This document shows positions 1-64,000 of a DNA stretch of 64,000 nucleotides, piece by piece. The stretch is taken from positions 1 through 64,000 of the forward strand of contig DASUYB010000121.1 in NCBI GenBank assembly GCA_036377595.1, read 5' to 3'. This DNA is from Longimicrobium sp. (GTDB lineage Bacteria > Gemmatimonadota > Gemmatimonadetes > Longimicrobiales > Longimicrobiaceae). The notes beneath the pieces were generated by a model. It saw nothing but the letters and a program-made list of their open reading frames with translations. It had not been told where the DNA came from and ran no database searches. The position numbers were made by a program, and so were the translations under genes. Every line of letters begins with the position of its first letter. The first letter of the stretch is position 1.

Positions 1-51
1 CCGGATCTCGTCCTGCGTCAGGTGCGGTTGGACCTTCAGCCGGGCTCCCAT
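1..51 (-). CDS. Partial N-terminus, IS630-like transposase / HTH protein
   Basis: An ATG at 51 on the minus strand opens a reading frame that runs off the start of the window. It reads MGARLKVQPHLTQDEIR. The 'RLKVQPHLT..EI' pattern resembles the N-terminal helix-turn-helix of IS630-family transposases and related orphan HTH proteins. Only 17 residues are visible, so no catalytic residue can be checked and the element's ends are out of view. It could also be an unrelated DNA-binding protein. Confidence 0.4.
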   Translation of the reverse strand, partial: MGARLKVQPHLTQDEIR

Positions 52-230
52 CGCGTCCTCCGTTTTTCGAGGAAATAAACGACGTGAACTCGGATACGTA
101 TGATACATCCTACGGCAACACTTCACCAGGATTTAGTATTACTTGTGGAGATCCGCGGGGACGGCCGCCTCACCTTTGCGGCACGAAGCTCCGAGTCCCA
201 TCGCGTCGACGGTGCGCGAGGTGAGATCCG

Positions 231-408
231 GACGGGCGGGTAAACCCACGGCTGGAACATTGGGAAGCCTGCTGCGCAGGCTGCGGCCGCGGCTGCCGCG
301 CGTGATCAAACCTTCAGCGCCGACATACCATCCGCCTGCAGTTGAGTGAAGCCTCGCGCACTTTGCGAGGCTTTCCAATGTTCCAGCCGCGGCTTCAGCC
401 GCCCGTCC
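231..408. repeat. Palindromic repeat, family A ('TGGAACATTGG')
   Basis: The left arm carries GGCTGGAACATTGGGAAGCC and the right arm GGCTTTCCAATGTTCCAGCC, so the two arms can pair over about 20 bases across a variable centre. The outer flanks GACGGGCGGGTAAACCC and GCCGCCCGTC also match other copies near 2251, 22201 and 24543. It lies in the gene-free stretch between the partial transposase-like frame and the first outer-membrane protein gene. Confidence 0.8.
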
Positions 409-740
409 CCAGATAGATCCAGCGCCGTCCCGCCACGATGGCACGCTGCCGTCCTGGCGGGTGGACGCGGTGGGGCGGGGGGAGCTGCGTGCGGGTCAGA
501 AGATCTCCATCGCACGTCTCTGCTACAATCCGACGGAACCATGGGCGTTGCAACGAGGTACAGCAGCCGGGCGAGATCCGGCCGGGGGGCGGCGTTCCGG
601 CGTCTGCTGCGCGCTTTGGTGGCAGCCGGCGCAAGGGAAATGCTGGTCTGAAACTTGTAACCGGGTGGAACGCGGTGCCTCGCCGGGCCGTGCTGGCCGG
701 GCGGGGCTTTCGTTGCGGACCGCAATCCAGGGATGAGGGG
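409..740. other. Gene-free leader upstream of the outer-membrane protein gene
   Basis: Reading frames here have no recognisable domain and overlap one another on both strands. A TACAAT at 524-529 could be a -10 box, but no convincing -35 lies at the right distance. I see no RNA gene. Confidence 0.4.
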
Positions 741-1319
741 ATGAAGAAGCTCGCGTACGCATGCGCCGCCGCGGCGGCGCTCCTGTCGGCCGTGCCTGCC
801 GCCGCGCAGGTGTTCACGCCCACGTTCCAGTCCACGCGCCGGGGGAGCGACATCGGCATCTACCTGAGCGACGGCCCGGGCGACCTGGCGGTGGAGGGGA
901 TCTGGCGCCGCGGCTTCGGCACGGGCGACCTGGGGCTGCGGCTGGGCTTCGCCGACGTGGGCGACGGCGACGTTCTGGTGGGTGCTGACTGGAGGCAGCC
1001 GCTGAACCTGCAGACGGCACCCATCGACCTGGCGCTCACCTTCGGCGCGCAGGGCGCGTTCGGCGACGTCAGCGGCATCGGCGGGCAGGTGGGCGTCGCC
1101 TTCGGCCACACCTTCGCCGAGCCGGGGCTGGCCATCACCCCCTACATCCACCCGCGCGTGGCGGTGGTCTCGGCGCTGTCCGACGACGGCGACGCCGAGC
1201 TCGACGTGCTGGCCGACATCGGCGCCGACTTCGATTTCTCGCCCAGCCTCAGCCTGCGCGTGGGCGTGAACCTGGGCGACGGCGCCGACTGGGGGATCGG
1301 GCTGGCCTGGCGCCGCTGA
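741..1319 (+). CDS. Small outer-membrane beta-barrel-like exported protein
   Basis: This 192-residue protein begins with a clear signal peptide: MKK, a hydrophobic Ala/Leu stretch and an AAA-Q cleavage site near residue 22. The rest alternates polar and hydrophobic residues with many Gly and Asp, for example 'GLRLGFADVGDGDVLVGADW' and 'LSLRVGVNLG', and ends in 'LAWRR'. That is the pattern of beta-strands in a small outer-membrane barrel of about eight strands. The start is the ATG at 741, chosen because the signal peptide follows it directly and a GGATGAGGGG purine run precedes it. No specific family is recognised. A short GC hairpin follows the stop. Confidence 0.7.
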   Translation: MKKLAYACAAAAALLSAVPAAAQVFTPTFQSTRRGSDIGIYLSDGPGDLAVEGIWRRGFGTGDLGLRLGFADVGDGDVLVGADWRQPLNLQTAPIDLALTFGAQGAFGDVSGIGGQVGVAFGHTFAEPGLAITPYIHPRVAVVSALSDDGDAELDVLADIGADFDFSPSLSLRVGVNLGDGADWGIGLAWRR

Positions 1320-1347
1320 ACCACGCACATTTCCGACTGATCCGGGT

Positions 1348-1366
1348 CCGCCGCCCATGGCGGCGG
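1348..1366. terminator. Possible hairpin terminator after the barrel protein
   Basis: CCGCCGCC and GGCGGCGG form an 8-bp stem around a CAT loop, 29 bases after the stop. There is no T-tract, so termination is only possible, not clear. Confidence 0.35.
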
Positions 1367-1392
1367 GCCGCGTTCCATTGCAATGTAAACTG

Positions 1393-2220
1393 ATGAATTT
1401 GAAGCGAGTCGACCTGCACATCCACACGCACGCCTCCGACGGGCAGCTGGCGCCGGCGGCGGTGGTGAACGCCGCGGTGAAGGGGCGTCTGGACGTGATC
1501 GCCATCACCGACCACGACACGGTGGCGGGGGTGAGCGAGGCGCTGGCCGCGGCGCGCGGGCAGCCGATTTCCGTGATTTCCGGCGTGGAGCTGAGCAGCA
1601 AGCACGGCGACCACGAGATCCACGTCCTCGGCTACTTCGTGGACCCCGGCGCGGAGTCGCTGCGCGACCACCAGGCGTCGGCTTCGGGGCGCCGCGCCGA
1701 CCGCATGCAGGAGATGGTGAGACGGCTGCAGGACCTGGGTGTGGGCGTGCGCTACGAGGACGTCCTGCGCGTCGCGGGCCCCGAGGCCAGCACGCTGGGG
1801 CGGCCGCACCTGGCGCGCGCGCTGCAGCAGGCCGGGCACACCCGCAGCGTGGGCGAGGCCTTCGACCTGTACCTCAAGGACGGCGGCAGCGCGTTCGTGG
1901 AGACGCCCTTCCCGGGCGTGCGCGACGCCATCGACATCATCCACGCGGCCGGGGGGATCGCGGTGTGGGCGCACCCCGAGCTCGAGGTGTTCGACCGCGA
2001 GGTGCGCAACTTCGCGTCGTGGGGATTGAACGGGATCGAGTGCTTCCGCCCCAACACGCCGCCGGTGGAGTCGATGCTTTTCGACAAGGTGGCGCGGGAG
2101 ATGGGCCTCTTCCGCACCGGCGGGTCCGACTGGCACGGGCCGCACCGCGGGCGCCTGGGGGACTGGGCGGTGCGCTCGGAAGAGGTCCGGGAGTTGCTGG
2201 ATTCGCGAGGGCTCGGCTGA
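1393..2220 (+). CDS. PHP-domain phosphoesterase (nucleoside bisphosphate phosphatase / RNase AM-like)
   Basis: The 275-residue protein carries the full PHP metal-site series: H-x-H-x-H at residues 9-13 followed by ASDG, 'ITDHD' ending at residue 42, 'GVE' at 64-66, 'AHPE' in the second half, and 'GGSDWHG' at 243-249. This is the layout of YciV/RNase AM-type phosphatases, which hydrolyse 3',5'-nucleoside bisphosphates and trim RNA 5' ends with a trinuclear metal centre. The start at 1393 puts the first His motif at its usual place; the upstream in-frame ATG at 1357 lies in the loop of a hairpin. Family assignment is firm; the exact substrate is inferred. Confidence 0.88.
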   Translation: MNLKRVDLHIHTHASDGQLAPAAVVNAAVKGRLDVIAITDHDTVAGVSEALAAARGQPISVISGVELSSKHGDHEIHVLGYFVDPGAESLRDHQASASGRRADRMQEMVRRLQDLGVGVRYEDVLRVAGPEASTLGRPHLARALQQAGHTRSVGEAFDLYLKDGGSAFVETPFPGVRDAIDIIHAAGGIAVWAHPELEVFDREVRNFASWGLNGIECFRPNTPPVESMLFDKVAREMGLFRTGGSDWHGPHRGRLGDWAVRSEEVRELLDSRGLG

Positions 2221-2250
2221 ACGCCGGGCCTTTTCTTCGTCGCCCATCTT

Positions 2251-2310
2251 GTCGGTGGGTTGAAACCCACCGCTGGAACATTGGAAAGTCCGCCTTCGCG
2301 GACTCCAACC
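2251..2310. repeat. Half copy of palindromic repeat family A
   Basis: It contains GGTGGGTTGAAACCCACC and then GCTGGAACATTGGAAAG, the left arm of the family seen at 231 and 22201. The right arm is missing and a short GTCCGC/GCGGAC hairpin takes its place. Confidence 0.65.
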
Positions 2311-2339
2311 CAGGCATCCGTTCACCCGGCGAGATTTGC

Positions 2340-2972
2340 GTGGCCGACGCATCCGCATCTCCCGATCCTACGATCCCGGCGCCCGCGCCGCCGTCTCCAT
2401 CTCCACCGCCATCTTCATTGGTAGCGGGAGATGCGGGCGGGGTGCGGGATCCGTACGTGATCCCGGGGCTGGTGCTGCTGGGGATTCTGACGGTGCTGGC
2501 GATCCTGCTCTACCGCGCGAGCCCGCAGAGCGCCGCGGAGGTGGGGAGCGCGGCGGTGGTGGCGGTGCGGCCGGATGCGTTCACGCCGCGCGTGTCCCGC
2601 GCCCGCGAACGGGTGGATGCGGCTCAGCGCGCGCGGGCCGCGGGCGACACGTCGGGCGCGCTGGCGCGGTACGCGGAAGCCGCCGAGGAGGCGCTGGCCG
2701 CGCGCGAGCGCGCGGGAGACACCACGCAGGTACGCACCGCGACGGAGCTTTGGGCGAACGTGATCCTCGACCGCGCGGAGCTGATGCTGGCCTCCGGCGC
2801 GCGCCCCTGGTACCGCGCCGACGACACGCAGGTGTTGAACGAGTCGCTGGCCACGCTGCAGCCGCTCCGGCAGGTGCGGCTCGCGCCGGCCACGCAGCGG
2901 CGCGCGGCGGACATCGACGCGCGCATCCGCCGGCAGCTGCGCACCGGGCCGCTGGAATGGCTCGCGCCGTGA
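2340..2972 (+). CDS. Single-pass membrane protein with helical soluble domain
   Basis: From a GTG start at 2340 the protein is 210 residues. It has a Pro/Ser-rich cytoplasmic start, one membrane segment ('YVIPGLVLLGILTVLAILLY'), then an Ala- and Arg-rich helical domain with 'AQRARAAGDTSGALARYAEA', which resembles one tetratricopeptide-like helix pair. No ATG lies near the membrane segment, so the GTG after a GAGA run is the best start. Its last codons overlap the start of the next membrane protein, which suggests translational coupling. Function is unknown. Confidence 0.6.
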   Translation: MADASASPDPTIPAPAPPSPSPPPSSLVAGDAGGVRDPYVIPGLVLLGILTVLAILLYRASPQSAAEVGSAAVVAVRPDAFTPRVSRARERVDAAQRARAAGDTSGALARYAEAAEEALAARERAGDTTQVRTATELWANVILDRAELMLASGARPWYRADDTQVLNESLATLQPLRQVRLAPATQRRAADIDARIRRQLRTGPLEWLAP

Positions 2973-3586
2973 TCCGCACGCCCGCGCAGCGCGCCGTGGC
3001 CGCGGCGCTGCTCTTCCTGGCCGCCGCCGTGCTGGCCGGCGTGGCGCCGGTGGAGAACGGCGTGGAGTACCGCGTGTTCGGCATCGTCGAGGGGCTGTTC
3101 GCGCTGCTGATGGCGTACCTGCTGGTGCTGCGCGGCGCGTGGGCGGCGCCGGTGGGCGTCCCCGGCTGGGCGGCGGTGGTCTACGGGACGGTGGCGACCG
3201 CGCAGGTGCTGGGGTTCCTCTTTCCGCCACCGGGGCTGGTGCAGTGGGTGGTGGTGACGGGGATCGCGATCACGGCGTGGAGCGTGTTCTCCGCCGGATC
3301 GCCGCGGCGGCTGGTGGCGAGCCTGGCCAGCCTGGCGGTGATCCTGGCGCTGGTGCGCTACTCTGTCATCCCCGTGCTGTGGACGCGCATCGGGCCGGCG
3401 CAGGGGACGGCGTTCGGGCTGGGCGACCTGGCCGAGGGCGCGCGCCGCATCTTCGCCGACTGGCGGCCCGTCAAGCCCGCAGGCGAGCTGCTGGGCTTCC
3501 TCGCCGTCTGCTGCTGGGCGCTGGCGACTCGGCTCGTCTGGTCGCCACGTGCGTTGGCCGACGATGGAGATCGGGCGGGTACCTGA
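2969..3586 (+). CDS. Polytopic membrane protein of unknown function
   Basis: From the GTG at 2969 this is a 205-residue protein with about six hydrophobic segments spread over its length, for example 'VAAALLFLAAAVLAGVAP', 'LFALLMAYLLVLRGAW' and 'ELLGFLAVCCWALATRLV'. The start overlaps the upstream stop in the GTGA arrangement; an in-frame ATG at 2957 is the alternative and would lengthen the overlap. No catalytic motif or known family is visible. The overlap suggests it works with the single-pass protein before it. Confidence 0.6.
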   Translation: MIRTPAQRAVAAALLFLAAAVLAGVAPVENGVEYRVFGIVEGLFALLMAYLLVLRGAWAAPVGVPGWAAVVYGTVATAQVLGFLFPPPGLVQWVVVTGIAITAWSVFSAGSPRRLVASLASLAVILALVRYSVIPVLWTRIGPAQGTAFGLGDLAEGARRIFADWRPVKPAGELLGFLAVCCWALATRLVWSPRALADDGDRAGT

Positions 3587-3608
3587 TCGTCATCTCCCAT
3601 CCCTGAAA

Positions 3609-3687
3609 AGACCTGGCTCACGCAGAGAAACAGAGGCAGCAGAGGGTTTTCCTCCGCTGCCTCTGCTCCTCTGCGTGAGCCAAGTCT
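3609..3687. repeat. Long hairpin repeat, family C ('CTCACGCAGAG')
   Basis: The arms start at GGCTCACGCAGAG and return as CTCTGCGTGAGCC, with imperfect pairing through purine-rich octamer-like units (CAGAGGCAGCAGAGG). It lies between two convergent genes, so it may end transcription from both sides. Related copies are at 8371, 16492, 33551, 35821 and 48272. Confidence 0.8.
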
Positions 3688-3694
3688 TTCGGGC

Positions 3695-4171
3695 TCAGGC
3701 GAGGACGACCTCGTGGCGCGACATGATGTCCATCAGGCTGTCCATGTCGAACTCCAGACCGTAGCGCCGTGACACCTCCAGCACGCGCTCGATCTGCACC
3801 TCGCCGCGGACGGGGATGATCGCGGCGACCTCCTCGTACCACGGCTCCAGCCCGCCGGGGGTGACGAGGTCGAGGAAGCGCGCGTCATGCCGACCCTCGT
3901 TCCAATACGTGTGCGGCACGCCGGCGGGCTTCACGATTGTCTGGCCGGCGCCGAGCTTCGTCACGCGCTTGCCGACCTGCACCCAGAGCGTCCCCTCCAG
4001 CACGTACGTCGTCTCCGTCTCGCGCTGGTGCGTGTGCAGCGGCATGGCGATGTAGCCCGGCGGCAGCGTGTGCTCCACGATCGTCGCGCCGCCACCGGTG
4101 TCCTCCGCCCGCACGCGGATCTCGCCGCGGAAGTTGCGGATGGAGACGGTGCCCGCGTTGCTCGTCGTCAT
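3695..4171 (-). CDS. Cupin-domain protein
   Basis: The 158-residue protein has one cupin barrel. Motif 1 is 'PLHTHQRETETTYVLEGTL' and motif 2 is around 'VKPAGVPHTYWNEG', which supply His/Glu/His metal ligands. The last 50 residues ('EVAAIIPVRGEVQIERVLEV') are a C-terminal helical tail. The start at 4171 follows a good GGAGATACG ribosome site; longer frames upstream run into the neighbour gene. It is the last gene of a three-gene minus-strand unit. Ligand and reaction cannot be told from the sequence. Confidence 0.82.
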   Translation of the reverse strand: MTTSNAGTVSIRNFRGEIRVRAEDTGGGATIVEHTLPPGYIAMPLHTHQRETETTYVLEGTLWVQVGKRVTKLGAGQTIVKPAGVPHTYWNEGRHDARFLDLVTPGGLEPWYEEVAAIIPVRGEVQIERVLEVSRRYGLEFDMDSLMDIMSRHEVVLA

Positions 4172-4188
4172 CGTATCTCCACGAATCT

Positions 4189-4548
4189 TCAGCGCTTCCC
4201 GTCGCGCAGCCGCTCGGTGAGCGAGGCCAGCGCCTCGGTCGGATCGCCGCCGCCCTCGCCGCCGCTTTCGCGCGCGTACCAATAGGCCACCGTGCGGTCC
4301 GACGCGCGCGCGAAGATGGCCAGGCAGAAGCAGTTGCGGCATTCGATCGCCTGCAGGATGCCGGGCGTCTCGGTGTGCGACAGCGCCAGGTAGGCGCGCG
4401 TCTCGAAGTCACCGCGCGTCGCGTGCGCGGCCACGAGCTTGTCGACGATCGGCTCTTTCAGCACGTCCGGCACGAGCGCGAACTCCGCCGGGCACGGGAT
4501 CCCGTGCAGGACGATCTCATATCCGCAGATGCACGTCAGCTTCGGCAT
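4189..4548 (-). CDS. CpXC-like cysteine-containing protein
   Basis: This 119-residue protein starts MPKLTCICGYE, with a C-x-C-G motif, and has a second pair later in 'IECRNCFCLAIF'. Such spaced cysteine pairs suggest a zinc-ribbon-like fold similar to CpXC proteins, though the classical pattern is incomplete. Its start overlaps the preceding gene by 13 bases and its stop lies 18 bases before the cupin start, so the three are probably cotranscribed. Function is unknown. Confidence 0.65.
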   Translation of the reverse strand: MPKLTCICGYEIVLHGIPCPAEFALVPDVLKEPIVDKLVAAHATRGDFETRAYLALSHTETPGILQAIECRNCFCLAIFARASDRTVAYWYARESGGEGGGDPTEALASLTERLRDGKR

Positions 4549-4862
4549 TCGTGGGCCCCGTCTCGGTCCTCCAGCACGATCTCCATCCCCACCTCCACCG
4601 CCGCCGTCCAGCGCGCGAGCGTCTCCTCGTCGGGAAAGCGGAAGACGAGCGCGAGGTCGTCCTGGCCCGTCGTGGCGCTCACCAGCACGAACTCGAGCGC
4701 GTGCACCGGCGCGTCGAGCGCTTCGGGGGAGAGGACGCGCTGCCCGATGCGCACCGTGCCTTCGGTGATCTCGCCGTGGACGACGAAGATCGAGCGGCTG
4801 CGGAGGGAGAAGACGCCGTTCACGCGGAAGCGCGCGCTGGGACTCTCCGCGCTGGTCTCCAT
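4536..4862 (-). CDS. EF-Tu domain 2-like beta-barrel protein
   Basis: The 108-residue protein reads 'FRVNGVFSLRSRSIFVVHG' then 'EITEGTVRIGQRV', the pattern of translation-factor domain 2 (a 'G..F.V.G.I..G.V.VG' barrel). There is no GTPase domain. The remainder, to 'VGMEIVLEDRDGAHECRS', fits the rest of a small barrel. Free-standing proteins of this kind are found in many bacteria without an assigned role. It is first in the minus-strand unit with the CpXC-like and cupin genes. Confidence 0.65.
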   Translation of the reverse strand: METSAESPSARFRVNGVFSLRSRSIFVVHGEITEGTVRIGQRVLSPEALDAPVHALEFVLVSATTGQDDLALVFRFPDEETLARWTAAVEVGMEIVLEDRDGAHECRS

Positions 4863-4907
4863 GATCCGGCAAACAGGATGGGGATTGCGATCACCTGGAG
4901 ATCACGT

Positions 4908-5888
4908 CTACCGCGCGATGGCCACGCCCCATGGCCGGTTGCCGACGGGGACGCGCGCGACGACGCGGTTCGTGGCGGTGTCGATCACGTGCACCTCGTT
5001 GGCCAGGCCGCAGGCGGCGTAGAGGCGCCGCCCGTCGCGGGTGAGCGCGATCCCCCACGGCCGCCGGCCCACGGGGATGCGCGCGACCTGGCGCAGCGTG
5101 CGCGCGTCCAGCACGGTGACCGCCGACGCGGCCCCGTTGGCAACGTACACGCGCGCCCCGTCGGGCGACACCACGACGCCCACCGGCTTCCCCTCGCCGC
5201 GCTCGAGCTCGACGCTGCGGAGCACCTGGTGCGTGCGCGTGTCCACCACCATCAGCGTGCCGCTGACCTCGTTGGTCACGTACGCGCGCGCTCCGTCGGG
5301 CGAGAAGGCGGCGGCGCGCGGGCGCAGGTCGGCCAGGATGTTGGTCACCACGCGGTTGGCGCGCGCGTCGATCACCGAGACGGTGTTGCTCGTCTCCGCG
5401 GTGACGTAGATCCAGCGCCCGTCGGGGCTCGCCGCCACGCCCTCGGGCTCGATGCCGACCACGAGCGTCGCCAGCACGCGCCCGGTGCGCAGGTCGGTCG
5501 CCGACGCCGTCCCCGCGTCCTCGTTGGAGGCATAGAGCCGCGCGCCGTCGGGGGTGACGGCGAACTGCTCCGGGTCGCTGCCCGCGGCGTAGCGCGCGAC
5601 CACCCGCCGCGTGGCCACGTCAATCACGGCGATGGCGTCGCCGCGGCTGGTGGCGTTGGGATGCTCGTCGCTGAGCGCCACGTACACGCGCCGCCCGTCG
5701 GGGCTCGCCTGGATGCCGCGCGGCCGCACGCCCACGGGGATGGTGGCCACGACGCGGTTGGTGCGCGTATCGATCACGCTGATGTCGCGCGACCCCTCGT
5801 TGCTCACGAACGCCAGCGCCGCCCGCTGCTGCGCGAGCGCGGGGGACGAGACGAGGGAGATGAGGAGCGCGAGAGCGGTGGATCGCAT
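4908..5888 (-). CDS. Exported YVTN-type beta-propeller protein (PQQ-catabolism-associated type)
   Basis: A 326-residue exported protein: signal peptide cleaved near ALA-Q at residue 19, then about seven repeats of the kind 'SVIDTRTNRVVATIPVG..P.G...SPDGRRVYV', each a propeller blade of about 40 residues. The family includes proteins found next to PQQ-dependent alcohol dehydrogenases. Here a periplasmic binding protein follows on the same strand upstream, and a PQQ dehydrogenase operon lies divergently 3 kb away, so a link to PQQ metabolism is plausible. It may instead be a general surface propeller; no catalytic residue is seen. Confidence 0.78.
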   Translation of the reverse strand: MRSTALALLISLVSSPALAQQRAALAFVSNEGSRDISVIDTRTNRVVATIPVGVRPRGIQASPDGRRVYVALSDEHPNATSRGDAIAVIDVATRRVVARYAAGSDPEQFAVTPDGARLYASNEDAGTASATDLRTGRVLATLVVGIEPEGVAASPDGRWIYVTAETSNTVSVIDARANRVVTNILADLRPRAAAFSPDGARAYVTNEVSGTLMVVDTRTHQVLRSVELERGEGKPVGVVVSPDGARVYVANGAASAVTVLDARTLRQVARIPVGRRPWGIALTRDGRRLYAACGLANEVHVIDTATNRVVARVPVGNRPWGVAIAR

Positions 5889-5984
5889 GCGGGCGATGAG
5901 GTCGGCGCTGCGGTGGGGCGGCGGGTGGATGAATGGTCCCGACGAGGCTCGACGAGTCACATCCAGGAGTGGCGCCGGCGCGGA

Positions 5985-6180
5985 GGCCCTCTCCCTGCCG
6001 CTTCGCGGCTGTCCCTCCCCCAAAACCGACTGGGGGAGGGACGGGGGCTCGCTGCGCTCGCGGCTACTTCGAGCGCGTCTCGCGGATACCTGTTGCGAGC
6101 GCCGATGCCGCGTCTGCACCGACGCGTGTAGTCCGCGAAGGCGGACTTCGTGTGGTTGTTGCCGCGAATTTATTCGCCCC
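5985..6180. repeat. Repeat cluster: family B plus a 'GTCCGCGAAGGCGGAC' half element
   Basis: CCCTCCCCCAAAACCGACTG followed by GGGGGAGGGACGGGGG is the family B core, here with GCTCGCTGCGCTCGCG next to it. From about 6128, AGTCCGCGAAGGCGGACT and TGTGGTTGTTGCCGCG match the right arm of the inverted repeat at 54571. It fills the gap between two minus-strand genes and touches the 3' end of the upstream one. Confidence 0.65.
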
Positions 6181-7081
6181 TCAACCGATCGCCGGGACGA
6201 GCCTCACCCATCCGGCACTCCGACTTCTCCCGCGGCGTGCCGAGGCGGTCCAGCACCTCGCGCGACGACTCGTCGGCGCCGGGCTGCGCGCGCGGCACCT
6301 CGACGGGCGCGTCCGCGGACGGCGCGGCGACGTAGAGCGGCTGGCGAAGCTGGTGGTCCCAGGGGCGGAAGGAGAGCGGGCGCCCCTTGTGCCCGTCGAA
6401 CTGCGCCGCGTCGGATTCAAGATACCGCAGCAGCGCCGCCGGCTCGGCCGAACGCGCGCGGAGGGCGGACTCCCAGAGCATCTTCACCGCGAACCACCCC
6501 GCCCACCCCTGGGAGTCCATACCCTCGCCGAACCGCGCGCGGAACCGCTGGTTGAGCTGGTCCGCGCCGAACCGCTCCAGCCGCGTGTCCCACATCTCCA
6601 CCCCACCGCCCGCCACCCCCGCCAGTGCCGAAGCGACCGCGCGCATCGCCGCGCTGGGGGCGACGTGGAAGCTCGCGCGGCGGCACTCGCGGCCGCGCAG
6701 CGCATCCCCAGCGCACCCCAAGTCGACGAAGACCACCCCGCGCGCCTGCGCCAGCCCGCCCAGCGCGCGGCACTCCGCGTCGCCGAAGCCGCCCAGCAGC
6801 GCCAGCACGCGGCCCTCGCCGACCAGCCGCGCCGCGTCCGCGCCCTCCACCAGCCGCACCGTGCGGCCGAAGAGCGCCGCCGAGCGCGCGGCCTCCTCCG
6901 CCCCCATCACCACCCCGCGCGCGGCGCTCGCCATGGCCGGCGTGCGCGCGGCGGAGTCGGGAAGCACGAGCCCGATCCGCAGCGTGTCGCCGTTCGGCTG
7001 CTGCGCGGACGCGGCCGGCATACGCAGGAACGGGGCCGCGAGAAACATCAGGAGCGTAGCAGAACGCCGGTGGCGCCTCAT
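6170..7081 (-). CDS. Periplasmic substrate-binding protein, branched-chain/PQQ-associated type
   Basis: The 303-residue protein has a signal peptide ending ASA-Q at about residue 26 and then a type I periplasmic binding fold: 'LRIGLVLPDSAARTPAMASAARGVVMGAEEA' (start only of the first lobe), 'GFGDAECRALGGLAQARGVVFVDLG', and 'GWAGWFAVKMLWESALRA' near the C-terminus. That ending is typical of leucine-binding-like proteins associated with PQQ alcohol oxidation systems. It sits upstream of the YVTN propeller on the same strand. No permease or ATPase lies nearby, so it may not serve an ABC transporter. The C-terminal tail from residue 270 is charged and variable. Confidence 0.7.
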   Translation of the reverse strand: MRRHRRSATLLMFLAAPFLRMPAASAQQPNGDTLRIGLVLPDSAARTPAMASAARGVVMGAEEAARSAALFGRTVRLVEGADAARLVGEGRVLALLGGFGDAECRALGGLAQARGVVFVDLGCAGDALRGRECRRASFHVAPSAAMRAVASALAGVAGGGVEMWDTRLERFGADQLNQRFRARFGEGMDSQGWAGWFAVKMLWESALRARSAEPAALLRYLESDAAQFDGHKGRPLSFRPWDHQLRQPLYVAAPSADAPVEVPRAQPGADESSREVLDRLGTPREKSECRMGEARPGDRLRGE

Positions 7082-7130
7082 CCTTGGCTCGGTGGAGATG
7101 GTCGATTGGAGCTATCTGCCGGTCGCCAGA

Positions 7131-7323
7131 GATGTCATCCTGAGGGCGCACGCACGCCGGTTTCGTCCTGCAGGATGGCTGCGCGCCCGAAGGATCTACT
7201 CGACGCCGCCTCGATGTCCGTGCGTCGCACCAGCATCTCCGCGGACGCGGCAAGATCCTTCGGGCGGCGCCAACCGATTGCGCGAACGCAGGTTCGGCGC
7301 GGCGCCGCCCTCAGGATGACATC
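7131..7323. repeat. Palindromic repeat, family D variant ('GATGTCATCCTGAGGG')
   Basis: GATGTCATCCTGAGGGCG at the left returns as CGCCCTCAGGATGACATC at the right, with internal pairs such as CCCGAAGGATCT with AGATCCTTCGGG. The whole unit is about 190 bases and could fold into a long hairpin. It separates the binding-protein gene from the transporter gene. Confidence 0.75.
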
Positions 7324-7410
7324 GAACGGGTCGCGATCTCCTTCTACTCTTCACCCGTGCGGCTTCCCGCCGCCCTCGGGATTACATCGACCGCGTGATC
7401 GCGATCTCCC

Positions 7411-8280
7411 TCATCCATGCGGCTTGCCGCCGCCCGCGGTGACCTGCGCGTGGTTGAGCGCGGAGACGAGCGTTACCCCGCCCAGCACGTTGCCGATCAG
7501 CGTGGGGACGATGAAGCGGCCCAGCACGCCGCCCCATCCCAGCGTGCCCGTCCATCCCAGGTAGAACACCTCGGCGGCGCCCGCGATGATGTGCGAGAAC
7601 TCGCCCACGCCCACCAGCCAGGTGATGGCGATGATCACCAGCACGTGCGACGTCTCCGCGGCGGGGAGCATCCACACCAGCAGCGCGATCAGCCACCCGG
7701 CGAACACGCCCTTCAGCACCGTCAGCCAGAAGCCGCTCTCCACCGCCTTCGCCGCGATCTCGCGGAAAGCGTGATGGATCTCCGGCCTGAACAACTCCGT
7801 CTTCGCCAAGACGAGCGCGAAAAGCAGCGCGCCGACGAGGTTCGTCACCAGCACCACGCTCCACAGCCGCGCCACGTGGCCGAACATCTCGCGCGTGCGG
7901 TCCGCGAGGAGCGGTACGATCACCGTGAGCGTGTTCTCGGTGAAGAGCTGCTGGCTGCCGAGGATCACGATCAGGAACCCGAACGGATATCCGAGCTTGG
8001 CCACCAGCGGCGTCCACGCCACGCCTGCGGGAAGGTGGCTCCGGATGATCCCTTCAGCGACGAAGGAGAACCCCATCGCCAGCCCCGCCGCCAGTCCGCT
8101 CCACGCCAGCGCCGCGGTCGAGCGCTTGAGCTCCTCCTGGCCCTCTCGGCGGATCACCTCGTGGGTGATGTCGGCGCTCAGCGACTCTTCCTCGTCGGCC
8201 TTCTCCCGCTCGCGCGGCTTCAGCTCGGGCGCGCGTTCCGGGCGGTCTTCGTCTTCGCGCTGTTCGGGAGATTCGGCCAC
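7411..8280 (-). CDS. Formate/nitrite transporter (FNT) family channel
   Basis: This 289-residue protein has a charged N-terminal extension of about 50 residues, then six membrane segments. The family marks are visible: 'FPFGFLIVILGSQQLFTENTL'-like region (G..Q.LFTEN) after TM2-3, a matching half in 'AAAETSHVLVIIAITWLVGVGEFSHIIAG', and the short broken helices that line the pore. FNT pentamers pass formate, nitrite or related small acids. Two uses fit this window: formate from C1 oxidation, or nitrite for NrfA. The long acidic N-terminus places it closer to the YfdC-type branch than to FocA. Confidence 0.82.
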   Translation of the reverse strand: MAESPEQREDEDRPERAPELKPREREKADEEESLSADITHEVIRREGQEELKRSTAALAWSGLAAGLAMGFSFVAEGIIRSHLPAGVAWTPLVAKLGYPFGFLIVILGSQQLFTENTLTVIVPLLADRTREMFGHVARLWSVVLVTNLVGALLFALVLAKTELFRPEIHHAFREIAAKAVESGFWLTVLKGVFAGWLIALLVWMLPAAETSHVLVIIAITWLVGVGEFSHIIAGAAEVFYLGWTGTLGWGGVLGRFIVPTLIGNVLGGVTLVSALNHAQVTAGGGKPHG

Positions 8281-8370
8281 GCGGCGGCGCCCGGATGAGG
8301 TGGGTCCACGAATCGACTCGCGCCGACGGGTCGCAATTCGCAGACCCGGTGCGGCGCACGGGCGATGAAG

Positions 8371-8449
8371 ATCTCACGCGGAGCCGCGGAGACGCGGAGG
8401 ACCAACCCCGGCGCTGAGTTCTCCGCGCCTCCGCGTCTCCGCGTGAGAC
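8371..8449. repeat. Long hairpin repeat, family C
   Basis: TCTCACGCGGAGCCGCGGAG on the left pairs with CTCCGCGTCTCCGCGTGAGA on the right. It lies in the divergent gap between the FNT gene and the dehydrogenase operon. The remaining bases to 8649 hold no further structure I can support; a TACAAT at 8541 lacks a partner -35 box. Confidence 0.75.
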
Positions 8450-8649
8450 CTCCTCGGATCTTCGACGCGCCCCGGATCCGCCACCGCGGGACGCTTCCAA
8501 TCGCAAGACATTGTGGAGGCCGGAGATTGGATCGCATCGCTACAATCCTTGCTAAATCTTCGTCCAATCTCCTGAAACGGATGTGATGGACGGATGGAAC
8601 ACCTTATGCATAAGCCGCGGCGCGAAGGCGTGGTGTGCGCGGTGGACGC

Positions 8650-10587
8650 ATGGCGCCCACCCATCGCCACGTGACGAGCTCCCGTCCCGCCGCGGGCGCC
8701 GAACGCGAAGGCAGCGTCTCAACCCTCGTGAGGCTGGGCGAACTGGTGCGTCCCTCGATCCTCAATCCACCCTTGCGGCTGGCCGCGGCGGCGCTGCTGC
8801 TGACGGCGGCATGCGACGGCAAGGAAAACCGCAACACGGGCACCGCGCCGCGGTTCGGCGGGCGCTCCGAGCCGCTGGCCAGCGCCATCACCGACACGAC
8901 CGAGGACGGGCAGTGGACCATGCCCGCCCACGACTACGCCAGCACCCGCTACAGCCGGCTGGCGCAGATCAACGCGCAGAACGTTCCCAACCTCAAGCTG
9001 GCGTGGACCTTCAGCACCGGCGTGGTCCGCGGCCACGAGGCCGCGCCGCTGGTGGTGAACAACACCCTGTACGTGGTGACGCCCTTCCCCAACCTCCTCT
9101 ACGCGCTGGACCTGACGAAGCCCGGCGCGCCGGTGAAGTGGAGCTACGACCCCAAGCCCGCCAGCGCCGCGCAGGGGGTGGCCTGCTGCGACCTGGTGAA
9201 CCGCGGGGCGATGTACGCGGACGGGAAGATCGTCTACAACGTGCTCGACGGGCACACGGTGGCCGTCGACGCCAACACCGGGCAGGAGGTGTGGAAGGCG
9301 CGCGTCGCCGACTACAACAAGGGCGAGTCGCTGACCATGGCGCCGCTGGTGGTGAAGGACAAGGTGCTGGTGGGCAACAGCGGCGGCGAGTTCGGCGTGC
9401 GCGGCTGGGTGACGGCGCTCAACCTCTCCGACGGCACCCTCGCCTGGCGCGCGTACAACACGGGGCCCGACGCCGAGGTGCTGATCGGCCCCGAGTTCAA
9501 GCCGTTCTACCAGTCCGACCAGGGAAAGGACCTGGGCGTCACCACCTGGCCGCCCGACGCGTGGAAGATCGGCGGGGGGACGATGTGGGGATGGATCAGC
9601 TACGACCCCGCGCTGAACCTGATCTACCACGGCACGGCCAACCCCGGCCCCTGGAACGCCGACCAGCGCCCGGGCGACAACAAGTGGACGGCGGGGATCT
9701 TCGCGCGGAACCCCGACAACGGGCACGCGCGCTGGTTCTACCAGTGGAGCCCGCACGACCTGTGGGACTACGACGGGATCAACGAGCAGCTCCTCCTCGA
9801 CCTTCCCATCGGCGGGCGCACGGTGCGCGCGCTCGTCCGCCCCGAGCGCAACGGCTACGTCTACGTGCTCGACCGCACGACCGGGCAGGTGCTCTCCGCC
9901 AACCCGTTCGTGCACGTGACCAGCACGCTGGGGGTGGACCTGAAGACGGGGCGGCCGATCGAGAACACGGCGCTGCACCCCGAGACGGGGAAGGTGGTGC
10001 GCGACATCTGCCCCGCCGCGCCCGGCGCCAAGGACTGGCAGCCGAGCGCCTTCTCGCCGCGCACGGGGCTGCTGTACCTGCCGCACCAGAACCTGTGCAT
10101 GGACTTCGAGGGGGTCGAGGCCAGCTACATCGCCGGAACTCCCTTCGTTGGCGCCAACGTGAAGATGTACGCGGGCCACGGCGGCTATCGCGGCGCGCTG
10201 ACCGCGTGGGACCCCGTCCGCGGCCGCATCGCCTGGCAGGATAAGGAGAACCTTCCCGTCTGGAGCGGCGCGCTGGCGACCGCGGGCGACGTGGTGTTCT
10301 ACGGGACGATGGACGGGTGGTTCAAGGCGGTGGACGCGCGCAGCGGCCGGCTCCTCTGGCAGTTCAAGTGCGGCTCGGGGATCATCGGCCAGCCGATCAC
10401 CTACCGCGGGCCCGACGGCAAGCAGTACGTCGCGATCCTCTCCGGCGTCGGCGGGTGGGCGGGCGCCATCGTCGCCGGCGGGCTGGACCCGCGCGACAGC
10501 ACCGGCGCGCTGGGCTTCGTCAACGCGATGAAGGACCTGCCGCAGTACTCGACCAAGGGCGGGATGCTGTATGTGTTCTCGCTTTGA
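8650..10587 (+). CDS. xoxF: XoxF-type PQQ-dependent methanol/alcohol dehydrogenase
   Basis: The protein of 645 residues is a quinoprotein dehydrogenase with the eight-bladed PQQ propeller. It has the adjacent Cys179-Cys180 that form the ring next to PQQ, the 'GESLTMAP' glutamate and the 'GTANPGPWN' asparagine that bind the metal, and 'WDYDG' with catalytic Asp373 and a second Asp375. In the family this second Asp marks lanthanide-dependent XoxF; calcium enzymes have Ala there. It starts with a lipoprotein-like signal ('LLLTAAC'), so it may be membrane-anchored. The start is uncertain: ATG 8650 is used, GTGs at 8635, 8728 and 8746 are alternatives. It heads the eight-gene operon ending at 16464. 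No PQQ synthesis genes are in view. Confidence 0.88.
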   Translation: MAPTHRHVTSSRPAAGAEREGSVSTLVRLGELVRPSILNPPLRLAAAALLLTAACDGKENRNTGTAPRFGGRSEPLASAITDTTEDGQWTMPAHDYASTRYSRLAQINAQNVPNLKLAWTFSTGVVRGHEAAPLVVNNTLYVVTPFPNLLYALDLTKPGAPVKWSYDPKPASAAQGVACCDLVNRGAMYADGKIVYNVLDGHTVAVDANTGQEVWKARVADYNKGESLTMAPLVVKDKVLVGNSGGEFGVRGWVTALNLSDGTLAWRAYNTGPDAEVLIGPEFKPFYQSDQGKDLGVTTWPPDAWKIGGGTMWGWISYDPALNLIYHGTANPGPWNADQRPGDNKWTAGIFARNPDNGHARWFYQWSPHDLWDYDGINEQLLLDLPIGGRTVRALVRPERNGYVYVLDRTTGQVLSANPFVHVTSTLGVDLKTGRPIENTALHPETGKVVRDICPAAPGAKDWQPSAFSPRTGLLYLPHQNLCMDFEGVEASYIAGTPFVGANVKMYAGHGGYRGALTAWDPVRGRIAWQDKENLPVWSGALATAGDVVFYGTMDGWFKAVDARSGRLLWQFKCGSGIIGQPITYRGPDGKQYVAILSGVGGWAGAIVAGGLDPRDSTGALGFVNAMKDLPQYSTKGGMLYVFSL

Positions 10588-11485
10588 ACGGATGGTGCGA
10601 GAGTGCGAGGGTGCGAAGGTGCGAAAGTGGGCTCGTCGCGCCGCCGGCCGGCGTGCGCGCTCGCGATTCGCTTTCGCACTCTCGCACTCTCGCACTTTCG
10701 CACTTCTGCTGCTGGCCGCCTGCGCCCGCGCCGACGCCACCCCCGCGCGGGAGCTCCGCGTCTGCGCCGATCCCAACAACCTCCCGTTCTCCAACCGCGC
10801 GGGACAGGGGTTCGAGAACCGCATCGCCGAGCTGGTGGCGCGCGACCTGGGCGCGCGGGTGAGCTACACCTGGTGGCCGCAGCGCCGCGGCTTCTTCCGC
10901 GAGACCATCCGCGCGGGAAAGTGCGACGTGGTGATCGGCGTCCCCGCGTCGTTCGAGCTGGTGGAGCCGACCCGGCCCTATTACCGCTCGTCGTACGTCT
11001 TCATCGCCCGCAAGGACCGCGGGCTGCACCTGCGCTCGTTCGACGATCCCCGTCTCAAGACCCTGAAGATCGGCGTGCAGATCGTGGGCGACGACGGCTT
11101 CAACACGCCGCCGGTGCACGCGCTCGCCCGCCGCGGCGTGGTCGGCAACCTCCGCGGCTACACCCTCTACGGCGACTACGCGCGCCCCAATCCCCCCGCC
11201 GGGATCATCGACGCGGTCGCGCGCGGGGAGGTCGACGTGGCCATCGCCTGGGGGCCGCTGGCGGGCTACTTCGCCGGGCGGGAGGGGGTGGAGATGGAGA
11301 TCGCGCCGGTGGAGCCGCAGATCGATCCGCCGTTCCTGCCGTTCGTGTGGGACATCTCCATGGGCACGCGCCGCGGCGACACGCTGCGCACGCGCCTGGA
11401 TGACGTCATCACCCGCCGGCGGGCGGAGATCGACCGCATCCTCAGCGAGTACGGCGTGCCCCGCGTGGAAGGGAGGCGGAGGTGA
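10571..11485 (+). CDS. xoxJ: XoxJ-type periplasmic binding lipoprotein
   Basis: The mature part starts 'ELRVCADPNNLPFSNR' and continues 'GFENRIAELVA', 'WWPQRRGF', 'GKCDVVIGVP'. These are the hallmarks of quinoprotein-dehydrogenase-associated binding proteins (XoxJ/MxaJ), thought to help activate the dehydrogenase. The protein is 304 residues from ATG 10571; ATG 10592 is an alternative. A lipobox 'LLAAC' puts the lipid-modified Cys near residue 51, after an unusually long basic N-terminus translated from the octamer hairpin. The gene overlaps the xoxF end by 17 bases and the next cytochrome by GTGA. Confidence 0.86.
   Translation: MCSRFERMVRECEGAKVRKWARRAAGRRARSRFAFALSHSRTFALLLLAACARADATPARELRVCADPNNLPFSNRAGQGFENRIAELVARDLGARVSYTWWPQRRGFFRETIRAGKCDVVIGVPASFELVEPTRPYYRSSYVFIARKDRGLHLRSFDDPRLKTLKIGVQIVGDDGFNTPPVHALARRGVVGNLRGYTLYGDYARPNPPAGIIDAVARGEVDVAIAWGPLAGYFAGREGVEMEIAPVEPQIDPPFLPFVWDISMGTRRGDTLRTRLDDVITRRRAEIDRILSEYGVPRVEGRRR
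10594..10707. repeat. Octamer-repeat hairpin over the xoxF/xoxJ junction
   Basis: Four tandem octamers of the type GTGCGARR lie at about 10594-10628; the complementary YYTCGCAC octamers lie at about 10672-10707. The two arms can pair over about 30 bases with a GC-rich loop. The second arm encodes 'ALSHSRTFAL', which leads directly into the lipobox of the xoxJ product. A related hairpin is at 12053. Confidence 0.85.
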
Positions 11486-12051
11486 GGAGACCGGGTCCGC
11501 GCGGGGCACGCCTCGCCGTGGGGGCGATGGCGATCACGCTGGCCGCGTGCCAGCGCGAGGACCGCCACTTCCGCGAGGTGCCGCCCTCGGCCACGCCGGG
11601 ATCGGTGGTGCAGACGTCGGGCGGCTTCGTCCCCGGCCCGCCGCAGCCCGAGGTGCAGGCGCGCAGCGCGTACCTGACCAACGCCTACGCCGTCAGCGAG
11701 GGCGAGAGCCTGTACAACCAGATGAACTGCGTGGGATGCCACTTCCACGGCGGCGGGGGGATCGGGCCGCCGCTGATGGACGACAAGTGGATCTACGGCG
11801 CGCAGCCGGAGAACATCTACCAGTCCATCGAGGAGGGCCGCCCCAACGGGATGCCCGCCTGGGGCTCGCGGCTGTCGAGCGACCAGATCTGGAAGATCAC
11901 CGCCTACGTGCTCTCCATGTCGGGCCAGATCAGGAAGGACGTGGCGCCCGGCCGGCAGGACCACATGCAGGGGAAGAAGCAGGAGCAGGGCACCGAGGTG
12001 ATGCCGCCGAAGCCCTACGGCGGCCAGCCCCCGTCGACGGTCTTTCCATGA
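11482..12051 (+). CDS. xoxG: Cytochrome c lipoprotein, electron acceptor of the XoxF dehydrogenase
   Basis: The 189-residue protein has a lipobox 'TLAAC' and one heme site C-V-G-C-H at residues 83-87, with a likely Met ligand in 'GMPAWG'. The section 'LYNQMNCVGCHFHGGGGIGPPLMDD' (start only) and 'YQSIEEGRPNGMPAW' match the cytochrome cL group that takes electrons from PQQ methanol dehydrogenases. It starts with GTG in a four-base overlap with xoxJ and ends in an ATGA overlap with coxB. Position and sequence suggest it hands electrons from XoxF to the oxidase encoded just downstream. The symbol is by context. Confidence 0.78.
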   Translation: MRRPGPRGARLAVGAMAITLAACQREDRHFREVPPSATPGSVVQTSGGFVPGPPQPEVQARSAYLTNAYAVSEGESLYNQMNCVGCHFHGGGGIGPPLMDDKWIYGAQPENIYQSIEEGRPNGMPAWGSRLSSDQIWKITAYVLSMSGQIRKDVAPGRQDHMQGKKQEQGTEVMPPKPYGGQPPSTVFP

Positions 12052-13154
12052 GTGCGAAAGTGCGAAAGTGCGAAAGTGCGATGCGTTTTCGTGCGGGGCG
12101 TGCGTTCGCGCGCGCCCGTGCTTTCGCACCCTCGCACCCTCGCACCCTCGCACTTTCGCACTTTCGCACTCTCGCACTCCTCTCCCTCGCCGCCTGCGCA
12201 GGCTCGCCACGGCAGACCATGCTGAACCCGGCGGGGCCGCAGGCGGACAGCATCTTCGGGCTGTGGACGTACATGTGGATCGCCTCCACCGCCGTCTTCG
12301 CCGCGGTGATGGTCGCGCTGGCGATGGCGCTGGTGCGCGGGCGGCGGCGCGACGCACCCGACGTGAGCGAGGCGGGGGAGGGAAGGGCGCGGCGCACGAT
12401 CGTCGTCGCCACGGGGATCACCCTCGCCATCCTCCTGGCGACGCTGGTGGCGAGCTATCTCACCGGCCGCGCGTACGCGGTGACGCCGGAGAGCGGGCGG
12501 CCGCTGCAGATCACCCTGATCGGGCACCAGTGGTGGTGGGAGGTCACGTACAACGACTCGCTGAGCAGCCGCAGCCTCTCCACCGCCAACGAGATCCACA
12601 TCCCCGTGGGCCGCACGGTGGTGGTGAAGATGACCAGCTCGGACGTGATCCACTCCTTCTGGGTGCCCAACCTGGCGGGGAAGAAGGACATGATCCCCGG
12701 CTACAGCAGCACGATGTGGCTGCGCGCCGACCGGCCCGGCGTGTTCCGCGGCCAGTGCGCCGAGTTCTGCGGCCACCAGCACGCGAAGATGGCGCTCCTC
12801 GTGGTCGCCGAGCCGCCCGCGGAGTTCGCGCGCTGGTACGACGCGCAGCTCGCCGACAACATGCCGCCCACCGACACCACGCAGAGCACCGGAAAGAACG
12901 TGTTCATGAGCCACGGCTGCGTGCTCTGCCACACCATCCGCGGCACCGACGCGGGCGGGCGGGTGGGGCCGGACCTGACGCACCTCGCCACGCGGCGGAC
13001 CCTCGCCGCGGGAACCATCCCCAACAACCGCGGGTGGCTGGGGGGATGGGTGATGGACCCGCAGGGGATCAAGCCCGGGGCCAAGATGCCGCCCAACGAC
13101 ATGCGCCCCGACGAGCTTCAGGCGCTGCTCGCGTACCTCCAGAGCCTCCGCTAG
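12048..13154 (+). CDS. coxB: Cytochrome c oxidase subunit II fused to cytochrome c (caa3 type)
   Basis: The 368-residue protein has a lipobox 'SLAAC', two membrane helices, a cupredoxin domain with the CuA ligands (Cys237, Glu239, Cys241, His245, Met248) and a C-terminal cytochrome c with C-V-L-C-H from residue 291. The aromatic patch 'HQWWWE' is where electrons enter CuA. The start ATG at 12048 overlaps the previous stop (ATGA). Residues 2 to about 45 are translated from an octamer-repeat hairpin, so this signal sequence is built from repeat DNA. It forms the oxidase with the two genes that follow. Confidence 0.93.
   Translation: MSAKVRKCESAMRFRAGRAFARARAFAPSHPRTLALSHFRTLALLSLAACAGSPRQTMLNPAGPQADSIFGLWTYMWIASTAVFAAVMVALAMALVRGRRRDAPDVSEAGEGRARRTIVVATGITLAILLATLVASYLTGRAYAVTPESGRPLQITLIGHQWWWEVTYNDSLSSRSLSTANEIHIPVGRTVVVKMTSSDVIHSFWVPNLAGKKDMIPGYSSTMWLRADRPGVFRGQCAEFCGHQHAKMALLVVAEPPAEFARWYDAQLADNMPPTDTTQSTGKNVFMSHGCVLCHTIRGTDAGGRVGPDLTHLATRRTLAAGTIPNNRGWLGGWVMDPQGIKPGAKMPPNDMRPDELQALLAYLQSLR
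12053..12179. repeat. Octamer-repeat hairpin inside the start of coxB
   Basis: Three copies of GTGCGAAA follow the coxB start codon, and seven YYTCGCAC octamers (TTTCGCAC, CCTCGCAC, TCTCGCAC) lie at about 12123-12179. The arms are complementary. Because the unit is 8 bases, three units encode an 8-residue peptide period, visible as repeated 'SHPRTLAL/SHFRTLAL'. Confidence 0.88.
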
Positions 13155-13158
13155 GCCG

Positions 13159-15087
13159 ATGGCGTCCGTCGAAGCCGACGTGATCGCGGATCGCGACGAT
13201 TCCGCCGACCTGGCCGCCCTGGAGCGCTCGTGGCGCGAGCCGCCGGGCCTGTGGGGATGGCTCATCACCGTCGACCACAAGCGCATCGGCAAGCGCTACA
13301 TCGCCACCGCGCTGGTCTTCTTCCTCCTGGCCGGCCTGGAGGCGCTGGCGATGCGCGTCCAGCTCGCCCGGCCGGAGAACGGCTTCCTGGGGCCCGACCG
13401 CTACGACCAGTTCTTCACCATGCATGGCACCACGATGATGTTCCTGTTCGCGGTGCCGGTGATGCTGGCCTGGGGGATCTACCTCGTCCCGCAGATGGTG
13501 GGGACGCGCGACGTGGCCTTTCCCCGGCTGAACGCGTACGGCTACTGGGTCTACCTGATCGGCGCGTCGTTCATCTACGTCCAGTTCCTCCTGAACACCG
13601 GGACGGACGTGGGGTGGTTCGCCTACGTCCCCCTGGCCGGCCCCGAGTTCTCGCCGGGGAAGCGCGTGGACACCTGGGCGCAGATGGTGACCTTCACCGA
13701 GATCGCCGCGCTGATCGCCGCCATCGAGATCGTCGTCACCGTCTTCAAGCAGCGCGCGCCGGGGATGAGCCTCAACCGGCTCCCGCTCTACGTCTGGTCG
13801 ATGGTGGTGGTCGCCTTCATGGTGATCTTCGCCATGCCCGCCGTGGCCGTGGCCAGCACCTTCCTGCTGGCGATGGACCGGCTGGTGGGGACGCACTTCT
13901 TCAACCCCGCCGAGGGGGGCGACCCGCTCCTCTGGCAGCACATGTTCTGGTTCTTCGGGCACCCCGAGGTCTACATCATCTTCATCCCCGGCCTGGGGTT
14001 CGTCTCCTCCATCGTCACCACCTTCACCCGGCGGCCGGTGTTCGGCTACGTGGCCATGGTGCTCTCGCTCATCGCCACCGGTTTCATCGCGTTCGGGCTG
14101 TGGGTGCACCACATGTTCGCCACCCCCATCCCGCAGCTGGGGCAGAGCTTCTTCACCGCGGCCAGCATGATGATCGCCATCCCCAGCGGGGTGCAGATCT
14201 TCTGCTGGATCGCCACCCTCTGGCTGGGGAAGCCGCGCTTCCAGACGCCGCTGCTGTACGCCCTCGGCTTCATCGTCATCTTCGTCATCGGCGGGCTCAC
14301 GGGGGTGATGATCGCCTCGGTGCCCTTCGACCTGCAGGTGCACGACACCTTCTTCATCGTCGCCCACTTCCACTACGTGCTGATCGGCGGGGCCGTCTTC
14401 CCCCTGCTGGGCGCCATCACCTACTGGTTCCCCAAGGTCACGGGGCGATTGACGAGCGAGCGGCTGGGGAAGATCGGGTTCTGGCTCGTCTTCACCGGCG
14501 TGAACGTGACCTTCTTCCCCATGCACTTCCTGGGGCTGATGGGGATGACGCGGCGGGTCTACACCTACCTCCCCGGCCAGGGGTGGGGGGGCCTCAATCT
14601 CCTCTCGACCATCGGCGCGTTCGTCATCGCCGCGGGGGTGATCGTCTTCCTCTACAACCTCGCCGCCAGCTGGCGCTTCGGCGCGCCGGCGGGGGACGAC
14701 CCCTGGGGCGCCGACACGCTGGAGTGGGCGATTCCCAGTCCGCCGCCGCCGTACAACCACGCGCGCATCCCCATCGTGCAGGGCCGCGCCGCGCTCTGGT
14801 CGATGACCCCCGACCGCCCCGTCGTCGTCGGGCTGAACGAGACGCGCCGCGAGGTGCTGGTGACCACCGTGATGGACGCGGAGCCGGACAACCGGCAGGA
14901 GTCGCCCGGGCCCACGCCGGTGCCCTTCTTCGCCGCGCTGGCGACGGGGTTCCTGCTGATCCTGCTGGTGTTCACCTTCCAGGCGCTGTGGATCGGCGCC
15001 ATCCCGCTGGGGCTGGCGCTGTTCGCCTGGGCGTGGCCGCGGCATCCGGACAGGGCGTGGCGGCTGGACGCGGAGGCGGGGCGATGA
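13159..15087 (+). CDS. coxA: Cytochrome c oxidase subunit I, lacking the K-channel lysine
   Basis: The 642-residue heme-copper core has 12 conserved helices plus C-terminal segments. 'WFFGHPEVY' supplies the CuB His, the cross-linked Tyr and the D-channel Glu; 'HFHYV' supplies the heme a and a3 histidines; 'DVAFPRLN' gives the D-channel entrance Asp and Asn. In the K-channel region the usual 'P-T/S-G-V-K' reads 'PSGVQIF', with Gln346 in place of Lys. This variant is seen in CoxN-like enzymes such as rhizobial CoxMNOP. It lies between subunits II and III with a four-base gap and an ATGA overlap. Confidence 0.93.
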   Translation: MASVEADVIADRDDSADLAALERSWREPPGLWGWLITVDHKRIGKRYIATALVFFLLAGLEALAMRVQLARPENGFLGPDRYDQFFTMHGTTMMFLFAVPVMLAWGIYLVPQMVGTRDVAFPRLNAYGYWVYLIGASFIYVQFLLNTGTDVGWFAYVPLAGPEFSPGKRVDTWAQMVTFTEIAALIAAIEIVVTVFKQRAPGMSLNRLPLYVWSMVVVAFMVIFAMPAVAVASTFLLAMDRLVGTHFFNPAEGGDPLLWQHMFWFFGHPEVYIIFIPGLGFVSSIVTTFTRRPVFGYVAMVLSLIATGFIAFGLWVHHMFATPIPQLGQSFFTAASMMIAIPSGVQIFCWIATLWLGKPRFQTPLLYALGFIVIFVIGGLTGVMIASVPFDLQVHDTFFIVAHFHYVLIGGAVFPLLGAITYWFPKVTGRLTSERLGKIGFWLVFTGVNVTFFPMHFLGLMGMTRRVYTYLPGQGWGGLNLLSTIGAFVIAAGVIVFLYNLAASWRFGAPAGDDPWGADTLEWAIPSPPPPYNHARIPIVQGRAALWSMTPDRPVVVGLNETRREVLVTTVMDAEPDNRQESPGPTPVPFFAALATGFLLILLVFTFQALWIGAIPLGLALFAWAWPRHPDRAWRLDAEAGR

Positions 15088-15695
15088 GCACGCGGCGCCA
15101 GGCCTCGATCGACGTGTCCGGGCTGCCGGACGTGACCTTCGGCTACCGCAACGTGGTCTGGTGGGGCACGGTCGCCTTCATGTTCATCGAGGCGACGACG
15201 CTGGCGATGTGCGCGGGGACGTACCTCTATCTCCGCCGCAACTGGCAGGCGCTGCCGCCCCCCCGCGTGGCCGTCCCCGGGCTGACGGCCGCGACGGCGG
15301 AGGTGGTGCTGATGCTGGTGAGCTTCGTCCCCATCGCCATCCTGGCGCGGGCGGCGGAGCGGAAGGACCTGCGCGCGGTGCGCCTGTGGCTGCTGGTGGG
15401 CGTCGCGTTCAACGTCACCTTCGCCGTGCTGCGCTGGATCGCCCTGCACCAGCTGCACGTGCGGTGGGACGCCAACGCGTACGGCTCGTCGGCGTGGCTC
15501 ATCCTGCTGGTGGACGGCACCCTGCTGGCGGCGGAGATCGGCGAGCTGGCGGTGTTCGGCCTGATCGCGTGGACAGGGCGGTGGGAAGAGAAGCACTTCC
15601 CCGACACGGCGGACCTGTGCATGTACTGGTATTTCATGTGCCTGTCGTGGTTTCCGCTCTACGCCATCGTGTTCCTCCTCCCGCGGGTGATGTGA
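15084..15695 (+). CDS. coxC: Cytochrome c oxidase subunit III
   Basis: This 203-residue membrane protein has five hydrophobic segments and family marks such as 'WWGTVAFMFIEATTLAM' with the lipid-site Glu, and 'EEKHFPDTADLCMYWYFMCL' near the end. The length matches the short five-helix form of subunit III found in CoxO and quinol oxidases. It starts in an ATGA overlap with coxA and is itself overlapped by the small membrane protein after it. Confidence 0.86.
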   Translation: MSTRRQASIDVSGLPDVTFGYRNVVWWGTVAFMFIEATTLAMCAGTYLYLRRNWQALPPPRVAVPGLTAATAEVVLMLVSFVPIAILARAAERKDLRAVRLWLLVGVAFNVTFAVLRWIALHQLHVRWDANAYGSSAWLILLVDGTLLAAEIGELAVFGLIAWTGRWEEKHFPDTADLCMYWYFMCLSWFPLYAIVFLLPRVM

Positions 15696-16075
15696 TGCCG
15701 GTGGAGCGCGCCGAGCACTCGACCCCGCCCTCGGCGGCGACGGTGGCGCTGTGGACGTCGCTGGTGGGCGGCCCGGTCGTCGTCCTGGCGAACCAGTGGG
15801 TCGCCTACGCGCTGGTGCCGGACGCCTGCGCGCGGCAGAACAGCGTCTTCGTGCACGTCGTCCATCTCGCCGCGCTGCTGCTGATCGCGGGGATGTGGGT
15901 GTTCTGCCGGCGAGAGTGGGCACGGCTGGGGAAGAGCGAGCCGGACGAGCGCCCCGGGCCCGAGCACCGCGCGCGCTTCATGGCGTTCACGGGGATGGTC
16001 GCGAACCCGTTCTTCGCGCTGATCGTGCTGGCGATGTGGCTGGCCACCGTCCTCTTCAGCCCCTGCTCCGCATGA
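15695..16075 (+). CDS. Small membrane protein of the oxidase operon
   Basis: The 126-residue protein has three hydrophobic segments ('LVGGPVVVLANQWVAYALV', 'HVVHLAALLLIAGMWVFC', 'FFALIVLAMWLATVLF') and two conserved-looking His residues before the second. It lies between coxC and the last cytochrome c with overlaps on both sides (TGATG and ATGA). Its place corresponds to CoxP in CoxMNOP-type operons, but I do not see clear sequence identity. A role as an accessory or fourth oxidase subunit is inferred. Confidence 0.7.
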   Translation: MPVERAEHSTPPSAATVALWTSLVGGPVVVLANQWVAYALVPDACARQNSVFVHVVHLAALLLIAGMWVFCRREWARLGKSEPDERPGPEHRARFMAFTGMVANPFFALIVLAMWLATVLFSPCSA

Positions 16076-16464
16076 GCGCGCGCCGCCTCCGCCTGGCCTG
16101 CCTGGCCGCGCTCGCGCTGGCCGCCGCGTGCGAGACCCGCGCGCGCGTGGACGACGCGCAGGCGATGCAGCTCACCCACGGCGGGCGGCCGGGGATGGGG
16201 CGGCGGTGGATGGAGCTCTACGGCTGCGGGGGATGCCACGTGGTCCCCGGCGTTCCCGGCGCGCGGGGGCGGGTGGGGCCGCCGCTGGACAACGTGGCCG
16301 CGCGCCTCTTCGTCGGCGGGGTGACGGAGAACAAGCCCGACAACCTGATCGCCTGGATCCAGGACCCGCAGCGGGTGGATTCGTCCACCGCGATGCCCAG
16401 GACCGGCGTCACCGAGCGCCAGGCCCGCGATATCGCCGCCTACCTCTACACGCTCGCGCACTGA
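16072..16464 (+). CDS. Cytochrome c lipoprotein, end of the oxidase operon
   Basis: The 130-residue protein has a lipobox 'LAAAC' around residue 20 and a heme site C-G-G-C-H in 'LYGCGGCHVVPG', with a Met in 'TAMPRTGV' as the likely second ligand. The spacing is that of small class I cytochromes c. As the last gene of the operon, with its start overlapping the gene before it, it probably shuttles electrons at the periplasmic face of the membrane, either between the XoxG-like protein and the oxidase or from another source. Confidence 0.82.
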   Translation: MSARRLRLACLAALALAAACETRARVDDAQAMQLTHGGRPGMGRRWMELYGCGGCHVVPGVPGARGRVGPPLDNVAARLFVGGVTENKPDNLIAWIQDPQRVDSSTAMPRTGVTERQARDIAAYLYTLAH

Positions 16465-16491
16465 CGCGCCGGCCACGTTCGGCGGACATGT

Positions 16492-16560
16492 ACGCGCGGA
16501 GGCGCGGAGGGGCGGCGACGCGCTTCCGCGCCTCCGCGTCTCCGCGTCTCCGCGTGAGAT
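16492..16560. repeat. Long hairpin repeat, family C, after the oxidase operon
   Basis: CGCGGAGGCGCGGAGG on the left pairs with CCTCCGCGTCTCCGCG on the right, ending in GCGTGAGAT as in the other copies. It is the first structure after the operon's last stop and could act as its terminator, although no T-tract follows. Confidence 0.7.
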
Positions 16561-16617
16561 CATCGGGTCTGCCCCCCTCGACCAATGCGGCCCGTGGCTT
16601 GCCGCGCCTCGGCGGGC

Positions 16618-17163
16618 ATGGACGGATCGATCTTCTTCCACGGCTTCGGCCCGCTGGGGCGTACGCTCCTGGTGGGCCTGATCTCGTACGCCACGCTCGT
16701 CGTCCTCCTGCGGCTCAGCGGCAAGCGCGCGATCTCGAAGATGAACATCTTCGATTTCGTCGTCGTGGTGGCCATCGGCTCCACGCTGGCCAACGTCATC
16801 ACCACGCCGGACCTGGACCTGGCCGACGGGCTGGCGGCGCTTTTCGTCCTGGTGGCGGTGCAGCACCTGATCTCGTGGGCCACGGCGCACTCGCACCGGG
16901 TGGAGAAGTGGGTGAACGGCGAGCCCACGCTCCTCCTCTACCGCGGCCAGTGCATCGAGACGGTGATGAAGGCGCACCGGGTGACGAAGCAGGAGGTTCG
17001 CGCCGCCGTGCGCATGGCGGGGCTGTCGTCGCTCGACCACGCGCACGCCGTGGTGCTGGAGACCGACGGGGTGTTCAGCGTGATCGAGGAGGGCGGCGCG
17101 CTCTGCCGCAACGTGATGGTGGACGTCGCCGGCTACCCCCGCGACCTGGAGACCACCGACTGA
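16618..17163 (+). CDS. DUF421 (YetF-like) membrane protein
   Basis: The 181-residue protein has three N-terminal membrane helices followed by a soluble DUF421 domain. The family signature is seen in 'LRLSGKRAISKMNIFDFVVV' and 'IGSTLANVIT', and in 'LLLYRGQCIETVMKAHRVTKQEV'. YetF-like proteins are widespread; some affect germination or membrane stress, but no reaction is established. The ATG at 16618 is preferred to 16585 because the family normally begins shortly before the first helix. It is flanked by a family C hairpin and by the toxin-antitoxin region. Confidence 0.8.
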   Translation: MDGSIFFHGFGPLGRTLLVGLISYATLVVLLRLSGKRAISKMNIFDFVVVVAIGSTLANVITTPDLDLADGLAALFVLVAVQHLISWATAHSHRVEKWVNGEPTLLLYRGQCIETVMKAHRVTKQEVRAAVRMAGLSSLDHAHAVVLETDGVFSVIEEGGALCRNVMVDVAGYPRDLETTD

Positions 17164-17270
17164 TTTTTCGCCTAACCTGATCCGCCGCTGGCCTGAATTG
17201 GACGGAGTTGACGGTTGAGGGCGGATGCTTTATGCTCCCTGCACGCCTTTCGAACCGGGGTGCTGCAGAG

Positions 17271-17537
17271 ATGAACAAACGGGTCGTGACAACGGGACGG
17301 GGAGACGCGGTGCGGCGCTCTCCTGTGCGCAGGCCGTACGATCCGTCCGAGCGGAACTCCGAGTTCGCCCGAGGCATGCGCGAAGCCTACGAGCGCCTGC
17401 GGGCCGATCCAGTCGCCTGGGCCGACTGGATGGAGGAGTGCGCCTCGATCGATCTGCTCCTGGTTTCGCAGGAATACTGGGAAGAGCGGGAGCGCAGGCG
17501 TCTTCGGGCCCGAGAGGCGCAAGGTTCTTCCTCCTGA
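17271..17537 (+). CDS. Orphan antitoxin-like protein, paralogue of the MazF partner
   Basis: The 88-residue protein has the segment 'EAYERLRADPVAWADWMEE', then a short acidic stretch with 'LLVSQEYWEE'. The gene at 17611 carries the same layout in 'AAYDGLRADPDAWKEELRE' and 'MLVSPDDLAE'. That partner lies directly before a MazF toxin, while this copy has no toxin of its own. It is likely an antitoxin left after a tandem duplication. The ATG at 17271 is chosen over 17208 because conserved sequence starts soon after it. Confidence 0.6.
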   Translation: MNKRVVTTGRGDAVRRSPVRRPYDPSERNSEFARGMREAYERLRADPVAWADWMEECASIDLLLVSQEYWEERERRRLRAREAQGSSS

Positions 17538-17610
17538 ATCGGTCACCGCGCATCCTGGGGTCTTTTGTTGTCGGGCATCCATCACCGCCACCCTCGACCA
17601 GTGGAAATTC

Positions 17611-17847
17611 ATGAGGAGCCGATCTCGCAGGCAGCGCGTGCATCCGCGTACGGGGGGGATCACACGTCTCCGTGCGCCCAACCAGCTGCGGGAGTGGGAG
17701 CTCGAGCGTCGGCGGTTTTTCGAGGATTACAACGCCGCGTACGACGGGTTGCGAGCCGATCCCGACGCGTGGAAGGAGGAGCTTCGCGAGCGAGCATCGT
17801 GGGACCCGATGCTGGTGTCGCCGGACGATCTCGCCGAGCTCGACTGA
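17611..17847 (+). CDS. Antitoxin of a MazF-type toxin-antitoxin pair
   Basis: This 78-residue protein has a basic N-terminus (possible DNA contact) and a helical, acidic C-terminal half with 'LRADPDAWKEELRERASWD', as expected for a toxin-wrapping segment. Its TGA overlaps the ATG of the MazF toxin by one base, the usual arrangement for a cotranscribed pair. It does not match the AbrB-type MazE fold clearly. The antitoxin role is inferred from position, size and charge layout. Confidence 0.7.
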   Translation: MRSRSRRQRVHPRTGGITRLRAPNQLREWELERRRFFEDYNAAYDGLRADPDAWKEELRERASWDPMLVSPDDLAELD

Positions 17848-18218
17848 TGCGCGTGCGGCCCTCACGCGGAGAAGTCTGGTTCGCCGATCTCCGGCCCGTA
17901 CGTGGCCACGAGCAGGATGGAGTGCGGCCGGTGCTGGTTGTTTCCGACGACGCGATGAACCACGGCTCCAGCGACCTGGCGGTGGTGCTTCCGCTGACCA
18001 CGAAGATTCGCGCCCATAGCTTTCGCGTCCCTGTCGTGCCACCGGAAGGTGGATTACGATCTATGAGCTTTGCGCTTTGTGACCAGATTCGCACCGTCGC
18101 GCACGCACGAATGGAGCGCAGACTAGGAAGCGTTTCCGCGCAAACGCTCGAGACGATCTCCTCCATCCTCTCGTTCCTGCTCGTGATCCGTCCCCGACGG
18201 CGGAGGCGCCGCCGCTGA
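17847..18218 (+). CDS. mazF: MazF/PemK-type mRNA interferase toxin
   Basis: The 123-residue protein opens 'RPSRGEVWFADLRPVRGHEQ' and continues 'RPVLVVSDDAMN' and 'LPLTTKIR', the conserved beta-strand core of MazF/PemK ribonucleases. The Arg after the 'G-E-V-W' strand and the Thr/Ser in 'LPLTT' are at the active-site positions. It would cut mRNA when the antitoxin is lost. The C-terminus ends in a run of arginines ('RPRRRRRRR'), which is unusual and may be a short frame extension. It overlaps the antitoxin gene by one base. Confidence 0.85.
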   Translation: MRVRPSRGEVWFADLRPVRGHEQDGVRPVLVVSDDAMNHGSSDLAVVLPLTTKIRAHSFRVPVVPPEGGLRSMSFALCDQIRTVAHARMERRLGSVSAQTLETISSILSFLLVIRPRRRRRRR

Positions 18219-18523
18219 CGATCCTCGCCATCGCTGCTCGAACATCTCCACTCGAAGTTCGTCCCGCCCGGAAACCAGATCACCCCGCAGCACGTCCAAT
18301 CTCCCGGCCGCGGCGCGGTCCGTGCTCCTCGCGGATTGTCAGAGGCGGCGGGGGCTGCGCGTTCCCGTGCAGGCCGGCGGCGCGGATCTTCCCGTGCCGC
18401 TTCGGGGTAAGCCCGCGGACCCCCTTCACCGGCCGATGACCCGCGGCCGGACGGGCGATGGAACGCTCGTCCGCTGGGACGAGCCTGCGCCGCCGCGCCG
18501 CGGCGCGCTCACGGAAGGACTCG
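18219..18523. other. Intergenic stretch before the S41 protease gene
   Basis: About 300 bases without a supported gene. It has no palindromic repeat of the families seen elsewhere. A GGAAGGACTCG ribosome site lies at its end, just before the protease start. No clear promoter boxes were found. Confidence 0.4.
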
Positions 18524-20167
18524 ATGCACGATCGCAACACGGCTCCGAAAACCGCACCCCGCAGGCGGGTGAAGCGCGCCGCGCTGGCGGCGCTGGTGCT
18601 GCCGGTGGTGGTGGGCGGCTTCATGCTGCAGAGCGCCATCTCCGAGAACGGCCAGCTCTTCCAGCAGGTGCTCACCCGCGTGGCCGCCTTCGGCGTGGAC
18701 TCGGTGCCCGAGGACAGCCTGTACGCGCTGGCCGCCCGCGGCCTCCTGCGCCGCATCGGCGACCCGTACGCCGAGCTGTACTCGCCGCAGGAGCTGGCCG
18801 AGTTCCAGCGCGAGAACCTGCGCAACGGCTACGGCGGGATGGGGATGCTGGTGGAGCTGGTGCGCGACACCGCCACGGTGATGCGCGTCTACCCGCGCAC
18901 CCCCGCCGAGGGCGCCGGCGTGCAGGTGGGCGACCGCATCGTGGAGGTCGACGGGCAGAAGGTCACCGGCATCGCGCTCGACAAGGTCACGTCCAGGCTG
19001 CTGGGGCCGCAGGGCACCACCGTCCGCGCGACCCTCGTCCGCCACGGCGTCGACCAGCCGATCCGCATCGAGGCGCGGCGGGCGGTGGTCCACGTTCCCG
19101 TGGTGCCCTACGCGCTGATGCTGCCCGACAACGTGGGCTACGTCCCCCTCGACCGCTTCAGCGAGAGCTCGGGCGAGGAGCTGGCGCGGGCCATCGAGGG
19201 CCTGCGCGCGCAGGGCGCCCGCGCGTTCGTGATCGACCTGCGCGGCAACGGCGGCGGCAGCCTGGAGCAGTCCATCCGCATCTCCAACCTGTTCCTGGAG
19301 AAGGGCGACGAGATCCTGCGCGTGGTGTACCGCAACGTCCCCACTGAGGTCTACCACGCCGAGGACCAGCCGCTGCTGACCCGCGAGCCGATCGTGGTGA
19401 TGACCGACGAGGGGACCGCGTCGGCGTCGGAGATCGTGGCGGGCTCGCTGCAGGACCACGACCGCGCGGTGGTGGTGGGGACGACCTCCTTCGGCAAGGG
19501 GCTGGTGCAGGACCTCTTCCCGCTGGAAGGCGGGTGGGCGATGAAGCTGACCACCGGCAAGTGGTTCACCCCCAGCGGCCGCAGCATCCAGCGCCCGCGC
19601 AAGGTAAACCCCGACGGCACCTTCGCGCCCGAGGACACGCTGCCGCCCAGCGACTCGGCGCTGCGCGCGCGGCCGGTGTTCCACAGCGACGCGGGGCGGC
19701 CCGTGTACGGCGGCGGCGGCATCACCCCCGACGTGGTGGTGAAGGAGGACACGCTTTCCGGGCCCGAGCGGGCGCTGCTGCGCGCCCTCTCCACCCGGGC
19801 GACGGCGACCAACCAGGTGCTGAGCCAGTACACGCTGGAGCTGAAGGGCACGGTGCGGCCGGACTTCACCGTGCCCGCCGCGTGGCGCGAGGAGCTGTAC
19901 CGCCGGCTGGAGCGCGAGGGGCTGCGCGTGGACCGCCGGACGTGGGACGCGGGGGCCACGGTCCTCGACCGGATGCTCGAGGGGCGCGTGGCCTCGCTGG
20001 CGTTCGGCGACTCGGCCTCGTTCCGCCGCGGCATCGGGCGCGACAAGCAGCTGCAGACCGCCATCACCGTGCTGCACGGCGCCAGCACGCAGGCCGAGGC
20101 GCTGGCGCACGCCGCCGCCGCGGCCCGCGCCACCCCGGCTCCCGAGGCCGGCCACACGGGCGCCTGA
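18524..20167 (+). CDS. S41 family C-terminal processing protease
   Basis: The 547-residue protein has a basic start and one membrane segment ('LAALVLPVVVGGFMLQSAI'), a PDZ domain around residues 95-175 ('GMGMLVELVRDTATVMRVYP' begins it), and the tail-specific protease core. The catalytic Ser lies in 'DEGTASASEIVAGSL' and the Lys in 'TSFGKGLVQ', the usual S41 dyad. It would act in the periplasm on C-termini of envelope proteins. After the core there is an extra helical domain of about 120 residues. The start at 18524 follows a strong GGAAGGA site. Confidence 0.9.
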   Translation: MHDRNTAPKTAPRRRVKRAALAALVLPVVVGGFMLQSAISENGQLFQQVLTRVAAFGVDSVPEDSLYALAARGLLRRIGDPYAELYSPQELAEFQRENLRNGYGGMGMLVELVRDTATVMRVYPRTPAEGAGVQVGDRIVEVDGQKVTGIALDKVTSRLLGPQGTTVRATLVRHGVDQPIRIEARRAVVHVPVVPYALMLPDNVGYVPLDRFSESSGEELARAIEGLRAQGARAFVIDLRGNGGGSLEQSIRISNLFLEKGDEILRVVYRNVPTEVYHAEDQPLLTREPIVVMTDEGTASASEIVAGSLQDHDRAVVVGTTSFGKGLVQDLFPLEGGWAMKLTTGKWFTPSGRSIQRPRKVNPDGTFAPEDTLPPSDSALRARPVFHSDAGRPVYGGGGITPDVVVKEDTLSGPERALLRALSTRATATNQVLSQYTLELKGTVRPDFTVPAAWREELYRRLEREGLRVDRRTWDAGATVLDRMLEGRVASLAFGDSASFRRGIGRDKQLQTAITVLHGASTQAEALAHAAAAARATPAPEAGHTGA

Positions 20168-20176
20168 TCGCCTGGC

Positions 20177-20212
20177 GAGCACCCTCTCCCCGATCCGCGG
20201 GAGAGGGTGCTC
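20177..20212. terminator. Hairpin terminator after the S41 protease gene
   Basis: GAGCACCCTCTCCC and GGGAGAGGGTGCTC form a perfect 14-bp stem with an 8-base loop, nine bases after the stop. No long T-tract follows. Because it covers the in-frame ATG at 20207, it argues for a later start of the next gene. Confidence 0.7.
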
Positions 20213-20305
20213 GTGCATTCGGAGTGCGCGTTCCCGCCCGGCGGGCGCGCGACCGGTTTCTCCACCGGGAACGGCCGTACGCGCCGTTCCCGTCCTTTCA
20301 ACCCC

Positions 20306-22078
20306 GTGAAACGTCCGCAGACCGTGAGAACGCACGTACGCTCCGCCGGCGCGCTGGCCGCGGCACTCTCGCTGGCCGCCGCCGCGCCGGCGCTGGCCCA
20401 GGCGCCCCGCGGCGAGCTGCCGCTGAAGCGCGCGCCGCAGCCCACCACCTCCGCCATCACCCCCGCCGACGCCATGACGCGGGTGTACGTGCTGGCCGAC
20501 GACTCGATGATGGGGCGCGAGGCGGGCACCGCCGGCAACGTGAAGGGCACCGACTACATCGCCCGCGAGGCGCGCCGCATGGGGCTGGAACCGGCGGGCG
20601 AGAACGGCACCTTCTTCCAGACCATCCCCCTGCGCCGCAAGGGCGTGGATCCCGCGTCGGCGCTGTCGATCAACGGCTCGCCGCTGCGGCTGGGCGAGGA
20701 CTTCATCGCCATCCCCACCATCGAGAGCGTGTTCTCGTTCGGCGACAGCCTGCGCGCGAGCAACGTGCAGGTGGTGTACGGCGGGCGGCTGGGGACGCTG
20801 AACCTGATCAACCCCGCGCAGGCGGCGGGGAAGCTGGTGGTGTTCGACGCCGCGCAGGTGAACGGCGCGCGCAGCTGGCGGTTCTGGACCGGCGGCTCGT
20901 TCGACCGCTATGCCTCGTCGGCCGGCGTGGTGATCGCCGCGCTCGACGCGGTGCCGGAGAACATCCGCGGCTTCCTGGCCGAGCCGCAGGAGGCGCTGGT
21001 GGACCCGGCCGCGCCGCGGCGCCACGCCGCCTCGCCCGCCGGCCTCCTGGTGACCGTGGCCGCGGCCGAGCGGCTGCTGGGCAAGCCGCTCTCCGCCGCC
21101 GCGGTGGGCGACGCGGGGCGCACGGTGAGCGGCACCGTCTGGTTCGCCGACACGCCGTCGGCCTTCCCGGCGCGCAACGTGGTGGCCGTGCTGCGCGGGA
21201 CCGACCCGCGGCTGCGCGGGCAGTACGTGGCCATCGGCGCGCACAACGACCACGTGGGCACCGCGCCCGAGGCGCTGGACCACGACTCGCTGCGCGTGTT
21301 CAACGGCGTCCTTCGCCGCGGCGGGCTCGAGGGCGAGGCGGCGCGCGCCACGCCGGCGCAGGAGGCGCAGATCCGCGCGCGCACCGACTCGCTGCGCCGC
21401 GCGCACGGCGGCGTCCGCCGCGACTCCATCTTCAACGGCGCCGACGACGACGCGTCGGGGACCACGGGCGTGCTGGAGATCGCCGAGTACCTGGCGGCGC
21501 ACCGGCCGAAGCGCTCGGTGCTCTTCGTCTGGCACACGGGCGAGGAGAAGGGGCTGCTGGGCTCGCAGTGGTTCACCGAGCACCCGTCGGGCGGGATCGT
21601 GCGCGACTCGATCGTGGCCCAGCTGAACATGGACATGATCGGGCGCGGCGCGGCCACCGACGAGACGGGGGCCAGCAAGGACAGCGTGACCCTGCACGGC
21701 GGCCCCGGCTACGTGCAGCTGGTGGGCTCGCGGCGGCTGTCGACGCAGCTGGGCGACCTGGTGGAGGAGGTGAACCGCACGGGGAACCACGGGCTGGCCT
21801 TCGACTACGCGCTCGACGCCAACCGCCACCCGGCCAACATCTACTGCCGGAGCGACCACTACAACTACGCGCGCTGGGGGATCCCGATCACCTTCTTCAC
21901 CACCGGCGGGCACCAGGACTACCACATGCTCACCGATGAGCCGGAGTACATAGACTACGACAAGCTGGTGCAGGTGTCGCGGTTCGTGGCCGACGTGGCG
22001 GAGCACATCGCCAACCGCCCCGACCGGCTGGTGGTCGACAAGCCGAAGCCCGATCCGCACGGGGACTGCTCGCAGTAA
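20306..22078 (+). CDS. Exported M28 family zinc aminopeptidase
   Basis: The protein of about 590 residues has a signal peptide ('GALAAALSLAAAAPALAQ'), a protease-associated-like insert in the first half, and an M28 core. The zinc-site motifs are in order: 'GAHNDHVG', 'NGADDDASGTTGVLEIAE', 'HTGEEKGLLGS', 'NMDMIGRG' and a late 'GGHQDYHMLTDE'. These supply the His/Asp/Glu ligands and the catalytic Glu of the EEK motif. It would release N-terminal residues from peptides in the periplasm or outside. The GTG at 20306 is preferred to ATG 20207, which lies inside the terminator hairpin; GTG 20324 is also possible. Confidence 0.87.
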   Translation: MKRPQTVRTHVRSAGALAAALSLAAAAPALAQAPRGELPLKRAPQPTTSAITPADAMTRVYVLADDSMMGREAGTAGNVKGTDYIAREARRMGLEPAGENGTFFQTIPLRRKGVDPASALSINGSPLRLGEDFIAIPTIESVFSFGDSLRASNVQVVYGGRLGTLNLINPAQAAGKLVVFDAAQVNGARSWRFWTGGSFDRYASSAGVVIAALDAVPENIRGFLAEPQEALVDPAAPRRHAASPAGLLVTVAAAERLLGKPLSAAAVGDAGRTVSGTVWFADTPSAFPARNVVAVLRGTDPRLRGQYVAIGAHNDHVGTAPEALDHDSLRVFNGVLRRGGLEGEAARATPAQEAQIRARTDSLRRAHGGVRRDSIFNGADDDASGTTGVLEIAEYLAAHRPKRSVLFVWHTGEEKGLLGSQWFTEHPSGGIVRDSIVAQLNMDMIGRGAATDETGASKDSVTLHGGPGYVQLVGSRRLSTQLGDLVEEVNRTGNHGLAFDYALDANRHPANIYCRSDHYNYARWGIPITFFTTGGHQDYHMLTDEPEYIDYDKLVQVSRFVADVAEHIANRPDRLVVDKPKPDPHGDCSQ

Positions 22079-22139
22079 CCGCAGGGGCTAGGGGATAGGG
22101 GACAGAGGACAGCACGAACTGATTCCCGGGGATTCGATT

Positions 22140-22174
22140 CGCCCCGGCGGCTGGAGTTTCCGGCCGCCGGGGCG
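22140..22174. terminator. Hairpin terminator after the M28 peptidase gene
   Basis: CGCCCCGGCGGC and GCCGCCGGGGCG form a perfect 12-bp stem around an 11-base loop, flanked by ATT and GAT that extend the pairing. It lies 62 bases past the stop. Confidence 0.7.
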
Positions 22175-22200
22175 ATTCGTATCATCCCCTCACATTTTCG

Positions 22201-22327
22201 CACGGGCGCCTGAAGGCGCGGCTGGAACATTGGGAAGCCTCGCAAACCGCGCGAGGCTCGCACCGCACGATCGCCAGCCTGCGCAGCAGGCTTCCCAATG
22301 TTCCAGCCGCGGGTTTACCCGCCCGTC
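22201..22327. repeat. Palindromic repeat, family A, full copy
   Basis: GCGGCTGGAACATTGGGAAG on the left pairs with CTTCCCAATGTTCCAGCCGC on the right, and AAGCCTCGCAAACCGCGCGA and AGCCTGCGCAGCAGGCTTC form inner hairpins. It ends with GGGTTTACCCGCCCGTC, matching other copies. Confidence 0.85.
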
Positions 22328-22376
22328 CAATCCCGTGGAATGCGCGCGGGATTTCGGATCACGACTCAAGAGAGAG

Positions 22377-23201
22377 ATGGCCGGCGTGGCGGAGGAACGC
22401 GAGTACCTGCTGGGGACGGACGACGACGAGCTGGCGCGGCTCGGGTTCCAGCACCAGCTCTGGGCGGGCGAGGCGGCTTCGGCGTGGACGCGCGCGGGCT
22501 TCGGGCCCGGGCAGACGCTGCTGGACGTCGGATGCGGGCCGGGGTATGCGACGCTCGACCTGGCGCGGCTCGTCGGACCCGCGGGGCGCGTGCACGGCGT
22601 GGACGTGTCCGCGCGCTTCGTGGCGCACCTCCGCGCGCGGGCCGCGGCACTCGGCGCGCGCAACGTCACCGCCGAGGTGCTGGACCTCACCGCCGACGAT
22701 CTTCCCGCGGAGTCGTTCGACGGCGCGTACGCGCGGTGGGTGCTTTGCTTCGTGGGCGACCCGGCGGCGGTGGTGCGGCGCGTGGCCACGGCGCTGAGGC
22801 CCGGCGCCGCGTTCGTGGTGTGGGACTACATGAAGTACGGCGGGCTGGCGATGAGCCCCGGCGACCCCGCGTTCGACCGCGTGTTCGCGGCGATGGAGGC
22901 GTCGTGGCGCGCCACCGGCGGCGACGGCGACGTGTGCCGGCGCGTGCCCCGGATGATGATCGACGCAGGGCTCGACGTGGTGCACATCGAGCCCTGCGTG
23001 CGCCCCGCGCGGCCGGGCGACCCGCTCTGGCAGTGGCCGCGCACCTTCTACAGCAACTTCCTGCCGATCCTGGTCCGCGGCGGCTTCATCACCCAGGCCG
23101 ACGCCGACGCGTTCGACGCCGCCTGGGCCAAGCGCGAGCGCGACCCCGCCGCCTTCTTCTCCACCCCCATCCAGGCGACAGTCATCGGGGTGAAGCGATA
23201 G
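22377..23201 (+). CDS. Class I SAM-dependent methyltransferase
   Basis: The 274-residue protein has motif I 'LLDVGCGPGYATLDLA' at about residues 45-60, an acidic residue ending the next strand in 'VHGVDVS', motif II-like 'LDLTADDLPAESFDGAYARW' and the later 'ALRPGAAFVVWDY'. This is the methyltransferase type 11/25 pattern. The C-terminal half has 'WQWPRTFYSNFLPILV', which may shape the substrate pocket. The substrate cannot be named. The ATG at 22377 follows AGAGAG and avoids reading through the repeat upstream. Confidence 0.85.
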   Translation: MAGVAEEREYLLGTDDDELARLGFQHQLWAGEAASAWTRAGFGPGQTLLDVGCGPGYATLDLARLVGPAGRVHGVDVSARFVAHLRARAAALGARNVTAEVLDLTADDLPAESFDGAYARWVLCFVGDPAAVVRRVATALRPGAAFVVWDYMKYGGLAMSPGDPAFDRVFAAMEASWRATGGDGDVCRRVPRMMIDAGLDVVHIEPCVRPARPGDPLWQWPRTFYSNFLPILVRGGFITQADADAFDAAWAKRERDPAAFFSTPIQATVIGVKR

Positions 23202-23239
23202 CGCGGGCGACGGAGATTGGCGTGGCGTCGCCGATCTTC

Positions 23240-23370
23240 CCCCCACCCCCGGCCCCTCCCCCACGAGGGGGGAGGGATGGGGGAGGGGAGACCTCAGCGC
23301 GGTACTCGACAGCCGCGCTGAGTTCTCCCCCGCTCCCGCGCAGCGGGGGAGGGGGTCGGGGGGAGGGGGC
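23240..23370. repeat. Palindromic repeat, family B (CCCCTCCCCC / GGGGGAGGGG)
   Basis: CCCGGCCCCTCCCCCACGAG with GGGGGGAGGGATGGGGGAGG, then GTTCTCCCCCGCTCCCGCGC with AGCGGGGGAGGGGGTCGGGG. The internal GACCTCAGCGCGG returns as CCGCGCTGAGTTC. Other copies lie at 5985, 29919, 51093, 57095, 60443 and 63130. No gene is seen from here to the dtd start. Confidence 0.8.
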
Positions 23371-23483
23371 AACTGCGGCGGCACGAGCGCTTTCCGCCTG
23401 CGCCGATGAATTCCCACTGAACGGCACGCATACACGGGCGTCGGGATTGCGTACGCATCCGGCGCCGGTTCTCTTCTCCCGCC

Positions 23484-23921
23484 ATGCGTATCGTGCTGCA
23501 GCGCGTCTCGCGCGCGAAGGTGACGGTGGACGGCCGCGTGACCGGCGAGATCGGGGGCGGGCTGCTCCTGCTCGCCGGCTTCACCGAGGGCGACACGGAC
23601 GAAGCGCTCGCGTGGATGGCGAAGAAGCTCGTGCAGCTCCGCATCTTCCCCGACGACGAGGGAAAGATGAACCGCTCGGTGGAGGATGCCGGCGGCGGCA
23701 TCCTGGTCGTCAGCCAGTTCACCCTCTACGGCGACGCGCGCAAGGGGAACCGGCCGAGCTTCATCGACGCGGCCCGGCCGGAGATCGCCATCCCCCTGTA
23801 CGAGCGGTTCGTGGAGATGCTGCGCGCCACCGGCCGCCCCGTGGCCACCGGCGCGTTCGGCGCGATGATGGACGTGGAACTGGTGAACGACGGCCCCGTG
23901 ACGCTGATCCTGGAACGGTAG
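23484..23921 (+). CDS. dtd: D-aminoacyl-tRNA deacylase
   Basis: The 145-residue protein matches DTD end to end: '[17 protein letters not shown]' begins it, the '[17 protein letters not shown]' motif lies in the middle, and '[19 protein letters not shown]' is the C-terminal Gly-cisPro-type region (here 'NDGPVT'). The enzyme removes D-amino acids wrongly charged on tRNA. Its stop is directly followed by the ATG of maf, so the two are cotranscribed. Confidence 0.95.
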
Positions 23922-24530
23922 ATGACGGATCCCAACACCCCGCCCCCCATCGTGCTGGCCTCGCAGTCTCCGCGGCGGGCGGAGCTGATCGCGCGGCTGG
24001 GGCTCGACTTCGACATCGTGCCTGCCGACATCGACGAGAGCTACCGCGAGGGCGAGATGCCGCCCGAGCACGCCGAGCGCCTCTCGCGCGAGAAGGCGGA
24101 GACGATCGCGCGGACGCACCCGCACGCGCTCGTCGTCGGCTCCGACACCATCGTGGTGATCGACGGCGCGGTACTGGGCAAGCCGCGCGACCGCGACAAG
24201 GCGGTGGAGATGCTGATGCGGCTCTCCGGCCGCGACCACGAGGTGTGCACCGGAATCGCCGTGGCGATGGACGGGCGCGTGGAGAGCGGGCTGGAGCGCG
24301 TGCGCGTGCGCTTCCGCGCGCTCGACCGCCGCGCGTGCGAGGAGTACGTCGCGACGGGCGAGCCGATGGACAAGGCCGGCGCGTACGGCATCCAGGGCTT
24401 CGGCAGCGCCATCGTCGAGAGCATCGAGGGCGACTACTTCGCGGTGATGGGCCTTCCCGTCGTCCGCATGCTCACGCTGATCGAGCGCTTCGGCTGGCGG
24501 TACGGCTTCGGGACGCTCGAGCGGGCGTAG
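23922..24530 (+). CDS. maf: Maf-type nucleoside triphosphate pyrophosphatase
   Basis: The 202-residue protein has the Maf marks 'LASQSPRRAELI' at the start, 'VGSDTIVV', 'GKPRD', and 'DKAGAYGIQGFG' near residue 145-155. These fit the dTTP/UTP pyrophosphatase (YhdE) type, a house-cleaning enzyme that removes non-standard nucleotides. It begins on the base after the dtd stop. Confidence 0.93.
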   Translation: MTDPNTPPPIVLASQSPRRAELIARLGLDFDIVPADIDESYREGEMPPEHAERLSREKAETIARTHPHALVVGSDTIVVIDGAVLGKPRDRDKAVEMLMRLSGRDHEVCTGIAVAMDGRVESGLERVRVRFRALDRRACEEYVATGEPMDKAGAYGIQGFGSAIVESIEGDYFAVMGLPVVRMLTLIERFGWRYGFGTLERA

Positions 24531-24542
24531 CGGCTGGCATCC

Positions 24543-24699
24543 GGACAGGCGGGTGAACCCGCGGCTGGAACATTGGAAAGCCTCGCAAACTGCGCGAGGC
24601 TTCATGACGGCGCGGTCCTCGGCATCGACCGCGATGTCCGGCTCGCAGCCTGCGTAGCAGGCTTCTCAATGTTCCAGCCGCGCGTTTACGCGCCCGTCG
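24543..24699. repeat. Palindromic repeat, family A, full copy
   Basis: GGCTGGAACATTGGAAAGCC on the left pairs with GGCTTCTCAATGTTCCAGCC on the right with one mismatch; outer flanks GGCGGGTGAACCCGC and GCGTTTACGCGCCCGTC match the other copies. It fills the gap between maf and the next gene. Confidence 0.85.
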
Positions 24700-24705
24700 A
24701 AGATC

Positions 24706-25098
24706 ATGGCTGACGCCACATATCCCTGCCCCTGCTGCGGCTATCTCGTCTTCTCCGAGCCACCGGGATCGTACGACATCTGCCCGATCTGCTACTGGGA
24801 GGACGACGCGCTGCAACTGGAATTCGCCACCACGCTGGCCGGCGGCGCGAACCACACGACGCTCGGCGAGGCGCAGGCGAATTTCGAGCGCTTCGGCGCG
24901 TGCGAGGAGCGCCTGGCGCCGCACTGCCGCCCGCCCGGCGACACGCCACGCGACCCGGCCTGGCGTCCGGTCGATCCCGCGCGCGACCGGTTCGAGGACT
25001 TCGAGTCGCCGGAGGGCGTCCGCGCGCCTCGCGATCTCGATGCGCTCTACTACTGGCGTCCGTCGTTCCGGCTGCGGCGCGATCCATCACCCACCTGA
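24706..25098 (+). CDS. CPCC-type cysteine-rich zinc-ribbon protein
   Basis: The 130-residue protein starts 'ATYPCPCCGYLVFSEPPGSY' and then has 'DICPICYWEDD'. This is the CPCC cysteine-rich domain, with two C-x-x-C pairs expected to bind one zinc. The C-terminal half is acidic and aromatic. The function of the family is not known. It starts seven bases after the family A repeat and lies 15 bases before glpK. Confidence 0.8.
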   Translation: MADATYPCPCCGYLVFSEPPGSYDICPICYWEDDALQLEFATTLAGGANHTTLGEAQANFERFGACEERLAPHCRPPGDTPRDPAWRPVDPARDRFEDFESPEGVRAPRDLDALYYWRPSFRLRRDPSPT

Positions 25099-25113
25099 AA
25101 CGGGCTCACGCGG

Positions 25114-26604
25114 ATGATCCTCGCCATCGACCAGGGGACGACGGGCACCACCTGCCTGGTGATCGACCGCGATGGGCAGGTGCGCGGCCGCGCCTACAGC
25201 GAGTTCACCCAGCACTTCCCCCGCCCCGGCTGGGTGGAGCACGACGCGGCCGAGATCTGGGACGTCACCCGCCGCGTCGCCAAGGTCGCCGCGGCGCACG
25301 CAGGGACGAGCATCGACCGGCTGACGGGAATCGGGATCACCAACCAGCGCGAGACGATCGTGCTTTGGGACCGGGAGACGGGCGAGCCGGTGCATCACGC
25401 GCTGGTCTGGCAGGACGGCCGGACGGCCGATCTTTGTCGGCGGATGAAGGAGGACGGTCGCGAGGACGACGTCCGCGCGCGCACCGGGCTGGTCATCGAC
25501 CCCTACTTCTCCGCCACCAAGCTGGCGTGGCTGCTGGACAACGTCCCCGGTGCGCGGGCCCGCGCCGAGGCGGGCGAGCTGGCGGCGGGGACGATCGATA
25601 GCTGGCTGGTCTGGAAGATGACCGGCGGGCGCCTCCACCTCACCGACCGCACCAACGCCAGCCGCACCCTCCTCTACTCGCTCGACGGCGACGCGTGGGA
25701 TCCCGCGCTGCTGAACCTGTTCGGCATCCCCGCCGCGGTGCTGCCGGAGATCCGCGCGTCGTCCGACGTCTACGGCGCCACCGACGGCGCGGCGTTCGAG
25801 GGCGAGGCGCCGGTGGCGGGGATCGCGGGCGACCAGCAGGCGGCGCTCTACGGCCACGCCTGCTGGACCGCGGGGGAGGGGAAGAACACGTACGGTACCG
25901 GCGCCTTCCTCCTCGTCCACACCGGCGATCAGCGCGTCCCCAGCCGGCACGGGATGCTGACCACCTCGGCGTGCGGGCCGCGCGGCGAGCGGGCGTTCGC
26001 GCTGGAGGGCTCCATCTTCATCGCCGGCGCGGCGGTACAGTGGCTGCGTGACGGGCTGGGCATCCTGCGCGACGCGGCGGAGACGGAGGCGCTGGCGCGG
26101 TCGCTGGATTCGAACGACGGCGTCTACTTCGTTCCCGCGTTCACCGGGCTGGGCGCGCCGCACTGGGAGCCGCGCGCGCGGGGGACGCTGTTCGGGCTCA
26201 CCCGCGGCGCCACGCGCGCGCACCTGGCCCGCGCCGCGCTCGAGGCCATGGCCTTCTCCACCCACGACGTGGTGGAGGCGATGGAGGGCGATGCGGGCGT
26301 GCGCATGCCCGAGCTGCGCGTGGACGGCGGCGCGGCGGCCAACGACTGGCTGATGCAGTTCCAGGCCGACGTGCTCGGCATCCCCGTGCGCCGCCCGTCG
26401 CTGGTGGAGATGACGGCGCGCGGCGCGGCGGGCCTCGCCGGTCTCGCGGTGAGATTCTGGCAGACGCCGGAGGAGTTCGCCGCGGCGCGGCCGGACGAGG
26501 CGGTGTTCGCGCCGACGATGGACGACGAGGAGCGGGCGGCGGCGCTCGCGGGATGGCGGCGCGCGGTGGATGCCGCGTCCGCGTGGGCCACGGGAGGGGG
26601 ATGA
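25114..26604 (+). CDS. glpK: Glycerol kinase
   Basis: The 496-residue FGGY-family kinase has the ATP loop 'AIDQGTTGTT' at its start, 'GITNQRETIVLWDRETGEPV' with substrate-contact residues, 'AGDQQAALYGHACW', 'KNTYGTGAFLL' and 'VDGGAAANDWLMQFQADVL'. It makes glycerol 3-phosphate from glycerol and ATP in the cytoplasm. Length is normal for the family. No glycerol facilitator or GlpD is present here. Its stop overlaps the start of the small membrane protein after it (ATGA). Confidence 0.95.
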   Translation: MILAIDQGTTGTTCLVIDRDGQVRGRAYSEFTQHFPRPGWVEHDAAEIWDVTRRVAKVAAAHAGTSIDRLTGIGITNQRETIVLWDRETGEPVHHALVWQDGRTADLCRRMKEDGREDDVRARTGLVIDPYFSATKLAWLLDNVPGARARAEAGELAAGTIDSWLVWKMTGGRLHLTDRTNASRTLLYSLDGDAWDPALLNLFGIPAAVLPEIRASSDVYGATDGAAFEGEAPVAGIAGDQQAALYGHACWTAGEGKNTYGTGAFLLVHTGDQRVPSRHGMLTTSACGPRGERAFALEGSIFIAGAAVQWLRDGLGILRDAAETEALARSLDSNDGVYFVPAFTGLGAPHWEPRARGTLFGLTRGATRAHLARAALEAMAFSTHDVVEAMEGDAGVRMPELRVDGGAAANDWLMQFQADVLGIPVRRPSLVEMTARGAAGLAGLAVRFWQTPEEFAAARPDEAVFAPTMDDEERAAALAGWRRAVDAASAWATGGG

Positions 26605-26939
26605 CGATGGACAAGCTGCTGCTCTGCCTCTGCTTCTCGCTCAACGCCCCCGGCGGCGACGCACCGAAGCAGCCGCGCGACCGCCTGTTCGGCGAGGACA
26701 AGTTCCAGCACTTCTTCGTCTCCTTCATCGCCACCAGCCTGGCGGCGGGCGGGGCGCGGCTGGCGGGCGCCGACCACCGCACCAGCCTCTACGTCGGCGC
26801 GGGGACGGGCGCGGCGATCGGCGTGGCCAAGGAGCTGATGGACGCGCGCAACCCGGACGAGACGGCGTCGGTGCTGGACCTGGCGTGGGACCTGGGCGGC
26901 GTCGGGTTCGCCACCGCCGTGGCCGCCCAGGCGAAGTAG
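26601..26939 (+). CDS. Small YfiM/VanZ-like membrane protein
   Basis: The 112-residue protein has 'RDRLFGEDKFQHFFVSFIAT', followed by two hydrophobic glycine-rich segments and 'AKELMDARNPDETASVLDLAWD'. The D-K-x-x-H-F and the later K-E...D motifs resemble YfiM/DUF2279 and VanZ-like proteins. The start overlaps the glpK stop in an ATGA arrangement after a GGGAGGGGG ribosome site; an ATG at 26607 is an alternative. Function is unknown. Confidence 0.7.
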   Translation: MTMDKLLLCLCFSLNAPGGDAPKQPRDRLFGEDKFQHFFVSFIATSLAAGGARLAGADHRTSLYVGAGTGAAIGVAKELMDARNPDETASVLDLAWDLGGVGFATAVAAQAK

Positions 26940-27068
26940 CGGAGGGAAGGCTGCAGGTGCGGCAGATGCGCAACTGCATGGTTTCCCATATATTTGTCTG
27001 CGTTTCCCACCAGGCGCGCGCCGATGCGGAGATCGGCGCGCGATTTCTCGCATCTGGGAGTGACGGAG

Positions 27069-27473
27069 ATGTATCAGTCGGAGCTACCGGGAATTCCGGA
27101 GGTGCCGGCGCGGCTGGTGTTCATGGGCGGCGCGGCGAGCGAGGCGCGGGCGCGCGTGCTGGAGCGGAGCGGCCGCTGGCGGCGCGCGCAGGTGCTGAAA
27201 GACCTGGCGCTGCTCCTTCTGATCCCGGTGGTGGTCTTCATTCCGCCGCACTTCCCGTGGCCCATCATCGTGCTGCTGGTGGCGGTCTTCCGCGCCTTCA
27301 ACCACCTGCGCGAGCACCGCACGCTGCTGTCGCTCCACGGCGCGTGCCCCAAGTGCGGCACGGTGCAGAGCTTCACCGAGGTAGGTCGGATGCACAATCC
27401 GCACAAGGTCACCTGCGCCAACTGCCGCTGGGACTCGTACGTCGAGGTCGCCCGCGCCAGCCAGGCCACGTAG
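27069..27473 (+). CDS. Membrane protein with C-terminal zinc ribbon
   Basis: The 134-residue protein has one strong hydrophobic stretch ('LALLLLIPVVVFIPPHFPWP', probably two short helices) and a C-terminal zinc ribbon with 'CPKCGTVQSF' and 'CANCRWDSY'. The two C-x-x-C pairs are about 30 residues apart. The start at 27069 follows GACGGAG. No family is recognised. Confidence 0.72.
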   Translation: MYQSELPGIPEVPARLVFMGGAASEARARVLERSGRWRRAQVLKDLALLLLIPVVVFIPPHFPWPIIVLLVAVFRAFNHLREHRTLLSLHGACPKCGTVQSFTEVGRMHNPHKVTCANCRWDSYVEVARASQAT

Positions 27474-27479
27474 CCGCAC

Positions 27480-27650
27480 GACGCCGCTTCGAATCTGCAA
27501 TCGCGGATGCCCGGGCGGCACCCGGGGAATCCATCGCATGCGTCCGAGCGACAGGCGGAGCGTGGCTTATGAGCCGGCCACAGATTCCTCAGGCGCCACG
27601 TCTTTGGCACGGAGGGACAGGGCGGCGCAGCGCCTTCGGAATGACAGGCT
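27480..27650. repeat. Repeat, family D ('GAATGACA', 'CACAGATTCCTCAGGCGCC')
   Basis: It contains CATGCGTCCGAGCGACAGGC, CCACAGATTCCTCAGGCGCC and GCGCCTTCGGAATGACA, which recur in the copies at 46865, 59802 and 61656. The left arm is mostly lost, so this is an incomplete copy. Confidence 0.7.
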
Positions 27651-27759
27651 CAGGCTTTTCCTCCCATGCACGACGCTGCCCTGAAACACCCCGCCGGGCG
27701 GCGCCGTAGGACTCCTCGCCCCAATCGTCCTTCTTCAACCCTCCCCGGGATCGTCGCTC

Positions 27760-28047
27760 ATGGATCCGAAAGACGCGGTGATGTTCGTGATGATGTTCAT
27801 CGTCTTCGGCGTTCCCGCGCTGGCGATCACCGCGCGGCTGATCATGAAGCCGATGGTGGATTCCATCATCCGCCTGCGCGAGAGCTCGGCCGCGGTGAAC
27901 GACGGCCTCGTCGAGCGCCGCATGCTGCAGCTGGAGGACGACGTCTCGCAGCTCCGCGCCAGCGTGGCCGAGCTGGAGGAGACCGTCGCCTTCCAGCAGA
28001 AGCTGCTCACCGCGGGCGAGCCGGCCCTCTCCTCGCCGGCGCGGTAG
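27760..28047 (+). CDS. Small membrane-anchored coiled-coil protein
   Basis: The 95-residue protein has one N-terminal membrane helix ('VMFVMMFIVFGVPALAITA') and a charged coiled coil from residue 45 to 85 ('QLEDDVSQLRASVAELEETV'). The layout resembles PspB-like membrane anchors, but no clear match is seen. A terminator-like hairpin follows. Confidence 0.68.
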   Translation: MDPKDAVMFVMMFIVFGVPALAITARLIMKPMVDSIIRLRESSAAVNDGLVERRMLQLEDDVSQLRASVAELEETVAFQQKLLTAGEPALSSPAR

Positions 28048-28102
28048 GCGCCGGAGCCGTCCAGGCGAGACGGCGGACGCCCGGACGTAGCCGCGCTCGC
28101 CA

Positions 28103-28129
28103 GTGGCCGGAGATCGTCTCTCCGGCCAC
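28103..28129. terminator. Hairpin terminator after the coiled-coil gene
   Basis: GTGGCCGGAGA and TCTCCGGCCAC form a perfect 11-bp stem with a TCGTC loop, followed by AAGTCGTTT. Confidence 0.7.
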
Positions 28130-28242
28130 AAGTCGTTTCTGCAGACAGGTTTGGATCGATCCTGGGAGATGCGGAACGAGCGATGCGGCGACTTCGCCTC
28201 GTCGCGATCGAGCACGTCCGATCGAATATGTCAAAGAAGTTG

Positions 28243-28272
28243 TTGACAAACTATGGGAAGATGTCGTAGCGT
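28243..28272 (+). promoter_or_regulatory. Likely sigma-70 type promoter of the Rieske-FAD gene
   Basis: A perfect TTGACA at 28243-28248 is followed after 18 bases by TAGCGT at 28267-28272. The local sequence is much more AT-rich than the surroundings. The start codon at 28306 is about 30 bases further on. Confidence 0.5.
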
Positions 28273-28305
28273 TATCTCCAGCCACCAACCGAGCGGAGGA
28301 GTGAG

Positions 28306-29877
28306 ATGGGCGGCGAGAAGCAGGAGCTGGAGGGGCCCGACCTCACCGAGGGCGTGCCGCTGGACGAGCTGGGGGAGGGCGCGATCCTCACCGGCCACGC
28401 GAACGGCGAGGCGGTGGTCGTGGTCCGCGCGGGCGGCGAGGTGTTCGCGCTGGACGCCAACTGCACGCACTACGGCGTGCCGCTGGGCGGCGGGATCGTG
28501 GTGGACGGAACCATCCGCTGCCCCGCGCACCACTCGCGCTTCGACCTGCGCACCGGCGAGGCGGTCGCCGCGCCGGCGCTGCGCTCGACGGGGTGCTGGA
28601 ACGTCGAGACGCGCGACGGCCGCGTCTTCGTCACCGGTAAGCGCGAAGCGGCGCCGGCGGCGAGGAAGCACGCCGCGGCGCCGGAGTCCGTTGTCATCGT
28701 CGGCGCGGGCGCGGCGGGGAGCGCGTGCGCGGAGATGCTGCGCCGGCAGGGCTACGACGGTCCGGTGACGATGATCGACGCCACCACCGACGGACCCGTC
28801 GACCGGCCGAACCTGTCGAAGGACTACCTGGCCGGGAACGCGCCCGAGGAGTGGATCCCCCTCTTCCCGCCCGAGTGGTATGCCGAGAACCGCGTCGACC
28901 TCGCGCTCGGCTCGCGGGTGATCGGGATCGACCCGGCCAAGCGGCGCGTGCGGCTGATGAACGGCAAGGCGTACACGTACGGCGCGCTCCTCATCGCCAC
29001 CGGCTCCGAGCCGGTGCGCCTGCCGCTCTCGCAGCGCGACATCCCGCACCTGTTCTATCTGCGCACGCTGGCGGACAGCCGCGCCATCATCGGCGCGGCA
29101 AGCAAGGAGAAGCGCGCCGTCGTGGTCGGCAGCAGCTTCATCGGGCTGGAGGTGGCGGCGTCGCTGCGGACGCGCGGGCTCGACGTCACCGTGGTCAGCC
29201 AGGAGGGGCTGCCGCTGGGCAACATCCTGGGGCCGGAGCTCGGCTGGTCCATCCAGCGCCTGCACGAGGACCACGGGGTGAAGTTCCACCTGAAGGACGG
29301 CGTGCAGGGGATCGACGGACACACGGTGGCGCTGAAGAGCGGGCCGTCGCTGGAGGCGGACCTCGTGGTGGTGGGGATCGGGGTGCGGCCGGGGGTGGCA
29401 CTGGGGCAGTGGGCGGGGCTGCAGGTGGAGGGCGGGATCGTGGTCGACGAGCAGCTGCAGACCAGCGCGCCGGGGATCTGGGCGGCGGGCGACGTGTGCC
29501 GCTGGCCGGACCCGTGGACGGGGCAGCGCATCCGCAGCGAGCACTGGGTGGTCGGCCAGCGCCAGGGGCAGACCGTCGCGCGCAACATGCTGGGCGCCAG
29601 CGAGCGGTTCAACGCGGCGCCGTTCTTCTGGAGCGCGCACTACGACGTGACCATCAACTATGTGGGCCACGCCGAGAAGTGGGACGCCATCGAGCTCGAC
29701 GGCGAGCCGCGCGAGCACGACTGCACCGCGGTCTATCGCAAGGGCGGAAAGCCGCTGGCCATCGCCACCATCTCGCGCGACCGCCAGAGCCTGCGCGCCG
29801 AGGCGGGGATCGAGGCGGGCGACCTGGCCGCCGTCGAGGCGGCGATTCGCGGCGGGGCGGGAGCGGGGGTGGGGTAG
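28306..29877 (+). CDS. Rieske [2Fe-2S] / FAD NAD(P)H oxidoreductase
   Basis: The 523-residue protein joins a Rieske domain (residues 1-110; cluster ligands in '[10 protein letters not shown]' and 'CPAHHSRFD') to a two-dinucleotide reductase. The FAD motif is '[17 protein letters not shown]' near residue 127 and the NAD(P)H motif '[17 protein letters not shown]' near residue 272; '[12 protein letters not shown]' is the second FAD contact. This is the AIFM3/ferredoxin-reductase-like arrangement. It probably passes electrons from NAD(P)H to the Rieske centre or beyond; the partner is unknown. A recognisable promoter precedes it. Confidence 0.88.
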
Positions 29878-29918
29878 GATTCGGCGCCGGGAGGATGGTG
29901 CTCGCACGGCCGCCGGCT

Positions 29919-30060
29919 CTCCCCACCCCGGCCCCTCCCCCACGAGGGGGGAGGGATGGGGGAGGGGAGACCTCAGCGCGGGGACGGGCTTCAGTTCACG
30001 CGCTTAGTTCTCCCCCGCCCCTGCGCAGCGGGGGAGGGGGCTGGGGGGAGGGGGCCGCCC
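29919..30060. repeat. Palindromic repeat, family B
   Basis: CCCGGCCCCTCCCCCACGAG and GGGGGGAGGGATGGGGGAGG form the left part, and GTTCTCCCCCGCCCCTGCGC with AGCGGGGGAGGGGGCTGGGG the right. It is close to identical in its core to the copy at 23240. Confidence 0.8.
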
Positions 30061-30185
30061 GCGGCCGCGCGGATGCCTGCCTGTCCGCTCGTCGATCACC
30101 CTGGTTTGCGGTGACGGGCGATGGTGGAGGGATGCGTCCAGATCTGTATTCGTTTGAACGACTTACCGAGAAAGAGAGAGGCACG

Positions 30186-30821
30186 ATGGCGATCGGCACC
30201 GGCGCGGCGGAACGGCTGGACGAGGGCGATGAGCTGCGCGTGCGGCGCATCCATCATGCGGACGCGGCGCAGGACGAACTGGCGGCGCTCGTTCGCCGGC
30301 AGCTCGGACTCCTGGGCGAGGACGCGGACCGCGAGGGGCTGCTGCGAACCCCCGAGCGCGTCGCCAAGTCGCTCGCGGCACTCACCAGCGGCTACGCCAC
30401 CGACGTGCGCGACGTCGTCGGCCAGGGCGTGTTCGAGGAAGACTCTGACCAGATGGTGATGGTGCGCGACATCGAGATGTACTCGCTGTGCGAGCACCAT
30501 CTCCTCCCCTTCTTCGGCACGGTGCACGTGGCCTACGTGCCCGACGGCAAGATCATCGGGCTGAGCAAGCTGCCGCGCATCGTGGAGGTGTTCGCGCGGC
30601 GGCTGCAGGTGCAGGAGCGGCTGACGCAGCAGATCGCCGACGCCATCTGCGACGTGCTGCAGCCGCGCGGCGTGGGCGTGGTGATCGAGGCCGCGCACCT
30701 GTGCATGATGATGCGCGGGGTGGAGAAGCAGAACTCGTCCACCATCACCAGCGCGCTCCGTGGCGTGTTCCGCGACGACGCCCGCACCCGCGAGGAGTTC
30801 CTGCGCCTGGCGCACCGGTAG
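30186..30821 (+). CDS. folE: GTP cyclohydrolase I
   Basis: The 211-residue protein has the zinc-binding Cys in '[14 protein letters not shown]' and its partner Cys in '[13 protein letters not shown]', plus '[20 protein letters not shown]' and the C-terminal 'EFLRLAH'. It converts GTP to dihydroneopterin triphosphate, the first step of folate (or tetrahydrobiopterin) synthesis. The start at 30186 follows GAGAGAGG. No other folate genes are adjacent. A perfect hairpin ends the unit. Confidence 0.94.
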
Positions 30822-30857
30822 CATCATCCCCCTGAGGGATTCCGCTTCGTCGAAGAT

Positions 30858-30885
30858 CGAGGGCCGGCGCGCGCGCCGGCCCTCG
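30858..30885. terminator. Terminator hairpin after folE
   Basis: A perfect 28-base palindrome with half-site CGAGGGCCGGCGCG lies 36 bases after the stop. It can form a very stable GC hairpin. Confidence 0.7.
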
Positions 30886-31063
30886 CCGTATCCCCGATAT
30901 GCGCGCGTGTGGGCCGTCGGGACGTCCGGCGCCGTACCACGCGGGCCAAGAAGCTCCAAGCGGGTCACCCGCGAGACCCCGGGGAGGGCACCGCGATTGC
31001 GTGCGATACAGTCCGGGCGGCGCCTTCCGCGCCGAGGCCGGACACGGGGACAGGACTGGACGG

Positions 31064-31546
31064 ATGCGGCGGCGCGTTGCGGCGGCGTTGGCGGCGGGGT
31101 GCATCATCGGCGCGGCGGCCGGCCTGGGCGCGTTCACCTTCGTCTACGCGCGGGGCGCGTCGTACCTGACCAACGATCCCGGCGCCTGCGCCAACTGCCA
31201 CGTGATGCGCGAGCATTTCTCCGCGTGGCAGCGCTCCAGCCATCACAACGTCGCTGTGTGCAACGACTGCCACGCGCCGCACAACCTCGCGGGGAAGTAC
31301 TACACCAAGGGGCTGAACGGCTTCTGGCACTCGTTCTACTTCACCTCGGGCACCTACCCGTATCCCCTGCGGATGACCGCGCGCAACCGCCGGGTGACCG
31401 AGGGCGCCTGCCGCCACTGCCACGAGGAGATCACCGACGCCATCGAGCACGGGGCGGGCGGCCGCGCGCCCGACGGCGTCGGCGGCACCGAAGAGCGGCT
31501 GGCGTGCACGCGCTGCCATAGCGACGTGGGCCACTGGGTCCGCTGA
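31064..31546 (+). CDS. nrfH: NrfH, tetraheme quinol dehydrogenase of nitrite reductase
   Basis: The 160-residue protein has one N-terminal membrane helix and four heme sites in order: C-A-N-C-H, C-N-D-C-H, C-R-H-C-H and C-T-R-C-H. 'HVMREHFSAWQRSSHHNV' with its Met after the first heme site is characteristic of NrfH, the NapC/NirT-family subunit that takes electrons from menaquinol and passes them to NrfA. The nrfA gene follows 31 bases later. The four hemes need the Ccm system at 40806. Confidence 0.92.
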   Translation: MRRRVAAALAAGCIIGAAAGLGAFTFVYARGASYLTNDPGACANCHVMREHFSAWQRSSHHNVAVCNDCHAPHNLAGKYYTKGLNGFWHSFYFTSGTYPYPLRMTARNRRVTEGACRHCHEEITDAIEHGAGGRAPDGVGGTEERLACTRCHSDVGHWVR

Positions 31547-31577
31547 CGGGCCGCCGATCTCCCACCCGATCCGGGGC

Positions 31578-33068
31578 ATGACCATGACCGATCCGCCGCC
31601 TCCCGCTCCCGGTCCCGCGCCGCGCCGCTCGCGCTTCGCGTCCGGCCGCTGGATCGTGCTGGCCGCCGTGGCCGCCGGCCTGCTGACCGTCGGCCTGGCC
31701 GCGCTCCTGACCAACATCTTCCAGCGCAAGCAGGAGGCGCGGAACCCGTTCTACCGCGTGGTGGAGCTGAACGACACCATCACCGACCCGGCGGTGTGGG
31801 GAAAGAACTTCCCGCTGCAGTACGACGGCTACCGCCGCACGGTGGACCAGGTGCGCACCCGCTACGGCGGCAGCGAGGCCGTGCCCCGCGACCCCACGGC
31901 GGCCGATCCGCGCGCGGTGACGGCGCAGTCGCGGCTGGAGGAGGACCCCCGGCTGCGCGAGCTGTGGGCCGGCTACGCCTTCGCCCGCGACTTCCGCGAG
32001 GAGCGCGGCCACGCCTACATGCTCGAGGACCAGCTCTTCACCGAGCGCCAGCAGGCCGCGAAGCAGCCGGGGACCTGCCTGCACTGCCACGCCTCCGTCT
32101 ACGTCCCCTACAAGCGGCTGGGCGGCGGCGACCTGATCCGCGGGTTCGAGCGGATGAACCCCATGCCGTACGCCGAGGCACGGCGGTACGTCCGCCACCC
32201 CGTCTCCTGCATCGACTGCCACGACCCGGAGACGATGCAGCTGCGCGTGACGCGCCCCGGCTTCATCGAGGGGATCCGCGCCCTCAGGGCCAGCCAGGGC
32301 GTGCAGGACTACGACGTGAACACCATGGCCACGCGGCAGGAGATGCGCACCTTCGTCTGCGGCCAGTGCCACGTGGAGTACTACTTCCGCGGCCCGGAGA
32401 AGCGGCTGACCTACCCGTGGGACCGCGGCATCACGGCGGACAGCATCCTGGCGTACTACGAGGCCAACGGGCACAGGGACTGGGTGCACCAGGTGAGCGG
32501 CGCGCCGGTGCTGAAGGCGCAGCACCCCGAGTTCGAGCTGTACAACCAGGGGATCCACGCGCGCTCGGGCGTGGCGTGCGCCGACTGCCACATGCCGTAC
32601 CAGCGGGTGGGGGCGACGAAGATCAGCGACCACCACGTGCGCAGCCCGCTGCTGAACCTCAACCGCGCCTGCCAGACCTGCCACCACTTCAGCGAGGACG
32701 AGCTGCGCGAGCGGGTGCACACGATCCAGGACCGAACCTGGCAGATGCGCAACATCGCGCTGGACGCGGTCTTGGACCTCACGCGCGGGATCGCGGCGGC
32801 GCAGCGCGGGGGCGCGCCGGCCGCGCGGCTGGACGCGGCGCGACACTTTCAGCGCCGCGCGCAATTCCTGGTGGACTTCATCGAGGCGGAGAACTCGATG
32901 GGCTTCCACGCCGACCAGGAGGCCGCGCGCATCCTGGCGCTCTCGATCAACGAGTCGCGCCTGGGCCAGGCGGCGCTGCGCGGCGAGGCGGCCACCGTCA
33001 CCCGCCGTCCCGCGCCGCCGCAGCTGGTGACGCCGTCGGGGGTGACGCAGCACGGCGGCTCGCGCTGA
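31578..33068 (+). CDS. nrfA: NrfA, ammonia-forming cytochrome c nitrite reductase (five CXXCH)
   Basis: The 496-residue protein has a membrane or signal segment at residues 25-47 and five heme sites: C-L-H-C-H from residue 167, C-I-D-C-H, C-G-Q-C-H, C-A-D-C-H and C-Q-T-C-H. 'CGQCHVEYYF' with its Tyr and 'HARSGVACADCHMPY' are the NrfA active-site regions. The enzyme reduces nitrite to ammonium with six electrons. The first site, which normally is C-x-x-C-K at the catalytic heme, is C-x-x-C-H here. It is cotranscribed with nrfH and ends at a hairpin. Confidence 0.93.
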   Translation: MTMTDPPPPAPGPAPRRSRFASGRWIVLAAVAAGLLTVGLAALLTNIFQRKQEARNPFYRVVELNDTITDPAVWGKNFPLQYDGYRRTVDQVRTRYGGSEAVPRDPTAADPRAVTAQSRLEEDPRLRELWAGYAFARDFREERGHAYMLEDQLFTERQQAAKQPGTCLHCHASVYVPYKRLGGGDLIRGFERMNPMPYAEARRYVRHPVSCIDCHDPETMQLRVTRPGFIEGIRALRASQGVQDYDVNTMATRQEMRTFVCGQCHVEYYFRGPEKRLTYPWDRGITADSILAYYEANGHRDWVHQVSGAPVLKAQHPEFELYNQGIHARSGVACADCHMPYQRVGATKISDHHVRSPLLNLNRACQTCHHFSEDELRERVHTIQDRTWQMRNIALDAVLDLTRGIAAAQRGGAPAARLDAARHFQRRAQFLVDFIEAENSMGFHADQEAARILALSINESRLGQAALRGEAATVTRRPAPPQLVTPSGVTQHGGSR

Positions 33069-33099
33069 CGCGGCGCGATCCCCATCTCCGCTCCGAACG

Positions 33100-33131
33100 A
33101 GCCTGCGCGCGATCGATCGTGCGCAGGCTCT
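33100..33131. terminator. Terminator hairpin after nrfHA
   Basis: GAGCCTGCGC and GCGCAGGCTC form a 10-bp stem around GCGATCGATCGT, followed by TTGCATG, 31 bases after the nrfA stop. Confidence 0.7.
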
Positions 33132-33262
33132 TGCATGCAGGTCTCCGTCTCGGCATCGTCTTCGGCACCCCCACCGCGCCGGTCCGGCTTCCCGGTTCAC
33201 GCCGAGGATTGCGCTCTCGCCGGCGCTCGCCATCTCCAGCCACGAGACGAGGACGGTTGCCC

Positions 33263-33532
33263 ATGAAGAAGCTGATGCTCGACCCGGCCGACCTGCGGGT
33301 GGAATCCTTCGCCGCCGCCGACCACCCCGCCGGGCGCGGCACCGTCGCGGCCGCCGGTGCCGTGGACGCGGCCTGGATCGGCGGCGACACGGCCAAGCCC
33401 GACTGCGACGCGTCCGGCGCCGGCAGCTGCGGCTACACCTTCTGCGGCGACGACACCTGCGACACCTGCGATTGGAACACCTACTGCGGGCACAGCTGCA
33501 TCCTCGTCTGCGACGGCGCCGCGACGGCCTGA
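33263..33532 (+). CDS. RiPP-like precursor peptide with Cys-rich core
   Basis: The 89-residue peptide begins MKKLMLDPADLRVESF, the leader pattern 'MKKL.LD...L.VESF' seen in pinensin-like and related class I lanthipeptide precursors of Bacteroidota and Longimicrobium. The C-terminal 42 residues hold eight Cys (48, 56, 61, 66, 69, 75, 79, 83) with nearby Ser and Thr. No dehydratase, cyclase, protease or exporter gene lies in the window, so any maturation enzymes would be elsewhere. A GAGGA ribosome site precedes the start. A small secreted-protein or metal-binding role is the alternative. Confidence 0.72.
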   Translation: MKKLMLDPADLRVESFAAADHPAGRGTVAAAGAVDAAWIGGDTAKPDCDASGAGSCGYTFCGDDTCDTCDWNTYCGHSCILVCDGAATA

Positions 33533-33550
33533 GTCTGTAAACAGAAAGGG

Positions 33551-33617
33551 TCTCACGCAGAGGGCGCAGAGGACGCAGAGAACTCTCTCTGCGTCCTCTG
33601 CGCCCTCTGCGTGAGAC
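33551..33617. repeat. Long hairpin repeat, family C
   Basis: TCTCACGCAGAGGGCGCAGA pairs with TCTGCGCCCTCTGCGTGAGA over at least 20 bases, with a further GGACGCAGAGA/TCTCTGCGTCC inner stem. It lies between the precursor gene and a convergent minus-strand gene and may end both transcripts. Confidence 0.88.
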
Positions 33618-33679
33618 CTGTTCTTCCCGCTTTGTTGAAGGTATTGCGGTGCTTCGGGAGGTTGGACGAGCACCTCGCC

Positions 33680-35626
33680 TCAGCTCACGACCGGCGCCGG
33701 CTGCGGGAGCTCGGCCGGCAGCGGCACCGCGACGGGCGGGGCGGCGGCGCTCGCGCAGCCGTTGCGCACCAGCGCCACGTCCGCGGAGCGGGCGTACTCG
33801 ACGTAGTCCGTGTAGAGCAGGTTGGCGACGCTCCCGTACGCGTTGGCGCCCTCGCTCGCGAGCTGCGGGCCCAGGGACGCGTTGGCCTCGCGCGAGAACG
33901 GCCACACCGCCGTGACGGGAGTGAGCGTCCACGAGAGGAGGAAGAGGTCGCACGGCGTCTTACCGTCCCGGCAGATGCCGGTGAACTCCGCGAACCGGAG
34001 AAGCTGCCCCTGCGGCACCACCACCGGACATGCGCGATTGCCGTTCCCCGGGACCAGGTCCGTCCCGGCGATCATCGTGCCCAGGTCGATGGTGTTGGAG
34101 TAGACGTCGAAGACGGTCAGGTCACCCGTGTCGGCGTCGGAGTCGCACCAGTCGCGGTACCTGCGGATGGCGCCGGCCGGGATGGTGGACGGCGGCGAGT
34201 AGGTCGAATCCTGCAGCACCACGCAGTTCCCACCCGGCTCCAGCAGCTTGGAAAGGGTGGCGGCGCCCAGGCGGGTTCCCGCCGAGGGGATGCCGGGGCG
34301 GATCCAGGTGGAGAGCGCCTCGTAGACCTGCTTGAAGAACGCGTCGTACACGCTCTGGCTGGTGAAGTCCTGGAAGTGCGAGAACTTGAGCAGCACCAGC
34401 TCGGCGTGGCCCTGCATGAATCCGGCGATCTGCGCGAGGACGTCGGACAGCGGCGGACCCCAGATGGTGACGGTGCCGTTGCCGTGGTAGAGGTAGAAGG
34501 TCCCGTCCTTGTCCGCCGGACGCAGGTCGAACCAGCGCACGCCGTCGCGAAGCTGCGAGCCGACGTCGAGGTCCTGCGTCTTCCCGGCCAGCGCGGACTC
34601 GGGATACATCGCCGCGTCGTGGCTCGCCGGGAGCACCAGCCGGTTCAGCGGCGTTGCGCCCAGCACGGCCAGGTACTGCTGCATCCAGCTCGCGCGGTCG
34701 AAGTACAGCGACGCCGTGGCGAACAGGTCGGAGGACCACTCGGAGGTGTGGACCTGCACCGCCGCGCCACCGCGGAACGCCACCGACGGAGCCACGCCGT
34801 CGTCGAAGTAGTGGCTCGGGTTCCCCGTCTGCAGCCAGTCCGTCCACGTGAGCGTGCTGCCGACGAGCTGCCCCAGCCGCTGGTACACGGAGCTCCCGCC
34901 AGACCCGGTGTGCGTCTCGACGACGAAGCCGTCGTCGCCGAGCGCCACGGTCGGCCGCGTGCCCGAGTCGTACTGCCCGTGCGCCGTCCACGTGATGGTG
35001 TTGTCGGCATTGAGCTGCCCGGCCCAGTACCACAGGTCCCCCAGGCCGGATTCGTGCACCTCCAGCACCTGTCCCGAGGCGTTGATCGCGACCGACGGGT
35101 TGTAGCCGTCGTCGGGGCCGTCGTCCGGGTTGAAGTTCACGGGCCCGTGCCCGGTCCAGTTGATCGAGTCGTCCTTCACCTGGCCCACCCAGTACCACAG
35201 CTCGCCGATGCCGGAGTCGTGCACCTCCACCACGTGCCCCGCGTTGTCGATGGCGATGCCCGGGGTGATGCCGCCGTTGTCGCCGCTGTAGCCGATCTTG
35301 TCGTGCCCGCTCCACGTCACGTCGCCGTCCTTCACCTGGCCCACCCAGTACCACAGCGTGACGTCGCCCGAGTCGTGCGCCTCCACCACCACGCCGCTGT
35401 CGTTCACGGCCACGGAGGGGTGGTGGCCGTCGTCGTCGTTGATGGTGCCGTGTCCCGTCCACGTGATCTCCGAGCCCACCACGTGGCCGCAGTTGTACCA
35501 CAGCGTGGTGAACCATCCGTCGGATTCGTGCACCTCCACCACCTGGTTGGAGCGGTTGATCGCCACGGCGGGGTCGTCGCCGGTGTCGTAGCGGTCGTTG
35601 GCGATGCCGAAGAACACGTTGTTCAT
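33680..35626 (-). CDS. PI-PLC-like protein with N-terminal repeat domain
   Basis: The 648-residue protein has two parts. Residues 1 to about 310 hold six or seven repeats of about 45 residues with 'PSVAIN.SG.VVEVHESG', 'LWYWVGQVK' and 'WTGHG', probably a propeller or lectin-like fold. The C-terminal half matches the X-domain of phosphatidylinositol-specific phospholipase C: 'LPASHDAAMY' with the first catalytic His, 'DGVRWFDLRP' and 'FYLYHGNG' with the second His. No signal peptide is seen at the start used, MNNVFFG. The protein may be released by another route or act inside the cell. Substrate is inferred from the family only. Confidence 0.78.
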   Translation of the reverse strand: MNNVFFGIANDRYDTGDDPAVAINRSNQVVEVHESDGWFTTLWYNCGHVVGSEITWTGHGTINDDDGHHPSVAVNDSGVVVEAHDSGDVTLWYWVGQVKDGDVTWSGHDKIGYSGDNGGITPGIAIDNAGHVVEVHDSGIGELWYWVGQVKDDSINWTGHGPVNFNPDDGPDDGYNPSVAINASGQVLEVHESGLGDLWYWAGQLNADNTITWTAHGQYDSGTRPTVALGDDGFVVETHTGSGGSSVYQRLGQLVGSTLTWTDWLQTGNPSHYFDDGVAPSVAFRGGAAVQVHTSEWSSDLFATASLYFDRASWMQQYLAVLGATPLNRLVLPASHDAAMYPESALAGKTQDLDVGSQLRDGVRWFDLRPADKDGTFYLYHGNGTVTIWGPPLSDVLAQIAGFMQGHAELVLLKFSHFQDFTSQSVYDAFFKQVYEALSTWIRPGIPSAGTRLGAATLSKLLEPGGNCVVLQDSTYSPPSTIPAGAIRRYRDWCDSDADTGDLTVFDVYSNTIDLGTMIAGTDLVPGNGNRACPVVVPQGQLLRFAEFTGICRDGKTPCDLFLLSWTLTPVTAVWPFSREANASLGPQLASEGANAYGSVANLLYTDYVEYARSADVALVRNGCASAAAPPVAVPLPAELPQPAPVVS

Positions 35627-35820
35627 GGAGCCCTGCCCTGGCCGGGGGTTGGCCTGAGGAGCCGTGCGTCCGGGTGGCGCACGGAAAACGCGGGGTGCAC
35701 TGGAAGCGCTGGAGGAAGGACCGCCGCCGACCCGCGATGCGGGGGGTCCGTACGTTGCCGCGTCGCGCCGGGAGACGCAAGGAAAACCTGAGGCGCCCCG
35801 CCGGGGCGGCAGAACGGAAA

Positions 35821-35890
35821 AGTCTCACGCAGAGGGCGCAGAGGACGCAGAGAACTCACTCTGCGTCCTCTGCGTCCTCTGCGTGAGACT
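35821..35890. repeat. Long hairpin repeat, family C
   Basis: AGTCTCACGCAGAGGGCGCA returns as TGCGTCCTCTGCGTGAGACT, with an inner GAGGACGCAGAG/CTCTGCGTCCTC stem. It lies between two minus-strand genes. Confidence 0.88.
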
Positions 35891-35913
35891 TTCTTTTCTG
35901 GATGTCGCGATGG

Positions 35914-38547
35914 CTACTGGAGGTGGGCGATGGCGATGCGGAGCGACGAGGACGGCGCGCCGCCGTCGAGCGACTGCAGGCTGAGCACCTGCGCCTTCGC
36001 CTGCGTCCCCGACAGCTCCACGTAGATCACGCCGCCGCCCACGATCTCGGGAAACGCGGCGGTGAAGTTGCCGAACCCGGTGGCCCACGGCTGCGCGGGA
36101 TACGCGCGGACGTAGGTGCCCGGGTCGTCGGCGTGCAGCCCCGCGAAGATGCTGGCCAGGTTCCAGGTGGCGAAGCGCAGGTCAGGGTCGCTCCCCGGCA
36201 CCCCGGGGTAGTCGTCGGCGAAGAGCGACAGCGCCCACCCGCCCAGCAGCCGCTCGATCGGCACCCCGGCGCGCGCGGACAGGTTCTCGGTGCCGTACGT
36301 CGTCGCCTCGTTCAGCGCGCGCAGGAAGCTGGCGTCGGAGGAGGCATAGCGGTCGGACGCGAAGCGCACCAGCGACCACGAGGCGCCGTAGAACACCGCC
36401 TCGTTGTCCCACGCCGTCCGGCCGAACGGCGAGTAGACGCGCGGGTCCGTCAGGAACGAGCTCAGGCTCGCGAAGTGCGGCGCCATCGTCCGCGTGGGGC
36501 GGTTGGGGGTGGCGGACAGGCACGCCGCGTCGGTGAAGCGCCAGTCGCAGTACAGCCCGTTCGGCCAGTCTCCCCCGCCATACCCCGTGTCGGCCTTCCA
36601 TTCCGCGCCGTAGACGTAGATCCGCGACCACAGCTCCTCGGCGTGGCGCGCGGTGCCCTCCTCCAGCCACGACGCCTCCAGCGTGGGCGCGCCGTTGGCC
36701 ACCCGCGCGGCGATGGACGCCACGTGCTTGGCCTCGTGCACCAGCACCGTGCGCACCTCGTGGTACCAGCGCTCGGGGGTGTACGCGGAGTATCCCGACG
36801 AGGCGATGCCCGGCTGGTTGAAGTAGACGTACTCGCCGAAGTTGCTGGCGCCGTTCACCGGGTTGTCCGCGGCGCCGTCGTTGGGGAACTGGTCGCAGGA
36901 GGTGACGAAGCCCGCCAGCCCGCCGAACACCGAGCCGAACAGCGGGGTGGAGACGGCGATCAGCACGCCGTCGTGGTCGGTGTTCGAGTCGCGCCGCAGC
37001 GGGTCGCCGAAGCTGGAGCGCACGATGGGCTCCAGCTGCGCGTTGTAGACGTCGCCCAGCTGCTGCCAGTACGCGGCCATGGCGGGGTTCGACGCCGCCT
37101 TCAGCGACGAGGGGGTGGCGTCATCCTCGTAGATGGCCAGCTTCCCCGCGTAGTAGACGCGCGTGGCGGAGACGGGATACCAGTGCGTGCAGATGCTGGT
37201 GGCGTTGCGGTCGGGGACGCGGATCATCCGGTGCAGCGGCGGCGTGTCGGAGACCGACGCCAGCGCGGCCCGCGGGCGCGCCGACCGGCCAAAGCGCCGC
37301 ATCAGCGCCTCGTACGCCCTCCGATTCTTCTCCAGCACGTCCAGGTGCCCGAGCTCCGCGCGGGCCCGGGCCGCGCGCGCGGCGGCGCCGTCGAGCGACG
37401 CGCCACCGCCCAGCCGCGGCCGCTCGGCGGCGAGCCGGTCGCGCCCGGGGACGGCGGGATTGGCGATCTCCCCGCCCGGCTGCAGCCCGGCCACCTGGAA
37501 GGCGGTGACGCTGGTGGGCGACGGGTCGACGTCGTACACCGCCACCACGTAGCGGCTGGCGGCGCCCGTCGCGGTCAGCTCGTTGCAGCGCGCGTCGGCG
37601 GCGTCCGTCAGCACCAGGCTCTGCCCGGCGGCGAGCGTGCGCTTCGGCGCCAGCATCGTCGCGCTCGCCGGTGCGCCGGCGATCCCCCGTGCCGTCACCG
37701 CCACCGCGGCCGTGCCCGACGGGGCGCAGGGGACGGTCACCTGCAGCACGCTGGTGCCGCCGCCGGTCACCGTCGCCGCCGCCCCGCCGATCGTCACCGT
37801 GTTCTGCTGGGGGTCGGCCGCGAAGTTGGCGCCGACTATGGTGGCCGTGGAGCCGGGCTGCAGCGTGCTGGGAAGGATGCCGTCGATCGAGGGCACCGCG
37901 CTGTCCAGCGTTCCCTCCGGGTGCGCGGTCGCGACGTAGAGGGTGAAGCTGAACGTCTCCACCGTCGCCGGCATCTGCAGGATCCACGTCTTCGGCGCCG
38001 AGGTCTCGCCGGGGGAGAGGATGCCGTCCTCGCCCAGATCAGGCTGGAGATTCCCGTCGATCTCGCCGCCGTACTGGAAGTAGGGCTGCCCCGAGCGCAC
38101 GAAGGTGCCCAGCCCGTCGGCGTTGTAGACCTCGATCCCCCCCGTCCCGCTCGTCGCCACAGGGCCGTCGGAGAAGAACACCTGCACGCCCGCGGGGGTG
38201 CGGACCTCGCCGTCCTCGGTGCCGAAGGGGAGGGTGGAGAGATTCTGGACGGTGACGGAGAAGGTGAAGAACCCGCCGCCGTACGCGGGAGACGCGGAGC
38301 GGAGCTGCACCAGCCGCCCCTGCCCGCCGATAATGGCCTGGTCCAGCCGCACGCCGTTCGCGGCGGAGGGCGTCCGCGGCTGGCAGGTGATGCTTCCCGC
38401 GCGCACGTCGCCCGTGCAGGTGACGGCGGCCATGGCGGCAGGCGGCGCGTCGCCCGTGCCGCGCGACTGCGTGGGCTGCCGGTCGCACGCGGCGGCGAGG
38501 GAGATCGCCAGGACGGCCGCGGCGCGGCGCGGGGGGAGTCGGCCCAT
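35914..38547 (-). CDS. Large lipoprotein with IPT/TIG domain and HExxH zinc-peptidase region
   Basis: The 877-residue protein has a lipobox 'ISLAAAC' near residue 20, an N-terminal beta-rich part, an IPT/TIG immunoglobulin-like domain at roughly residues 215-300 ('ATIVGANFA', 'NTVTIGGAAATV'), and a C-terminal half with HEAKH at 604-608. 'EEGTARHAEELW' about 30 residues later may supply the third zinc ligand. It is probably a surface-exposed metalloprotease. The start at 38547 is supported by the signal sequence; a longer frame upstream has none. It faces the exported-protein gene at 38938 divergently. Confidence 0.76.
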   Translation of the reverse strand: MGRLPPRRAAAVLAISLAAACDRQPTQSRGTGDAPPAAMAAVTCTGDVRAGSITCQPRTPSAANGVRLDQAIIGGQGRLVQLRSASPAYGGGFFTFSVTVQNLSTLPFGTEDGEVRTPAGVQVFFSDGPVATSGTGGIEVYNADGLGTFVRSGQPYFQYGGEIDGNLQPDLGEDGILSPGETSAPKTWILQMPATVETFSFTLYVATAHPEGTLDSAVPSIDGILPSTLQPGSTATIVGANFAADPQQNTVTIGGAAATVTGGGTSVLQVTVPCAPSGTAAVAVTARGIAGAPASATMLAPKRTLAAGQSLVLTDAADARCNELTATGAASRYVVAVYDVDPSPTSVTAFQVAGLQPGGEIANPAVPGRDRLAAERPRLGGGASLDGAAARAARARAELGHLDVLEKNRRAYEALMRRFGRSARPRAALASVSDTPPLHRMIRVPDRNATSICTHWYPVSATRVYYAGKLAIYEDDATPSSLKAASNPAMAAYWQQLGDVYNAQLEPIVRSSFGDPLRRDSNTDHDGVLIAVSTPLFGSVFGGLAGFVTSCDQFPNDGAADNPVNGASNFGEYVYFNQPGIASSGYSAYTPERWYHEVRTVLVHEAKHVASIAARVANGAPTLEASWLEEGTARHAEELWSRIYVYGAEWKADTGYGGGDWPNGLYCDWRFTDAACLSATPNRPTRTMAPHFASLSSFLTDPRVYSPFGRTAWDNEAVFYGASWSLVRFASDRYASSDASFLRALNEATTYGTENLSARAGVPIERLLGGWALSLFADDYPGVPGSDPDLRFATWNLASIFAGLHADDPGTYVRAYPAQPWATGFGNFTAAFPEIVGGGVIYVELSGTQAKAQVLSLQSLDGGAPSSSLRIAIAHLQ

Positions 38548-38937
38548 CGGGACCTGCGGTGGAGGTGCTGCGGAGATGGGAAGCCGGGCGGGCGGCCGGA
38601 AACATGGCGCGCCACAATCTGGCGCCGTCCACGGTGCGCGTAAACGGTTTTGCGCGTCTCGATCCGTCCAGCGCGCCGGGACCCTCTCCTGACGGCGAGG
38701 GTGAGATGGGGTCACATCGTCACGGGAGATGGGGAACGGCCGCCCCGCCTGCTGCATCGGCGTCCCAGCCGGTGGAAGTCCGCGGCGACGATGGAATCGC
38801 CGTAAACCGATGATCCCCAACGGATTGAACCATCCGCCACCGGATCTGCGGACACGGTCCGGCGCGTGCAGGAGTGGGATTCCCGGCGGATACCGATCCT
38901 CATCCTGTCTCATCCCACACCTCCAATCCCCCTTCCG
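38548..38937. other. Divergent intergenic region with no recognised structure
   Basis: About 390 bases between two divergently transcribed genes for exported proteins. It must hold both promoters, but I could not identify -35/-10 pairs. None of the repeat families is present. Confidence 0.4.
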
Positions 38938-40173
38938 ATGCATCCATCCCTTGCAATGCGCCTCGCCGCGATCGTGCTCCTCGCCGCATCGCCGCTGGTG
39001 GCGCAGAGGCCGACGCCCGCGCGCAACGCGGCGCTGGGGGGCGTGCGCTTCGGCGTGCCCGAGGGCTACACGCTCGAGCGGGCGCTGAGCGACAGCGCCA
39101 TCGCCATCTACGGCCGCCCCTCTACCCGTACCTGGGTGTTCGTGGCCGTGCTGCGCGCGCCCGAGCAGCGGCCCGCGATCATCCGCACGGTCTCCCGCCG
39201 CCTGGGAAAGCAGGTGCTGGGCGGCGATCCCGACGCGATGGAGTGGCAGCTCGAGGTGGACTTCCCGGGCGATTCGGCCCAGCTCTTCCACCAGCGGACG
39301 GTGTCGCTGGGCGGCGCGCACAGCCTGGACCTGGCCTTCCGCCAGTTCCGCGCGGACGGGCGCGACGTGCTGGCCGGCTCCGCGTTCGTGATGGAGCCGG
39401 ACCCGCAGGACGTGATGTGCGGCGCGACGGGGAGCGGCGCCGCCTGGGAGGCGGAAGAGTGGCTGGTCGCGTCGCTGCTGGGCCGCTCCGCGCCCGACCC
39501 CCGCGTCAACCAGGTGGCCGTGGACATCAGCGACTTCAGCGGCGCGGGTGGAGCGTCACAGCCCAGCCGCCCCGCCCCACCGCCCGACCCCGAGGCCGCG
39601 CGCGTGCTGGAGGCCTACCGCGCCTACCTCCGCGCCATCCAGTCGCACGACGGCAACGCGGCCGCCGCGCTGGTGACGCCGGCCGTGCTCGCCTTCTACG
39701 GCGACGTGCAGCAGCTGGCGCTGTACGCGCCGGCCGCCGAGGTGCGCGCCCTGCCGCTGATGCAACGCCTGATGGTGCTCAGCCTGCGCCACCGCTGGGA
39801 ACCGGCGCGGCTGCGCGCCGCCACGCCCGCCGAGCTGTTCGCGGCCGAGGCGGTGAACACGCCGTCCGATACCACGACGCAGCCGCGCGCCCCGTCGGTC
39901 TCGAACGGCGTCGCGACGGTGGCGCTGGAGCAGGGCGGCCGGCGCACGTCGCTGCGCATGGGCTTCGTGCGCGACCGGGGGACGTGGCGCGTCGACCTCC
40001 TGCCCCTGCTCGCGGGGACGGGATGCATCCTGCGCGGGCGGATGCGGCTCCAGGGCATTCCCCGCGAGCGCGACGACGAGCTGCTGCTGCGGATGCTCGA
40101 GATGTCCAGCGGCAGGCCGGTGAAGCCCGGCGTGTGGAACCCGCTGTTCGAGGCGCCCGCCGGTCCGGAGTGA
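38938..40173 (+). CDS. Exported protein of unknown function
   Basis: The 411-residue protein has a signal peptide ('MRLAAIVLLAASPLVAQ' after a short N-terminal tail), then a mixed alpha/beta region with 'EQRPAIIRTVSRRLGKQVLG', a Pro-rich linker near residue 205, and a C-terminal region with 'YLRAIQSHDGNAAAALVTPA' that resembles an NTF2/SnoaL-like or nuclear-transport-factor fold. No catalytic motif is recognised. Starts at 38938 and 38956 are both possible; neither has a strong ribosome site. Confidence 0.62.
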   Translation: MHPSLAMRLAAIVLLAASPLVAQRPTPARNAALGGVRFGVPEGYTLERALSDSAIAIYGRPSTRTWVFVAVLRAPEQRPAIIRTVSRRLGKQVLGGDPDAMEWQLEVDFPGDSAQLFHQRTVSLGGAHSLDLAFRQFRADGRDVLAGSAFVMEPDPQDVMCGATGSGAAWEAEEWLVASLLGRSAPDPRVNQVAVDISDFSGAGGASQPSRPAPPPDPEAARVLEAYRAYLRAIQSHDGNAAAALVTPAVLAFYGDVQQLALYAPAAEVRALPLMQRLMVLSLRHRWEPARLRAATPAELFAAEAVNTPSDTTTQPRAPSVSNGVATVALEQGGRRTSLRMGFVRDRGTWRVDLLPLLAGTGCILRGRMRLQGIPRERDDELLLRMLEMSSGRPVKPGVWNPLFEAPAGPE

Positions 40174-40805
40174 CGCCGAGCCGGGGATCGATCGGGCGCT
40201 CTCGCGCGATCGTCGTCGCGCGAAGAAGCCGGGAGCGCGGCCGCGAGATCGCCAACCGCGTCATCGGGGGGGACGGTGCGGGATGGGCGAAGGCTCGTGT
40301 CCGCTGCTTCGTGCCGGACGAGGCGGGGGTCTGATATGAGCCCTCCATCTCGTCCGTTCTGATGTGTCGGAAATTTCCGACACATCGCGATCTCATCGTC
40401 GCACCCACACCCACGAGCGCCGGCTCGCCGCCGACTCGTCAGCGTCGCCGTCCTCCTCCGCATCTGCGCGGCGCCAGACTTCCCGGCCACGATCTCCCGC
40501 GCGAATCACCTCGCGACGCCAGGCCGTGCACCACGCACCCTGATCCGCGTGCACCGCGATCCCCCCGATGACGCAGTTGAGCAAGCCGCGGTTCGCACCG
40601 GCGCGCACCTGGGGATGATCTGCAGAATCCCAACCCCTTCCCGCGAATCTCCGCGCCACGACCCGGGCCGCCGCTCGCGCCCGACGGGGACGGCACGGCG
40701 GGCGCGAGCGCCTTTTCCGCCCAGCCACGTGAAATCCTTTTCCGTTCACGGGCTGCGGGTGTATATTTCCGCTTCCGGAAACAACCTCTCGCGGGAGCGC
40801 TCCCT
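40174..40805. other. Long intergenic region upstream of the ccm operon
   Basis: This 632-base gap contains a perfect 26-base palindrome at 40361. Near its 3' end TATATT at 40762-40767 could be the -10 of the ccm promoter, with a weak TTTCCG at 40739. Overlapping Arg-rich frames on the minus strand show no family match and are not called. Confidence 0.45.
40361..40386. promoter_or_regulatory. Perfect 26-base palindrome, possible operator
   Basis: The half-site GATGTGTCGGAAA is followed directly by its exact complement, with no loop bases. A palindrome without a spacer suits a dimeric DNA-binding protein better than an RNA hairpin. It lies 188 bases after the stop of one gene and 420 bases before ccmE. 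AT-rich centre GGAAATTTCC stands out in GC-rich surroundings. Confidence 0.6.
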
Positions 40806-41240
40806 GTGAAGAAGCAGAGCAAGTTCGTCGCGGGCGGCGTGCTGCTGGCCGGCGTGGTCGGGTACCTCATGGTCACCGGGATGAAGGACTCGATGACCTA
40901 CTACCTGACGCCCGCCGAGCTGGCGCAGCGCGTGTCCGCCAACCCCGCGTTCGCCGAGGAGTCGGGCGTGCGCGTGGGCGGCCGGGTGGTGCCCGGCACC
41001 GTGCATTTCGACCAGAAGACGCTGGACCTGCGCTTCACCCTGGTCGACATCGCCACCGGCCGCGAGACCTTCCCGGTGCACTACAACGGCCCGCTCCCCG
41101 ACACCTTCCAGGAGGGGCGCGACGTCGTCGTCGAAGGCAGATACCGCCCCGGCGGTACCTTCGAGGCGGCCAGCGTGCTGACCAAGTGCGGCTCGCGCTA
41201 CGAGGCCGCCGAATCCGACTTCAAGGGCAAGCAGTCGTGA
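40806..41240 (+). CDS. ccmE: CcmE heme chaperone, CXXXY type
   Basis: The 144-residue protein has one N-terminal membrane helix and an OB-fold: 'MTYYLTPAEL', 'VRVGGRVVPGTV', 'VHYNGPLPDTFQEGRDVVVE'. In most CcmE proteins heme is bound through His in an H-x-x-x-Y motif; here the site reads Cys128-Gly-Ser-Arg-Tyr132. CXXXY-type CcmE is known from Desulfovibrio and archaea, where it belongs to a variant maturation pathway. It begins the ccm operon and its stop overlaps ccmF (GTGA). Confidence 0.92.
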   Translation: MKKQSKFVAGGVLLAGVVGYLMVTGMKDSMTYYLTPAELAQRVSANPAFAEESGVRVGGRVVPGTVHFDQKTLDLRFTLVDIATGRETFPVHYNGPLPDTFQEGRDVVVEGRYRPGGTFEAASVLTKCGSRYEAAESDFKGKQS

Positions 41241-43282
41241 CGCAGATCGGAGAGGTCGCGCTCTGGCTGGCGCTGCTGGTGGCCGGCTGGGGCGCGGCCC
41301 TCGGCTTCTACGGCGGCCGCACCGGCCGCGGCCACCTGGTGCTCGGCGCCGAGCGCTCGGTGTTCGCGGTGTTCGGGCTGCTGGTGACGGCGTCGGTGGC
41401 CATCATCGCCGCGTTCCTGCAGAGCGACTTCCGCTACAAGTACGTGGCGGGCTACTCCAACCGCGAGCTCGGGCTCTTCTACAAGATCACCGGGCTGTGG
41501 GCGGGGCAGACCGGCTCGCTGGTGTTCTGGGCGCTCCTGCTGGCCTTCTTCTCCTCCCTGGTCGTCCTGCAGAACCGCCGGCGCAACCGCGAGTTCATGC
41601 CGTACGTGGCGGGAACGGTGCTCACCGTCCTCGCGTTCTTCATGGTGGTGGTGGTGTTCGCCAGCAACCCGTTCCAGGTGATGGACTTCGTTCCGCCGGA
41701 CGGGCGCGGGCTCAACCCGCAGCTGCAGAACTACTGGATGACCATCCACCCGCCCACGCTGTACCTGGGCTTCACCTGCTTCACCATCCCCTTCGCCTTC
41801 GCCGTCTCCGCCCTCCTCTCCGGGCGGCTGGACACGCGGTGGATCACCACCACGCGGCGGTGGACGCTGCTCGCGTGGTTCTTCCTGACCTGCGGCATCA
41901 TCTTCGGGATGATGTGGGCGTACGTGGAGCTGGGGTGGGGGGGATACTGGTTCTGGGACCCGGTGGAGAACGCGTCGCTGCTGCCCTGGCTCACCGGGAC
42001 GGCGTTCCTGCACTCGGTGATGATCCAGGAGAAGCGGGGGATGCTGAAGATGTGGAACGTGCTGCTGGTGATGGGCACCTTCCTCCTCTCCATCTTCGCC
42101 ACCTTCCTGACCCGCAGCGGGCTGATCGAGAGCGTGCACTCGTTCGCCGAGAACACCACCATCGCCTACATCTTCCTGGGCTTCCTGGGCTCGCTGATCG
42201 TGGCCAGTGCGGCGCTGGTGTGGTGGCGGCGGCACGCCTTCGCCCCCGAGAACCGGCTGGAGAGCTTCCTCAGCCGCGAGGCGGCGTTCCTGGTGAACAA
42301 CCTGGTGTTCGTCTCGGCCATGTTCGCGGTGATGTGGGGGACCACCTTCCCGCTCATCTCCGAGGGGATCTTCGGGCAGAAGATCAACGTGGGGCCGCCC
42401 TTCTACAACCGGGTGAACATCCCGCTGGGGCTGATCCTCCTCTTCCTGATGGGCGTGGGCCCGGTGATCGCCTGGCGCAAGGCCACGCCGCGCAACCTCA
42501 AGCGCAACTTCACCCTCCCGCTGGCCGTCGGCCTCGCCGCCGCCGCGACCCTGTGGGCGACGGGGGTCACGCATCCCTACGCGCTGCTGACCTTCGCCCT
42601 GGCGTCGTTCACGATGACGACGATCGTGGTGGAGTTCTGGAAGGGAACGCGCGCGCGGGCGAAGATCGAGGGGGAGAACCCGTTCACCGCGCTCGTCCAC
42701 CTGGTGGAGCGGAACCGGCGGCGCTACGGCGGCTACGTGGTGCACGCCGGGTTCGTGATCTGCTTCTGCGGCTTCGCGGGGAAGGCCTTCAACGCCGAGA
42801 GGCAGGTGGCGCTGCGCCCCGGCGAGTCGGTGTCGATCCGCTCGCCCTTCGGGCACGAGTACCGGCTGACCTACCAGGCCATGAGCTGGTACCCGGCGCC
42901 GAACATGACCAAGCTGGTGGCCAGCGTCGACGTGCGGAAGGACGGCAGGGCGGCGGGGCTGATGGTGCCCGAGAAGCGCGCCTACAAGCAGCGCGAGGAG
43001 GTCACCAGCGAGGTGGGGATCCGCCGCGCGTGGAACGAGGACCTGTACCTGATCCTGGCGGGGATCGACGACGCCGACGGCCTCCTGGCCGGCCGCAACC
43101 CGCGCCCCGTGGCCACCTTCAAGGTGCTGGTGAACCCGCTGGTGCCGTGGATCTGGCTCGGCGGCTTCATCATGGCGCTGGGCACGCTGGTGGCGCTCTG
43201 GCCCGCGGCGGAGCCGGTGCGGGCGACGGTGCCCGTGCGCAAGCGCGCGCCCGCGACGGAGCCCGGGCTGGTGGGGGTGTGA
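41237..43282 (+). CDS. ccmF: CcmF, cytochrome c heme lyase
   Basis: The 681-residue membrane protein has about 14 helices and the tryptophan-rich WWD heme-handling segment 'WGGYWFWDPVENASLLPWL', with the flanking His in 'TIHPPTLYLG' and 'FLHSVMIQE'. It joins heme from CcmE to the C-x-x-C-H sites of apocytochromes. It starts with GTG in a four-base overlap with ccmE. The products served here include XoxG, CoxB, NrfH and NrfA. Confidence 0.95.
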   Translation: MTQIGEVALWLALLVAGWGAALGFYGGRTGRGHLVLGAERSVFAVFGLLVTASVAIIAAFLQSDFRYKYVAGYSNRELGLFYKITGLWAGQTGSLVFWALLLAFFSSLVVLQNRRRNREFMPYVAGTVLTVLAFFMVVVVFASNPFQVMDFVPPDGRGLNPQLQNYWMTIHPPTLYLGFTCFTIPFAFAVSALLSGRLDTRWITTTRRWTLLAWFFLTCGIIFGMMWAYVELGWGGYWFWDPVENASLLPWLTGTAFLHSVMIQEKRGMLKMWNVLLVMGTFLLSIFATFLTRSGLIESVHSFAENTTIAYIFLGFLGSLIVASAALVWWRRHAFAPENRLESFLSREAAFLVNNLVFVSAMFAVMWGTTFPLISEGIFGQKINVGPPFYNRVNIPLGLILLFLMGVGPVIAWRKATPRNLKRNFTLPLAVGLAAAATLWATGVTHPYALLTFALASFTMTTIVVEFWKGTRARAKIEGENPFTALVHLVERNRRRYGGYVVHAGFVICFCGFAGKAFNAERQVALRPGESVSIRSPFGHEYRLTYQAMSWYPAPNMTKLVASVDVRKDGRAAGLMVPEKRAYKQREEVTSEVGIRRAWNEDLYLILAGIDDADGLLAGRNPRPVATFKVLVNPLVPWIWLGGFIMALGTLVALWPAAEPVRATVPVRKRAPATEPGLVGV

Positions 43283-43284
43283 GG

Positions 43285-43767
43285 ATGCGTCGATTCCTGA
43301 TTCCGGCTCTGGCAGCCGCCGCCGCGGTCTGGGCGGCGGCGCCCGTTTCCGCCCAGGCGCGCCCCGAGCAGGTGGCGCGCGCGGCCGAGGAGCAGCTGCG
43401 CTCGCCGGTGACTCCCAGCCACACGCTGGACATGTGCCCCAGCCCCGAGGCCGCCGCGCTCCGCGACACCGTGATGATGGCGGCGCTCTCCGGCCAGTCG
43501 GTGCAGCAGATCGTGGAAGGGGTGATCGCCCGCCGCGGCGAGCAGATGCGCATCGTCCCGCAGGAGAAGGGCGTCGGCCTCTGGGCATGGATCCTCCCGC
43601 CGTCGATCCTCGTGGTCGGCGCGGGCGTGGTCGCGCTCCGCCTGGCGCAGTTGAAGCGGGGACGCAGGGAGATCGTCCCCGTCGCCCAGCCGTCGATGAG
43701 CGACGACGAGCGCGCGCGGGTCGAGGCGGCGCTCCGCCAGTTCGAGCGTGGCGAGGCGGCGGGATGA
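43285..43767 (+). CDS. ccmH: CcmH-like protein lacking the redox cysteines
   Basis: The 160-residue protein has a signal peptide ending at SAQ (near residue 24), the CcmH helical region 'EAAALRDTVMMAALSGQSVQ' and 'IVEGVIARRGEQMRI', and a C-terminal membrane helix. In CcmH/NrfF the first part contains L-R-C-x-x-C, which reduces apocytochrome thiols. Here that stretch reads 'LRSPVTPSHTLDMCPSP': both Cys are replaced and only one shifted Cys remains. It lies between ccmF and the CcmI-like gene. Confidence 0.8.
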   Translation: MRRFLIPALAAAAAVWAAAPVSAQARPEQVARAAEEQLRSPVTPSHTLDMCPSPEAAALRDTVMMAALSGQSVQQIVEGVIARRGEQMRIVPQEKGVGLWAWILPPSILVVGAGVVALRLAQLKRGRREIVPVAQPSMSDDERARVEAALRQFERGEAAG

Positions 43768-44159
43768 CGCTCCTCCTCCTTTCCGCCCTGCTGGCGACCG
43801 TCGTCGCCCTTCTCGTGGTCCGCCCCGTGGTCGCGCGGCGCACGGCGATCCTGTCGGACGTCGCTCCCGGCTCGCTGCTCGACGCCGAGGCGCGCCGGCG
43901 CTCGACGCTGGCCGCGCTGCAGGATCTCGAACACGACTACCTGGGTGGCAAGCTCGACACCGCCGACTACCTGGCGCAGCGCGACCGGCTGGGCTACGAG
44001 GCGCTGGCCGCCATCCGCGCGGCCGAGGCGGCGCAGGCCGAGGCCGGCGTGGCGGTGGGGGAGGGGGATGGCGAGGCGGGGGAGAGCATCACCCACGCCT
44101 GCGGCTTCGTGAACCCGCCCGCCAGCCGCTTCTGCGCGGGATGCGGGAAGCGCCTGTGA
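43764..44159 (+). CDS. CcmI-like membrane protein with C-terminal zinc ribbon
   Basis: The 131-residue protein has an N-terminal helix ('LLLLSALLATVVALLVVRPV'), then 'LLDAEARRRSTLAALQDLEHDYLGGKLDTADY', of which the 'L..LE.D...GKL...DY' pattern is that of CcmI. No TPR domain follows; the protein ends with a zinc-ribbon-like 'ACGFVNPPASRFCAGCGKRL', in which the first knuckle has His-Ala-Cys rather than C-x-x-C. It overlaps ccmH (ATGA) and ccmA (GTGA). Confidence 0.72.
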   Translation: MTLLLLSALLATVVALLVVRPVVARRTAILSDVAPGSLLDAEARRRSTLAALQDLEHDYLGGKLDTADYLAQRDRLGYEALAAIRAAEAAQAEAGVAVGEGDGEAGESITHACGFVNPPASRFCAGCGKRL

Positions 44160-44869
44160 GCGCGCCCGCCCTGGAGGCGCGGGGGGTGGAGAAGTGGTTC
44201 GGGCCGCTCCCCGCGGTGCGCGGCGTGGACTTCACCCTGGCCCGTGGCGAGTTCCTGACCGTGTTCGGGCCGAACGGGGCGGGGAAGACCACGCTGCTGC
44301 GCATGCTCTGCGGCGCGGTGAAGCCCACCCGCGGCGCCGTCCTCGTCGCCGGGCGCGACGTGGCCAAGAGCGACGCGGCGCGGCGGCGGATCGGGCTCCT
44401 GTCGCACCAGACCTTCCTCTATCCCGGGCTGACCGCGGCCGAGAACCTGGACTTCTACGGCCGGCTGTACGGGCTGGAGCAGCGCCGCGAGGGGGTGGAC
44501 GCCGCGCTCGAGTCCGTCGGTCTGCGGGCGCGGCGCGACGACCGGGTGCGCACCTTCTCGCGCGGGATGCAGCAGCGGCTGGCCCTCGCGCGGACGCTGC
44601 TGCACGAGCCCGAGGTGGTGCTGCTCGACGAGCCGTACACCGGCCTCGACCCCCACGCGGCCGCGATGCTGCGCGACGTGCTCGATCGCCTGAAAGACGG
44701 CCACAGGACGGTGGTGCTGGTGACGCACAACCTGTCGCAGGGGCTGGAGCAGGCCGACCGCGTGGTGGTGCAGGTGGGGGGGAGATGGGTGAGCGACGAG
44801 CCGCGCGCGGCGGTGGACGCCGCCGCGTTCGAGCGCCTCTACACCGCCCGCGTGGCCGCCGCGGTGTGA
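44156..44869 (+). CDS. ccmA: CcmA, heme exporter ATPase subunit
   Basis: The 237-residue ABC ATPase has Walker A 'GPNGAGKTT', the Q-loop 'LLSHQTFLYPGLT', the signature 'FSRGMQQRLALAR', Walker B 'VVLLDEP' and 'VLVTHN'. With CcmB and CcmC it releases holo-CcmE. It starts with GTG in a GTGA overlap with the gene before it; ccmB begins five bases after its stop. Confidence 0.93.
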   Translation: MSAPALEARGVEKWFGPLPAVRGVDFTLARGEFLTVFGPNGAGKTTLLRMLCGAVKPTRGAVLVAGRDVAKSDAARRRIGLLSHQTFLYPGLTAAENLDFYGRLYGLEQRREGVDAALESVGLRARRDDRVRTFSRGMQQRLALARTLLHEPEVVLLDEPYTGLDPHAAAMLRDVLDRLKDGHRTVVLVTHNLSQGLEQADRVVVQVGGRWVSDEPRAAVDAAAFERLYTARVAAAV

Positions 44870-44873
44870 TGCG

Positions 44874-45644
44874 ATGAGCGCCGTCGAGACCGACGAGCCG
44901 CGCGTCGCGGCCGCACCGGCGGAGCCCGTCCCCGGCGTCGCCGTCGCGGACGACGAGGAGGAGGTCGGCGCGCCGTTCCTCGCGCAGATCTGGGCGGTGG
45001 CGCGCAAGGACCTGCTGCTGGAGGCGCGCTCGCGCGAGCGGCTGCTGTCGATGGGGACGTTCGCCGTGCTCGTGGCGGTCGTCTTCGCCTTCGCGGTGGA
45101 CCCGTCGATCCGCGCCCGCTCCATCGCCGGGGCGATGATCTGGGTGACGGTGCTGTTCGCGGGAACGCTGGGGCTGGGGCGGTCGTTCGCGCTCGAGCGC
45201 GAGGCGGAGGCCATCACCGGCGTCCTCCTGGCCCCCGTGGACCGCGGCGCGCTGTTCCTGGGGAAGTGGCTGGCGAACATGGTGATCGTCCTCGCCGTCG
45301 AGGCGCTGATCTTTCCCGTGTTCGCGCTCTTCTTCACCCTGAGCTTCCAGGGCTCGCTCCCCGCGCTGGCGGCGGTGATCGTGCTGGCGACGGTGGGGTT
45401 CATGGCGCTGGGCACGCTCTTCGGCGCGGTGGCGGCGAATACAAGGCTGGGCGAGACGCTCCTCCCCATCCTCCTGCTGCCGCTGCTGAGCCCGGTGGTG
45501 ATCTTCGCCTGCGCGGCCACGCAGCGCCTGCTCGTCGGGCGGCCGGTAAGCGACGTGGTGAGCCAGCTGAAGATGCTGGGCGCCTTCGACCTGGTGTTCC
45601 TGTTCGTCTGCGCGGCGCTCTTCGGCGCCGCGGTGGAGGAGTGA
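44874..45644 (+). CDS. ccmB: CcmB, heme exporter permease subunit
   Basis: The 256-residue protein has a charged N-terminal extension of about 35 residues and six membrane helices. The marks 'VARKDLLLEARSRERLLSM' and 'FALEREAEAITGVLLAPVDR' are those of CcmB. It pairs with CcmA. Its stop is immediately followed by the ccmC start. Confidence 0.92.
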   Translation: MSAVETDEPRVAAAPAEPVPGVAVADDEEEVGAPFLAQIWAVARKDLLLEARSRERLLSMGTFAVLVAVVFAFAVDPSIRARSIAGAMIWVTVLFAGTLGLGRSFALEREAEAITGVLLAPVDRGALFLGKWLANMVIVLAVEALIFPVFALFFTLSFQGSLPALAAVIVLATVGFMALGTLFGAVAANTRLGETLLPILLLPLLSPVVIFACAATQRLLVGRPVSDVVSQLKMLGAFDLVFLFVCAALFGAAVEE

Positions 45645-46406
45645 ATGGAGACGACGACCCCACCCCGATCGCCGGCGCAGGAGACCCGCGCCGCGGGCGG
45701 CCCCGCGATCGACTTCGGCTCGCTGGCCGGCACGCGCCGGGCCGCGCTCGTCCTGGGCGTGATCGCCGCGGGACTGCTGCTGTGGGCGCTGTGGATGGTG
45801 TTCTTCTACGTCCCCACCGAGGCCGAGATGGGGGTCGTGCAGCGCATCTTCTACGTGCACGTGCCCAGCGCGTGGACGGCGTTCATGGCCTTCGGCATCG
45901 TCGCCCTCTGCGGCGCCGGCTACCTCTGGCTGCGCGACCCCAAGCTCGACGCCATCGCCGTCTCCGCGGCGGAGCTGGGGCTGGTGTTCACCACGCTGGT
46001 GCTGATCACCGGGCCGCTGTGGGCGCGGCTGGCGTGGGGCGCGTGGTGGGTGTGGGAGCCGCGGCTGACGCTGACGCTGCTGCTGTGGTTCATCTACGTG
46101 GGCTACTTCATGGTCCGCGGCGCGGCCGAGAACCCCGAGCGGGGGAAGCGCTTCGCCGCGATCCTGGGCGTGGTGGGCGCCATCGACATCCCGCTGATCC
46201 ACCTGAGCGTGCAGTGGTGGCGCTCGCAGCACCCCAAGCCGGTGGTGATGCGTCCCGAGGGCGCGCAGGCCGACCCGGCCATCCTGCAGACGCTGTTCGT
46301 GTCGCTGTTTGCGTTCACGTTCCTGTTCTTCTCGCTGCTGATGCTTCGCTACGGGATGGAGCGCCTGCAGCAGCGGGTGCACGCCCTGCGCGCCGCGCCG
46401 CGCTGA
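45645..46406 (+). CDS. ccmC: CcmC, heme-handling membrane protein
   Basis: The 253-residue protein has six helices and the WWD-type segment 'WGAWWVWEPRLTLTLLLWF', flanked by His in 'FYVHVPSAW' and 'LIHLSVQWW'. CcmC loads heme onto CcmE. It starts on the base after the ccmB stop. Confidence 0.94.
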   Translation: METTTPPRSPAQETRAAGGPAIDFGSLAGTRRAALVLGVIAAGLLLWALWMVFFYVPTEAEMGVVQRIFYVHVPSAWTAFMAFGIVALCGAGYLWLRDPKLDAIAVSAAELGLVFTTLVLITGPLWARLAWGAWWVWEPRLTLTLLLWFIYVGYFMVRGAAENPERGKRFAAILGVVGAIDIPLIHLSVQWWRSQHPKPVVMRPEGAQADPAILQTLFVSLFAFTFLFFSLLMLRYGMERLQQRVHALRAAPR

Positions 46407-46432
46407 TCCCGGACCCGACGAGACATCGACCC

Positions 46433-46747
46433 ATGCGCCCCACCCGACTCATCATCGCCGCTCTCGCGCTGGGCCTTGCGCCGGCGCCGCGCCTCGTCGC
46501 GCAGGAACCGTCCACCGCCACGGTTTCCGCCCAGCCGCCGACCGTGGCGCCGGCGGAGCAGACGCTGCAGCGCACCGTGGCCGACGACGCGCGACCCGCG
46601 ACGCCGCCGGCCACGATGCGCGCGTACTGGCACGTGTTCGCCGCCTTCGCCATCGCATGGCTGGCGATCTTCGGCTACGCGATCTCGCTCGGCCGCCGCT
46701 TCCGCAACCTCGAGCGCGAGGTCGACGCCCTGCATGGTACGAGCTGA
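46433..46747 (+). CDS. ccmD: CcmD-like small membrane protein
   Basis: The 104-residue protein has a signal-like N-terminus and, near residue 65, 'YWHVFAAFAIAWLAIFGYAI' followed by 'RRFRNLEREVDAL', the single helix plus basic tail of CcmD, which binds CcmC/CcmE. The N-terminal extension of about 60 residues is longer than in the family. It ends the ccm operon before a strong hairpin. Confidence 0.75.
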   Translation: MRPTRLIIAALALGLAPAPRLVAQEPSTATVSAQPPTVAPAEQTLQRTVADDARPATPPATMRAYWHVFAAFAIAWLAIFGYAISLGRRFRNLEREVDALHGTS

Positions 46748-46772
46748 CCACCGCGGGGTGGAGATGACGAAC

Positions 46773-46806
46773 GCGGGGGCGTGCCGATCAATCGGCGCGC
46801 CCCCGC
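46773..46806. terminator. Terminator hairpin after the ccm operon
   Basis: GCGGGGGCGTGCCGAT and ATCGGCGCGCCCCCGC pair over 16 bases with one G-T wobble and a two-base loop, 26 bases after the last ccm stop. Confidence 0.75.
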
Positions 46807-46864
46807 TGTCGTGAGGTCCGATCCGGAACGACATCCGCCGGTGTCATATCATACCGAATTCAGG

Positions 46865-47096
46865 ATCAACTGTGCATTGGAGGAAGGAATGTCATTCCGA
46901 AGGCGCTGTGCCGGCCTGTCCTCCATGCCGAAGCCGTGGCGCCTGAGGAATCTGTGGCCGGCTCCCGAGCCACAGGCCGCCTGTCGCTCGGACGCATGCC
47001 ACAGATTCCTCGGGCGCCGCCCGGCATCAGCGCGATGGAAGGTTCGGAGCAGCGGCGCCGCTCGGAATGACGGTCGTTCCTCAATGCACAGTTCAT
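46865..47096. repeat. Palindromic repeat, family D, full copy
   Basis: Outer arms AACTGTGCATTGGAGGAA and TTCCTCAATGCACAGTT enclose TGTCATTCCGA and TCGGAATGACG, with inner arms CCTGAGGAATCTGTGGC and GCCACAGATTCCTCGGGC. The nested arrangement could give a cruciform or a long hairpin of more than 200 bases. No gene is supported between the ccm terminator and 47210. Confidence 0.8.
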
Positions 47097-47209
47097 CGTC
47101 AGAATGCTACGCTGCCTCCTCGTGTGCTTGCGTCCCCGCATCGCGCGAAGAATACTGAATCCTTCGCCCGCCGCCTGTTTCCATCTCCCTGCCACGCGGA
47201 GTCGTTCCG

Positions 47210-48253
47210 ATGCTGATCCCCCGCTACTGGTCCCGCGCGGAATCCGAGGCGGTCACGCCCGACGGCCGGACGGTGCGCTTCCAGCTCTGGCGCGGCGCGC
47301 GCGGCAGCATCGCCGAGGCGCAGGCGGCGGCGGAGCAGGCGGTGGCGCGCGTGGCCGAGCGCATCCGCAGCGGCGCCGGCTTCCCCGAGAAGTACTCGTA
47401 CGGCGACCGCCCGCTGCGCGAGGAGGTGGTGCGCGAGATCGTGGGCGCGGGCACGCCCGACGACCCCGACGCGGCCATCACCCGCAACACCTACGGCGCG
47501 CTGGTGCTGAACGCCGCGCGCGCCTTCTTCATCGACGTGGACGTCGAGGGAGCGGAGCCCGGCGGGGCCGCGCGCTCCAGCTCGGAATCGCAGCCGGGCG
47601 GCCAGCCGCAGACGCCCGGGCAGGCGGTGGAGGCCGTCGCGCAGCAGGTGTTCAACGTGGTGGACTCGCTTCCCCTTCCCAGCGGGCTGAAGTCGTTCCT
47701 CGGCGCCTTCCGCCCATCGGCGCCGTCCGGCAGCGCGCCGGCGCCCACTCCCGCCGCGCCGGCGGAGCCTCCGCCTCCGCCGCCCTCCTCCGACCCGGCC
47801 TCGGCGTCCATCGAGCGGCTGCGGCGCTTCGTGGCCACGAAGCCGGAGTGGCGGGTGCGCGTGTACCGGACGGCCGCGGGGCTGCGCTACCTCGTCACCC
47901 ACGCGACGTTCTCGCCGACGGACGCGGAGGTGCGGTCCACGCTGGCCGCGCTGGGCGCCGACCCGCAGTACATCCGGCTGTGCCAGGTGCAGAAGAGCTT
48001 CCGCGCGCGGCTCACGCCCAAGCCGTGGCGGATCGGCGTGCGCAACCCGCCCGTCGGCTTCCCGTATGAGGGCCCGGCGGAGGAGCAGGAGATGCGGGAG
48101 TGGGTGGCGCGCTACGACTCTGCCTCCGCCGGCCGCGCCACCTGCCGCTTCGTCGAGGAGATCGGCGGCGGCGTCGAGCACCCCGACATCGCCCCGATCC
48201 GCGCCTTGCACGACGAGCAGACGAAGGCCGCGTCCGGGCTGCCGCTGGCGTAG
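47210..48253 (+). CDS. Conserved protein of unknown function
   Basis: The 347-residue soluble protein starts MLIPRYWSRAESEAV and has 'YGDRPLREEVVREIV', 'TRNTYGALVLNAARAFFIDVD' and, after a Pro-rich linker at about residues 175-195, 'VRVYRTAAGLRYLVTHATF' and 'YIRLCQVQKSFRARLTPKPW'. I recall this two-part layout from uncharacterised proteins in several phyla, but no function is known to me. No signal peptide or membrane segment is present. Confidence 0.75.
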   Translation: MLIPRYWSRAESEAVTPDGRTVRFQLWRGARGSIAEAQAAAEQAVARVAERIRSGAGFPEKYSYGDRPLREEVVREIVGAGTPDDPDAAITRNTYGALVLNAARAFFIDVDVEGAEPGGAARSSSESQPGGQPQTPGQAVEAVAQQVFNVVDSLPLPSGLKSFLGAFRPSAPSGSAPAPTPAAPAEPPPPPPSSDPASASIERLRRFVATKPEWRVRVYRTAAGLRYLVTHATFSPTDAEVRSTLAALGADPQYIRLCQVQKSFRARLTPKPWRIGVRNPPVGFPYEGPAEEQEMREWVARYDSASAGRATCRFVEEIGGGVEHPDIAPIRALHDEQTKAASGLPLA

Positions 48254-48271
48254 ATCGAAATAAAGACTTGG

Positions 48272-48352
48272 GGTCTCACGCAGAGTTAGCAGGGTCAGCA
48301 GAGAAAACAGCTGGAGTTCTCTCTGCTGACCCTGCTGACTCTGCGTGAGACT
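48272..48352. repeat. Long hairpin repeat, family C
   Basis: GTCTCACGCAGAGTTAGCAG and CTGCTGACTCTGCGTGAGAC are almost fully complementary, with inner GGTCAGCAGAGA/TCTCTGCTGACC pairing. It separates two convergent genes. Confidence 0.88.
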
Positions 48353-48366
48353 TTCTGTTTTCTTAC

Positions 48367-49209
48367 CTACGGTCGCGACGAGATGGGCGAATCGCGCACG
48401 GCGGGCGGCGGAGGCGTGAGGTGCGGATCCGCGGCTTGGCGGTTGAAGTTGACGACGAGCTCGCGGAAGGGGCCGGGGTCCACGCTCACGCGGCCCCACA
48501 GCGGGTGGTCCATCGCGGTCATCAGGAAGATCATCAGCCCGAACATCACCGCGAGCAGGCTGGTGAGGATGAGCTGCGCGCGGCCGTTGCGCATATTGAA
48601 GAAGGCCGCGAACCCGATCGTGATCACTCCGCCCAGGAGGATGATGGTCCACGTCACCGCGCCCACCCCGCGCTCGCCCAGGAAGAGCCGGTCGCGCCGC
48701 GCGTCCAGGACCTCCTCGATCTCGTTCACCAGCTGCGGGTAGACGCGCTCCTCCTGCGGCGTGGACGGGCGGAAGGTGTAGATGCCGTGCGACAGGTCGT
48801 CCATCGCGTCCCACGTCGCGGGGCTGTTCTCCGCGCGCTGCGTCGCGGGCCACTCGACGGTGATCACCGACTGCACGTAGCGCGCGACCTGGCGCTGCAG
48901 CGCCATGCGGCTGGCGGGCTCCAGCCCTTCCGTCACGCGGTACAGGTCGCCGATGGCGTTGGCCTCGCTGGCCACCGCGTGCTCCACGTCGTCGCTGTCC
49001 TCCTGCGCGGAAATGACGAGGAGCCCGAGCGCCACGGCGTAGAGCACGCCCAGAAACGCGTGCAGCGCCGCGGCGGTGGCGTTGTCCTCCTCTCCCACCT
49101 GCCACGTCCGCCGCCGCACGAGCAGGACCACACTCACCGCGTACGCGATGCAGAGGGCCAGGATGAGCGCGCAGAGCGCCCAGAGCGGGAGATCGTAGAT
49201 CCAGAGCAT
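48367..49209 (-). CDS. DUF4239-type membrane protein
   Basis: The 280-residue protein has four membrane segments, two at the start ('LWALCALILALCIAYAVSVV', 'LHAFLGVLYAVALGLLVI') and two near residues 190-240, with a helical periplasmic or cytoplasmic part between. 'EEDNATAAALHAFLGVLYAV' and 'EANAIGDLYRVTEGL' are the signature of DUF4239 (bestrophin-like) proteins. Function is not established. The start at 49209 opens directly into the first helix. Confidence 0.78.
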   Translation of the reverse strand: MLWIYDLPLWALCALILALCIAYAVSVVLLVRRRTWQVGEEDNATAAALHAFLGVLYAVALGLLVISAQEDSDDVEHAVASEANAIGDLYRVTEGLEPASRMALQRQVARYVQSVITVEWPATQRAENSPATWDAMDDLSHGIYTFRPSTPQEERVYPQLVNEIEEVLDARRDRLFLGERGVGAVTWTIILLGGVITIGFAAFFNMRNGRAQLILTSLLAVMFGLMIFLMTAMDHPLWGRVSVDPGPFRELVVNFNRQAADPHLTPPPPAVRDSPISSRP

Positions 49210-49425
49210 GGGTCGGGAGGGGAAGGGCGGGGTGGGTCGGATGAACCGCGGGAGAGGGAAGCGACTCCAGTATAATCCGCCGAGGGGGCCGTGGCGATGC
49301 GCGGGATGATCCCTCGCCGCGGCAGCCGGCTGGATCGTCGACGGAATCGGACGCTTCGGCCGAACCCCGTCTCCCCGCGGTCGATCCCCTGTCCCCTGTC
49401 CCCTATCCCCTGTATTTTCCGCAAC

Positions 49426-50091
49426 ATGGTATCGCTCTTCGACATCCTTGGGCCGACGATGGTGGGTCCCTCCTCCTCGCACACCGCGGGCGCGTGCCGG
49501 CTGGGGCAGATGGCGCGTGCCGTCGCCGGCGGCATGCCCGAGCGCGCGCACATCCGCCTGCACGGCTCCTTCGCCGCCACCGGCGAGGGACACGGGACGC
49601 ACCGCGCCATCGTGGGCGGGCTGATCGGCCTTCCCCCCGACGACCTGCGCCTGCGCAACGCCTACGACGAGGCCTCGGCCGCCGGGCTGACGTGGGAGTT
49701 CGAGGACGTGGAGCTGGGCGAGGACGCGCACCCCAACACCGCCATCATCACCACCTGGCTGAACGGGGTGGAGACGAACATGCGCGGCGCGTCGCTGGGC
49801 GGCGGGCGGATCGAGGTCACCGAGCTGGACGGCTTCCCGGTGGCGCTGGGCGGCGGCTATCACACGCTGGTGATCCAGGCGCACGACGAGCCGGGCACGA
49901 TCGCCGCCGTGGCGACGGTTCTTGCAGGCCACCGCGTGAACCTGGCCACCATGCGCGTGGACCGCACCGGCCGCCACCAGGACGCGCTGATGACCATCGA
50001 GGCCGACGAGCCCATCGCCGACGCCGCGTTCGACGCCATCCGCTCGTTCCCGTGGGTGCGCTGGGCCCGCGTGATCCCCAGGATCGCCTGA
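49426..50091 (+). CDS. sdaAB: L-serine dehydratase, beta subunit
   Basis: The 221-residue protein starts 'SLFDILGPTMVGPSSSHTAG', the serine-binding and Fe-S-associated motif of the beta subunit, and ends with an ACT domain from residue 145 ('HTLVIQAHDEPGTIAAVATV'). With the alpha subunit it converts L-serine to pyruvate and ammonia using a [4Fe-4S] cluster. The ATG at 49426 matches the family start. The alpha subunit gene follows one base after the stop. Confidence 0.94.
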   Translation: MVSLFDILGPTMVGPSSSHTAGACRLGQMARAVAGGMPERAHIRLHGSFAATGEGHGTHRAIVGGLIGLPPDDLRLRNAYDEASAAGLTWEFEDVELGEDAHPNTAIITTWLNGVETNMRGASLGGGRIEVTELDGFPVALGGGYHTLVIQAHDEPGTIAAVATVLAGHRVNLATMRVDRTGRHQDALMTIEADEPIADAAFDAIRSFPWVRWARVIPRIA

Positions 50092-50092
50092 G

Positions 50093-50977
50093 ATGCACCG
50101 GTCGATCGAGTCGCTGATCCGCGACGCCGACGAGAGCGGGCGCCCGTTGCCCGAGGTGGTGCTGCTGGCCGAGTCGGCCGAGAGCGGCGTGCCCGCGGCC
50201 GACATCCGCGCGCGCGTGGCCCGCACGCTGGGGGTGATGCGCGGCGCCATCGACGAGGGGCTGAAGGGCGAGGCGCGCTCCGCCAGCGGCCTCACCGGCG
50301 GCCGCGCGAAGAAGCTGTGGGAGAACGGCCCGCGGCTCCTGGGCGCGCGGGTGACGGAGACGCTGGCGCGCGCCATCGCCACGCTCGAGGTGAACGCGGC
50401 GATGGGGCTGATCGTCGCCGCGCCGACGGCGGGCGCGGCGGGCGTCCTCCCCGCCGTCCTCGTCAGCATGGACGAGTTCCAGCACCTGGGCGAGGAGAAG
50501 CTGGTCGACGCCATGCTGGTGGCGGGGGGCGTGGGCGGGGTGATCGCCCAGCGCGCGTCGCTGGCCGGCGCCGAGGGCGGCTGCCAGGCGGAGACCGGAA
50601 CGGCGGCGGCGATGGGTTCGGCGGCGGTGGCCTGGCTCAGCGGCGGCACGCACGAGCAGATCGCCACGGCGGTCGCGCTTACGCTGCAGGGGATGCTGGG
50701 GCTGATCTGCGACCCCATCGGCGGCCTGGTCGAGATTCCCTGCATCTACCGCAACGCCTCGGCGGCGATGCAGGCCATCGCGGGGGCGGAGATGGCGCTC
50801 GCCGGCCTCGACTTCCCCGTCACCGCCGACGAGGTGATCGACGTGATGGGCGAGGTGGGGCGCCGCATGCCGTCCGCCTACCGCGAGACCGCGATGGGCG
50901 GCCTGGCCGCCACCGCCAGCGCGCGCCGCCTGGTGCAGATCCGCCCCACCTCGCGGCCCAGCGGGATCAGCCGGTAG
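50093..50977 (+). CDS. sdaAA: L-serine dehydratase, alpha subunit
   Basis: The 294-residue protein has 'VNAAMGLIVAAPTAGAAGVL', and the cluster cysteines lie in 'EGGCQAE', 'LICDPIGG' and 'EIPCIYRN'. This is the two-subunit (clostridial type) enzyme rather than the single-chain enteric form. It is cotranscribed with sdaAB. Family B repeats follow. Confidence 0.94.
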   Translation: MHRSIESLIRDADESGRPLPEVVLLAESAESGVPAADIRARVARTLGVMRGAIDEGLKGEARSASGLTGGRAKKLWENGPRLLGARVTETLARAIATLEVNAAMGLIVAAPTAGAAGVLPAVLVSMDEFQHLGEEKLVDAMLVAGGVGGVIAQRASLAGAEGGCQAETGTAAAMGSAAVAWLSGGTHEQIATAVALTLQGMLGLICDPIGGLVEIPCIYRNASAAMQAIAGAEMALAGLDFPVTADEVIDVMGEVGRRMPSAYRETAMGGLAATASARRLVQIRPTSRPSGISR

Positions 50978-51000
50978 AGCTGCTTGTCCGGTCGCCAGAC

Positions 51001-51270
51001 AGGCGAATGAATTCGCGGCAACAACGGCCCGAAGTCCCTGCGGGACTGCGGCCGCGGCATTCGCGCGACGCGCAGAAACTCGTTCGGGGATTAGTTCTCC
51101 CCCGCCCCTGCGAAGCGGGGGAGGGGGCCGGGGGGAGGGGGCCACCCGTGGCCGCGTGAAAGCCTGCAATCAGCGACGAGCCCAACCGAGCGCTGAGTGC
51201 CACCCTCCCCCCAGTCGGGTTTGGGGGGAGGGAGCGCGAAGCGCGGGGAGGGGGGCCTCCGCGGCGGCGG
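51001..51270. repeat. Repeat cluster: family B pair plus a 'GAATTCGCGGCAACAACGGC' element
   Basis: GAATTCGCGGCAACAACGGC with GTCCCTGCGGGAC resembles the element at 54434 and 6128. GTTCTCCCCCGCCCCTGCGA with AGCGGGGGAGGGGGCCGGGG is family B. CACCCTCCCCCCAGTCGGGT with TTGGGGGGAGGGAGC is the short form also found inside the coding region at 60443. No gene is supported between 50978 and 51348. Confidence 0.7.
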
Positions 51271-51348
51271 CCACTCGATAGCCCGTGACTTGCACGATCC
51301 CGCGGCGACGATCCCACACGTCCCTTCATCTCCCGACCACCATCCCGC

Positions 51349-54300
51349 ATGACGACGCATCCACGCCCGCTGGAGGGGCTCGCGCGGTCCATCTCCCGCA
51401 CGTTGCGCAGGTTGGCGTGGTGCGTTGCGATCGCCACCGCCCTGCTTGTCGCGACCTCCCCGGCGCGGGCGCAGATCCCGGCGGACGCGCACTGGCGGGT
51501 GATCACCACGCCGCATTTCCGCGTGCACTACACGCCCGAGGTGGAGCCGCTGGCCCGCCGCGCCGGGCAGCGCGCCGAGGAGGCGCTCACGGAGATCGCG
51601 TCCGTGTTCGTGCGCCCGCCGCACCGCCGCATCGATCTCGTCGTCACCGACAACGTCGACTTCGCCAACGGCTTCGCCACGCCGTTCCCGCGCAACCGCG
51701 TGGTCATCTTCGCCCACCCGCCCGTGGACGACCCGTCGCTCGCGTACTACGACGACTGGATGCAGCTCGTCATCACCCACGAGCTCACCCACATCTTCCA
51801 CCAGGACTTCACCCGCGGCCTCCCGCGCGTCCCCCGCTTGGTCCTGGGGCGCGCGCCGATCTCCTTCCCCGAGACCAACGCGCCCACGTGGACCAAGGAG
51901 GGGCTCGCGGTCTACCTGGAATCGCGCCTCACGCGCGCGGGGCGCATCCGCGGGACGATGCACGAGATGGCGATGCGCACGGCCATCCTCGAGGGGCGCT
52001 TCTTCCCCATCGACCGCGCGTCGGGGAACCCCGCGTCGTGGCCGGGCGGCAACACGCCGTACTTCTACGGCTCGATGTTCATGGACTGGCTCTCGCGCCG
52101 CCACGGCGAGGACGGCGCGCGCGAGTTCGTGCGGCGCTACGGCGGGCAGGTCGTCCCCTTCCTGAACGACCGCGCGGCGCACGCGGCCTATGGCATCTCC
52201 TTCACCCACGCGTGGGGCGAGTGGCGCGCGGAGTTGGAGACGCGATACCGCGCGCTGGCCGACTCGCTGCGCGCCGGCGGATTGACCGAGCCCGAGGTGC
52301 TGACGGAGGACGGGCGCGACACGTACTTCCCGCGCTGGTCGCCGGATGGGCGATGGATCGCCTACGCCGTCTCCGACGGGCGCGAGCAGCCGGAGCAGCG
52401 GTCGGTCGATGCCGACGGCAACGTGCGCGTCCTGGCCTCGCGCACCACGCTGGCGCCGGCGTCGTGGGCGGCGGACGGGCGGTCGCTGCTGACGTCGATG
52501 CTCGACCTGCGCGACCCCTTCCGCTACTACGCCGACCTCTTCCGCATCCGCGCCGACGGCGGGCGCGAGCGGCTGACGAACGGGATGCGCATCTCCGCGC
52601 CCGATGTCGCGCGCGACGGGCGCATCGCGGCCATCCGCAGCGCGCCGGGGACGACGGTGCCGGTGGTCCTCGACCGCCCGGATGCCACGCCGCGCGAGCT
52701 GGCCGCGCCGTCGCTCGACGTGCAGTGGGCGTTCCCGCGCTGGTCGCCGGACGGGCGCCGCATCGCCATCTCGCGCTGGCGGACGGGCGGCTTCTACGAT
52801 GTGGTGATCCTGGACGATGCGGGCCGCGTCACGGCGACGGTGACGGACGACCGCGCGGTGGACATGGCGGCCGCATGGTCGCCGGACGGGCGGTACGTCC
52901 TCTTCTCCTCCGACCGCACGGGGATCGCCAACCTGTACGCGTACGACACGCAGAGTGGGCGGCTGATGCAGGTGACGAACGTGCTCACCGGCGCTTTCCA
53001 GCCCGACGTGTCGCCGGATGGGCGGTGGATCGCGCTGCAGTACTACCGCGCGGACGGATACCACGTGGCCCGCATCCCATTCGATCCGGCGACCTGGCGT
53101 CCCGCGCCGCCGGTGAGGGCCGAGGCGCGGCCGGCGGACACGCAGCCCGATCCCGCCCGCGCGGTGGACGCGCCGTCGCACCGGTACTGGGCGGCACGCT
53201 CGGTGGCGCCGGCGTACTGGGAGCCGACCGTGCTCACGGGCACCTCGTTCGGCACCGCGCTGGGCGTCGCCACCGGTGGCAGCGACGTGATCGACCGCCA
53301 CCTGTGGGGCGCGTTCGGGCAGGTGTTCGTGGACGACGGACGCTTCGAGGGGGGGATCGGATACCTGTTCCGCGGCCTCGGCAACCCGCAGCTCGGCGTC
53401 TCCGTGACGCAGGACTGGGCCGTGCGCCAGCAGGTGACGGTGACCGGCCCCGGCGGCGTTCCCGTCGACACCCGCCTGCTGTCGCGCGACCGCACCGTCA
53501 CGGGCGTGGCCACCTTCACCCGGCCGCGCTTCCGTTCGTACTCGTGGCTCAGCCTGGGCGCCACCCTGCGGGACCGGCGGCTGGAGCTGGCCGACCGCAG
53601 CCTCGGCGCGGAGCCGGAGAAGATCCCGCTCTCGCTCGGCGGCATCGCCACGCTGGGGACGTCGACCGCGCGCGCGTACGACTTCTCCGTGAGCCCGCAG
53701 GACGGCATCCTGGCCGCGGCCATGGTGGAGGGACGCCGTCTCCTCAAGCCGCTGGAGGGGGAGACGAACCGCCCCGGCTACGTGCGGGTCGCGGGGAGGA
53801 CGCAGCTCTACCACAGCTTCGCGGGATGGGGATACGCGCGCCACGTGATCGCCCTGCGCGGGGTGGGCGGGGCGGACTTCGGCTCGCTGGCGCCGTTCTT
53901 CTCCGCGGGCGGCGTCACCGGCGACGCCATCGCGCCGCCGCTGGGGACGGGCTTCGGGCTGAGCGACACGCGCGACCTGTTCGTGCGCGGCTGGGCGTCG
54001 GGCTCGCAGTTCGGAGACCGCGCCCTGGCGGGGACGGCGGAGTGGCGCTTCCCCCTGGTGCGCGTGGAGCGCGGGCTGGGGCTCGTTCCCCTCTTCCTGA
54101 ACCGCCTGTGGGGGACGGCATTCGTGGACGCGGGCACCGCCTGGTGCGAGCAGGAGTGCGACCCCGCGCTCGCCGCCCTCTTCCCGAAGCCCGACCCGCT
54201 GGTGTCCGTGGGCGCCGAGCTGGGCGGCGACTTCCTCTTCGGCTTCAACACCGGCTACCGCCTGCGCGCCGGCGTCGGCATCCCCGTCAGCCGCGCGTTC

Positions 54301-54366
54301 GCCGGCGACTCGGTGCGCACGCGGCAATCGGCGCGGCTCTACCTCACCTTCGGGCAGGCGTTCTAG
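51349..54366 (+). CDS. Zinc-peptidase / TolB-like propeller / outer-membrane barrel protein
   Basis: The 1005-residue protein has a signal peptide (ARA-Q near residue 41), a gluzincin-like region with HELTH at 144-148 and 'TKEGLAVYLES' near 185 as third ligand, then a propeller of WD40/PD40 repeats ('PRWSPDGRWIAYAVS', 'FQPDVSPDGRWIALQYY') at about residues 320-590, and a C-terminal part of beta-strands ending 'SARLYLTFGQAF', with the terminal Phe typical of outer-membrane barrels. It looks like a secreted peptidase anchored by its own barrel. Proteins of this layout are known in Gemmatimonadota and Bacteroidota. No partner gene overlaps it. Confidence 0.82.
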   Translation: MTTHPRPLEGLARSISRTLRRLAWCVAIATALLVATSPARAQIPADAHWRVITTPHFRVHYTPEVEPLARRAGQRAEEALTEIASVFVRPPHRRIDLVVTDNVDFANGFATPFPRNRVVIFAHPPVDDPSLAYYDDWMQLVITHELTHIFHQDFTRGLPRVPRLVLGRAPISFPETNAPTWTKEGLAVYLESRLTRAGRIRGTMHEMAMRTAILEGRFFPIDRASGNPASWPGGNTPYFYGSMFMDWLSRRHGEDGAREFVRRYGGQVVPFLNDRAAHAAYGISFTHAWGEWRAELETRYRALADSLRAGGLTEPEVLTEDGRDTYFPRWSPDGRWIAYAVSDGREQPEQRSVDADGNVRVLASRTTLAPASWAADGRSLLTSMLDLRDPFRYYADLFRIRADGGRERLTNGMRISAPDVARDGRIAAIRSAPGTTVPVVLDRPDATPRELAAPSLDVQWAFPRWSPDGRRIAISRWRTGGFYDVVILDDAGRVTATVTDDRAVDMAAAWSPDGRYVLFSSDRTGIANLYAYDTQSGRLMQVTNVLTGAFQPDVSPDGRWIALQYYRADGYHVARIPFDPATWRPAPPVRAEARPADTQPDPARAVDAPSHRYWAARSVAPAYWEPTVLTGTSFGTALGVATGGSDVIDRHLWGAFGQVFVDDGRFEGGIGYLFRGLGNPQLGVSVTQDWAVRQQVTVTGPGGVPVDTRLLSRDRTVTGVATFTRPRFRSYSWLSLGATLRDRRLELADRSLGAEPEKIPLSLGGIATLGTSTARAYDFSVSPQDGILAAAMVEGRRLLKPLEGETNRPGYVRVAGRTQLYHSFAGWGYARHVIALRGVGGADFGSLAPFFSAGGVTGDAIAPPLGTGFGLSDTRDLFVRGWASGSQFGDRALAGTAEWRFPLVRVERGLGLVPLFLNRLWGTAFVDAGTAWCEQECDPALAALFPKPDPLVSVGAELGGDFLFGFNTGYRLRAGVGIPVSRAFAGDSVRTRQSARLYLTFGQAF

Positions 54367-54373
54367 GCGTTGC

Positions 54374-54428
54374 GGGCGGGGGATGTGGGGTGTGGGGATG
54401 TGGGATGTGGGGGGGTGGGGATGTGGAG
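54374..54428 (+). repeat. G-rich tandem repeat (GTGGGGAT-like)
   Basis: Seven or eight imperfect units of GTGGG(G)AT/GTGGGGT follow the barrel gene stop, including runs of five to seven G. The strand has at least four G-tracts with short loops, so a G-quadruplex is possible. Confidence 0.6.
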
Positions 54429-54433
54429 TATGC

Positions 54434-54619
54434 GAGTGAACTCGCGGCTACAACGACACACAGTCCGCCTGCGCGGACTCCGCGCGTGCCGATATACGCG
54501 CGCCGGAGGCCCGCATCCCGCCCCCCGAACGTGGGATGATCACACCGTGGCGTCCCCCGCGCCGTTGTGAAGTCCGCGAAGGCGGACTGCGTGTGGTTGT
54601 AGCCGCGGCTTCAGCCGCA
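54434..54619. repeat. Inverted repeat pair, family G ('CGGCTACAAC ... GTTGTAGCCG')
   Basis: ACTCGCGGCTACAACGACAC and AGTCCGCCTGCGCGGACT on the left return as AGTCCGCGAAGGCGGACT and GTGTGGTTGTAGCCGCGGCT on the right. Each arm is about 40 bases and contains its own small hairpin. Half copies appear at 6128 and 51001. Confidence 0.75.
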
Positions 54620-54630
54620 TCGTCCCTTCG

Positions 54631-54675
54631 ATCTGATCTCCATCTCCATCTCCATCCCCATCTCCCCATCCCCCC
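54631..54675 (+). repeat. CCATCT hexamer microsatellite
   Basis: Tandem units of the type (T)CCATCT and CCCCATC run over about 45 bases, ending in a C-run. It lies about 125 bases upstream of the phosphoesterase start. Confidence 0.65.
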
Positions 54676-54799
54676 GCGCACAGAACCTTTGTGCCGCCGC
54701 CGGTCCATCCCGAAATTCCAATCGTGGGGCATTGGGGGATTTGATGACCGCGGTGCCGTCCGCCGTCGTGGCGCGGCCCGCCGACCATGAGGGGGCACC

Positions 54800-55927
54800 A
54801 TGGCGATGAGCACGCAGGAGGAAGCCGCGCGCGCGGCGGGCGATCCGAAGTACCAGAAGCAGGTTGCCGAGGCCATCGACCGCACCGTCAAGCGCATCGC
54901 GGAGCGGAAGGAGCCACCGGTGGCGGTGGACGTGGCCACGGACCGGTGGATCATCTTCTCCGACCTGCACAAGGGGATCGGCGACACAGTCGACGACTTC
55001 CGCCGCAACGAGCGGGCGTACAACGCGGCGCTGGCGTACTACCACCGCCTCGGCTACCGGCTGGTGGTGCTGGGCGACGTGGAGGAGCTGTGGAAGGAGC
55101 GCCCCGGGCCGGTGATCGAGCGCTACCAGCGCACGCTGGAGCTGGAGGCGAAGTTCCACAAGGCCGGCCGCTACTGCCGCATCTGGGGAAACCACGACGA
55201 CCTCTGGCGGCACGACGGCAGCGTGCAGCGCCGGCTGAAGCCCATCTTCGGCGAGGGGCTGAACGTGCTGGAGGGGCTGTACCTGGAGGTGCGCGAGGGC
55301 GGCGATCCCCTCGGCCGCATCCTGCTCATCCATGGCCACCAGGGCACGAGCGACGCCGACCCCGACCGCATCGGCCCCTGGGCCAAGTTCGTGGTGCGGT
55401 GGATCTGGCGCCCGGTGCAGCGCATCACCAAGCTGTCGTTCAACACCCCCGCGAAGGACTGGGCGCTGCGCCACCGGCACAGCGTGGCGATGTACCGCTG
55501 GGCCGCCGCGCAGCGCCCGCCGCTGGTGCTGGTCGCGGGCCACACGCACCAGCCCGTGTTCCGCTCGAAGTCGCTGGAGCAGCAGAAGCTCGAGCTGGCG
55601 CAGGCGAAGCAGGACGAGCTGTCGCTGGAGCAGGACCCGGTGCAGCGCGCGGCGCTGGAGGAGGAGCTGGCGTCGCTGGAGGCGTGGGTGGAGTGGGCGC
55701 GAGCCGGCGGCCGCGGGCAGAAGGGCGCCGCACCGCCGGTGGGCATGGACCTGCCGTGCTACTTCAACACCGGCTGCTGCTGCTTCACCGACGGCGACGT
55801 GACGGGGCTGGAGATCGCGGGCGGCGAGATCCGCCTGGTGCGCTGGCCGCGGGACGACGGCTCGCCCGGACCGGAGACGCTAGCCGCCACGCCGGTGCGC
55901 GAGGTGTTCGCCGCCCTCGGCGCGTGA
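54800..55927 (+). CDS. Metallophosphoesterase
   Basis: The 375-residue protein has the calcineurin-like metal motifs in order: 'IFSDLHKGIGD', 'VVLGDVEELW', 'IWGNHDDLW', 'LLIHGHQGT' and 'LVAGHTHQPVF'. A charged coiled-coil insert of about 70 residues ('QKLELAQAKQDELSLEQDP') follows the last motif before 'CYFNTGCCCFTDGDVTGLEI'. The substrate is unknown; UDP-2,3-diacylglucosamine hydrolases and other families share the motifs. The potassium channel gene starts 27 bases later. Confidence 0.86.
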   Translation: MAMSTQEEAARAAGDPKYQKQVAEAIDRTVKRIAERKEPPVAVDVATDRWIIFSDLHKGIGDTVDDFRRNERAYNAALAYYHRLGYRLVVLGDVEELWKERPGPVIERYQRTLELEAKFHKAGRYCRIWGNHDDLWRHDGSVQRRLKPIFGEGLNVLEGLYLEVREGGDPLGRILLIHGHQGTSDADPDRIGPWAKFVVRWIWRPVQRITKLSFNTPAKDWALRHRHSVAMYRWAAAQRPPLVLVAGHTHQPVFRSKSLEQQKLELAQAKQDELSLEQDPVQRAALEEELASLEAWVEWARAGGRGQKGAAPPVGMDLPCYFNTGCCCFTDGDVTGLEIAGGEIRLVRWPRDDGSPGPETLAATPVREVFAALGA

Positions 55928-55953
55928 GCCGACGACGAGCAGGGAGACGAGCG

Positions 55954-56943
55954 ATGGCGCTGAGCCGCGAGGAGTACAAGGACCTGGGCTTCGGCAGCGT
56001 GGTGGCCGCGCAGAGCGGGCGCCTGCTGAACCGCGACGGCAGCTTCAACGTGGAGCGCCACGGGCTGCACCCGCTGCGGTCCCTCAGCGTCTACCACTTC
56101 CTGCTCACCGTCACCTGGACGCGCTTCCTGCTGGGGGTGTGCGGCGCGTACCTGGCCGCCAACGCGCTGTTCGCGCTCCTCTACTTCCTCTGCGGGCCCG
56201 GCGCGCTTCGCGGCACCGACGGCCTCGGCGAGGGCGGGCGCTACCTCACCGCGTTCTTCTTCAGCGTCGAGACGCTGGCCACGGTGGGCTACGGCAACAT
56301 CGCGCCGAACGGGCTGGCCGCGAACGTCGTCGTCACCGCCGAGGCGCTCACTGGGCTGCTGATGTTCGCGCTGGTGTCGGGGCTGGTGTTCGCGCGCTTC
56401 TCGCGGCCGGTGGCGTGGATCATCTTCAGCCGGCACGCGCTGGTGGCCCCGTACCGCGGCTACAGCGCGTTCATGCTCCGCATCGTCAACGGCCGCAGCA
56501 ACCAGCTGATCGAGGTCAACGCCAAGGTCTCCGTCAGCCTGGGGCGCGACGGGGCGCGGCGCTTCCACGAGCTGCCGCTGGAGCGCGAGAAGGTGGTGCT
56601 CTTCCCCCTCAGCTGGACCATCGTGCACCCGATCGACGAGACCAGCCCGCTGTGGGGATTGACCGAGGCCGACCTGCGCGAGCAGGACGCCGAGTTTTTC
56701 GTGGTGCTGGAGGGGATCGACGAGACGTTCGCGCAGCAGGTGCACGCGCGCACCTCGTACAAGCCGGGCGAGATCGTGTGGGGCGCCAGGTTCGACGACG
56801 TGTTCGTGCGCCGCGAGGGCCGCCCGCTGGGGATCGACATCAGCAAGCTGCACGACTGGCGCCCCGTGGACCTTCCCCGGCACCCAGGCATGCCCGCGCT
56901 CCCCGCGAGCGCCTCCGAGCCGACCGAGCCGGTGGTGGCGTAG
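55954..56943 (+). CDS. Inward-rectifier type potassium channel (KirBac)
   Basis: The 329-residue protein has two membrane helices around the pore with selectivity filter T-V-G-Y-G in 'FSVETLATVGYGNIAPNG', and a C-terminal cytoplasmic immunoglobulin-like domain ('AFMLRIVNGRSNQLIEVNAK', 'FPLSWTIVHPIDETSPLWG'). This matches prokaryotic Kir channels. It conducts K+ across the inner membrane as a tetramer. It may be cotranscribed with the phosphoesterase and ends at a strong terminator. Confidence 0.93.
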   Translation: MALSREEYKDLGFGSVVAAQSGRLLNRDGSFNVERHGLHPLRSLSVYHFLLTVTWTRFLLGVCGAYLAANALFALLYFLCGPGALRGTDGLGEGGRYLTAFFFSVETLATVGYGNIAPNGLAANVVVTAEALTGLLMFALVSGLVFARFSRPVAWIIFSRHALVAPYRGYSAFMLRIVNGRSNQLIEVNAKVSVSLGRDGARRFHELPLEREKVVLFPLSWTIVHPIDETSPLWGLTEADLREQDAEFFVVLEGIDETFAQQVHARTSYKPGEIVWGARFDDVFVRREGRPLGIDISKLHDWRPVDLPRHPGMPALPASASEPTEPVVA

Positions 56944-56980
56944 GGGCCCTGACGGGACCCTCACCCGGATGGCCCTCACC

Positions 56981-57035
56981 CGAAAAACGGAGAGATGCGT
57001 GACAAAACTGCCGTCACGCCTCTCTCCGTTTTTCG
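56981..57035. terminator. Modular terminator hairpin, copy 1
   Basis: CGAAAAACGGAGAG pairs with CTCTCCGTTTTTCG, and GCGTGAC with GTCACGC inside. The T-run makes it a good intrinsic terminator. Its outer frame (TGGCCCTCACCCGAAAAA before, TTTTTCGACCTCTCCCGACA after) is shared with the one at 59684 although the stem core differs. Confidence 0.85.
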
Positions 57036-57094
57036 ACCTCTCCCGACAGCAGGAGAGGTGAACGGCAACAGCAAAAATCGCGATCGCAGTTGCA

Positions 57095-57220
57095 GTTCTC
57101 CCCGCCCCTGCGAAGCGGGGGAGCGCAGGATGCTACCCCATCCACGCCGAACCCCCTCCTCGAGCTGAGGTCTCCCCCCTTCTCCCGTTATCGGGAGAAG
57201 GGGGGCCGGGGGGGATGAGG
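57095..57220. repeat. Palindromic repeat, family B
   Basis: GTTCTCCCCGCCCCTGCGAA with GCGGGGGAGC, then TCCCCCCTTCTCCCGTTATC with GGGAGAAGGGGGGCCGGGGG. The second hairpin is a variant of the copy at 63130. Confidence 0.7.
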
Positions 57221-57269
57221 GCCCTCGCGCGCAGCGCGACCCCGCTGTTCGGCGATGGGGATGAGGGGC

Positions 57270-58127
57270 TCAGTTCGCCGAGAAGATCTCGCCGATGCAG
57301 TGGGCGAAGCGGACGCCGGCCACGGGCGCCGCGTCGTCGGGCACGCCGGCGCCGCCGATCACCACCGCCGTCTCGCGCGGCGTCATCCCGCGCAGCCGCT
57401 CGGCCAGCGCGTGGAAGTCGCCCGCGTCGCGGCGGACGACGACCGAGGTGCAGAGCAGCGCCGGGCGCCGGTCGGCCACCACGCGGCGGATGTCCTCCAG
57501 CGGCACGTCGGCGCCCAGGTACAGCACCTTCCACCCCGCCGACGCCAGCTTCACCGCGCACGCCATCAGCCCCAGCTCGTGCAGGTCGCCCGGCGCGCCG
57601 GCACACACGCCCTCGGGGCCGGGCGCCACGCCGGTGTCCAGCTCGCCCATCATCTCCGCCAGCTTCTCGCGCACGAACGCGCTGGCGAAGTGCTCCTGCG
57701 CCACCACCGCGCGCGCCTCCTCCCACAGGTCGCCGATCTCGCGCATCACCGGCAGCAGCACGTCCTCGGCGCGGCGCTCGGGGGCCAGGTGGCCCAGCCG
57801 CTCGTACGCGGTCAGCGCGCCCTGCCGGTCCAGGTGCAGCAGCGCGTCGCGCACCTGGCGGCGCACCTCGCCGAGCTCCGGCGCCTGCGCGGTGGCCGGA
57901 AGGGGCGCGAACGCCCGCCGCACCCGCGCGATGGCCTCGCCGATGGTCAGCCCCTCGTCCGTCAGCTGCTTGATGCGCGAGAGCATGGCCACGTCCTCGT
58001 CGCTGTACACCCGGTATCCGGACTCCGTCCGCCCGGGCGCGATGAGGTTGTAGCGCCGCTCCCACGCGCGCAGCGTGGCCGGGTTGATCCCCGTGAGGTG
58101 GGCAACCCGCTTGATCCTGTAGCTCAT
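57270..58127 (-). CDS. CarH-like B12-dependent MerR-family photoreceptor regulator
   Basis: The 285-residue protein has a MerR HTH at residues 1-70 ('GINPATLRAWERRYNLIAP'), a four-helix domain with Trp135 followed nine residues later by Glu145-His146 (the W-x9-EH motif of CarH), and a cobalamin-binding domain with the lower axial His183 in 'PGDLHELGLM'. CarH proteins bind adenosylcobalamin and repress carotenoid genes in the dark. In Thermus CarH the residue after the Trp is the light-state ligand His132; here it is Glu136. The divergent neighbour is a GT2 glycosyltransferase. Confidence 0.88.
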   Translation of the reverse strand: MSYRIKRVAHLTGINPATLRAWERRYNLIAPGRTESGYRVYSDEDVAMLSRIKQLTDEGLTIGEAIARVRRAFAPLPATAQAPELGEVRRQVRDALLHLDRQGALTAYERLGHLAPERRAEDVLLPVMREIGDLWEEARAVVAQEHFASAFVREKLAEMMGELDTGVAPGPEGVCAGAPGDLHELGLMACAVKLASAGWKVLYLGADVPLEDIRRVVADRRPALLCTSVVVRRDAGDFHALAERLRGMTPRETAVVIGGAGVPDDAAPVAGVRFAHCIGEIFSAN

Positions 58128-58203
58128 CCTGAACGGTCCTGCGTGGGGAACTGGGGCACCCGCACGGCCAGCGCGCCAGCGTCTCCGCCCGCGCGAATAT
58201 TCC

Positions 58204-58257
58204 TTGAAAACCAAGAACTTCGCGGGATTATAACGTTCACGCAAGCTTCGCGTGAGG
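58204..58257. promoter_or_regulatory. Divergent promoter/operator region of the CarH-like gene
   Basis: On the minus strand a perfect TATAAT lies at 58232-58227, about 100 bases before the regulator start. Next to it TCACGC and GCGTGA form an inverted repeat (58237-58255) around AAGCTTC, at the place of the -35 region. On the plus strand TTGAAA at 58204 and TATAAC at 58229 are 19 bases apart. The rest of the gap to 58504 shows no further structure. Confidence 0.5.
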
Positions 58258-58504
58258 GCGTGGCGTGCACACTCCGGTCACGGGTCGATTCTGTCCGATT
58301 CCGTGGCGGGGCACGATGATGTATGGGGGCGCATGCAGCTTGTCAATGCCGCGCGTCCGCTCCCGGGCCCGGAATCGCCGTCGCGGGAGGATCGTCTCCA
58401 TGGCGCCGTGATTCCGGGCACACTTTCCAAGCGCGGGCGTGCGCGGCATCCTTCTTCCCCGTCCGGACACCCTGCCCGTTGCAACGCACCCGTCGGCCGC
58501 GCGG

Positions 58505-59659
58505 ATGATCACGTTCACCCCGGAGGAGCTCGCCTGGTTCTGGCTGCTGACGGCGCCGTCGCTGGCGGCGCTGGGGATGGTGCTGTTCAACCTGGCCGTC
58601 TGGCCGCGCGGGCGGACCGACGGGAGGATCCCGGGGCGTGTTTCCGTCTGCATCCCCGCGCGCAACGAGGGGCGGCGCATCGTGCCCTGCGTGGCGGCGG
58701 TGCTGGCCGGCGACCAGCGCCCCGACGAGGTGGTGGTGTACGACGACGGGTCGACCGACGGCACCGCCGACGTGCTGGAGCGGCTGACCGAGGCCGAGCC
58801 CTCCGTGCGCGTGATCCGCGGCGGCGACCTCCCCGCCGGGTGGCTGGGGAAGCCGTGGGCCTGCCACCGCCTGGCCGAGGAGGCCACCGGCGACTTCCTC
58901 GTCTACCTCGACGCCGACACCGTGGCCACGCCGACCTGCCTCGCGCGGCTGGGGTCGATCATCACGCGGCGGCGGGCGGACTTCGTGAGCGCGCTCCCCG
59001 AGCAGGCCACGGGCACGCTCACCGAGCAGATGGTGATCCCGCTGCTCGACCTCTCCTACCTCTCCTGGCTTCCCCTGCCGCTCGTCTGGCTCCTCCGCTG
59101 GCCCTGGGTGCGCGTGGGGAACGGGCAGCTGATCGCCGTGCGCAAGACGGCGCTGGAGGTGGCGGGGGGATGGGAGGCGGTGGGCGCGGAGGTGGCCGCC
59201 GACGTGAAGCTCTGCAGCCGCGTGAAGGCGGCCGGCGGGCGCGCCGTCTACGCCGACGGGAGCGGGATGGCGCACGGGCGGATGTTCCACAGCCGCGCCC
59301 AGCTGTGGCGCGGGCTGTCGCGGATGGCGTTCCACCGCGGTCCCGGCGTGCTGGGGGTGGCGCTGTCGCTGCTGCTGTACGGCGGCGTGCTGTTCGCGCC
59401 GTACGTGGGGCTGGTGCAGGCCATCCGCGGCTACCACGACCTGCTGGTGCCGTCGCTGCTCGGGATCGCCGCCAACCACCTCATCCGCGTGGCCACGGCC
59501 ATCCGGCTGCGGCAGAGCTCCAACGGCATCGTGCTGCACCCGGTCGGGCTGATGTGGATGATCGCGATCCTGCTCAACTCGCTGCGCCGCAGCCGCGCGG
59601 GCACGCTGTGGTGGCGCGGGCGGAGATACGACCTGGGCCGCGCGGACGTGGAGGCGTGA
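58505..59659 (+). CDS. Family 2 glycosyltransferase, carotenoid-type
   Basis: The 384-residue protein has an N-terminal membrane helix, a GT-A domain with 'VSVCIPARNEGRRIVPCV', 'VVYDDGSTDGTADVL' and the metal-binding 'VYLDADT', and two or three C-terminal helices. The overall layout, including 'GGDLPAGWLGKPWACHRLAE', is that of CruC-like hydroxychlorobactene glucosyltransferases and related enzymes. Its place opposite a CarH-like regulator supports a role with carotenoids, but no carotenoid synthase lies in the window. ATG 58505 gives the family-typical start. Confidence 0.82.
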   Translation: MITFTPEELAWFWLLTAPSLAALGMVLFNLAVWPRGRTDGRIPGRVSVCIPARNEGRRIVPCVAAVLAGDQRPDEVVVYDDGSTDGTADVLERLTEAEPSVRVIRGGDLPAGWLGKPWACHRLAEEATGDFLVYLDADTVATPTCLARLGSIITRRRADFVSALPEQATGTLTEQMVIPLLDLSYLSWLPLPLVWLLRWPWVRVGNGQLIAVRKTALEVAGGWEAVGAEVAADVKLCSRVKAAGGRAVYADGSGMAHGRMFHSRAQLWRGLSRMAFHRGPGVLGVALSLLLYGGVLFAPYVGLVQAIRGYHDLLVPSLLGIAANHLIRVATAIRLRQSSNGIVLHPVGLMWMIAILLNSLRRSRAGTLWWRGRRYDLGRADVEA

Positions 59660-59683
59660 GCCCTCACCGGGGTGGCCCTCACC

Positions 59684-59730
59684 CGAAAAAACGAGCCGTG
59701 ACGGTACTGCTGTCACGGCTCGTTTTTTCG
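59684..59730. terminator. Modular terminator hairpin, copy 2
   Basis: CGAAAAAACGAGCCGTGAC and GTCACGGCTCGTTTTTTCG form a perfect 19-bp stem with loop GGTACTGCT and a T-run on the 3' side. The flanks TGGCCCTCACC and ACCTCTCCCGACAGCAGGAG match copy 1 at 56981. Confidence 0.88.
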
Positions 59731-59801
59731 ACCTCTCCCGACAGCAGGAGAGGTGAACTGCAACAACAACTTACACCGTTTTAGCGATCACGCCGGGATA
59801 C

Positions 59802-59987
59802 TGTCATTCCGAGGTCGGACAGGCCAATCCTGCGTCCGCTCCGTCGGTTGCAGCCCGAGGGAATCTGTACTCTGCGTACGAGCGACAGGCCGCCTATCGC
59901 TCGTATGCGGAGTACAGATTCCTCACGGAGCCGCCAACCGCACGTGCGGTGGAAAGAATGGTGCAGCGGCTCCGTTCGGAATGACAT
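59802..59987. repeat. Palindromic repeat, family D, full copy
   Basis: TGTCATTCCGA on the left returns as TCGGAATGACA on the right; GAATCTGTACTCTGCGTACG and CGTATGCGGAGTACAGATTC are inner arms. It lies between the glycosyltransferase terminator and a convergent gene. Confidence 0.82.
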
Positions 59988-60013
59988 CCGTTCAGTGCAG
60001 TGATTGAGTTCCG

Positions 60014-61543
60014 CTACTCTCCCTCCCCGAACAACCCCGCATCGTCCGGCGCCTTGGTACGGCGCGGCTTGGGTCTCGCGGGCTGGGGGATGGGCTCGGC
60101 GGGGAACTCGATCGCATCGTCGTCGCGTTTCAGGGATTTGTAGACGGCGCGGCCGCCGCGACGGAGGACCGCCAGCGCCTTCCTGATCACCTCCGGCGTG
60201 AGGTCAACCGCGGCGAAGGCGCGCAGCACCTCCTGCCACGTCACCGTCCGTCCCGCGAATGCCGCGGCGATCTGCTCCGCGACGTCGGCGGGATCGGGCA
60301 GCGTCGGCAACTCGGGCTCGAGCGACGGCGGGTCGTCTCCGAACAGATCCAGCGGCTCGGCGACGACGGGCTTCGGCGCACGCTTGACGGGCGTCGGTGC
60401 GGCGATCGTCTCGGCTGGCGGCTTCTGCTCGGATCCGCCCGCAGTTCCCCCTCCCCCAGTCGGTTTTGGGGGAGGGGGTGACGAGCGCAGCGAGTCGGGG
60501 GAGGGGGCCGCGGCGCGGCCGGAGCGCTTCTTCGCCTTCTTCGGCGCAGGCTCTTCCTCGGCTGGAACTGCGGCGGTTTCGATGGGTTGTGGCGCGGCGA
60601 TTGATGGCGGAGCGGTCTCGACGGGCAGTGATGACGTCTCGGCGATGGCAGGCGCCGGATCGGCCGCCGCGGCGCGGTCCTTCAGGCCGGCGGCGCGGAC
60701 GGCGGCGTTCGCGGCCATCGCGACGGCGGCGTCGGCGGTGACGAGGAAGAGCCAGGCCGCCGCGCCGTCCGCCGTCTCCAGCACCATCGGCTTCACGATG
60801 CGGCCGGGCGCGGTGTCAGCAAGGAGCGCCCCGAATCGTTTCAGCACGCCCGCCATCGCCGCCGCGACGCCATCCGCCGCCGCGGCCGCGCGCCAGGCGG
60901 GGAGCCAGGCATGCTTCGGATCGCCCAGCATCGCCGAGCACCCCTCGACGATGCGCTTCACGAAGCCGGGGAGGTCGGCGACGGGGCTGTCGTGCCGCGA
61001 CTGCTTCTCGAAGTCGGAGAACGGCAGCCGCACCAGCAGCGTCGCGTCTGCCGCCGCGGCGAGCGGGCGCAGCGCGTCCCACGGCAGCGCGCGGGCCGCC
61101 GGCGGGGCCAGGAAGACGAACGCCCGCCCGCCCGTCGCGAAGCGCGCCACCTCGCCCGCCGCGGCGGCGAAGGCTGACTCGAGGAGCGACACCTCGCCGG
61201 CCGCGAGCGAGCCCAGGTCGCGCGTGGCGCGCAGCCGCTCGCCGCCGACGGCGTCCTCCAGCTCCGCGTACAGGCGCTGGAGATGCGCGGGATCTTCCTC
61301 GATCAAAACCGTGGTGACGCGCTCGTCCAGCGCGCGGAGGGCCGCGGTGGCGCGCATCTCGTCGCCCGCGCCGCGCGCCACGCCGGTGCCGAACGCCCAC
61401 TCGGCGCCCGCGAACGTGTCGACGTAGCACCGTCGCGGCTCGTCTCCTGCGGATGGGGCGTCGCCGGAACGCGCCCACGCCGCGACCGTGCCCGCCAGGA
61501 CGGCGCGCAGCGCGGCTTCGGGAAAGGGCGGGGTGGCGGTCAC
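60014..61543 (-). CDS. Possible methyltransferase-like protein with low-complexity linker
   Basis: The 509-residue protein has an N-terminal part with 'CYVDTFAGAEWAFGTG', 'VTTVLIEEDPAHLQRLYAEL' and 'AFVFLAPPAARALPWDALRP', a pattern like the Rossmann motifs of three-Cys-motif partner (TcmP) and related methyltransferase-like proteins. The middle (about residues 285-400) is Pro/Ala/Lys-rich. The C-terminus has 'VTWQEVLRAFAAVDLTPEVI' and 'LAVLRRGGRAVYKSLKRDDD', likely a winged helix. Part of the linker is translated from a family B repeat. Function is unknown and the methyltransferase label is tentative. Confidence 0.65.
   Translation of the reverse strand: MTATPPFPEAALRAVLAGTVAAWARSGDAPSAGDEPRRCYVDTFAGAEWAFGTGVARGAGDEMRATAALRALDERVTTVLIEEDPAHLQRLYAELEDAVGGERLRATRDLGSLAAGEVSLLESAFAAAAGEVARFATGGRAFVFLAPPAARALPWDALRPLAAAADATLLVRLPFSDFEKQSRHDSPVADLPGFVKRIVEGCSAMLGDPKHAWLPAWRAAAAADGVAAAMAGVLKRFGALLADTAPGRIVKPMVLETADGAAAWLFLVTADAAVAMAANAAVRAAGLKDRAAAADPAPAIAETSSLPVETAPPSIAAPQPIETAAVPAEEEPAPKKAKKRSGRAAAPSPDSLRSSPPPPKPTGGGGTAGGSEQKPPAETIAAPTPVKRAPKPVVAEPLDLFGDDPPSLEPELPTLPDPADVAEQIAAAFAGRTVTWQEVLRAFAAVDLTPEVIRKALAVLRRGGRAVYKSLKRDDDAIEFPAEPIPQPARPKPRRTKAPDDAGLFGEGE
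60443..60510. repeat. Family B repeat inside a coding region
   Basis: TTCCCCCTCCCCCAGTCGGT, then TTTGGGGGAGGGGGTGACGA and GCGCAGCGAGTCGGGGGAGG match the intergenic elements at 5985 and 51200. On the minus strand it is read as 'PSPDSLRSSPPPPKPTGGGG' within the linker of the 60014-61543 protein, with no stop codon. Confidence 0.75.
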
Positions 61544-61655
61544 GGGCGGCTCGGCAAGGGCGCGGCGTGGACGCTATAGTTTAGCGCCCGAAGCAAAACC
61601 GAAGCAAGAGGGAGATGGCGCCTGATCGCTGACGTGAGGCGTCGCAGGAAAAGTA

Positions 61656-61955
61656 TGTCATTCCGAGGCCGATCGCCCCGATGCTGATTCCTCGCGAATG
61701 CCGGTCGCCCGAGGAATCCATAGGCCGCGCCGCGCAGACCGCCGCCTCTCGCGCGGAGGCAGGCCACAGATTCCTCAGGCGCACGAGATTGTGCACGACG
61801 AGGGGCTGGCGCGGCGCCTTCGGAATGACATACACGAGAGGCTGGCGCAGCGCTTTCGGGAATGACATACCAGACGAGAGGCTAGCGCAGCGCCGTCGGA
61901 ATGGCATACCAGGACGAGAGGCGGCGAAGCGCCTTCGGAATGGGGGATACCAGAA
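61656..61955. repeat. Family D repeat with tandem 40-base units
   Basis: The left arm starts TGTCATTCCGAGGCC. The inner part has CCGAGGAATCCATAGGC and GGCCACAGATTCCTCAGGCG. From about 61796 the right arm is repeated four times as units of about 40 bases with ACGAGAGGCTGGCGCAGCGC and TTCGGAATGACATAC, each slightly changed. No gene is supported from 61544 to 62097. Confidence 0.78.
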
Positions 61956-62097
61956 CGTCGGCTCCCATAGGGGTGGGATGCGAGGCGCGTGTTGAAGGAC
62001 AGGTCCCTCGAAGTCCGCCGATGCACGGCGATTGTGGGGATGTGAGACCGGACGAGGTCGATTCTGCGTGACAACAACGGAACCTGACGGAGGGGGG

Positions 62098-63126
62098 ATG
62101 ACGAGGACGAGGAAGCTGATGGGCGCCGCCGCGCTGCTCCTGCTGACGGCGTGCCCGATCCCGCGGGAGTTGCGCGAGACGGCGCCGCTGCCCGTGCACG
62201 CCGAGTTCCTGGAGAGCGTGAACGGGCTGCAGCGCCGGCTCGGCGAGGCCAGCACCGTGATCCTGCACGTGGGCCGCAACCGCGCCGACTACGACGCGGG
62301 GCACATCCCCGGCGCGCGCTGGCTTCCGCTCTCGGCCATCGTCACCGAGCGCGACGGGGTGCCCAACGAGCTCCCCTCCGTCGAGGCGCTGGATGCCGCG
62401 TTCGAGGCCGTGGGCGTCTCCGACGACAGCCGCGTGGTGGTCTACGGCGATCCGCTTCTGGCGGCGCGCGCGTTCTTCACGCTGGACTACCTGGGCCATC
62501 CCCCCGCGCTGCTGAACGGCGGGCTGGCGGCGTGGCGCGAGGCCGGGAAGACGGTGGAGACGGCGGAGCCGGCCGCCCGCCGCGGCACCTTCACGCCGCG
62601 GCCGCGCCCCGAGCTGGTGGTCGACGCGGAGTGGGTGCGGCAGCACCTGACCGACAGCACGGTGGTGCTGATCGACGCGCGGCCGCCCGAGGAGTTCTCG
62701 GGCGCCACGCCGGGCGAGGGCGTCACGCGGCCGGGACACATCCCCGGCGCGAAGAACGTGTTCTGGCGCAACACCGTGGTGAGCGACGCCAACCCCACGC
62801 TGCGCGGGTCCGACGTGCTGCGCGCGTTCTACCGCCTGGCCGGCGCCCGCGCGCCGGGCGAGCCGGGCGAGTTCGTCACCGAGCGCCCGCGCTACACCGC
62901 CGGCGACACCACGCGCCCGCGCCGCGGCGAGCAGCGGGAGCAGCGCGAGCCGCGCCGCGTGCAGCAGAAGGTGACCGCCACCACCGTGGTGACCTACTGC
63001 CGCACCGGCGTGCAGGCCAGCTGGGACTACTTCGTGTCGCGGTTCCTGGGCTACGACACGAAGATGTACGACGGCGGCTTCATCGACTGGAGCCGCCGCG
63101 GGACGGACTACCCGGTGGAGCGGTAG
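62098..63126 (+). CDS. Rhodanese-like sulfurtransferase lipoprotein
   Basis: The 342-residue protein has a lipobox 'LLLLTAC' near residue 19 and two rhodanese domains. In the first ('YDAGHIPGARWLPLS') the active-site loop has no Cys ('VVYGDPLLAA'); in the second ('RPGHIPGAKNVFW') the loop is 'CRTGVQAS' with Cys301. This one-active-domain layout is normal for 3-mercaptopyruvate or thiosulfate sulfurtransferases. As a lipoprotein it would act at the membrane outside the cytoplasm. A very strong GGAGGGGGG ribosome site precedes ATG 62098. Confidence 0.87.
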   Translation: MTRTRKLMGAAALLLLTACPIPRELRETAPLPVHAEFLESVNGLQRRLGEASTVILHVGRNRADYDAGHIPGARWLPLSAIVTERDGVPNELPSVEALDAAFEAVGVSDDSRVVVYGDPLLAARAFFTLDYLGHPPALLNGGLAAWREAGKTVETAEPAARRGTFTPRPRPELVVDAEWVRQHLTDSTVVLIDARPPEEFSGATPGEGVTRPGHIPGAKNVFWRNTVVSDANPTLRGSDVLRAFYRLAGARAPGEPGEFVTERPRYTAGDTTRPRRGEQREQREPRRVQQKVTATTVVTYCRTGVQASWDYFVSRFLGYDTKMYDGGFIDWSRRGTDYPVER

Positions 63127-63129
63127 AGG

Positions 63130-63294
63130 CCCCTCATCCCCCCGACCCCCTTCTCCCAAACTGCGGGAGAAGGGGGGGGAACTCAGTGTGGGGAGAGGGT
63201 TTGGCGCGGGTTGGGCGATATTTTTCCCGCCGCGGGTGGCCCCCTCCCCCAGCCCCTCCCCCGCTGCGCAGGGGAGGGGAGAACTCAGCGCGGG
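63130..63294. repeat. Palindromic repeat, family B
   Basis: CCCCTTCTCCCAAACTGCGG with GAGAAGGGGGGGGAACTCAG, and CCCCTCCCCCAGCCCCTCCC with GGGGAGGGGAGAACTCAGCG. It follows the sulfurtransferase stop directly. Confidence 0.75.
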
Positions 63295-63444
63295 GTGGGA
63301 CTTTGCGTGAGGGATGCGCGCCCGGAGGGCCGGGACACCGCCGCGCGTGCACGGACGCCGATTCCGCGGTAGAATGCTTTGCGCGGCGGGGGCCCGGCGC
63401 CGTTGGCCACAGTTGTATCGTGGCCTACGGCGCGCGCAGCCCGT

Positions 63445-63464
63445 TTGGGCGTCTAAGCGCCCAA
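63445..63464. promoter_or_regulatory. Small hairpin and possible promoter upstream of the thioredoxin gene
   Basis: TTGGGCG and CGCCCAA form a 7-bp stem around TCTAAG. It is followed by TTGCAG at 63477-63482 and, 18 bases on, TACACA, a weak promoter candidate in an AT-rich stretch. Confidence 0.35.
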
Positions 63465-63529
63465 CACGTCCAAACCTTGCAGTAACAAAGACTTCAGAGA
63501 TACACAGAAAGACGGACGAGGAGTGCGAG

Positions 63530-63994
63530 ATGGAGACCACGACCAAGCAGCAGCGCAAGGTGACGGTGAGCTGCGCGTTCTGCGGCCGCCTGAACCGCGT
63601 GGACCTGGCGCGCGCGGCCGACCGGCCGAAGTGCGGCGAGTGCGGGCGCCCCATCCTGCTGGACCGGCCGCTGGCGCTCAGCGACGCCACCTTCGACCGC
63701 GTGATCGCCGACGCGCAGGTGCCGGTGCTGGTCGACTTCTACGCCGACTGGTGCGGGCCATGCCGGCTGGTGGCGCCGATCATGGACGAGCTGGCGATGT
63801 CGCGGATGGGCAGCATCCTGGTCGCCAAGCTCGACACCGACCGCAACCAGCAGGTGGCGCGGCGCTTCGAGATCGCGTCGATCCCCACGGTGATGGTGTT
63901 CCGCAACGGGAAGGTCGCGGCCAAGCAGATCGGCGCCCTGCCCAAGATGGCGTACGAGGGGCTGCTGGAGCAGGCGATGCGGCAGCCGGTTTGA
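63530..63994 (+). CDS. trxC: Thioredoxin with N-terminal zinc ribbon (TrxC type)
   Basis: The 154-residue protein has a zinc ribbon with Cys15, Cys18, Cys35 and Cys38, then a thioredoxin domain with W-C-G-P-C at residues 74-78 and the cis-Pro in 'IASIPTVMVF'. This is thioredoxin 2, which reduces protein disulfides in the cytoplasm and is often tied to oxidative stress. No signal peptide is present. A GAGGAGTGCGAG ribosome site supports ATG 63530. Confidence 0.93.
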   Translation: METTTKQQRKVTVSCAFCGRLNRVDLARAADRPKCGECGRPILLDRPLALSDATFDRVIADAQVPVLVDFYADWCGPCRLVAPIMDELAMSRMGSILVAKLDTDRNQQVARRFEIASIPTVMVFRNGKVAAKQIGALPKMAYEGLLEQAMRQPV

Positions 63995-64000
63995 CCGGCG

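Follow-up and report, generated by a model that had tools for sequence, protein, structure and literature searches.

The stretch of DNA analysed here (the window, 64,000 nucleotides) comprises nearly the whole of contig C121, which is 64,385 bp long. It includes an nrfH-nrfA pair at 31052-33068 (+), the products of which were confirmed by Pfam as NrfH and NrfA (Cytochrom_NNT and Cytochrom_C552, respectively); the haem motifs of nrfA are apparently all CxxCH. On the same strand, a short open reading frame (ORF) starts 194 nt past the nrfA stop (33068), with the ATG at 33263 and the stop codon at 33530-33532; the encoded protein begins MKKLMLDPADLRVESF and its full translation (33263-33532, +) is MKKLMLDPADLRVESFAAADHPAGRGTVAAAGAVDAAWIGGDTAKPDCDASGAGSCGYTFCGDDTCDTCDWNTYCGHSCILVCDGAATA. 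A sequence-only reading had described a precursor gene with an eight-cysteine core and nearby serines and threonines, located after nrfHA and equipped with its own ribosome site; the coordinates and the translation agree with this description, as does the GAGGA sequence upstream of the ATG. The features of the locus are as follows.

33263..33532 (+): ORF of 89 codons and a stop codon, putative precursor of a lanthipeptide (translation, leave-one-out profile, GC3 0.97)
33263..33352 (+): leader, residues 1-30, MKKLMLDPADLRVESF then GTVAA (nearly invariant family columns)
33353..33529 (+): core region, residues 31-89, 8 Cys with Ser/Thr nearby (translation)
33249..33253 (+): Shine-Dalgarno-like GAGGA, 9 nt 5' of the ATG (sequence)
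33543..33624 (no strand): near-perfect palindrome with 39-nt arms, 11 nt past the precursor stop (repeat search)

The end of the leader was placed by the GTV-x-A/G motif that is conserved in the family described below. All eight cysteines (residues 48-83) belong to the core, nine serines and threonines occur from residue 43 onward, and the core is the presumable substrate for dehydration and cyclisation.

The openness of the frame is, by itself, weak evidence of a gene because the enclosing stop-to-stop frame extends over 661 aa in GC-rich DNA, a circumstance that renders openness meaningless and would fit a chance ORF. That explanation is, however, refuted by the score of the window peptide against a leave-one-out profile, constructed from 60 other members of the leader family of this genome with the window peptide excluded: 59.4 bits, compared with at most 10.0 bits for 2000 shuffles. 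The peptide was also the sole real match in the window, the next-best frame scoring 7.3 bits, so that the probability of a chance ORF is negligible and the leader is not a product of chance.

Comparison of the window peptide with Pfam and NCBIfam revealed no family (in NCBIfam, no match at E-values up to 10), and the peptide did not reach the curated cut-off (24 bits) of NCBIfam NF038180 (leader_pinensin), 'pinensin family lanthipeptide'. Because it falls below this cut-off, we do not file it under the pinensin family; judging by its leader sequence, it is a pinensin-like peptide and not a formal member. A single-peptide scan also yielded one locus in Ruminiclostridium, aligned with core residues 48-78 only, which we judged to reflect chance similarity between Cys-rich segments.

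When the genome itself was searched with the single peptide, 68 mostly weak matches were obtained, nearly all of them covering the leader. In an alignment of 61 members (A1), to which the window peptide belongs by its profile score and by the alignment columns, M1, L6, L11, V13, S15, F16, G26, T27 and V28 are nearly invariant and the remaining columns are mostly variable, yielding the consensus M-x-K-L-x-L-D...L-x-V-E-S-F...G-T-V. The pinensin-like character of the leader, proposed in the sequence-only reading, is borne out both by the profile score and by the match of 18 of the 61 aligned members to NF038180 at E<0.01; nine other loci in the genome pass the cut-off of that model. The exact pattern V-E/D-S/T-F...G-T-V, searched at the DNA level, produced 100 matches in the genome versus none for the reversed control. 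A profile search of the whole genome, in which 150 of 424 candidates were scored, indicated at least 150 members, with the window peptide in 23rd place among the 150 (61.4 bits). The merged profile, pattern and NF038180 matches, weaker ones counted, amount to at least 182 loci on 62 contigs, at least 172 of which come from the profile or the pattern; this total rests on three overlapping searches and should be read as a minimum. Capture-recapture, applied to two methods that are not independent, put the family size at 192. The assembly consists of 208 contigs, and its contamination was estimated at 4.83%. Thus, the earlier description of the gene as an orphan holds for its contig, in which a search for LanB and LanC detected neither, but not for the genome, with its at least 172 loci carrying this leader.

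A GGAG, GAGG or AGGA sequence is found within 20 nt upstream of 61 of the 69 family members that we read over their whole length, compared with 19% of random positions. Among 63 members with a clear GTV motif, 428 cysteines are located in the cores and two in the leaders, and in each of the 63 cores examined, serines and threonines at least equal the cysteines in number. The median core contains six cysteines, and that of the window peptide eight; the most Cys-rich precursor that we read, at L046:7298-7636, is a family member of 113 aa with 19 cysteines. Serine or threonine immediately precedes cysteine (position -1) in 43% of cases compared with 21% in shuffled cores, and is enriched at positions -5 and +3 as well, which hints at a recurring S/T-C-x-x-S/T-C spacing.

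The family is dispersed: 59 of the merged loci are solitary and only nine lie within ~13 kb of LanB or LanC. The window precursor is one of the solitary genes and has no ortholog, beyond leader-level matches, in the genomes of its taxonomic family. Its neighbour is likewise unconserved: a search of the nine other genomes of the genus at E 1e-20 yielded no nrfA, which, given this distribution, was probably acquired or often lost. For the same reason, the position of the precursor after nrfHA is probably incidental, and we dropped the idea of a functional tie between the two. The solitary, unconserved state of both genes could also mean that the window gene is a decayed or silent duplicate that has kept the leader although production or maturation of the peptide has ceased, all the more so because turnover in a large pool should generate dead copies, and part of the pool may have decayed. 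For this particular gene we consider decay unlikely: the frame is intact, preceded by the Shine-Dalgarno-like site and with a GC3 of 0.97, the eight cysteines lie near serines and threonines, and the rank in the whole-genome profile search is high.

The enzymes that could act on these precursors are encoded elsewhere in the genome. On contig C103, LanB is split into an N-terminal protein and a distinct elimination-domain protein (TIGR03891) and is accompanied by a LanC with both CHG motifs expected of the zinc ligands; at least seven members of the leader family are located directly behind this set. A second split-LanB/LanC set, more divergent than the first, is present on contig C98, where two family precursors were found ~10 kb from it. 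The LanC most closely resembles LanM cyclase domains. The LanC-domain genes found in the genome are these two stand-alone LanC and one RamC-like LanKC, a class III lanthipeptide synthetase with RamC_N, kinase and LanC domains (L048:6033-8894, contig C145). One more LanB-like gene, on contig C1, was set aside: it showed no elimination-domain match, and the contig contains no family member. The protein it encodes (L047:7643-11806) adjoins an ABC transporter and a cysteine-synthase-like gene and may serve another pathway. Searching the genome for LanB/LanC-type enzymes and for more precursors with this leader, as had been advised, thus uncovered both, the C103 and C98 sets on the one hand and well over 100 leader homologues on the other; the opposite outcome, neither enzymes nor further homologues, had been named as refuting. 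The maturation in trans that was proposed at that time is accordingly supported, albeit by inference.

Comparison of 21 genomes of the same family points in the same direction. All nine genomes with the leader motif possess a LanB C-domain gene, compared with one of the 12 motif-less genomes (G013, with divergent LanB and LanC), a co-occurrence with Fisher p = 3.4e-5 when relatedness is ignored. In two congeners, a single LanB C-domain gene faces 76 (G011) or 89 (G014) exact-motif precursors. Homologues of the C103 module (LanB_N, LanB_C and LanC), with 52-80% identity, are encoded in G001, G007, G011 and G014, and family precursors lie beside the module on C103 itself and in G001, G007 and G011; in G014, the contig stops just past LanC. 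The remaining case, G015, has LanB_C and LanC of this module only, in the same range of identity and on a 4-kb contig, yet contains only three motif precursors. Among 150 genomes of the phylum, those outside this family gave zero to two pattern matches, mostly to unlike leaders.

These observations bear on whether the peptide could instead be the product of another RiPP enzyme (the class III LanKC of C145, or one of the azole or radical-SAM type) or a disulfide-rich peptide. The presence of the RamC-like enzyme, the high density of cysteines, and the enrichment of serine and threonine directly before cysteine, a spacing impossible for a normal lanthionine, are all compatible with such a role; nevertheless, we regard it as quite improbable. 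No member of the dispersed family was found near the C145 enzyme, whereas members adjoin split LanB/LanC in four genomes, the leader motif and LanB_C co-occur in nine of nine cases, and a variable core contrasts with a conserved leader.

We therefore consider it likely that the product of the window ORF is a class I lanthipeptide precursor that belongs to a dispersed family with a pinensin-like leader and is matured in trans by LanB and LanC. Both class I enzymes are available in the genome (C103, C98), off this contig; their linkage to the precursor, which is usual in class I but not obligatory, is seen on C103 and C98 and not for the window gene, and the core of the window peptide offers the cysteines and the serines and threonines for rings. 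In the proposed pathway, the shared leader would be recognised by the split LanB, which would dehydrate serines and threonines of the core by glutamylation and subsequent elimination; LanC would then add the cysteine thiols to form (methyl)lanthionine rings, a protease would cut off the leader near the GTV-x-A/G motif, and the mature product would be exported. Well over 100 unlinked precursors would depend on one or two enzyme sets, a situation comparable to that of the prochlorosins and ProcM. By analogy with pinensin, one could guess at an antimicrobial or antifungal activity of the products.

Three known systems come closest to this one. The pinensins of Chitinophaga pinensis are class I lanthipeptides with a LanB split in two proteins, and in the family that contains them, LanC is most similar to LanM cyclase domains (PMC7268733). 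The present system shares the leader type, the split LanB (N-terminal and elimination-domain proteins) and the LanM-like LanC; by contrast, the window peptide misses NF038180 and is located far from any LanB or LanC, and the pool here comprises at least 172 members instead of one cluster. The prochlorosins and synechococsins reach per-genome maxima of 83 and 79 precursors, respectively, and these precursors (ProcA/SyncA) are scattered alone or in tandem groups and processed by one tolerant enzyme, ProcM/SyncM (PMC10783134). Here, too, a conserved leader is combined with a hypervariable core and the precursors are scattered, with a tolerant shared enzyme being implied. However, the cyanobacterial peptides are class II, with a single LanM and a Nif11-type leader that includes a GG site, whereas here both the enzymes, a split LanB and LanC, and the leader are unrelated and the pool is larger; the prochlorosin signature of LanM and a Nif11 leader with a GG site does not apply, no GG site being present before the window core. 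In Longimicrobium terrae, which is probably related to the source organism and resembles it in high GC content, a genome of ~7 Mb and lanthipeptide clusters that lack known relatives, three of the reported antiSMASH clusters contain lanthipeptides, and a dispersed precursor pool is not mentioned (PMC7291104). Our searches of the open-licence literature brought up no account of such a dispersed pinensin-type pool for this phylum, and an earlier one could exist elsewhere.

On balance, we favour the view that this is the largest known combinatorial lanthipeptide library, in which each genome encodes ~170-200 class I precursors, most of them unlinked, and one or two split LanB/LanC sets, and which arose independently of the cyanobacterial prochlorosins and, within the phylum, is confined to one family. 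The pool exceeds the highest published per-genome count that we found (83, PMC10783134) and, if all precursors share enzymes, constitutes a class I counterpart to the prochlorosins. Should this be the case, well over 100 natural substrates of one split LanB/LanC would become available for studying the tolerance of class I enzymes to variable cores, and the reasons for which bacteria maintain such libraries could be examined in a second, independent system. Only about nine of the genes lie near the enzymes, so cluster-based miners would miss most of the family.

The palindrome 3' of the precursor folds, as RNA, with -81.1 kcal/mol (z -12.9) and may terminate or stabilise the transcript. It is a dispersed repeat and is not specific to the family: copies of the CTCTGCGTCCTCTGCGCCCTCTGCGTGAGA type at 33550-33626 and 35822-35898, 92% identical, flank an ORF at 33680-35626 (-), and the palindrome is rare in the other loci that we read (one in L036, half in L046). 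A link with the precursors was rejected because the palindrome is absent from most precursor loci. The large ORF between the two copies has no Pfam match; its first third contains four imperfect 78-nt repeats (35047-35598), and one stretch may, by eye, resemble a PI-PLC-type domain.
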